DNA from: a virus | Length of the DNA stretch: 20,077 nucleotides | Reading direction: 5' to 3' (one strand) | IMG/VR virus record: IMGVR_UViG_3300013127_000044 | Span: 1-20,077 of that record | Shown here: piece after piece, positions 1-20,077 of the stretch | Layout: each line of letters starts with the position of its first letter | How positions within the stretch are numbered: the first letter of the stretch is position 1 | Translations under genes and position numbers: made by a program | Notes under the pieces: generated by a model | Database searches by the model: none | What the model was told of the DNA's origin: nothing | Seen by the model: only the letters and a program-made list of their open reading frames with translations

Positions 1-4
1 AAGT

Positions 5-439
5 ATGACGGTTGTTAGTCTAGAGGGTCTTGAAGACTCCTTCGATAATCAAGCCGCCGAACAGATGCTAGGTTTGCATGTCGGCAAGGTCATCACCACG
101 TCGGACCTAGTCCGGAAGGCGATGTACGACTTTGACCTGGACACCCCGGAGGGTATCGAGAAGCTGATGACCCTTCTGCCCATCATGGACCCTGACATCT
201 TGAGGGACATCATGATGGAGATTTGGCCCGGATATCCTACCGACGCCGAGGCATCCAGGCATCGCATGGAAATCAAGGGGTACTTGAAGGATTACCTGGA
301 GTCATACGATGAGCAGGAAGGTCAAGTTGACGAAGCAGCACCTGAATCGTTTGCATCCGGGGGACCTGATGCTCCTTCTGTTTCTGAGGGATCAGGGACT
401 GAAGAGCAAGCTACAGTTGCTCCAGATGCTGGGGCCTGA
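5..439 (+). CDS. Small acidic hypothetical protein
   Basis: A 144-aa acidic protein that I do not recognise. Residues 1-100 look folded and mostly helical, with regular spacing of hydrophobic and charged residues. Residues from about 104 onward are low-complexity, rich in E, A, S, G and P, and probably disordered. The ATG at 5 has almost no sequence before it, so an upstream start cannot be excluded. It is the first of a tightly packed cluster, and its disordered 3' end is shared with the next gene over 131 bases in a different frame. Its place upstream of the capsid genes suggests a head or packaging role, but nothing in the protein shows that. Confidence 0.7.
   Translation: MTVVSLEGLEDSFDNQAAEQMLGLHVGKVITTSDLVRKAMYDFDLDTPEGIEKLMTLLPIMDPDILRDIMMEIWPGYPTDAEASRHRMEIKGYLKDYLESYDEQEGQVDEAAPESFASGGPDAPSVSEGSGTEEQATVAPDAGA
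298..301 (+). promoter_or_regulatory. SD site for the overlapping 309 gene
   Basis: GGAG lies 7 bases before the ATG at 309, an optimal spacing. It sits inside the coding sequence of the first gene and is the main reason to treat the overlapping reading frame at 309-548 as a real gene. Confidence 0.5.
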
Positions 440-548
440 TATATTCAAGCGTCTAAGCGATCTATCCGTGTTCGAGGAAGTCGCTGACCCCTTGGGAAGT
501 AATATTCCCATGTTCAAGGTGAAGGATGAACTCTGCGAGAGTGACTAA
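309..548 (+). CDS. Small hypothetical protein, overprinted on the first gene
   Basis: A 79-aa basic to neutral protein in a different frame from the first gene, sharing 309-439 with it and 526-548 with the next gene. It has a well-placed SD (GGAG, 7-base spacing). It fills the otherwise uncovered stretch 440-525. The composition is protein-like: helices rich in L and K, then a segment ending in a beta-like FKVKDEL, loosely reminiscent of a winged helix. I recognise no family. The alternative is a +1 frameshift extension of the first protein, but the dedicated SD favours an independent start. Confidence 0.6.
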   Translation: MSRKVKLTKQHLNRLHPGDLMLLLFLRDQGLKSKLQLLQMLGPDIFKRLSDLSVFEEVADPLGSNIPMFKVKDELCESD

Positions 549-1824
549 CATCAAGAAGGCGTTCGGCATGCCTTCCGCAGACAGCGCGCACCAGTACGTG
601 TTCCGGACTGGTGAGTACGGGACGTTCTACCAGTACTGGTGGCGCGATCCTGCCGGTAACTACTATCGCTACACCAACGCTGCTGAGACCTCGCCTGACT
701 TCGACGCGTTCATGGGCGCACCCCTGTTGGACCCATCGCAGCCTCTGCCTGAGAAGAATCCTGAGTTCTTCACGGCCGAAGGCTACAAGCGCCACATGGC
801 GGTTCCTCAGGGAGTAGAACCCTCACGTAATCCAGCCTACAACCAGAACGACGGACGAAGCATTTGGTTTGAGGTCTTCCAGAAGTCTGGACAAACCAAG
901 TACATCTACCTCGACGCTGATGTGAAGGAGAACCTGGACCTCTACGTTCAGAACCAGCTTCGTGTAGTTGACGCGTCTCTGGCGAACTACCGTGCCTATG
1001 CCACTTCTTTGTTCACTGGTAAGCACCCGAAGGACAAGCTTACTGGCGCGGTGATGCTGTTGTGCGACCAGGGTTTCTACGAGCCTGAGGAGCTTACCCA
1101 AGCCACAGTAGGTGACGTGGAGTTTATCGACCAGGCAGTGATGCTGCTTGGGCGTAAGTTCGTTTGTGACTTGCGCTTCCTTGACTTCATGACCTCACTA
1201 GTGGCCGGAAGAATGCCCACCGACCCGTTGTTCGTGTACCAGACGGTGCACGGCCTCGTTCCAATGGGACCCAACTACTTGAACTCCGTGTTCTACACCA
1301 CGCGTGTTAGCCCGAAGTTCCTCCTCTGTTGGAATGCTTCCCACTTGTTCAGCCGCATCGTGAACCGCATGGCCTTCCAGAAGGTACCGGCAGAGGAAGT
1401 CGAAGAGGCAGCGTTCGATGAGCTTGCGCGCACGCTCTCTACTAGAGATGATGTTCGCTATTTGGTTGACTTCAAGGTGCGCGTGGCGTTGCTTCGCAGC
1501 TACGCAAACCAGGTGCCCGGCTCAAACGAACCGACTGTGACCAAGAGTTTGACCAGACTCATGGTTGACGACTTCGGCATCGCTGTCCTGCGCTCGGACC
1601 TGACCTCGCTGCGCCAAGACGAGCAGGAATTCTCCACCTGGTTGCAGCTTGAGCCTATGCACGACCTTTCGCCTGCTGAAGAGCAGCAGGTTCAGGAAGA
1701 ACTTCAGGCTCAGCAGCAGGAGCCCGCTGCTGAGGAATCCGCTCCAGCGGCACCAGAGACTCCCGCAAGTCCTGAGGATACTAAGGAGCCTCCTCCAACT
1801 TCTGACACGGAGGCTCCCGAATGA
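526..1824 (+). CDS. Topoisomerase IB-like protein, probably catalytically inactive
   Basis: A 432-aa protein. Residues 111-345 follow the order of landmarks in the type IB topoisomerase core as I recall it: a strand pair with KYIYL (125-129), a helix DKLTGAVMLLCD (170-181) matching the family's AVxLLD helix, TVGDVEF (194-200), LGRK (208-211), DPLFVY (233-238), and SPKFLLCWNAS (262-272) matching the family's TAKxFRTxxAS. The catalytic arginine expected after the LLD helix is F183. The arginine of the FRT motif is replaced in KFLLCW (264-269). For the tyrosine, RSY at 324-326 is one candidate, while the NxPxV-KS segment (334-341) ends in Leu. The family normally relaxes supercoils by a transient 3'-phosphotyrosine link; losing both arginines should abolish that. 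Residues 385-432 are an acidic, Q/E/P-rich tail. AAGGTGA lies just before the ATG. The stop overlaps the next start (ATGA). A DNA-binding virion or packaging role is inference. Confidence 0.6.
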   Translation: MNSARVTNIKKAFGMPSADSAHQYVFRTGEYGTFYQYWWRDPAGNYYRYTNAAETSPDFDAFMGAPLLDPSQPLPEKNPEFFTAEGYKRHMAVPQGVEPSRNPAYNQNDGRSIWFEVFQKSGQTKYIYLDADVKENLDLYVQNQLRVVDASLANYRAYATSLFTGKHPKDKLTGAVMLLCDQGFYEPEELTQATVGDVEFIDQAVMLLGRKFVCDLRFLDFMTSLVAGRMPTDPLFVYQTVHGLVPMGPNYLNSVFYTTRVSPKFLLCWNASHLFSRIVNRMAFQKVPAEEVEEAAFDELARTLSTRDDVRYLVDFKVRVALLRSYANQVPGSNEPTVTKSLTRLMVDDFGIAVLRSDLTSLRQDEQEFSTWLQLEPMHDLSPAEEQQVQEELQAQQQEPAAEESAPAAPETPASPEDTKEPPPTSDTEAPE

Positions 1825-2945
1825 CTGACGATCTATTCGACAAGTTCGACGCATGGGAACCTCTCTTCAAGGCTCGCAAGGCTAAGGGGTTGGACAAGTG
1901 GGAACGCCTCAAGAACATCAGCGAAAAGCTTCAAGGCAAGGATGTTCGGGCGATTTCCTTCACTTGTGCACACCCATCGCACGGCGGAGCCGCTGTGAAG
2001 CACCTTTTGGGCTCCGTAGAGGGAAACCTTCACTTCCTTCTTGGTTACGGCAATCCGAAGTTCCACCTTGCACCCTACCACTGGCAGATCATCGATCCGA
2101 ACATCACGGACGAGGAAGCTGTCGAAATGAGCGCCAGGATGAACCATCCAGCGAATGTGGTGCTGTGGTCGAAGTCTGGGCTCGTTGCAGAGGACGAAGG
2201 GGACGTAACTGAAGGAGATCCCCACGAACTCAAGGTAACTACTGCTCCGAAGAAGGAAAAGGGCAGTGATGGCATCAAGGTTCGCTCCGCAGCCGGGGTG
2301 TACACATGCTATCCGTCCGAGGGGCTAGTGTATGGCGAGCACAACGGCCACTACTACACTTGGGACCTCGTCAAGGACACGTTCTTTGCCGCGCAGAATC
2401 CTGAAGTTGTGGAGGCTATGTCCGCCGCTGACACGTTGAAGAGTATGAACGGAGTAGTTTTCCGCACTGGTATCCCCTCCGCGCTCAGGGACTACACCCG
2501 ACAGTTCGCAGGCGAAACGTTTGCTGACGACGTGTGGCCGCTGGTCAAGAGCAAGATGCCGGTGCCTGGCAAGATTCTGAAGCTAGAGAACTCGTACGGT
2601 GAGACCCTGTTTGGTGTGACGACTCCTACCGCGCTGGAGTTCTTCGATCGCGCAGCTAACAAGGTGTCCGTGCAGCTATTTGACCGGAAGTACGACCACT
2701 TCGATCTGGTTCGAGATGGTAATGTACCTCCTGCATCCCTGTTCAGTCTGCTGAACAAGCACTTCAAGATCAACAAGGCCCTGCTGTCCGAGGTTACTGC
2801 CCCTTCCAAGGCTGTGACTAAGGGTGGTGTGTTCAGCGTTGAGGGTACTGCTTCGCCGGGGTGGGACGATGTGCCTGCTGACGGTGAGGACTTCCAGAAG
2901 GCGATTGTCGTAGACGGGGACGTGCTAAAGGTGGTACGCGTATGA
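1821..2945 (+). CDS. Hypothetical protein next to the topoisomerase-like gene
   Basis: A 374-aa soluble protein with no signal peptide or membrane segment, not recognised. The N-terminal part (about 1-120) carries a His/Cys-rich stretch from FTCAHPSHGG (47-56) to YHWQ (86-89). A charged linker at about 125-150 (LVAEDEGDVTEGD, KKEKG) separates it from a second domain rich in aromatic residues. A final segment is acidic. It is translationally coupled on both sides by ATGA overlaps, upstream with the topoisomerase-like gene and downstream with the zinc-ribbon gene, so the three products are probably made together. Its place before the prohead protease is where portal-associated or head-completion genes often lie, but I see no portal features, and the function is unassigned. 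Confidence 0.75.
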   Translation: MTDDLFDKFDAWEPLFKARKAKGLDKWERLKNISEKLQGKDVRAISFTCAHPSHGGAAVKHLLGSVEGNLHFLLGYGNPKFHLAPYHWQIIDPNITDEEAVEMSARMNHPANVVLWSKSGLVAEDEGDVTEGDPHELKVTTAPKKEKGSDGIKVRSAAGVYTCYPSEGLVYGEHNGHYYTWDLVKDTFFAAQNPEVVEAMSAADTLKSMNGVVFRTGIPSALRDYTRQFAGETFADDVWPLVKSKMPVPGKILKLENSYGETLFGVTTPTALEFFDRAANKVSVQLFDRKYDHFDLVRDGNVPPASLFSLLNKHFKINKALLSEVTAPSKAVTKGGVFSVEGTASPGWDDVPADGEDFQKAIVVDGDVLKVVRV

Positions 2946-3178
2946 CTCATCTTGTCCACTGTTCCTGCGGAGAAGTGATCGTGAAGTCCCTTGGGCCTGA
3001 TACCAAGGTGCGTGCGAAGGTGCTCGTCTTCAAGAACGACACAGCCTATGCCGTGTGCAAAAGTTGTGATACGGAGGTCGAGGTTCCCTTGCAACTCAAC
3101 ACAGAGATGCTAAAGTCTATGTCCGCGCCTGAAAAGTCTCGCAACGTTCCGCTGTACATCAGAACTCCACGTCGATGA
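2942..3178 (+). CDS. Small zinc-ribbon protein
   Basis: A 78-aa protein with two cysteine pairs, HCSCG (C7 and C9) and CKSCD (C39 and C42), separated by a beta-rich stretch. This is a zinc-ribbon layout, although the first pair is CxC rather than CxxC; H6 could also be a ligand. The C-terminus is basic and ends in PRR. Small zinc ribbons of this type occur often in phages as nucleic-acid-binding or regulatory proteins, but the partner here is unknown. It overlaps the preceding stop by four bases and is the last gene before the intergenic control region at 3179-3298, so it ends the first operon segment. Confidence 0.75.
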   Translation: MTHLVHCSCGEVIVKSLGPDTKVRAKVLVFKNDTAYAVCKSCDTEVEVPLQLNTEMLKSMSAPEKSRNVPLYIRTPRR

Positions 3179-3188
3179 TGAAAAGTTC

Positions 3189-3217
3189 TTGACACAGCTA
3201 GCAGGTGCAGCTAAGCT
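3189..3217 (+). promoter_or_regulatory. Candidate sigma70-type promoter before the capsid cluster
   Basis: A perfect -35 hexamer TTGACA (3189-3194) is followed, 17 bases later, by TAAGCT (3212-3217). That box keeps only the first, second and last consensus positions of a -10 element. The surrounding TTCTTGACA is identical to the stronger candidate at 18116-18124. It sits in the largest non-coding gap of the first half, between the zinc-ribbon and protease genes, where a promoter makes sense. The weak -10 keeps confidence low. Confidence 0.35.
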
Positions 3218-3244
3218 AATACCTCGAATCAAACGATTCTCCAC

Positions 3245-3282
3245 AAAGGGAGTGATAGGCGACACGCCTATTGCTCCCTTTT
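3245..3282 (+). terminator. Strong hairpin with short T-run before the protease gene
   Basis: A 17-bp inverted repeat (arms 3245-3261 and 3265-3281) pairs completely, with two G-T wobbles, around a 3-base loop (ACA). It ends in TTTT (3279-3282). The arms begin with AAAGGG and end with CCCTTT, so it could act as an intrinsic terminator in both directions. It lies directly downstream of the TTGACA site and 17 bases before the protease ATG, so it would terminate, attenuate or process transcripts entering the capsid cluster. The T-run is short, so read-through is likely. Confidence 0.55.
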
Positions 3283-3298
3283 GCATTTCTAAGGCGCT

Positions 3299-4078
3299 AT
3301 GGAAAAAGGCTGGGTCGACGAAGATACGTTCTCCTGTTTTGTTCCGGCTCAGATGGTTGTCGTCAAGGGCGGCGAGCAGGGAGCGGACAAGACCGGGAAG
3401 CGGTGGATTCAGGGCATTGCGTCCACGGACGGTCGTGACTTGCAGGGAGAGATCATTGACCAGAGTGGTATCGACCTCTCCTACTTTCTGAAGAACGGTT
3501 ACTTCAACGACGACCACAAGGCCGGACCTGAGTATAAGGTGGGCCAGCCTACAGAGGCGAAGCTGACTAAGAATGGCTTGTGGGTAAAGGGTTTCTTGCT
3601 CAAGAATCCAGATCCGACGAAGGAAAGCAGAGCAGACTACTACTGGAACTTGATGAGGCAGTTGGATGCCTCCGGATCTGATCGCAAGGTAGGGTTCTCG
3701 ATTCAGGGTAAGGTACTTCGCAGGAGTGGTACTCGGATCGAAAAGTGCTGGATTCAGGATATCGCTATCACCACCCAGCCTGTGAATACCGCAACGTGGG
3801 CAGAGATTGCAAAGTCTCTATCGTCTCAGAAGTGGGACCTAGAGAAGGACAAGGATGCTGAGAAGAAGGAAGCCGAGAAGGCACTCTCAGTAGGCGCTGG
3901 TAGCCCAGTAGTACCTCAGAGCCTGGATGGTTCGCAGAAGAACGTTGTGACAGCAAACAAGAGCATGCTTAGCTATACGGAAGCATGTGCAATGGTTAAG
4001 AGTCAAACCGGCCTCGACAACGAAGAGGCTGTAAAGGCCATCGTCAATATCGCGTTTGGTCTATTTGGACAGGAGTGA
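3299..4078 (+). CDS. Prohead (capsid maturation) protease
   Basis: A 259-aa protein with the pattern of a phage prohead serine protease of the HK97/herpesvirus-assemblin type. A histidine sits in FNDDHK (H73), followed by GLWVKGFLL (93-101), a strand-turn-strand as in the family. The nucleophile segment VGFSIQGKV (131-139) has S134, and IQDIAITTQPVNTAT (152-166) matches the family's conserved segment ending in xTxPVNxxA. These proteases cut scaffold and capsid N-termini during prohead maturation. Residues 180-200 are a K/E-rich linker, and the C-terminal 50 residues form a separate helical segment that may anchor it to the scaffold. AAGG lies 5 bases before the ATG. It is followed closely by the scaffold-like and capsid genes, the usual order. 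Confidence 0.85.
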   Translation: MEKGWVDEDTFSCFVPAQMVVVKGGEQGADKTGKRWIQGIASTDGRDLQGEIIDQSGIDLSYFLKNGYFNDDHKAGPEYKVGQPTEAKLTKNGLWVKGFLLKNPDPTKESRADYYWNLMRQLDASGSDRKVGFSIQGKVLRRSGTRIEKCWIQDIAITTQPVNTATWAEIAKSLSSQKWDLEKDKDAEKKEAEKALSVGAGSPVVPQSLDGSQKNVVTANKSMLSYTEACAMVKSQTGLDNEEAVKAIVNIAFGLFGQE

Positions 4079-4083
4079 GGAAC

Positions 4084-5049
4084 ATGACGGAGAAGAAGAT
4101 CGAAACTGGTGATCTCCAGAAGGCACTACAGTCCCTACAGGACCTAGCAAAGGGCCACAACTCCCGTGGCACGGCTACTACTGAGGTGGTTGGAATGGCG
4201 AGCGAGTCGGGACCTACCCAGGTTTTCCACACCGCAAGCAACTCTGACCCCGGCTCGTGGGCGGGCTCGAAGGGTGAGAGCGAAGACTGGAGCGACTCGA
4301 TCGGTCCAGACGGCACTGACTACAAGGCGGCAGGCGCGAAGATGCGTAAGAGCATCCTCGACAAGATCGCCAAGGGCGCAGCACTGACGCAGGGCGAGAA
4401 GAACTTCGTTGCCAAGGGTGGCCTTGACAAGTTCAAGGACATGGACAAGGGCATGGCTCCTCCCTTCATGAAGAAGGACAAGGACGACGACGACAAGGAA
4501 GTTGAGAAGGCAGCGGGGCACGGCGACGAGGCTGAGGACCGCAAGCTCATCAGCGAGATGATGGACAAGGACAAGAAGAAGGACGTTGCGAAGTCCTTTA
4601 CCGACCACGCAGCAGACAATGCTGCTGTGAAGAGCGGCTTCGAGGTGTCCGAGTTCCTCGCAGGCTTCGCGCAGGTCATGCACAAGTCTCTTGTGTCCAT
4701 GGAAGCGCGTATCACCGACCGTGTTCTCACCGGCATCGCGAAGTCGGACGTGGAGCAGGGCGAAGTACAGAAGTCCATGGCAGAAGCACTCGCTCGCCTT
4801 GGAGAGGTACTCGCGGCACAGGCACAGCGTATCGAGCAGGTGGAGTCGGGTCCATCGCGTGCTGCGAAGAGCACTCTCTCGAAGTCTGGCGCAGAGCAGC
4901 AGCCACAGGAGTTGAGCAAGTCCCAGGTAACTGGTGCGCTTGTTGAGCTCGTTCAGAAGGGCCAGGCAACGGCACAGGATGTTCTCAAGTTCGACGCTAC
5001 TGGCGAACTTTCTCCTGAGCTTCGCAACAAGGTAGTCGGTCGTCGCTAA
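4084..5049 (+). CDS. Scaffold-like capsid assembly protein
   Basis: A highly charged 321-aa protein lying between prohead protease and major capsid protein, the usual place of the scaffolding gene. The N-terminal third is polar and G/S/D-rich. The middle holds long K/D/E runs (for example KKDKDDDDKEVEK). The segment from about residue 195 to 260 is a predicted helix or coiled coil (VMHKSLVSMEARITDR, then EALARLGEVLAAQAQRIEQVE). The C-terminus is a compact helical segment ending in VVGRR. This composition fits an internal scaffold removed by the protease; the assignment rests on position and composition. A GTG at 4075 is in frame, but ATG 4084 has AGGAG (4071-4075) at an 8-base spacing and is preferred. 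Confidence 0.7.
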   Translation: MTEKKIETGDLQKALQSLQDLAKGHNSRGTATTEVVGMASESGPTQVFHTASNSDPGSWAGSKGESEDWSDSIGPDGTDYKAAGAKMRKSILDKIAKGAALTQGEKNFVAKGGLDKFKDMDKGMAPPFMKKDKDDDDKEVEKAAGHGDEAEDRKLISEMMDKDKKKDVAKSFTDHAADNAAVKSGFEVSEFLAGFAQVMHKSLVSMEARITDRVLTGIAKSDVEQGEVQKSMAEALARLGEVLAAQAQRIEQVESGPSRAAKSTLSKSGAEQQPQELSKSQVTGALVELVQKGQATAQDVLKFDATGELSPELRNKVVGRR

Positions 5050-5086
5050 ACCTCGACCAGAGAAAGATAAGAAGGAGTAGAAAACA

Positions 5087-6538
5087 ATGACTGTAGGACT
5101 AAGAGCATTCCAGGCAGGTTCTATCGGCTCTGGTTTCGGCGCAGGTAGCGAAGCTGACATTGCTGAACTCAGCAAGGCCCTTGAAGCCGGTTACCAGGTT
5201 GGTGCTGGCAAGACGGGCGGTAGCGCACTTCGCGTAGAGTCTCTTGAGGCAAGCCTCAAGGTACTTACGTACACCTCTTCTCACGTGAAGATGTGGAAGA
5301 AGATGCCGAAGAGCCCAGCGTACTCTACTGTCGAAGAGTACAACCAGTTGACTGACTACGGCGGAGAGTCTTCTCCGTTCGTACAGGAAGGTGAACTTCC
5401 TCAGGCAACTGACTCCAGCTACGTACGTCGTACGCAGCTTGTGAAGTTCCTCGGTACGACCCGTGAGATCACCCACCAGGCGACGCTCGTCCACCCTGCG
5501 CATGGTGACCTCATCGCCCTTGAGAACCAGAACGGTATCCTCTGGCTGCTCCAGCAGGTAGAGCGTTCGATGTTCACTGGCGATTCGTCGCTCGCATTCG
5601 ACGGTGAGTCGGAGCAGTGGGACGGTCTCGACGCCCTCATCGACGCGGCGAACGTGATCGACCTCGAAGGCAACACGCTCCAGGAGGCGGACATTGAGGA
5701 GGCAGCAAACCTCATCATCGAGAACTACGGTTTCCCAACCGACATGTTCCTCGGTACCCGCACCATGAGCGACCTCGTGAAGACGTTCTACCCACGTGAG
5801 CGCATTCAGCTTCCTGCTCCGATGAACGGACAGGTAGGTAACACCATCCAGACGATGGCTACCCAGGCTGGCGTGATCGAGTTCAACCCGGACATCTTCA
5901 TCCGCCGCACCCCAACCCCGCCAGCAGCGGCAACGTCTGCATCGGCTCCTGCAACCCCAGCTTCGATCGTTGCTGGTGCACCGGCAGGCACGAATGGCGA
6001 CCACAACAAGGGCGCGCCAGCAGGCACGTCGAACTTCGCGTACCTCGTGACGGCATGTAACCGCTTCGGTGAGTCGGCTCCTGTAGCCTTCGCTGGTGCA
6101 GTGACCGCCCTTACCCAGGTGCAGAAGGATGCGGGCAACGCGCTTCCTCTCACGGTAACCAACCCAGCAGTAATCGGCGCATTCCCTCCAGAATTCTTCC
6201 GAATCTATCGCTCGGTAGCTGCGACCTCGGCAGTTGTGCCTAGCTCGCTCGCTCAGTACGCCCTCATCGCGCAGGTTCCTGCGCTGAGCCAGGCGGCGGC
6301 TGGTGTGACGACCTTCACGGATGTGAACCTCATCCTTCCGTTCACGTCGTCCGCATACCTCGGAGAGATGACCCCGAACGTAATGACGTTCCGTCAGCTC
6401 ATGCCTCTGATGAAGATGGATCTCGCGGTTCTCTCGCCTGCATATCGCTGGATGATCCTGCTCTACGGTACGCCAATCCTCTTCGCTCCGAAGAAGTGGA
6501 TGCGCTTCATCAACGTAGGTCAGTTGAACCTCCGCTGA
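5087..6538 (+). CDS. Major capsid protein (HK97 fold) with FN3-like insertion
   Basis: A 483-aa protein that forms the icosahedral shell. The segments and gene order fit an HK97-type capsid protein: a charged N-arm, an extended E-loop-like region with KFLGTTREITHQA (120-132), a long helix around 140-163 (ALENQNGILWLLQQVERSMF), the stretch DALIDAANVIDLEG (182-195), and a C-terminal beta segment (YRWMILLYGTPILFAPKKW, 453-471). Residues about 274-420 interrupt this with a P/A-rich linker and a fibronectin-III-like domain: YLVTACNRFGESAPV (319-333), FFRIYRSV (370-377), YALIAQVPA (391-399) and TTFTDV (408-413). It has a very strong SD (AAGGAG, 9-base spacing, in an A-rich leader) and a strong bias to C/G-ending codons, as expected for the most abundant virion protein. 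Confidence 0.88.
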   Translation: MTVGLRAFQAGSIGSGFGAGSEADIAELSKALEAGYQVGAGKTGGSALRVESLEASLKVLTYTSSHVKMWKKMPKSPAYSTVEEYNQLTDYGGESSPFVQEGELPQATDSSYVRRTQLVKFLGTTREITHQATLVHPAHGDLIALENQNGILWLLQQVERSMFTGDSSLAFDGESEQWDGLDALIDAANVIDLEGNTLQEADIEEAANLIIENYGFPTDMFLGTRTMSDLVKTFYPRERIQLPAPMNGQVGNTIQTMATQAGVIEFNPDIFIRRTPTPPAAATSASAPATPASIVAGAPAGTNGDHNKGAPAGTSNFAYLVTACNRFGESAPVAFAGAVTALTQVQKDAGNALPLTVTNPAVIGAFPPEFFRIYRSVAATSAVVPSSLAQYALIAQVPALSQAAAGVTTFTDVNLILPFTSSAYLGEMTPNVMTFRQLMPLMKMDLAVLSPAYRWMILLYGTPILFAPKKWMRFINVGQLNLR

Positions 6539-6549
6539 TCTGAGTGAGT

Positions 6550-6580
6550 AAGGAGGGTGTGTGAAGAGCACACCCTCCTT
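6550..6580 (+). promoter_or_regulatory. Perfect 12-bp hairpin burying an SD sequence
   Basis: Arms AAGGAGGGTGTG (6550-6561) and CACACCCTCCTT (6569-6580) pair perfectly around a 7-base loop. There is no following T-run, so it is a poor intrinsic terminator. The left arm contains AAGGAGG followed, 4 bases later, by an in-frame GTG at 6561 that could start the next gene. It may therefore mask an SD, protect the capsid mRNA 3' end, or pause polymerase. Confidence 0.6.
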
Positions 6581-6596
6581 ACCCCAGTCTTGTTCC

Positions 6597-7124
6597 ATGC
6601 AGTGCGCAATTTGTGAGAAGCCGATCTACGGGCATCCAGAACCTGCCAAGGGTAGGTCGGTGGTTTGTGGTTCTTGTACTCTCACCAAGATGAATTCGGC
6701 ATCACCAAAGGCGAGCAAGGATCTGTATCAGGTCCGGTCCGATTTGGCTAAGCTTAAGTCCGATGCCATCAGACACGAGGATTTTTCAATGGCTGTAGCA
6801 GTAGTTTGCAGTAACTACGCTAGGAATCGTACCGTCCTACTAGACGGTAAGTATCCTTTGACGTTTGATGCTCAGGGTAAGGCACATTGTCCTACTCATC
6901 TTGCTGAGGCTCTTGAGCGTGAAATGGACTCGCGTCCTGGTCGTTACTGGTACGCTGAGGCGGTTGCAACAGTGATTCCGGTGTCTCCACCACCTCCTGT
7001 AGTGGAGTCCCCAGTTGTCGCGAAGGTAGAAGAGAAGATCGAGGAAGTTCCCGCCCAGATCTCGCTATCCTTCGAGGATGATAGTTCAAAGAAGGCACCC
7101 AGCAAGGGTAAGCAGAAGAAGTGA
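6597..7124 (+). CDS. Zinc-binding hypothetical protein
   Basis: A 175-aa protein with an N-terminal zinc site. CAIC (residues 3-6) and CGSC follow each other within about 25 residues, giving a compact C4 ribbon or treble clef. A helical middle part contains another Cys/His set (VVCSNYARN, then HCPTHL). A P/V-rich linker follows, then a lysine-rich tail ending in KKAPSKGKQKK. No family is recognised. The ATG at 6597 gives a typical MxCxxC beginning but has no SD. An in-frame GTG at 6561 would add 12 residues and has a perfect SD, but that SD is locked in the hairpin at 6550-6580. Position right after the capsid gene suggests a low-copy head-associated or regulatory protein. Confidence 0.7.
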   Translation: MQCAICEKPIYGHPEPAKGRSVVCGSCTLTKMNSASPKASKDLYQVRSDLAKLKSDAIRHEDFSMAVAVVCSNYARNRTVLLDGKYPLTFDAQGKAHCPTHLAEALEREMDSRPGRYWYAEAVATVIPVSPPPPVVESPVVAKVEEKIEEVPAQISLSFEDDSSKKAPSKGKQKK

Positions 7125-7136
7125 CGGAGGATCTAC

Positions 7137-7451
7137 ATGGCTAAGGCACGTCGAGTAATTGGTGACCAGAACAGCGCAGAGCTTGATGCTCTTAAGCGCT
7201 CGTACAACTCTCTCTTGGTGGTTCTTGAGAGGGTGTGTGAGGAAGTTGTTGCTACCACGCTTACTCCCGCAGAAGGCTTTGAGGCGATCCTCAACGCGCT
7301 GAACACGGGTGTGGACTCCAGTGGCACTCCCGCAGCGCACGTTGGAACCTCGCGCCTTGTTGTGGGTGTGGCTTCGTCGCCGCCAATCCCGCCACGTAGC
7401 GCGGAATCCGCAGGGGACCTTGTCGAGATGGTACCATCGGATAAGTACTGA
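7137..7451 (+). CDS. Small hypothetical protein closing the capsid cluster
   Basis: A 104-aa protein, not recognised. Residues 1-60 are predicted helical (SAELDALKRSYNSLLVVLERV, continuing to GFEAILNALNT). Residues 61-104 are a flexible P/S/G/V-rich tail. It has a good SD (GGAGG, 6 bases before the ATG) and lies 12 bases after the zinc-protein stop, so the two are co-transcribed. A strong intrinsic terminator follows 20 bases after the stop, making this the last gene of the capsid transcription segment. A head-associated role is inferred only from position. Confidence 0.7.
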   Translation: MAKARRVIGDQNSAELDALKRSYNSLLVVLERVCEEVVATTLTPAEGFEAILNALNTGVDSSGTPAAHVGTSRLVVGVASSPPIPPRSAESAGDLVEMVPSDKY

Positions 7452-7471
7452 GTCTCAACTCTCTCTTCACT

Positions 7472-7524
7472 AAAGGCAGTGTAGCCTCGTTAATTCGAGT
7501 ATGCTACACTGCCTTTATCTTTTT
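7472..7524 (+). terminator. Intrinsic terminator after the capsid cluster
   Basis: A 14-bp perfect stem (AAAGGCAGTGTAGC at 7472-7485 with its complement at 7503-7516). The 17-base loop can itself pair CTCG with CGAG. It is followed by ATCTTTTT (7517-7524). This is the clearest Rho-independent terminator in the window; the AAA/TTT flanks could also make it work on the other strand. The next ATG lies only 12 bases further. Confidence 0.85.
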
Positions 7525-7535
7525 GGGGTTTCCGC

Positions 7536-8153
7536 ATGACCACACCTCTTTTGCTTCAAAACACCCCCTCTAGCGTAGTTGTCTACCTAGAGTTGAGCAC
7601 TGGGCTTCCTGCAACGACGCTGTTGTTCTCTGACGTGACGGCGGGGTTGAAGAAGGAGGGTGGTGCGTTCTTGCCCTTCACGCTCACCGCGCTTAACTGG
7701 ACCAACCTCGGTGGTGGCTTCTACGAAGTCGCTGTGACTGCGCTGAACACGGACACGCTAGGAAGCCTGTACTTCAGCTTCACTGGCGCTCTAATCAAGC
7801 CAGGGCTGCTTGCCGCACGCGTTGCAGTGGCAGTCGCTGCGCCACCTGTGCCGCCTGCGCCGTTCACGCCGCCTGTGACGACCATCTTCGGCTACATCTA
7901 CGACCAGCTTGGTGCGCCCAAGTCGAACGTAACGGTGTCTGCTCGTATCATCTCGATGCCCACTATCATCCATCCAACTAGCGATGGTATTCTGATCACC
8001 GAAGGTTTCGAGACTGTTGTCACCGACTCTACCGGGTTCTTTACCCTTGACTTGCTCACGGGTACTCAGGTAGAATTCATCATCGCAGACGCCAACTACC
8101 GACGAGTGGTAACCATTCCTGGTGCGTCTGCCAACCTGTTCGACATCCCATGA
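7536..8153 (+). CDS. Two-domain beta-rich virion protein
   Basis: A 205-aa protein with two beta-sandwich-like domains. Domain 1 (about 10-98) has the pattern seen in phage structural proteins where strands around GLKKEGGAF and ALNWTNLGGGFYEVAVTA lead to a DTLGSLYF strand. A proline-rich linker (101-113) follows. Domain 2 (116-203) is of the carboxypeptidase-regulatory/Ig type: IFGYIYDQLGAPKSNVTVSA (117-136) and then TDSTGFFTLDLLTG (163-176). Such domains decorate capsids, necks or fibres and bind surfaces or partner proteins. The ATG follows the terminator closely, and GGGG 7 bases upstream is the only SD. A decoration or neck role is inference. Confidence 0.7.
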   Translation: MTTPLLLQNTPSSVVVYLELSTGLPATTLLFSDVTAGLKKEGGAFLPFTLTALNWTNLGGGFYEVAVTALNTDTLGSLYFSFTGALIKPGLLAARVAVAVAAPPVPPAPFTPPVTTIFGYIYDQLGAPKSNVTVSARIISMPTIIHPTSDGILITEGFETVVTDSTGFFTLDLLTGTQVEFIIADANYRRVVTIPGASANLFDIP

Positions 8154-8162
8154 GGTCTGCCC

Positions 8163-9980
8163 ATGGCACAGCCTACTGGCATCTCTGTAGTAACTGACAG
8201 CCCAGAGTACTCTAGGTATGAGAGTACTAAGGATACGGTAAACGTTACCGTGTCTATTACTGGTGGTGCGCCTTACACGGCAGAGACCGTCATCGTGGAG
8301 CTTGTGAAGGCTCGCAGGAGCCGTGATGCTGTGGTTGCGTCCTCTACGCTTTCGATCACAGGTGCAACGGACCCGCAGATCGCTTCGACCTCGTTCAAGC
8401 TTCCGGACATCGTGGACCAGGACATGATCAACTTGGTACGTCACGGTGCGTACTTCATTCGTGCCCGTAGTCCTGCAACTGGATCGTCCCGCACTATCGG
8501 TACGCCTTCGGCCGCTCCCATCATCCTGAGCACCATCGACACGGGTACCGACACAAACCTTTGGACGGCAACTGTCAATGTACCCGCCGGCTCTTCTCCT
8601 CTGTCTGTCGTGATTGTGGGTACGGCCGTGACCATCAACCTTGCGGTGGCGGCAGGCGTTCCTATCGCGGTACAGAACACCCGCGAACTGATTGTCGCTC
8701 AGATCCTGGCGAACTACGGCAACCTCCTGACGGCAACCTTCGTTGGTGCTCCTGGTCTCTCGCTCTCCATCGCTGAGCCGCTTGCAGCGTTCGCTGGTGG
8801 ACGTGACGAGGTGTCTGGGTCGTCTCCTGACTTCGAGGTGCGCATCGTCACCGTCGAGCGTTTGAAGAACGAGTACCTGTTCGGTATTCCTCTCTACGCT
8901 GGTGACTTCCGCTTCGTCAAGTATCAGCCTACGAACATCACCGGCGTTACGGTTACTGAGGTGTCCAGGAGCCATCCGCTTGGCCTGTACCCGCTGACCT
9001 ACACCTACATCAATGACGGTGGCACTATCATCCGCCAGCTTTCGTGGGATGGTGGTCCTCTCGTAACCGTGAACGCCCCAGGTGTTTACATCCTTCGTCG
9101 CGGCGGTTCGGGTAGTGGCGCGGGCTGCATGCCTAAGCTGCTGTCCAGTGCTCTGGGACAGGATTACATTGTCGTGCGTGTAGCAGGGCCTACGTTCTTG
9201 CCGACGTCTAATCAGGTGGATGAACTCATTGTACAGAACAGGCAGCTAGACGATGAGGCACTCGGAAAGTACCTCTGCTCGGCTACTGACTGGCTGGAGA
9301 ACGTTGCGTTGGCAATTTACCTGGAGCCTACGAACGTTGTGACCGATCGAGACCCGACCACGATTCAGTTCGCGGCAGGTATCAACGCACCCAACCCTAT
9401 TTTCACAGATCCAGACTACGACTACATCGTAGGTCCGCTAACCTACTTCGTGCCTAGGTCTGGTGAAGAATGGATCGGCATCCAGACGCCATACCCTCAG
9501 ATCCTGCGCGTGGACAGTTTGTTCGGGTCCATTGCGAACACCCGCGTAATCGACATCGACCTGGACTGGATCCAGCACTACCCACAGGGCGGACTGCTCC
9601 AGCTAGTTCCGTTCAATCAGACCATCGCGTTCGACTTCATCGGTTTGATCTGGGTGAACGCCCTCCGTGGAGCGGCTGCGATTCCGAACTTCTGGCACTT
9701 CAACATGATCGTCGGCTTGCGTGATACGACGTGCGATCTCCAGGAGCTTATTGCGAAAAAGGCAGCTATGGATGCCTTGATCATGCTTGGCGCAGCTATC
9801 CGCCCTGGTATCGGCTCGGTTTCGATGGGACGTGACGGCGTGAGCCAGTCCGTGTCGTACAACACTCAGCAGCAGTATGGTGCTTACACTGGAGCTATCA
9901 TGGCCTTCAAGGATTGGATTGACACCAATCTGGTGAAGTTCAAGGGACGCTACAGGGGTGCAACCATGGTCGTGGTGTGA
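8163..9980 (+). CDS. Large virion structural protein (head-tail region)
   Basis: A 605-aa protein. Residues 1-115 are a beta-rich domain. Residues 136-215 match, residue by residue, a segment of the protein encoded at 16286 (shared VPAG-S-L, GVP-AV-NT and AGGR patterns), so the two share a beta module. Residues 220-480 are beta-rich with many aromatics. The C-terminal 110 residues include a helical segment (LQELIAKKAAMDALIMLGAA), then GIGSVSMGRDGVSQSVSYNT, then a long helix ending in RYRGATMVVV. From memory, that order is familiar from structural proteins of contractile-tail phages located between capsid and sheath genes. The likely role is neck, adaptor or baseplate-side structural protein; the exact one is unclear. 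No membrane segments or signal peptide are visible. Confidence 0.7.
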   Translation: MAQPTGISVVTDSPEYSRYESTKDTVNVTVSITGGAPYTAETVIVELVKARRSRDAVVASSTLSITGATDPQIASTSFKLPDIVDQDMINLVRHGAYFIRARSPATGSSRTIGTPSAAPIILSTIDTGTDTNLWTATVNVPAGSSPLSVVIVGTAVTINLAVAAGVPIAVQNTRELIVAQILANYGNLLTATFVGAPGLSLSIAEPLAAFAGGRDEVSGSSPDFEVRIVTVERLKNEYLFGIPLYAGDFRFVKYQPTNITGVTVTEVSRSHPLGLYPLTYTYINDGGTIIRQLSWDGGPLVTVNAPGVYILRRGGSGSGAGCMPKLLSSALGQDYIVVRVAGPTFLPTSNQVDELIVQNRQLDDEALGKYLCSATDWLENVALAIYLEPTNVVTDRDPTTIQFAAGINAPNPIFTDPDYDYIVGPLTYFVPRSGEEWIGIQTPYPQILRVDSLFGSIANTRVIDIDLDWIQHYPQGGLLQLVPFNQTIAFDFIGLIWVNALRGAAAIPNFWHFNMIVGLRDTTCDLQELIAKKAAMDALIMLGAAIRPGIGSVSMGRDGVSQSVSYNTQQQYGAYTGAIMAFKDWIDTNLVKFKGRYRGATMVVV

Positions 9981-9986
9981 TATACT
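9981..9986 (+). promoter_or_regulatory. Candidate -10 box for the LAGLIDADG gene
   Basis: TATACT follows the preceding stop codon directly, with a TG three bases upstream of the box (TGATATACT). A start about 7 bases downstream would fall at or next to the ATG at 9994, giving a nearly leaderless mRNA. No convincing -35 element is visible and no SD precedes the gene. Confidence 0.25.
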
Positions 9987-9993
9987 CATGCGT

Positions 9994-10644
9994 ATGTCCA
10001 GACCTAGGAAGTATGAGCTTAATGAGTATGCGTTCTCGCCACTCCATGCACAGAACATGGACTACGCTTATTGGTTGGGTTTCCTACTTGCGGATGGGTG
10101 TGTTTACGGCAGGTACCTGGAGTTGGGACTGGCGTCCAGGGATGTTGAACATCTAGAGTTGTTCCGAAAGTTCCTCGGATCTACTCATCCCCTTCGTCAC
10201 AAGGATACGACGAATTCCGTACGGCTAACAGTACATAGTAACGCCTTGGTAAGCCAACTGCGTTCGTTTGGGGTTGTAGAACGAAAGTCTAAGGTAGCAA
10301 CCGTACCGCACAGCTTGTCCGACAGTCCTGAGTTCTGGAGAGGTATGATCGACGGCGATGGATATGTAGCCACCAAGATTAGAACGCGTAGATATCGTGG
10401 ACGAGGAGCCGTCCACACTGTTGTGGAGCCTATCGTGTCCCTGGTGGGTACACAGGCTGTTTGTACGTCTCTACAGAGGTTTTGCCAAGAGGCTGGCATC
10501 CACACCAAAGCAAACCCAAGAAAGCATAAGCACTCGAATGCTTGGTACTTTGAACTAACTGGAACTGCCGCCAGGACGCTTCATCGTATCTTGTACACCG
10601 GTACTGGCCCGCGTCTTACGCGGAAAGAACAGGCTATCGCATGA
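9994..10644 (+). CDS. LAGLIDADG homing endonuclease, free-standing
   Basis: A 216-aa site-specific DNA endonuclease with two LAGLIDADG helices: YWLGFLLADG (26-35) and FWRGMIDGDG (114-123). Each ends in the acidic residue that binds the catalytic metal. Two motifs about 90 residues apart mean a single-chain enzyme acting as a monomer. The N-terminus (SRPRKYELNEYAF) is basic, as in other free-standing members. Such enzymes cut an allele lacking the gene and are copied in by repair. No intron or intein halves flank it, so it is an intergenic insertion. It lies between two virion genes and overlaps the next start by 4 bases (ATGA). Codon use is less C/G-biased than in its neighbours. In-frame ATGs at 9988 and 9958 exist; 9994 fits the family start best. 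Confidence 0.85.
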   Translation: MSRPRKYELNEYAFSPLHAQNMDYAYWLGFLLADGCVYGRYLELGLASRDVEHLELFRKFLGSTHPLRHKDTTNSVRLTVHSNALVSQLRSFGVVERKSKVATVPHSLSDSPEFWRGMIDGDGYVATKIRTRRYRGRGAVHTVVEPIVSLVGTQAVCTSLQRFCQEAGIHTKANPRKHKHSNAWYFELTGTAARTLHRILYTGTGPRLTRKEQAIA

Positions 10645-11435
10645 CCTTCGGAGCAGACTGGGATTTTCCTCTGATGGAGGAGTTCATCCAGGACCGGGGA
10701 GACCAGGTCGTCTGGGAGACTGCTATTGCTTGCCCGACGTGCAGGAAGGGCGACGCCACGGCTGCGTTCAACGAGAAGAACTCAACCGAGGTAGTGAACA
10801 TCCGGCCAATCGATTGTCCCACCTGTCACGGGGATGGTTTCATCTACCGAAACGCACGCCTCATCACAGGTCTGCTCACTCAGATCAACGCCGGTAACAG
10901 ACAGTTGATTGATCTTGGTTTGGCCTTCCCTGGAGACGCCATCTTCTCCCCTGCGCTCACTTCTCCTGACATGCATGACATGGACAAGGTTACCATGTGC
11001 ATCACAGATGTTTTGCACGAGGGCCAGGTCATTCAGCGCAACGCAGCGAGGTTGAGCAACGCCAAGGCGCGTCCTACTGACCTGGATGCGTCCGAGGACC
11101 GCCTCTGGTACCCGGGTGACGGCTGCGTAGTGTGGTGCGAAGATGCCAACAACGTGGTGTATTTCTCCCCCGGAGACTTCCAGATCATCGACAATCGCAT
11201 CCGCTGGGTTGGCAACCGCCCCGCTGACGGTGTGTTCTACACGATCAAGTACCACTACTATCCGGAATGGGTTGTCTACGCTAGCCCGCTACAGCGTGTG
11301 GACCGTGGACGTGACCTCAAGCAGCGCGTGGTGCTCCGCAAGAAGCATCTAGCCTTCATGAACTCCACAGAGAAGGCAACGCCCGCTATGCGTCAGGCAG
11401 AGCAGCTTGCTTTGACTGGGAGGGTGAAGATTTGA
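10641..11435 (+). CDS. Neck or adaptor protein with zinc-binding N-terminus
   Basis: A 264-aa protein. CPTC (C31, C34) and CPTCHGDGF (C59, C62) form a DnaJ-like double-CxxC zinc site near the N-terminus. The rest is mixed alpha/beta with a helix rich in N, Q and L (RLITGLLTQINAGNRQLIDLG) and beta segments such as VVYFSPGDFQIIDNRIRWV. Its place before a gp10-like neck protein and other neck genes suggests a head-tail connector, though the fold is not recognisable by eye. The SD is weak (AGG about 7 bases before the ATG), and the ATG overlaps the endonuclease stop, so translation probably depends on coupling. Its stop overlaps the next gene's TTG start. Confidence 0.65.
   Translation: MTFGADWDFPLMEEFIQDRGDQVVWETAIACPTCRKGDATAAFNEKNSTEVVNIRPIDCPTCHGDGFIYRNARLITGLLTQINAGNRQLIDLGLAFPGDAIFSPALTSPDMHDMDKVTMCITDVLHEGQVIQRNAARLSNAKARPTDLDASEDRLWYPGDGCVVWCEDANNVVYFSPGDFQIIDNRIRWVGNRPADGVFYTIKYHYYPEWVVYASPLQRVDRGRDLKQRVVLRKKHLAFMNSTEKATPAMRQAEQLALTGRVKI
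11418..11424 (+). promoter_or_regulatory. SD deciding a TTG start
   Basis: GGGAGGG lies 7 bases before TTG 11432. That supports this rare start codon, because no ATG exists near the beginning of the conserved region of the 11432 gene. Confidence 0.6.
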
Positions 11436-12070
11436 TCAGCACAACAGGTACCACAACAGTATTTGCTTCTCGGCCAACGGTAGTTGTCTACGTGGAGTTT
11501 CCTGTGAAGCTGCTTGAGGGACCGAAGCAGTTCAAGCAGAAGCTCCCAGGTGCCATGCGTCGTATGGCTATGGAGGGCAAGTCTTTCTGGAAGGCGGAGG
11601 CTGGACGCAAGCTCAAGTCCTCCCGAAAGAAGTACCAGGACGCCATTGAGTTCCAGGTGGTGGATGACCTCTCGTTCTACCTTTCACTCAAGGGTGCGTT
11701 CGTTTACGGGGTTGAAGCGGGCAGACCTGCATATGACATGAAGCCCGGGCTGATGAAGAACGCACTGCCCTGGCCGCCTAAGAGGCGCAAGTTTCCGAAG
11801 GCTATCGCAGCCTCACTTCCAAGGGGTGCCATCACGAAGTATCGTATCATCCCACTCAATGTGAACCACTACATCAACATGACCAAGCCAACGGTTTTCA
11901 GGACCATCCATGACCGGACGACCATCGCGCTGTCCGGACCCAATGCAGGTAAGGCTGCATGGCAGCATCCTGGGCTCAAGGGTGCTAAACTTGTGGACGC
12001 CGTGGTGGATGAAATGACGAACGTCATCATCCCCAAGCACATGAGTAAGCTACTTCAAGAGACACTCTAA
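11432..12070 (+). CDS. Neck / tail-completion protein, HK97 gp10-like
   Basis: A 212-aa basic protein. Residues about 36-110 resemble gp10-like head-tail joining proteins: a helix (LPGAMRRMAMEGKSFWKAEAG, 38-58) is followed by a strand and FVYGVEAGRPAYDMKPG (90-106), the family's tyrosine-glycine-rich loop. YRIIPL (137-142) and the C-terminal AWQHPGLKG (176-184) before a helix are also typical. These proteins close the head-tail connector or make the tail terminator ring. It starts at TTG with a strong SD (GGGAGGG), overlaps the preceding stop by 4 bases, and its stop shares a base with the next ATG (TAATG), so the neck genes are translationally coupled. Confidence 0.75.
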   Translation: MISTTGTTTVFASRPTVVVYVEFPVKLLEGPKQFKQKLPGAMRRMAMEGKSFWKAEAGRKLKSSRKKYQDAIEFQVVDDLSFYLSLKGAFVYGVEAGRPAYDMKPGLMKNALPWPPKRRKFPKAIAASLPRGAITKYRIIPLNVNHYINMTKPTVFRTIHDRTTIALSGPNAGKAAWQHPGLKGAKLVDAVVDEMTNVIIPKHMSKLLQETL

Positions 12071-13143
12071 TGGCAGTGCTTCCCGAGATCATCCTTCAGC
12101 GTGCGATCATCAATGGGTTTGTGGCTATCCGCAAAGACCCAAGGATCATCAACATGCTTTTCAAGAATCTGCCTCTTGTTCAGCAGGAACAAATCAAGAG
12201 GTACATTCTAGAGAATCAGATCGACTTCAACATCAACTACCCGCGCACTGAAATCAAGGTGCCGTCCATCATCATGCTGATGAAGACGGAAAACGAGTCC
12301 CAGGAGTTCCTGGGGGACGTGATGGGAGCTCCTCCTCACTACAACATGCCTGACCAGGACATGGCAGTGGATACGCTGGGTGGCGGCACGGCTGCATCTG
12401 TTAGCGAGATGGACAGTCTGCCCCGTCTGATCCTTGGTGGACTGCGAGTGGCAACCCAGATTCCCACGGATGTCACGCTTCCTGGCGGGCCTAGTTCTTC
12501 AGCCCTAACTTTTGTTCCGGACGACCAGGATTTGATCAACGAGGTATTCTCCCAGCGTTCAAATTGGCCGTGCCTACAATTGCACGTGGTGGCAGGTGCA
12601 GGCGCCGGACAGAGGAAACTAATCAACCTGATCTCCTCAGATCAACTTGACATAGTGGGTACCTTTGATGTAAACTGTAACAGCTCAAGCATAGTGGATA
12701 TTCGCTATGCTGAAGGCGCGGAAGGCACGTATGGTCAACCTGTACGTTCCTATGCAGTAAATCATCTGGGACAGATTCGTCTCGGAGCCAACTACGACGG
12801 ACAGTATCAGCTAGAGGTTCTTGCTGGTAACCAAGAAGAGGTAATATACCTCTACACGGTGCTGAAGGCGGTACTGTTTGCCCAGAGGAGGTTCCTTGAG
12901 GCAGAGGGAATCATGGCCTTGAAGATCTCCGGTACAGACCTAGCTCCTCGTTCGGAGCTACTACCGGATGAAGTCTTCAACAGGTCCATGACCCTACAGT
13001 TCACGTACCCCTTCAGCTTCATCATGGAGAATGAGGTGTACAAGGCAATCCAGATTACGCTCACAAACGTAAATCCGGCGACGACTACACCTACCCCTGG
13101 TGGTGAGGTGATAGTGGCAGAGATTGATTTGGACCCACCATAA
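12070..13143 (+). CDS. Neck / tail-terminator region structural protein
   Basis: A 357-aa protein. The N-terminal 120 residues are helical then beta (AIINGFVAIRKDPRIINMLF; VPSIIMLMKTENE) and the C-terminal part contains a long helix (EVIYLYTVLKAVLFAQRRFLEAEG, interrupted only for length here) and strands MTLQFTYPFSF, consistent with a tail-completion-type fold. Residues about 142-214 look like an inserted beta module related to those in the sheath and in the 16286 protein (GAGAGQRKLINLISSD, then DIRYAEGA). The DNA of that part (about 12610-12760) is visibly more AT-rich than the flanks, which supports an insertion. Its place between the gp10-like gene and the sheath supports a neck or tail-terminator role. 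Confidence 0.65.
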   Translation: MAVLPEIILQRAIINGFVAIRKDPRIINMLFKNLPLVQQEQIKRYILENQIDFNINYPRTEIKVPSIIMLMKTENESQEFLGDVMGAPPHYNMPDQDMAVDTLGGGTAASVSEMDSLPRLILGGLRVATQIPTDVTLPGGPSSSALTFVPDDQDLINEVFSQRSNWPCLQLHVVAGAGAGQRKLINLISSDQLDIVGTFDVNCNSSSIVDIRYAEGAEGTYGQPVRSYAVNHLGQIRLGANYDGQYQLEVLAGNQEEVIYLYTVLKAVLFAQRRFLEAEGIMALKISGTDLAPRSELLPDEVFNRSMTLQFTYPFSFIMENEVYKAIQITLTNVNPATTTPTPGGEVIVAEIDLDPP

Positions 13144-13152
13144 GGAGTGCGA

Positions 13153-13389
13153 ATGGCTAAGAAGGACGGCAAAATGGAGGAGACCACAGAGGCGGTAGTA
13201 ACGGAGACGCCCCGTGCACCAAAGATCCTGGTGAGAGCACCACAGGTAAAGAGCTACTCGTTCGAGCAGTGGGCGAAGCTTCGTAATCTCCCAACCCGCC
13301 ACCTCGGTGGTATGCGTGCCTGGCTTGGCACAAATTCTGGTTTCAAGCATCCACTGGATAAGTGGGACGAGCTTTTCAAGGCGTACTGA
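13153..13389 (+). CDS. Small conserved pre-sheath protein
   Basis: A 78-aa protein. The first 30 residues are charged and probably flexible. Residues 35-78 form a compact helical unit (YSFEQWAKLRNLPTRHLGGM, then LDKWDELFKAY). Short proteins with this W-to-W helical layout are common in phage tail gene clusters, often just before the sheath or tail gene, but I know no defined role. ATG 13153 has AAGGAG at a 5-base spacing; the GTG at 13147 overlaps that SD and is rejected. A tail-assembly accessory role is inference. Confidence 0.7.
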   Translation: MAKKDGKMEETTEAVVTETPRAPKILVRAPQVKSYSFEQWAKLRNLPTRHLGGMRAWLGTNSGFKHPLDKWDELFKAY

Positions 13390-13402
13390 ATAGGAGTGAC
13401 AC

Positions 13403-13921
13403 ATGGCGCGCTCCTGGACAGACGAGCAACTGTACCTAGCACACGCAGACGCTCGAAGCGTAAGTTCCATACTCAAGCATCTGGGGTTGGTCGTGAACGG
13501 TGGAAATTCAGCTACAGTTAAGCGCCACCTTACAAGGTTGGGCTTGTCTATTCCCAGAGTTGTTTCAAAGCCAGTAAATCAACGAATGAAGGAATACCGC
13601 CTGCGGCATCGAGAGACAACTAAACAGTACAACGACCATTATAGATCCTCAAATTTGGATAAGTTCGCACAACATGCTAGACTACGCCGTGCCCTGTCTG
13701 CCGGTGCAGCGGGCTCTTTTAGTCTTGATGCGTTCGCGTCCTTGTGTGCGTACTACGACAATAGATGTCTGTGTTGCGGTCTAGCTAAAAAGCTCACCGC
13801 AGATCATGTAGTCCCTCTTAGTAAGGGAGGAACAAACTACATAGAGAACATCCAACCTCTTTGTTCGAGTTGTAACAGTCGTAAGCACACGCAGACTGTA
13901 GATTACAGGAGCACAGTATGA
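13403..13921 (+). CDS. HNH homing endonuclease
   Basis: A 172-aa free-standing HNH nuclease. Residues 4-50 are the DNA-binding segment common in phage HNH enzymes: WTDEQL, then a helix (SVSSILKHLGL), GGN and HLTRLGLS. The nuclease domain at 115-165 has two zinc cysteine pairs, CLCC (C122, C125) and CSSC (C154, C157). Between them is the catalytic DH (D134, H135) of LTADHVVPLSKGG and N149. K161-H162 follow the second pair. It nicks or cuts DNA to spread itself. It lies exactly between the small gene and the sheath, has its own SD (AGGAG) and overlaps the sheath ATG by 4 bases, so the sheath SD lies within its last codons. Base composition is more AT-rich than in the sheath. Confidence 0.88.
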   Translation: MARSWTDEQLYLAHADARSVSSILKHLGLVVNGGNSATVKRHLTRLGLSIPRVVSKPVNQRMKEYRLRHRETTKQYNDHYRSSNLDKFAQHARLRRALSAGAAGSFSLDAFASLCAYYDNRCLCCGLAKKLTADHVVPLSKGGTNYIENIQPLCSSCNSRKHTQTVDYRSTV

Positions 13922-16263
13922 GCCGCTCAGTAACTTTCAATGGCATCACTCGTTTTCGTCCTGGTGGAATCACCAGGATCAATGCTGAGGCGTTGAATCA
14001 GATCGGTGTCACGGCGGGTGGCGTGCTTGGTCTTATCGGTGAGTCTGATGGTGGCGCTCCTGGCTCCACCTCCGGTTTGATCGCGCTTCGTGATCCGTCG
14101 CGGGCGACCGACCTCTTCCGCTCTGGTCCTCTCGTAGATGCAATCAAGCTCGCATTCCAGTCTTCGGGTGACCCCCTGATTCCTGGTGGCGCAGCGCAGG
14201 TGGTTGTCTACAAGACGAACGCTTCCACGCGCTCGGCGGTACATCTTCCTTCCTTGACCACGCAGCTTGTTTCGACCACTGCAATCGCAGGTTCTACCAC
14301 GACCGTGGTGAACGTTGCAGCAGTGTTGACGGCTGGTGCGTTGGTTGACCGCTGGGTACGCGTTGAAATCGCAGCCCTCCCAGGTGCTCCAACCTTCCTT
14401 CGTCGTATCACTGCGAACGGCGCAGGTACTATCACCGTGACGCCCGCGCTTCCTCAGGCACCAGCCCTGGCTGACATCGTCCTGGTTCACTCAACCCTGA
14501 TTCAGGTTCGGAGCCGTGACTACGGAGCGCACACGGCCTCCATAGACGTAACGACTGACTACAATCCTTCGGATGAGTCGTACCAGGTCGTGACGAACTT
14601 CGAGGGCGAGCAGCAGATCTCCCCAACGCTGGGTGGTCAGCTTCGCAACTACCTACACGTCGTGTACCGTGGTGGTCCTCTCGCGGACTCCACGCTAGTT
14701 ACCGCTAGCTCCACGACCACGCTCGTGAACGTGACCGCTGCATCGCTCGTCGCAGCAGCACACGTCAACCAGACCTTTGTTCTGAAGGACGCGGGTGGTA
14801 ACCTCAAGGCCATCAGCAGGATCACGACGAACGGCATCAGCGACATCACGCTGGCTGTAGCTCTTACGGCGGCACCGGTTGTCGGTGACATCGTAGAAAT
14901 CCTTGCGGTGACCAACGCAGTCGGTCAGTTCGCAGGTGCAAGCGGTGTAGCTACGAGCTTCAACACCACCATCACTGGTGTGGTTGGCGATGACCTCACG
15001 ATTGCAATTCCGCAGGGCATGACCGTGCGTCAGCTTGCGAACACAATCAACGTGAACACCAACTACCTGGCGACTGTTCCACCTGCAATCAACGGCGACG
15101 TTGAGGTAGCGCAGCAGTTCGACTTCGGTAGCGGTACGGCTGTCAACCTACAGCGTTCGTTCTCTGGCACCGTCTCCACCACTGGCTTCCGTCAGGACAT
15201 CCAGGAGATCGTATCCTGGCTCAACGAGACGGCACAGTACCTCACGGCGACCCGCTACACGGTAGACATTGCTGACGGTAGCGACGGAAACGTGGCTGAC
15301 TACCCCGGCAGCACTGGTGACGCACTTCCTTGGGCTTTCCAGCTCTACGGTGGTACGCGCGGTATCTCTACGAACTCCAGCTTCCAGGACGGCTTCGACA
15401 CGATGCTGCTCCGAGTGGTTGACGAGGTAATTCCTCTTATCGACCAGGATTTGGTGAACGAGGGATTCAGCTCCACGGCAACCTGGGCGGCTGTATCCGC
15501 ACAGCTTGTGGACCACGTAACTGCGGCACGCGGTGCAGCAGGACTGGAGCGCGGTGGCTGGCTCGGATTCCGAGGCACCAAGACCGCAATCATCAGCGCG
15601 GCTAACGTCGTGAACGATGCTGACATCGCCCTCGTGGCCCAGAGCCCAACGGTTGTTGGTGCAACTGGTGACCTCGTGCAGAAGGGTCCTCGTGAACTCG
15701 CAGTCATGGGCGCTTCGATGCGTCTCGGCGTGAACGAGATCGGTGAGCCCCTCACAAACAAGTTCCTTCGTGTGTCCTCGCTGACGCAGGATCTATCCTG
15801 GAATCCCGCTGACGTGACGGACTCAGGCGACTTCATCCAGAACGGCGTGATGTTCGCAGAGACCGTACCTGGTCAGGGTACCAAGTGGGTTCGCGACATG
15901 ACCACCTGGGTACGTGACGACAATCTTGCATACTCCGAAGGAAGCGTGCGAGATGTGGTGCGCTTCGTAGCATACGGTCTTCGTACCACGATCGACCGTA
16001 GGTTCACGGGACGTAAGGCTACCCCGGCAACAATCGCGTCCGTGAAGGATACGGCAAGCGCCCTGCTTGAGACGTACCGACAGGACAACATCATCGTGGA
16101 TTCCACTGACCCGGCAACGGGTGCCACGGTGCGCGCGTACTACGGTCTGAAGGTGTTCTCTAGCGGAGACATCCTTCGCCTGACCGTGGGTATCTTCCCG
16201 GTTCCTGGAATCAACTTCGAGTTGCTCGACATTTTCCTGTCCCTACCAACGCAGTCCGCTTGA
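13918..16263 (+). CDS. Tail sheath protein
   Basis: A 781-aa protein that forms the contractile sheath around the tube. The N-terminus has the typical sheath start: RFRPGGITRINAEAL (12-26), then GGVLGLIGESDGG (34-46) and FRSGPLVDAIKLAF (67-80). The C-terminal third (about 490-781) is the conserved sheath core, with a helix-rich segment, LSWNPADVTDSGDFIQNGV (626-644), and a closing beta segment LRLTVGIFPVPGINFELLD (753-771). Between them are two copies of one beta module, at about 120-190 and 261-329. These are probably surface-exposed insertions. It is long for a sheath (many are 400-700 aa), explained by these modules. The SD is AGGAG, 6 bases before the ATG, inside the HNH gene. Codon use is strongly biased, fitting high expression. 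Confidence 0.9.
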   Translation: MSRSVTFNGITRFRPGGITRINAEALNQIGVTAGGVLGLIGESDGGAPGSTSGLIALRDPSRATDLFRSGPLVDAIKLAFQSSGDPLIPGGAAQVVVYKTNASTRSAVHLPSLTTQLVSTTAIAGSTTTVVNVAAVLTAGALVDRWVRVEIAALPGAPTFLRRITANGAGTITVTPALPQAPALADIVLVHSTLIQVRSRDYGAHTASIDVTTDYNPSDESYQVVTNFEGEQQISPTLGGQLRNYLHVVYRGGPLADSTLVTASSTTTLVNVTAASLVAAAHVNQTFVLKDAGGNLKAISRITTNGISDITLAVALTAAPVVGDIVEILAVTNAVGQFAGASGVATSFNTTITGVVGDDLTIAIPQGMTVRQLANTINVNTNYLATVPPAINGDVEVAQQFDFGSGTAVNLQRSFSGTVSTTGFRQDIQEIVSWLNETAQYLTATRYTVDIADGSDGNVADYPGSTGDALPWAFQLYGGTRGISTNSSFQDGFDTMLLRVVDEVIPLIDQDLVNEGFSSTATWAAVSAQLVDHVTAARGAAGLERGGWLGFRGTKTAIISAANVVNDADIALVAQSPTVVGATGDLVQKGPRELAVMGASMRLGVNEIGEPLTNKFLRVSSLTQDLSWNPADVTDSGDFIQNGVMFAETVPGQGTKWVRDMTTWVRDDNLAYSEGSVRDVVRFVAYGLRTTIDRRFTGRKATPATIASVKDTASALLETYRQDNIIVDSTDPATGATVRAYYGLKVFSSGDILRLTVGIFPVPGINFELLDIFLSLPTQSA

Positions 16264-16285
16264 TATAGCTAAGGAGTAATTTCTC

Positions 16286-17512
16286 ATGCCTGCACTTACC
16301 ACCGACGTAGCTCTGTACCTCAAGAGAGTCCGCGACACTCTACGTACCGGTCCCGGTTACTCCGCTGCGGAGTTGACGTTGGGCTCCGGAACTTCAGCGA
16401 TCCGCCTGCTTGCACAGGATCCTGGCGTACTTGGCAACAGTATTCGCGTTCAGGTAACGGTTCCAGCCGGAACCAGTGCCCTAGCGGTTACTGTGGCTGG
16501 CAACAACATCACGATTGCGCTGAACGTAACGCTCGGCGTGCCGAACGCAGTAAGTAACACCGCAACGCTGATTGCAGCGGCGATTAACACGGCGGCACCT
16601 GCCCTCGTGCTTGCGCTCCTTCCAACCGGTTCCGGCGCGGGTTCGCTCTCGGCAGCGGTTCCGCAGACGAACCTCGCTGGCGGTAGGGGTGGTGAGAACG
16701 GCGTGCAGACGCTTCCTCTCAACTTCCTCCGCGCACAGGACATGGCGTCGGTGATGGAGCTTCTCATGGACGCTCTTGATCAGTCTACGCCCCTCACTGC
16801 TACGGCAGGTTCCGTGAGAAGCGTAACAGATGCGGGTGCTTTCGTAGCGAATACGCAGGTTGGCAACACCGTTCGATTCACGGGCAACGTGACCGCTGCG
16901 CTCGCAGGCGTGGAGGCCGTGGTTCTCTCGAACACTGCGAACGTCCTGAACTTCACGTCCGCGCTCTCGGTAGCACCTGCGGTTGGTGATACCTTCACCA
17001 TCCGTGGTTCGATGGTTGACGGTGCAATCCGCGCGCTCTTGGAAGGTCGTGTCGGCTCGGCCAACGCGCCCCCAGGTAACGTCTTCGGCGACAGCCGTAT
17101 CGTTACCGACGCGCTCGTACGCATCGTGCAGCAGCTTGGTGGCGCAACGATCGCTGAGAACACGCTTTTCTCGGGACTCACCGCAGCAGGCTCCAGCGCA
17201 TCGTCTATCAAGCTCAACACGCGCGGCGCTAGCCTTCGCATTGACGAGTTGAAGAATCTCAAGGTCAATGTTACCGGCTTCGGTATCCGCAAGATCGTCT
17301 CCAATGACGAGTCCAGTGTTACGGTTGCTCCAGCATTCTCGGCTGCGCCGGGTGCTGGTGTCGCAGTGGTAGTGACGATGCCTGAGGACTCTACCGATGC
17401 CTCGCGCAACTACACCTTCGCTCCTGGCGGTCAGCCAAGAGATAACAAGGCACTTGCTGAAGTGCTTCGTGCTGCACAGGCGGCAGTTGTAGCGTTCGTG
17501 CTACCTGTGTGA
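16286..17512 (+). CDS. Multidomain tail structural protein between sheath and tube
   Basis: A 408-aa protein built of reused beta modules. A helical N-terminal piece (1-20) is followed by module A (about 50-138), similar to residues 136-215 of the 8163 product. A helix-rich linker (145-168) comes next, then module B copy 1 (about 171-240), another linker containing LGGATIAENTLF, module B copy 2 (about 298-364), and a C-terminal helix. Module B also occurs twice in the sheath. A position between sheath and tube is unusual, since these are normally adjacent. The likely role is a second tail component, decoration or sheath-associated protein. It has a strong SD (AAGGAG) and codon use like the sheath, which suggests high expression. 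Confidence 0.7.
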   Translation: MPALTTDVALYLKRVRDTLRTGPGYSAAELTLGSGTSAIRLLAQDPGVLGNSIRVQVTVPAGTSALAVTVAGNNITIALNVTLGVPNAVSNTATLIAAAINTAAPALVLALLPTGSGAGSLSAAVPQTNLAGGRGGENGVQTLPLNFLRAQDMASVMELLMDALDQSTPLTATAGSVRSVTDAGAFVANTQVGNTVRFTGNVTAALAGVEAVVLSNTANVLNFTSALSVAPAVGDTFTIRGSMVDGAIRALLEGRVGSANAPPGNVFGDSRIVTDALVRIVQQLGGATIAENTLFSGLTAAGSSASSIKLNTRGASLRIDELKNLKVNVTGFGIRKIVSNDESSVTVAPAFSAAPGAGVAVVVTMPEDSTDASRNYTFAPGGQPRDNKALAEVLRAAQAAVVAFVLPV

Positions 17513-17522
17513 TAAACTAGCT

Positions 17523-17574
17523 GTGGGTAATGGGCGAGTTCTGTCGTCCCCTCCAAGGCTTGTCCATTACCCAC
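17523..17574 (+). promoter_or_regulatory. Long hairpin before the tail tube gene
   Basis: Arms 17523-17538 and 17559-17574 pair over 16 bp. The outer 11 (GTGGGTAATGG with CCATTACCCAC) are perfect, and the inner part contains two G-T wobbles. The loop is 20 bases. No T-run follows, so it is not a standard terminator. It lies between the 16286 gene and the tube gene, 12 bases after the stop and 25 bases before the tube ATG. Transcript processing, pausing or mRNA 5' stabilisation is plausible. Confidence 0.55.
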
Positions 17575-17599
17575 TTCAATCTCAAGGAGATAGCTCAAA

Positions 17600-18025
17600 A
17601 TGGCTGCATCTAAGACTTTCAGCGGAGCACGCGCCGTATTCTTGATCAACTCGGTACCAGTTGCCTTCGCTGGAGGTGTATCTGGGGAAGAGATGATCGA
17701 CTACGAGCCTGTCGATGTTCTTACCTTGCTTGAGGTTCGTGAGTTCGTGCCGGTAGCTTACCGTACGTCTCTCAACGCACAGGTTTTCCGCGTAGTCGGT
17801 GACTCCCTCAAGAAGCTTGGCATCCTTCCACGTCAGGAAGACATCATCACCTCGGGCGATCTCGAAGCGGCAATCCAGGACGTTGTCACTCGTCAGACCG
17901 TCGCCTTGTTCGAGGGCGTACGTTGCTCCGGCCACTCGTGGGATGTGACCGCGCGCGGCATCGTCCAGGAGAACGTGACCTTCGTGTCCATCAGAGTCCT
18001 TGACGAGTTCGAGAACCCAGCCTGA
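17600..18025 (+). CDS. Tail tube protein
   Basis: A 141-aa protein, the right size and position for a contractile-tail tube subunit. The order of segments fits: a basic N-terminus, FSGARAVFLINSVPVAFAGGV (beta hairpin), then a conserved strand with AYRTSLNAQVFRVVGDSL and a C-terminal half with RCSGHSWDVTARGIVQENVTF, the GHxW...G pattern seen in many phage tube proteins. These rings stack inside the sheath and carry the DNA. The SD is AAGGAG, 8 bases or so before the ATG, in an A-rich leader. The gene is set off by a hairpin upstream and a GC-rich terminator downstream, which suggests a monocistronic, abundant transcript. Confidence 0.85.
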   Translation: MAASKTFSGARAVFLINSVPVAFAGGVSGEEMIDYEPVDVLTLLEVREFVPVAYRTSLNAQVFRVVGDSLKKLGILPRQEDIITSGDLEAAIQDVVTRQTVALFEGVRCSGHSWDVTARGIVQENVTFVSIRVLDEFENPA

Positions 18026-18039
18026 TTTCGTTCGATGAT

Positions 18040-18075
18040 ACGGGGCCTGAGTAAACCCATTCAGGCCCCGTGTTT
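18040..18075 (+). terminator. Terminator after the tail tube gene
   Basis: An 11-bp perfect GC-rich stem (18040-18050 with 18061-18071; core CGGGGCCTGA/TCAGGCCCCG) around a 10-base loop, followed by a weak T-run (GTTT). It lies 15 bases after the tube stop. The short T-run means that termination may be partial. Confidence 0.65.
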
Positions 18076-18118
18076 CATCCACCTGATTCCTAGTCAAGTG
18101 ACGCGGTTGCGTACTTTC

Positions 18119-18146
18119 TTGACAGCCTGTATCAGTGTGGTAGAAA
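18119..18146 (+). promoter_or_regulatory. Sigma70-type promoter before the chaperone and tape measure genes
   Basis: TTGACA (18119-18124), a 16-base spacer, and TAGAAA (18141-18146) with an extended -10 TG at 18138-18139. It shares TTCTTGACA with the site at 3186. It sits between the terminator at 18040-18075 and the next gene, as expected for a new transcription unit. The expected start lies near 18153, at the edge of a small hairpin (AGCCC 18152-18156 with GGGCT 18162-18166) that ends just before the SD GAGGGA (18168-18173). Confidence 0.55.
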
Positions 18147-18178
18147 GATGTAGCCCGTAGTGGGCTTGAGGGACAACC

Positions 18179-18661
18179 ATGACCGTAGCTGCTAGACAGA
18201 ATCTAACCAAGACATTCGCTATTGATTTCGTATCTGAGGCCGAGAGCCAGCGCTACCAGGGCAGCTTCACCATCAAGAAGCTCTCCATCCGTGACATCGC
18301 GGCGCTTGGCGTTCGTAAGGCACAGTTGAACGGTGGCATGTACTACGACGCCAACAACCCAGGACGCGGCGTAGACGAGCAGACGGACGACTTCAACAAC
18401 ATGATTGCTCACCTAGAGCTCTCAGTGAAGAACGCGCCGACCTGGTGGGACCTGGACAAGATCAACGACGTGAGCCTTCTGGGGAAGGTGTTCAAGGAGG
18501 TTCTCGACTTCGAGAACTCGTTTCTCCGTAGGGCGGCTGAGCGAGCGGTCAATGTCGGAGATGGCGCAGGAAGTGGCTCGGGAAATGTTTCGGAAGCCAA
18601 CTCTACTGGAAGCGTTGTCCCGGTGGTGGGTAAAGAAGTACAGGCTGCCCTCGAACCATGA
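18179..18661 (+). CDS. Tail assembly chaperone (gpG-like)
   Basis: A 160-aa protein in the standard place, between tail tube and tape measure. The N-terminal two thirds (about 10-122) is a compact alpha/beta unit: TFAIDFVSEAESQRYQGSF, then helices ending with LLGKVFKEVLDFENSFLRR. The last 35 residues (from about NVGDGAGSGSG) are low-complexity G/S/V-rich, a typical disposable tail where the second chaperone frame diverges. It binds the tape measure protein and recruits tube subunits during tail assembly, and is not part of the virion. The SD is GAGGGA, 5 bases before the ATG. Its 3' end overlaps the second reading frame by at least 110 bases. Confidence 0.75.
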   Translation: MTVAARQNLTKTFAIDFVSEAESQRYQGSFTIKKLSIRDIAALGVRKAQLNGGMYYDANNPGRGVDEQTDDFNNMIAHLELSVKNAPTWWDLDKINDVSLLGKVFKEVLDFENSFLRRAAERAVNVGDGAGSGSGNVSEANSTGSVVPVVGKEVQAALEP

Positions 18662-19073
18662 GCTCTTTCAGAGCAGGACTCTGTTTGAGCATCTAGCCGA
18701 CTTCTGGCTAGATAAGTATGAGCAGAAGCCTATCGAGGCTCACCGTAACGCAGACGGTGAAATCCAGTTCAAGGATACCGGCGACGAACTCATCGATCGC
18801 TGGGAAGAGCAGATTGCCAAGGGCGAATCGCCCGATCTCTTCGAGGCGTTTGACGAAGAGAGTATCAAGCACATGGAGAAGCTTCGCGCAGCGGCCCGAG
18901 CACGAGATCCGTATGAGGGGTTGTCTATGAAGGCAACTGTTGATAGAATTAGTGCACAGGCTTCGCGTGAAGGACTTACCGTAGGCAAACCAGACCCTCG
19001 TGAGGAATTGAAGCGTTCTCTTGAGAACCTAGGCTCTACTCCTACCTTTGGGTTCGTGGAAGACACAGACTGA
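18552..19073 (+). CDS. Second tail assembly chaperone frame (gpT-like)
   Basis: A 173-aa reading frame overlapping the gpG-like gene. Its N-terminal part, KPTLLEALSRWWVKKYRLP (15-33) and ADFWLDKYEQ (49-58), matches the helical W/Y-rich gpT style, followed by an acidic, helical C-terminus. In many phages this part is made only as a fusion through a programmed frameshift. Here this frame is open from 18474, but it is +1 (equivalently -2) relative to the upstream gene, so a -1 slip cannot join them. ATG 18552 lacks a convincing SD (only GAGCGG nearby), which favours a frameshift product over independent initiation. The exact slip site is not identified. Confidence 0.65.
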   Translation: MSEMAQEVAREMFRKPTLLEALSRWWVKKYRLPSNHELFQSRTLFEHLADFWLDKYEQKPIEAHRNADGEIQFKDTGDELIDRWEEQIAKGESPDLFEAFDEESIKHMEKLRAAARARDPYEGLSMKATVDRISAQASREGLTVGKPDPREELKRSLENLGSTPTFGFVEDTD

Positions 19074-19076
19074 CCC

Positions 19077-20077
19077 ATGTCCGAAACTAATCATGATGTA
19101 AATGTCCGGGTTAAGACAGAGGGGACCGACAAGGCCACCGATGACATTGCGTCAATGGGTAAGGCGTCCAAGAAGGTCCATCAGCAGACGATGGGTCAGG
19201 GTAAGAAGGAGCTTGGCACTCAGCAGCAGTCTGCCAAGATCACGAAGAAGGAACGAGAAGAGCGCAAGCGTGAGATTCCTAGGGAGCTTCGTGAACTCAG
19301 GGAGAAGAACAAGCTCTTCGACACTGAGAACAAGATTCGGAAGGAGAAGCTAAAGCTTCTCGCCAACGAGGAACGTCAGCGCAGGCGCACATTCGGCGGT
19401 GGGTTCAGAGGCGGCATGAAGGACCGCCTCTTGCCTACGATGCCTAGGGATCGTGGCGAAGCTGGGCAGATGCTCGGGTCTGCTGTTGGCGGCGCGCTAT
19501 CGAGTCTCTTGAGGAACCTGACGGGCGTAGCAGTACGTGCGTTCGCAAAGCTCGTAGCCATGCCGTTTGCGGCTATTGGTGAAGAGTACAACGCTTATCG
19601 TGCGCACGCGCTCGACTTGAAGTCGTTGGCGGGCTATGCGGGCGGCGGTGCAACTATTGGCGGCGAGTACGGGGTGGACTCGTTCCGAAAGAACGTCGGA
19701 CAGAAGCTTGGTTACATGCCGGAAGAGGTGGTATCCGCCATGGCCATGACTGCTCGTGCCACCGGCAGCACCAAGGGCACCGGCGCTGCGCTTACGTTTT
19801 CGAGACTTCTCGGTCAGGATGTTGGCGAAACCACCGGCATGTTCGGACAGCTTCGTCAAGCTGGAGCAACTGACTTCACTCGCAAGGGTGACGGCTTCCA
19901 GCAGATGGTAAAGGCCGTGGCAGCGGGCATCACCACGGGTCTTGACCGTGCACGTCTTCCTGAGTTCTTGACTGGCGTGATGGAGCTTACCAGCCGCTCA
20001 GCCGGTCGTACTGGTGGAGATGTCTCTTCTGTGCCCTTCTCCAATCTGCTTGCTACACTCGGCAGCACTGGAGCGTC
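19077..20077 (+). CDS. Tape measure protein, 5' part
   Basis: The frame is open from ATG 19077 to the window edge (333 codons), so only the N-terminal part is present. Residues about 30-110 are strongly charged, Q/K/E/R-rich, and predicted to be a long helix or coiled coil (for example KKEREERKREIPRELRELRE). A G/A-rich hydrophobic segment from about 135 (SAVGGALSSLLRNLTGVAVRAF) follows, then A/G/T-rich helical sequence. Charged coiled coil plus hydrophobic segments after the chaperone pair is diagnostic of the tape measure, which sets tail length and is often involved in DNA injection. It starts 3 bases after the chaperone stop with no clear SD (translational coupling). Confidence 0.85.
   Translation, partial: MSETNHDVNVRVKTEGTDKATDDIASMGKASKKVHQQTMGQGKKELGTQQQSAKITKKEREERKREIPRELRELREKNKLFDTENKIRKEKLKLLANEERQRRRTFGGGFRGGMKDRLLPTMPRDRGEAGQMLGSAVGGALSSLLRNLTGVAVRAFAKLVAMPFAAIGEEYNAYRAHALDLKSLAGYAGGGATIGGEYGVDSFRKNVGQKLGYMPEEVVSAMAMTARATGSTKGTGAALTFSRLLGQDVGETTGMFGQLRQAGATDFTRKGDGFQQMVKAVAAGITTGLDRARLPEFLTGVMELTSRSAGRTGGDVSSVPFSNLLATLGSTGA

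Follow-up and report, generated by a model that had tools for sequence, protein, structure and literature searches.

Locus organization and gene neighborhood

The window, meaning the whole 20,077-nt stretch of DNA analyzed here, represents part of an uncultured phage genome, and its genes for capsid, protease and scaffold have relatives in SPO1-type phages. All window features described below lie on the plus strand. The gene at 526–1824 is a genuine open reading frame encoding 432 aa, and the reading frame, the predicted fold and locus comparison together identify its product as a type IB topoisomerase (TopIB)-like protein of the head module. Its stop codon falls inside a 4-nt ATGA overlap with the gene at 1821–2945, which encodes a 374-aa uncharacterized protein and is the next gene in every locus extending that far except the divergent L084. 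Upstream lies the gene for an acidic 144-aa head-module protein (5–439), recognized by locus comparison, charge and motif columns and carrying a conserved lysine motif at K38. Downstream are a 78-aa Cys-rich protein with two conserved lysine motifs (2942–3178; locus comparison and motif columns), the prohead (head maturation) protease with a conserved K172 at the end of its catalytic domain (3299–4078; phrog_1028, 3.3e-50), the head scaffolding protein with many such motifs (4075–5049; phrog_15087) and the major capsid protein (MCP) with a conserved motif at K30, LSKAL (5087–6538; phrog_752, 9.7e-111). The window MCP is approximately 42–45% identical to those of Spounavirinae.

When we compared the main-group loci whose contig reaches far enough, the gene order was constant: portal, InPase, small genes, MuF/kinase, 81 aa, 144 aa, TopIB-like, 374 aa, 78 aa, protease, scaffold and MCP. 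L084 departs from this order in the interval from the TopIB-like to the 78-aa gene. A preliminary description of this DNA had placed the gene in a virion gene cluster and had noted its ATGA overlap with the following gene; both observations extend beyond the window, as the head cluster is kept in every locus with flanking sequence and a close 4-nt or 1-nt junction is present in nearly all relatives. In the two cultured SPO1-type phages examined, the portal gene is followed directly by the protease gene, without the intervening cassette. Within that cassette, the MuF-type head protein at L009:4456–7233 is fused to a PI3/PI4-kinase-like domain (PF00454, 1.7e-6), and Pfam identifies zeta-toxin-like kinase and zinc metallopeptidase domains in the L084 neighborhood. 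The MuF/kinase fusion carries a lysine motif shortly after its MuF domain and is a candidate ejected kinase.

A small gene at 309–548, encoding 79 aa, shares sequence with the 144-aa gene in another reading frame and also overlaps the start of the TopIB-like gene. Homologue comparison places it at the same position in the close group, with 36–68% identity; its product had no Pfam match and by eye resembles a small winged-helix protein. Homing-endonuclease-type genes also lie between the structural genes, one of the LAGLIDADG type (PF14528, 9958–10644) and one of the HNH type (PF01844, 13403–13921).

Homologues and selection

The 432-aa protein had no match in Pfam, in PHROGs, among PDB sequences or in 50,697 records of cultured phages, its family profile had none in the PDB, and scans of bacterial and archaeal genomes likewise returned none. 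Its homologues came from IMG/VR environmental contigs only. They comprise a close group at 61–73% identity, a sister group at approximately 45% with an additional His-rich N-terminal domain, four more distant proteins (L033, L069, L076 and L077) and a very divergent 916-aa fusion in L084 at 27% identity. The landmark order of a type IB topoisomerase core that the preliminary description had read from the single sequence is present throughout, with all landmarks in order and conserved in 27–28 homologues.

The added N-terminal regions have features of their own. In the L023–L035 proteins the His-rich domain (GHKGHAHRW...) is weakly YmaF-like (PF12788, E 0.02) and is absent from the group to which the window belongs. 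In L084 (6420–9170) the TopIB-like domain occupies the C-terminus, with Arg I kept, and the N-terminal half contains a short YTKRTGxPGNYKYEYG-like motif common to several neighboring proteins, possibly a targeting signal.

Close pairs of TopIB-like genes gave dN/dS values of approximately 0.01–0.09, indicating strong purifying selection. We considered neutral decay into a pseudogene and rejected it on the basis of these values and the strict conservation. The C-terminal part of the protein is also under constraint, with E366, F369, W372 and H379 conserved; it must therefore be functional ahead of any cleavage, a point that weighs against the processing model presented below.

A type IB topoisomerase fold

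We obtained an AF2 model of the 432-aa protein (residues 12–385, alignment of 28 homologues) with a pLDDT of 85.5 and a pTM of 0.84; an earlier model built with just 5 close homologues had reached a pLDDT of 38.6 and was unusable. When the model was searched against the PDB with Foldseek, all 12 matches at E ≤ 1e-3 were type IB topoisomerases, and the top 13 matches were the Deinococcus, variola, archaeal and human enzymes, the best being Deinococcus TopIB (PDB 2f4q) at E 4.1e-6 over 305 columns. These 13 chains were followed by one spurious membrane transporter and then by Cre at E 0.056 and worse. The TM-scores against the PDB matches were modest (0.3–0.6), owing to a different relative orientation of the two domains. 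Both parts of the TopIB fold, an N-terminal beta domain and a catalytic-type helical domain, were found in the model, and within the predicted mature fragment (residues 12–340) they map to 559–1545. A tyrosine recombinase as the nearest family was considered and rejected, as TopIB ranked ahead of Cre and the tyrosine recombinase/phage integrase model PF00589 had no match to the protein.

Profile comparison led to the same family. Using hhalign, we aligned the 432-aa family to nine genuine bacterial TopIB proteins and obtained a score of 36.5 (P = 5.6e-4), compared with at most 24.4 for 60 column shuffles and 16.0 for the reversed alignment. Each half carried signal separately, the Arg I half scoring 27.3 against a maximum of 18.8 among 100 shuffles and the Arg II half 23.6 against a maximum of 17.2 among 100 shuffles. 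The N-terminal domain alone gave no significant profile match to TopIB, its assignment being structure-based, and the C-terminal end of the fold, containing the His and Tyr positions, scored below the shuffles. At the Pfam level, the Topoisom_I model PF01028 does not recognize the sequence. Thus the two routes by which the preliminary description had proposed to check its TopIB assignment, profile-profile comparison and AlphaFold modeling followed by structure search, both upheld it, and the protein almost certainly has a type IB topoisomerase fold.

Loss of the catalytic arginines

Type IB topoisomerases require two catalytic arginines for transition-state stabilization. In the hhalign alignment the Arg I position falls on E186 (1081–1083), in a column that holds E, Q, D and other residues; arginine is missing from it in 26/27 proteins and occurs only in L084, LLDQGRFRATEL. 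The Arg II position falls on L267 (1324–1326), where KFLLCW stands against KDFRTW in TopIB, and the column contains L in 22 proteins, M in 2, Q and H, with arginine again missing in 26/27 and present only in L033. The preliminary description had assigned the two positions to F183 and to the leucine of KFLLCW. The profile confirms the second of these and moves the first to E186, residue 183 being a glycine and F184 and Y185 adjoining E186. The loss of both arginines, for which an alignment of homologues had been suggested as a check, is therefore conserved across the family.

The remaining catalytic positions are less sharply placed. R210-K211 (1153–1158) is conserved and lies in the hairpin where TopIB has its catalytic lysine; in this family that hairpin is shorter, and the exact lysine column is uncertain. 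By forced alignment alone, which is not significant on its own, T306 (1441–1443) tentatively occupies the catalytic His/Asn position and D315 (1468–1470), an aspartate in 27/27 proteins, tentatively that of the nucleophilic tyrosine. Y326 (1501–1503), named earlier as one candidate for an ambiguous tyrosine, is near-invariant (26/27), which keeps it as an alternative, but it lies in the next helix, 11 residues past D315, and not at the profile-aligned column.

As judged from these substitutions, the protein is very probably inactive as a topoisomerase. The jumbo-phage TopIB proteins, for example PaBG gp84, keep all five catalytic residues, and so phage TopIB proteins have not lost their arginines as a rule. 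L033 and L084 each retain one of the two arginines, a pattern that would fit their step-by-step loss after descent from an active enzyme.

A head-specific lysine motif brackets the fold

The AF2 model has a single long disordered loop (residues 333–350), and within it K340-S341 is near-invariant. It was after seeing this site in the data that we defined the motif [LIVMFWYA]-x-K-[SAG]-[LIVMFYW]; the subsequent counts of its occurrences bear it out. The head proteins of the window contain 20 motifs versus 3.5 expected, whereas its tail proteins contain 4 versus 3.8. Pooling 59 head proteins from five loci gave 118 motifs versus 30.8 expected, an approximately four-fold excess; in the same set, replacing Lys with Arg in the motif gave 9 versus 20.4 expected, and other residues gave approximately 1-fold. 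Non-head proteins from two of the same genomes, totaling approximately 49,000 aa, contained 68 motifs versus 63 expected. Many of the head sites form aligned columns, including MCP K30 (16/17), protease K172 (17/17), seven recurrent scaffold sites and MuF K305, just past the MuF domain. The protease, scaffold and MCP of SPO1-type phages also carry the motif.

In the 27 TopIB-like proteins we found 52 motifs versus 13.5 expected, and almost every one falls in one of two alignment columns flanking the fold, such that K11 and K340 bracket it almost exactly. The N-terminally fused members, namely the sister group and L084, have their first motif at the domain junction. The simplest account of the motif is that it marks a prohead-protease cleavage site. 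For this protease family one experimentally mapped site is reported, the processing of an SPO1-type capsid protein near Lys23. If the motif is the cleavage site, site 1 would be K11/A12 (556–561), releasing a predicted leader of residues 1–11 (526–558) that ends in IKK/AF, cut between K and A, at a column shared by nearly all homologues. Site 2 would be K340/S341 in the disordered loop (1543–1548), and cleavage there is predicted to remove residues 341–432 (1546–1821), the conserved C-terminal part with its acidic Pro-rich tail. From the motif, the presumed prohead-protease sites of this capsid lineage can be read off, in the SPO1-type phages examined as well, and head-processed proteins should therefore be predictable from sequence. 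In the literature searched, whose coverage was partial, we found no description of this motif.

Surface charge and possible roles

The core of the protein has a net charge of −2 to −27 and a pI of 4.7–6.0 in all homologues but one, and the N-terminal domain a pI of 4.2–5.3, again in all but one, while the charge of the catalytic-type domain is near neutral. In contrast, whole genuine TopIB proteins, bacterial and phage, mostly have a pI of 9–10, the lowest being 7.6. The neighboring genes of the cluster encode proteins of mixed charge, among which the TopIB-like protein is one of the most acidic.

These properties bear on two readings in which the protein would still act on DNA through its fold. 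A topoisomerase or recombinase that remains active by using other residues (Y326, R277 and H273) might explain why Y326 is kept in 26/27 proteins, R277 in 25/27 (K in the rest) and H273 in 22/27; however, with both catalytic arginines replaced, one by E/Q/D and the other by L, with Y326 off the aligned tyrosine site and with the basic surface gone, we regard this as very unlikely. A non-cutting clamp, in which the dead enzyme still encircles DNA for packaging, for genome organization in the head or for protection of the injected genome, would make use of both retained domains and of the basic pair R210/K211 kept in the hairpin. The N-terminal domain of TopIB binds DNA, yet here, with one homologue excepted, it is precisely this domain that is strongly acidic, in a protein among the most acidic of its cluster. 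A plain DNA clamp, which the preliminary description had offered as one option, is thus not favored, because the fold has lost its positive charge, and it appears improbable even though a superfamily paralogue, baculovirus VLF-1, is a nucleocapsid component with a packaging role (PMC11654684). Of the options raised at that stage, a head component is the better supported, given that the motif brackets the fold and the neighbors are of head-maturation and effector type.

Two other readings share the head setting. The excised domain could be an ejected effector, injected with the genome to bind, for example, host topoisomerases, nucleoid proteins or recombination proteins. Consistent with this, the cassette contains domains of ejected polyvalent proteins, including the MuF-PI3/PI4-kinase-like protein and InPase (PMC5512222), the L084 cassette adds the zeta-toxin-like kinase and zinc metallopeptidase, and the same lysine motif follows the MuF domain. 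Effector cassettes vary strongly among relatives, however, whereas essentially all members of the lineage have retained this gene, and we consider the proposal possible but tentative. The small core proteins of T4 are acidic and encoded between portal and protease, and the TopIB-like protein might similarly serve in the prohead core or in assembly and be removed before packaging. Its gene position between portal and protease, the strong acidity it has in common with the neighboring 144-aa protein and the presence of lysine motifs all point in this direction, but it has just two sites, both outside the fold, such that the fold would be spared, whereas the scaffold has many. On balance, this reading seems rather doubtful.

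We instead favor, as the moderately probable reading, an internal head protein that has a dead TopIB fold and is processed by a lysine-specific prohead protease. The computations themselves establish the fold, the missing arginines, the reversed charge, the purifying selection, the constant gene position and the head-specific lysine motif on either side of the fold; from these we infer the protease site, the location inside the head and the final role. The protein descends at full length from the type IB topoisomerase fold, its catalytic arginines and basic DNA-binding charge being gone, and the inactivated fold would have been reused inside the head. The protein would be made together with the portal, MuF, protease, scaffold and capsid proteins and enter the prohead as a precursor; we place it there because it is a presumed protease substrate. 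The lysine-specific protease would then cut after Lys11 and Lys340, freeing the TopIB-like domain (residues 12–340) from the short leader in front of it and the acidic tail at the C-terminus. The freed domain may stay in the head or exit with the DNA, as internal and ejected proteins of the T4 type do, and its final role may be that of a structural or core protein or, if ejected, one exerted by binding and not by cutting. Many phage head genes encode assembly factors that are absent from the final virion, which counts against a packaged protein. More speculatively, a whole SPO1-related lineage could have converted TopIB into an internal capsid protein that does not cut, with a lysine-specific prohead protease excising it alongside MuF-linked effectors for delivery with the genome, although we hold this fuller scenario to be less likely than otherwise. 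The literature searched, which was covered in part, contained no description of a catalytically dead TopIB encoded among phage head genes.

Comparison with known systems

Compared with bacterial TopIB (Deinococcus, PDB 2f4q; PF01028), the 432-aa family has the two-domain fold (305 columns) and the motif order in common. It differs in lacking both catalytic arginines, in being acidic and not basic, in having no Pfam-level match, in its head-gene context and in its extra C-terminal tail. TopIB in jumbo phages is already known (PMC7824862), and the proteins of PaBG (gp84) and Xanthomonas phage PhiXhv-15 are likewise TopIB in a tailed phage; however, they keep the R, K, R, H and Y residues, are basic and are presumably active, whereas the family described here has lost the arginines. 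Their genes also lie near virion genes, that of PaBG (L097 6927–8615) being separated by a few genes from the one for the major capsid protein and that of PhiXhv-15 (L098 7062–9068) near a head-tail connector gene. In PaBG, gp84 is not among the 14 identified virion bands and the adjoining gp83 is a virion protein (PMC7412058). A huge uncultured phage (L091, LR745208) encodes at 748–2274 a further TopIB domain with its catalytic residues kept and, by eye, an apparent N-terminal HAD-like fusion.

Recruitment of this superfamily to a virion has a precedent in baculovirus VLF-1, a tyrosine recombinase/TopIB superfamily member used in nucleocapsid assembly (PMC11654684, PMC3649998). VLF-1 differs in belonging to the recombinase and not the TopIB lineage, in coming from a eukaryotic virus and in its weak structural match (E 1.2). 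If our reading is correct, the fixation of a dead superfamily member in a phage head operon would represent an independent case of such recruitment. The processing that we predict resembles that of the internal head and ejection proteins of T4 and SPN3US, whose precursors are cut by the prohead protease, in SPN3US at short motifs inside the prohead (PMC10052503). The T4 and SPN3US proteases cut after Glu, whereas the motif here has Lys and cleavage is predicted from sequence. Finally, Iyer et al. (2017) described polyvalent, probably ejected phage proteins (PMC5512222), and the MuF, InPase, kinase-like and toxin-like domains of that set also occur near the TopIB-like gene. The text of that study discusses no TopIB domain, the word "topoisomerase" appearing only in a reference (PMC5512222).
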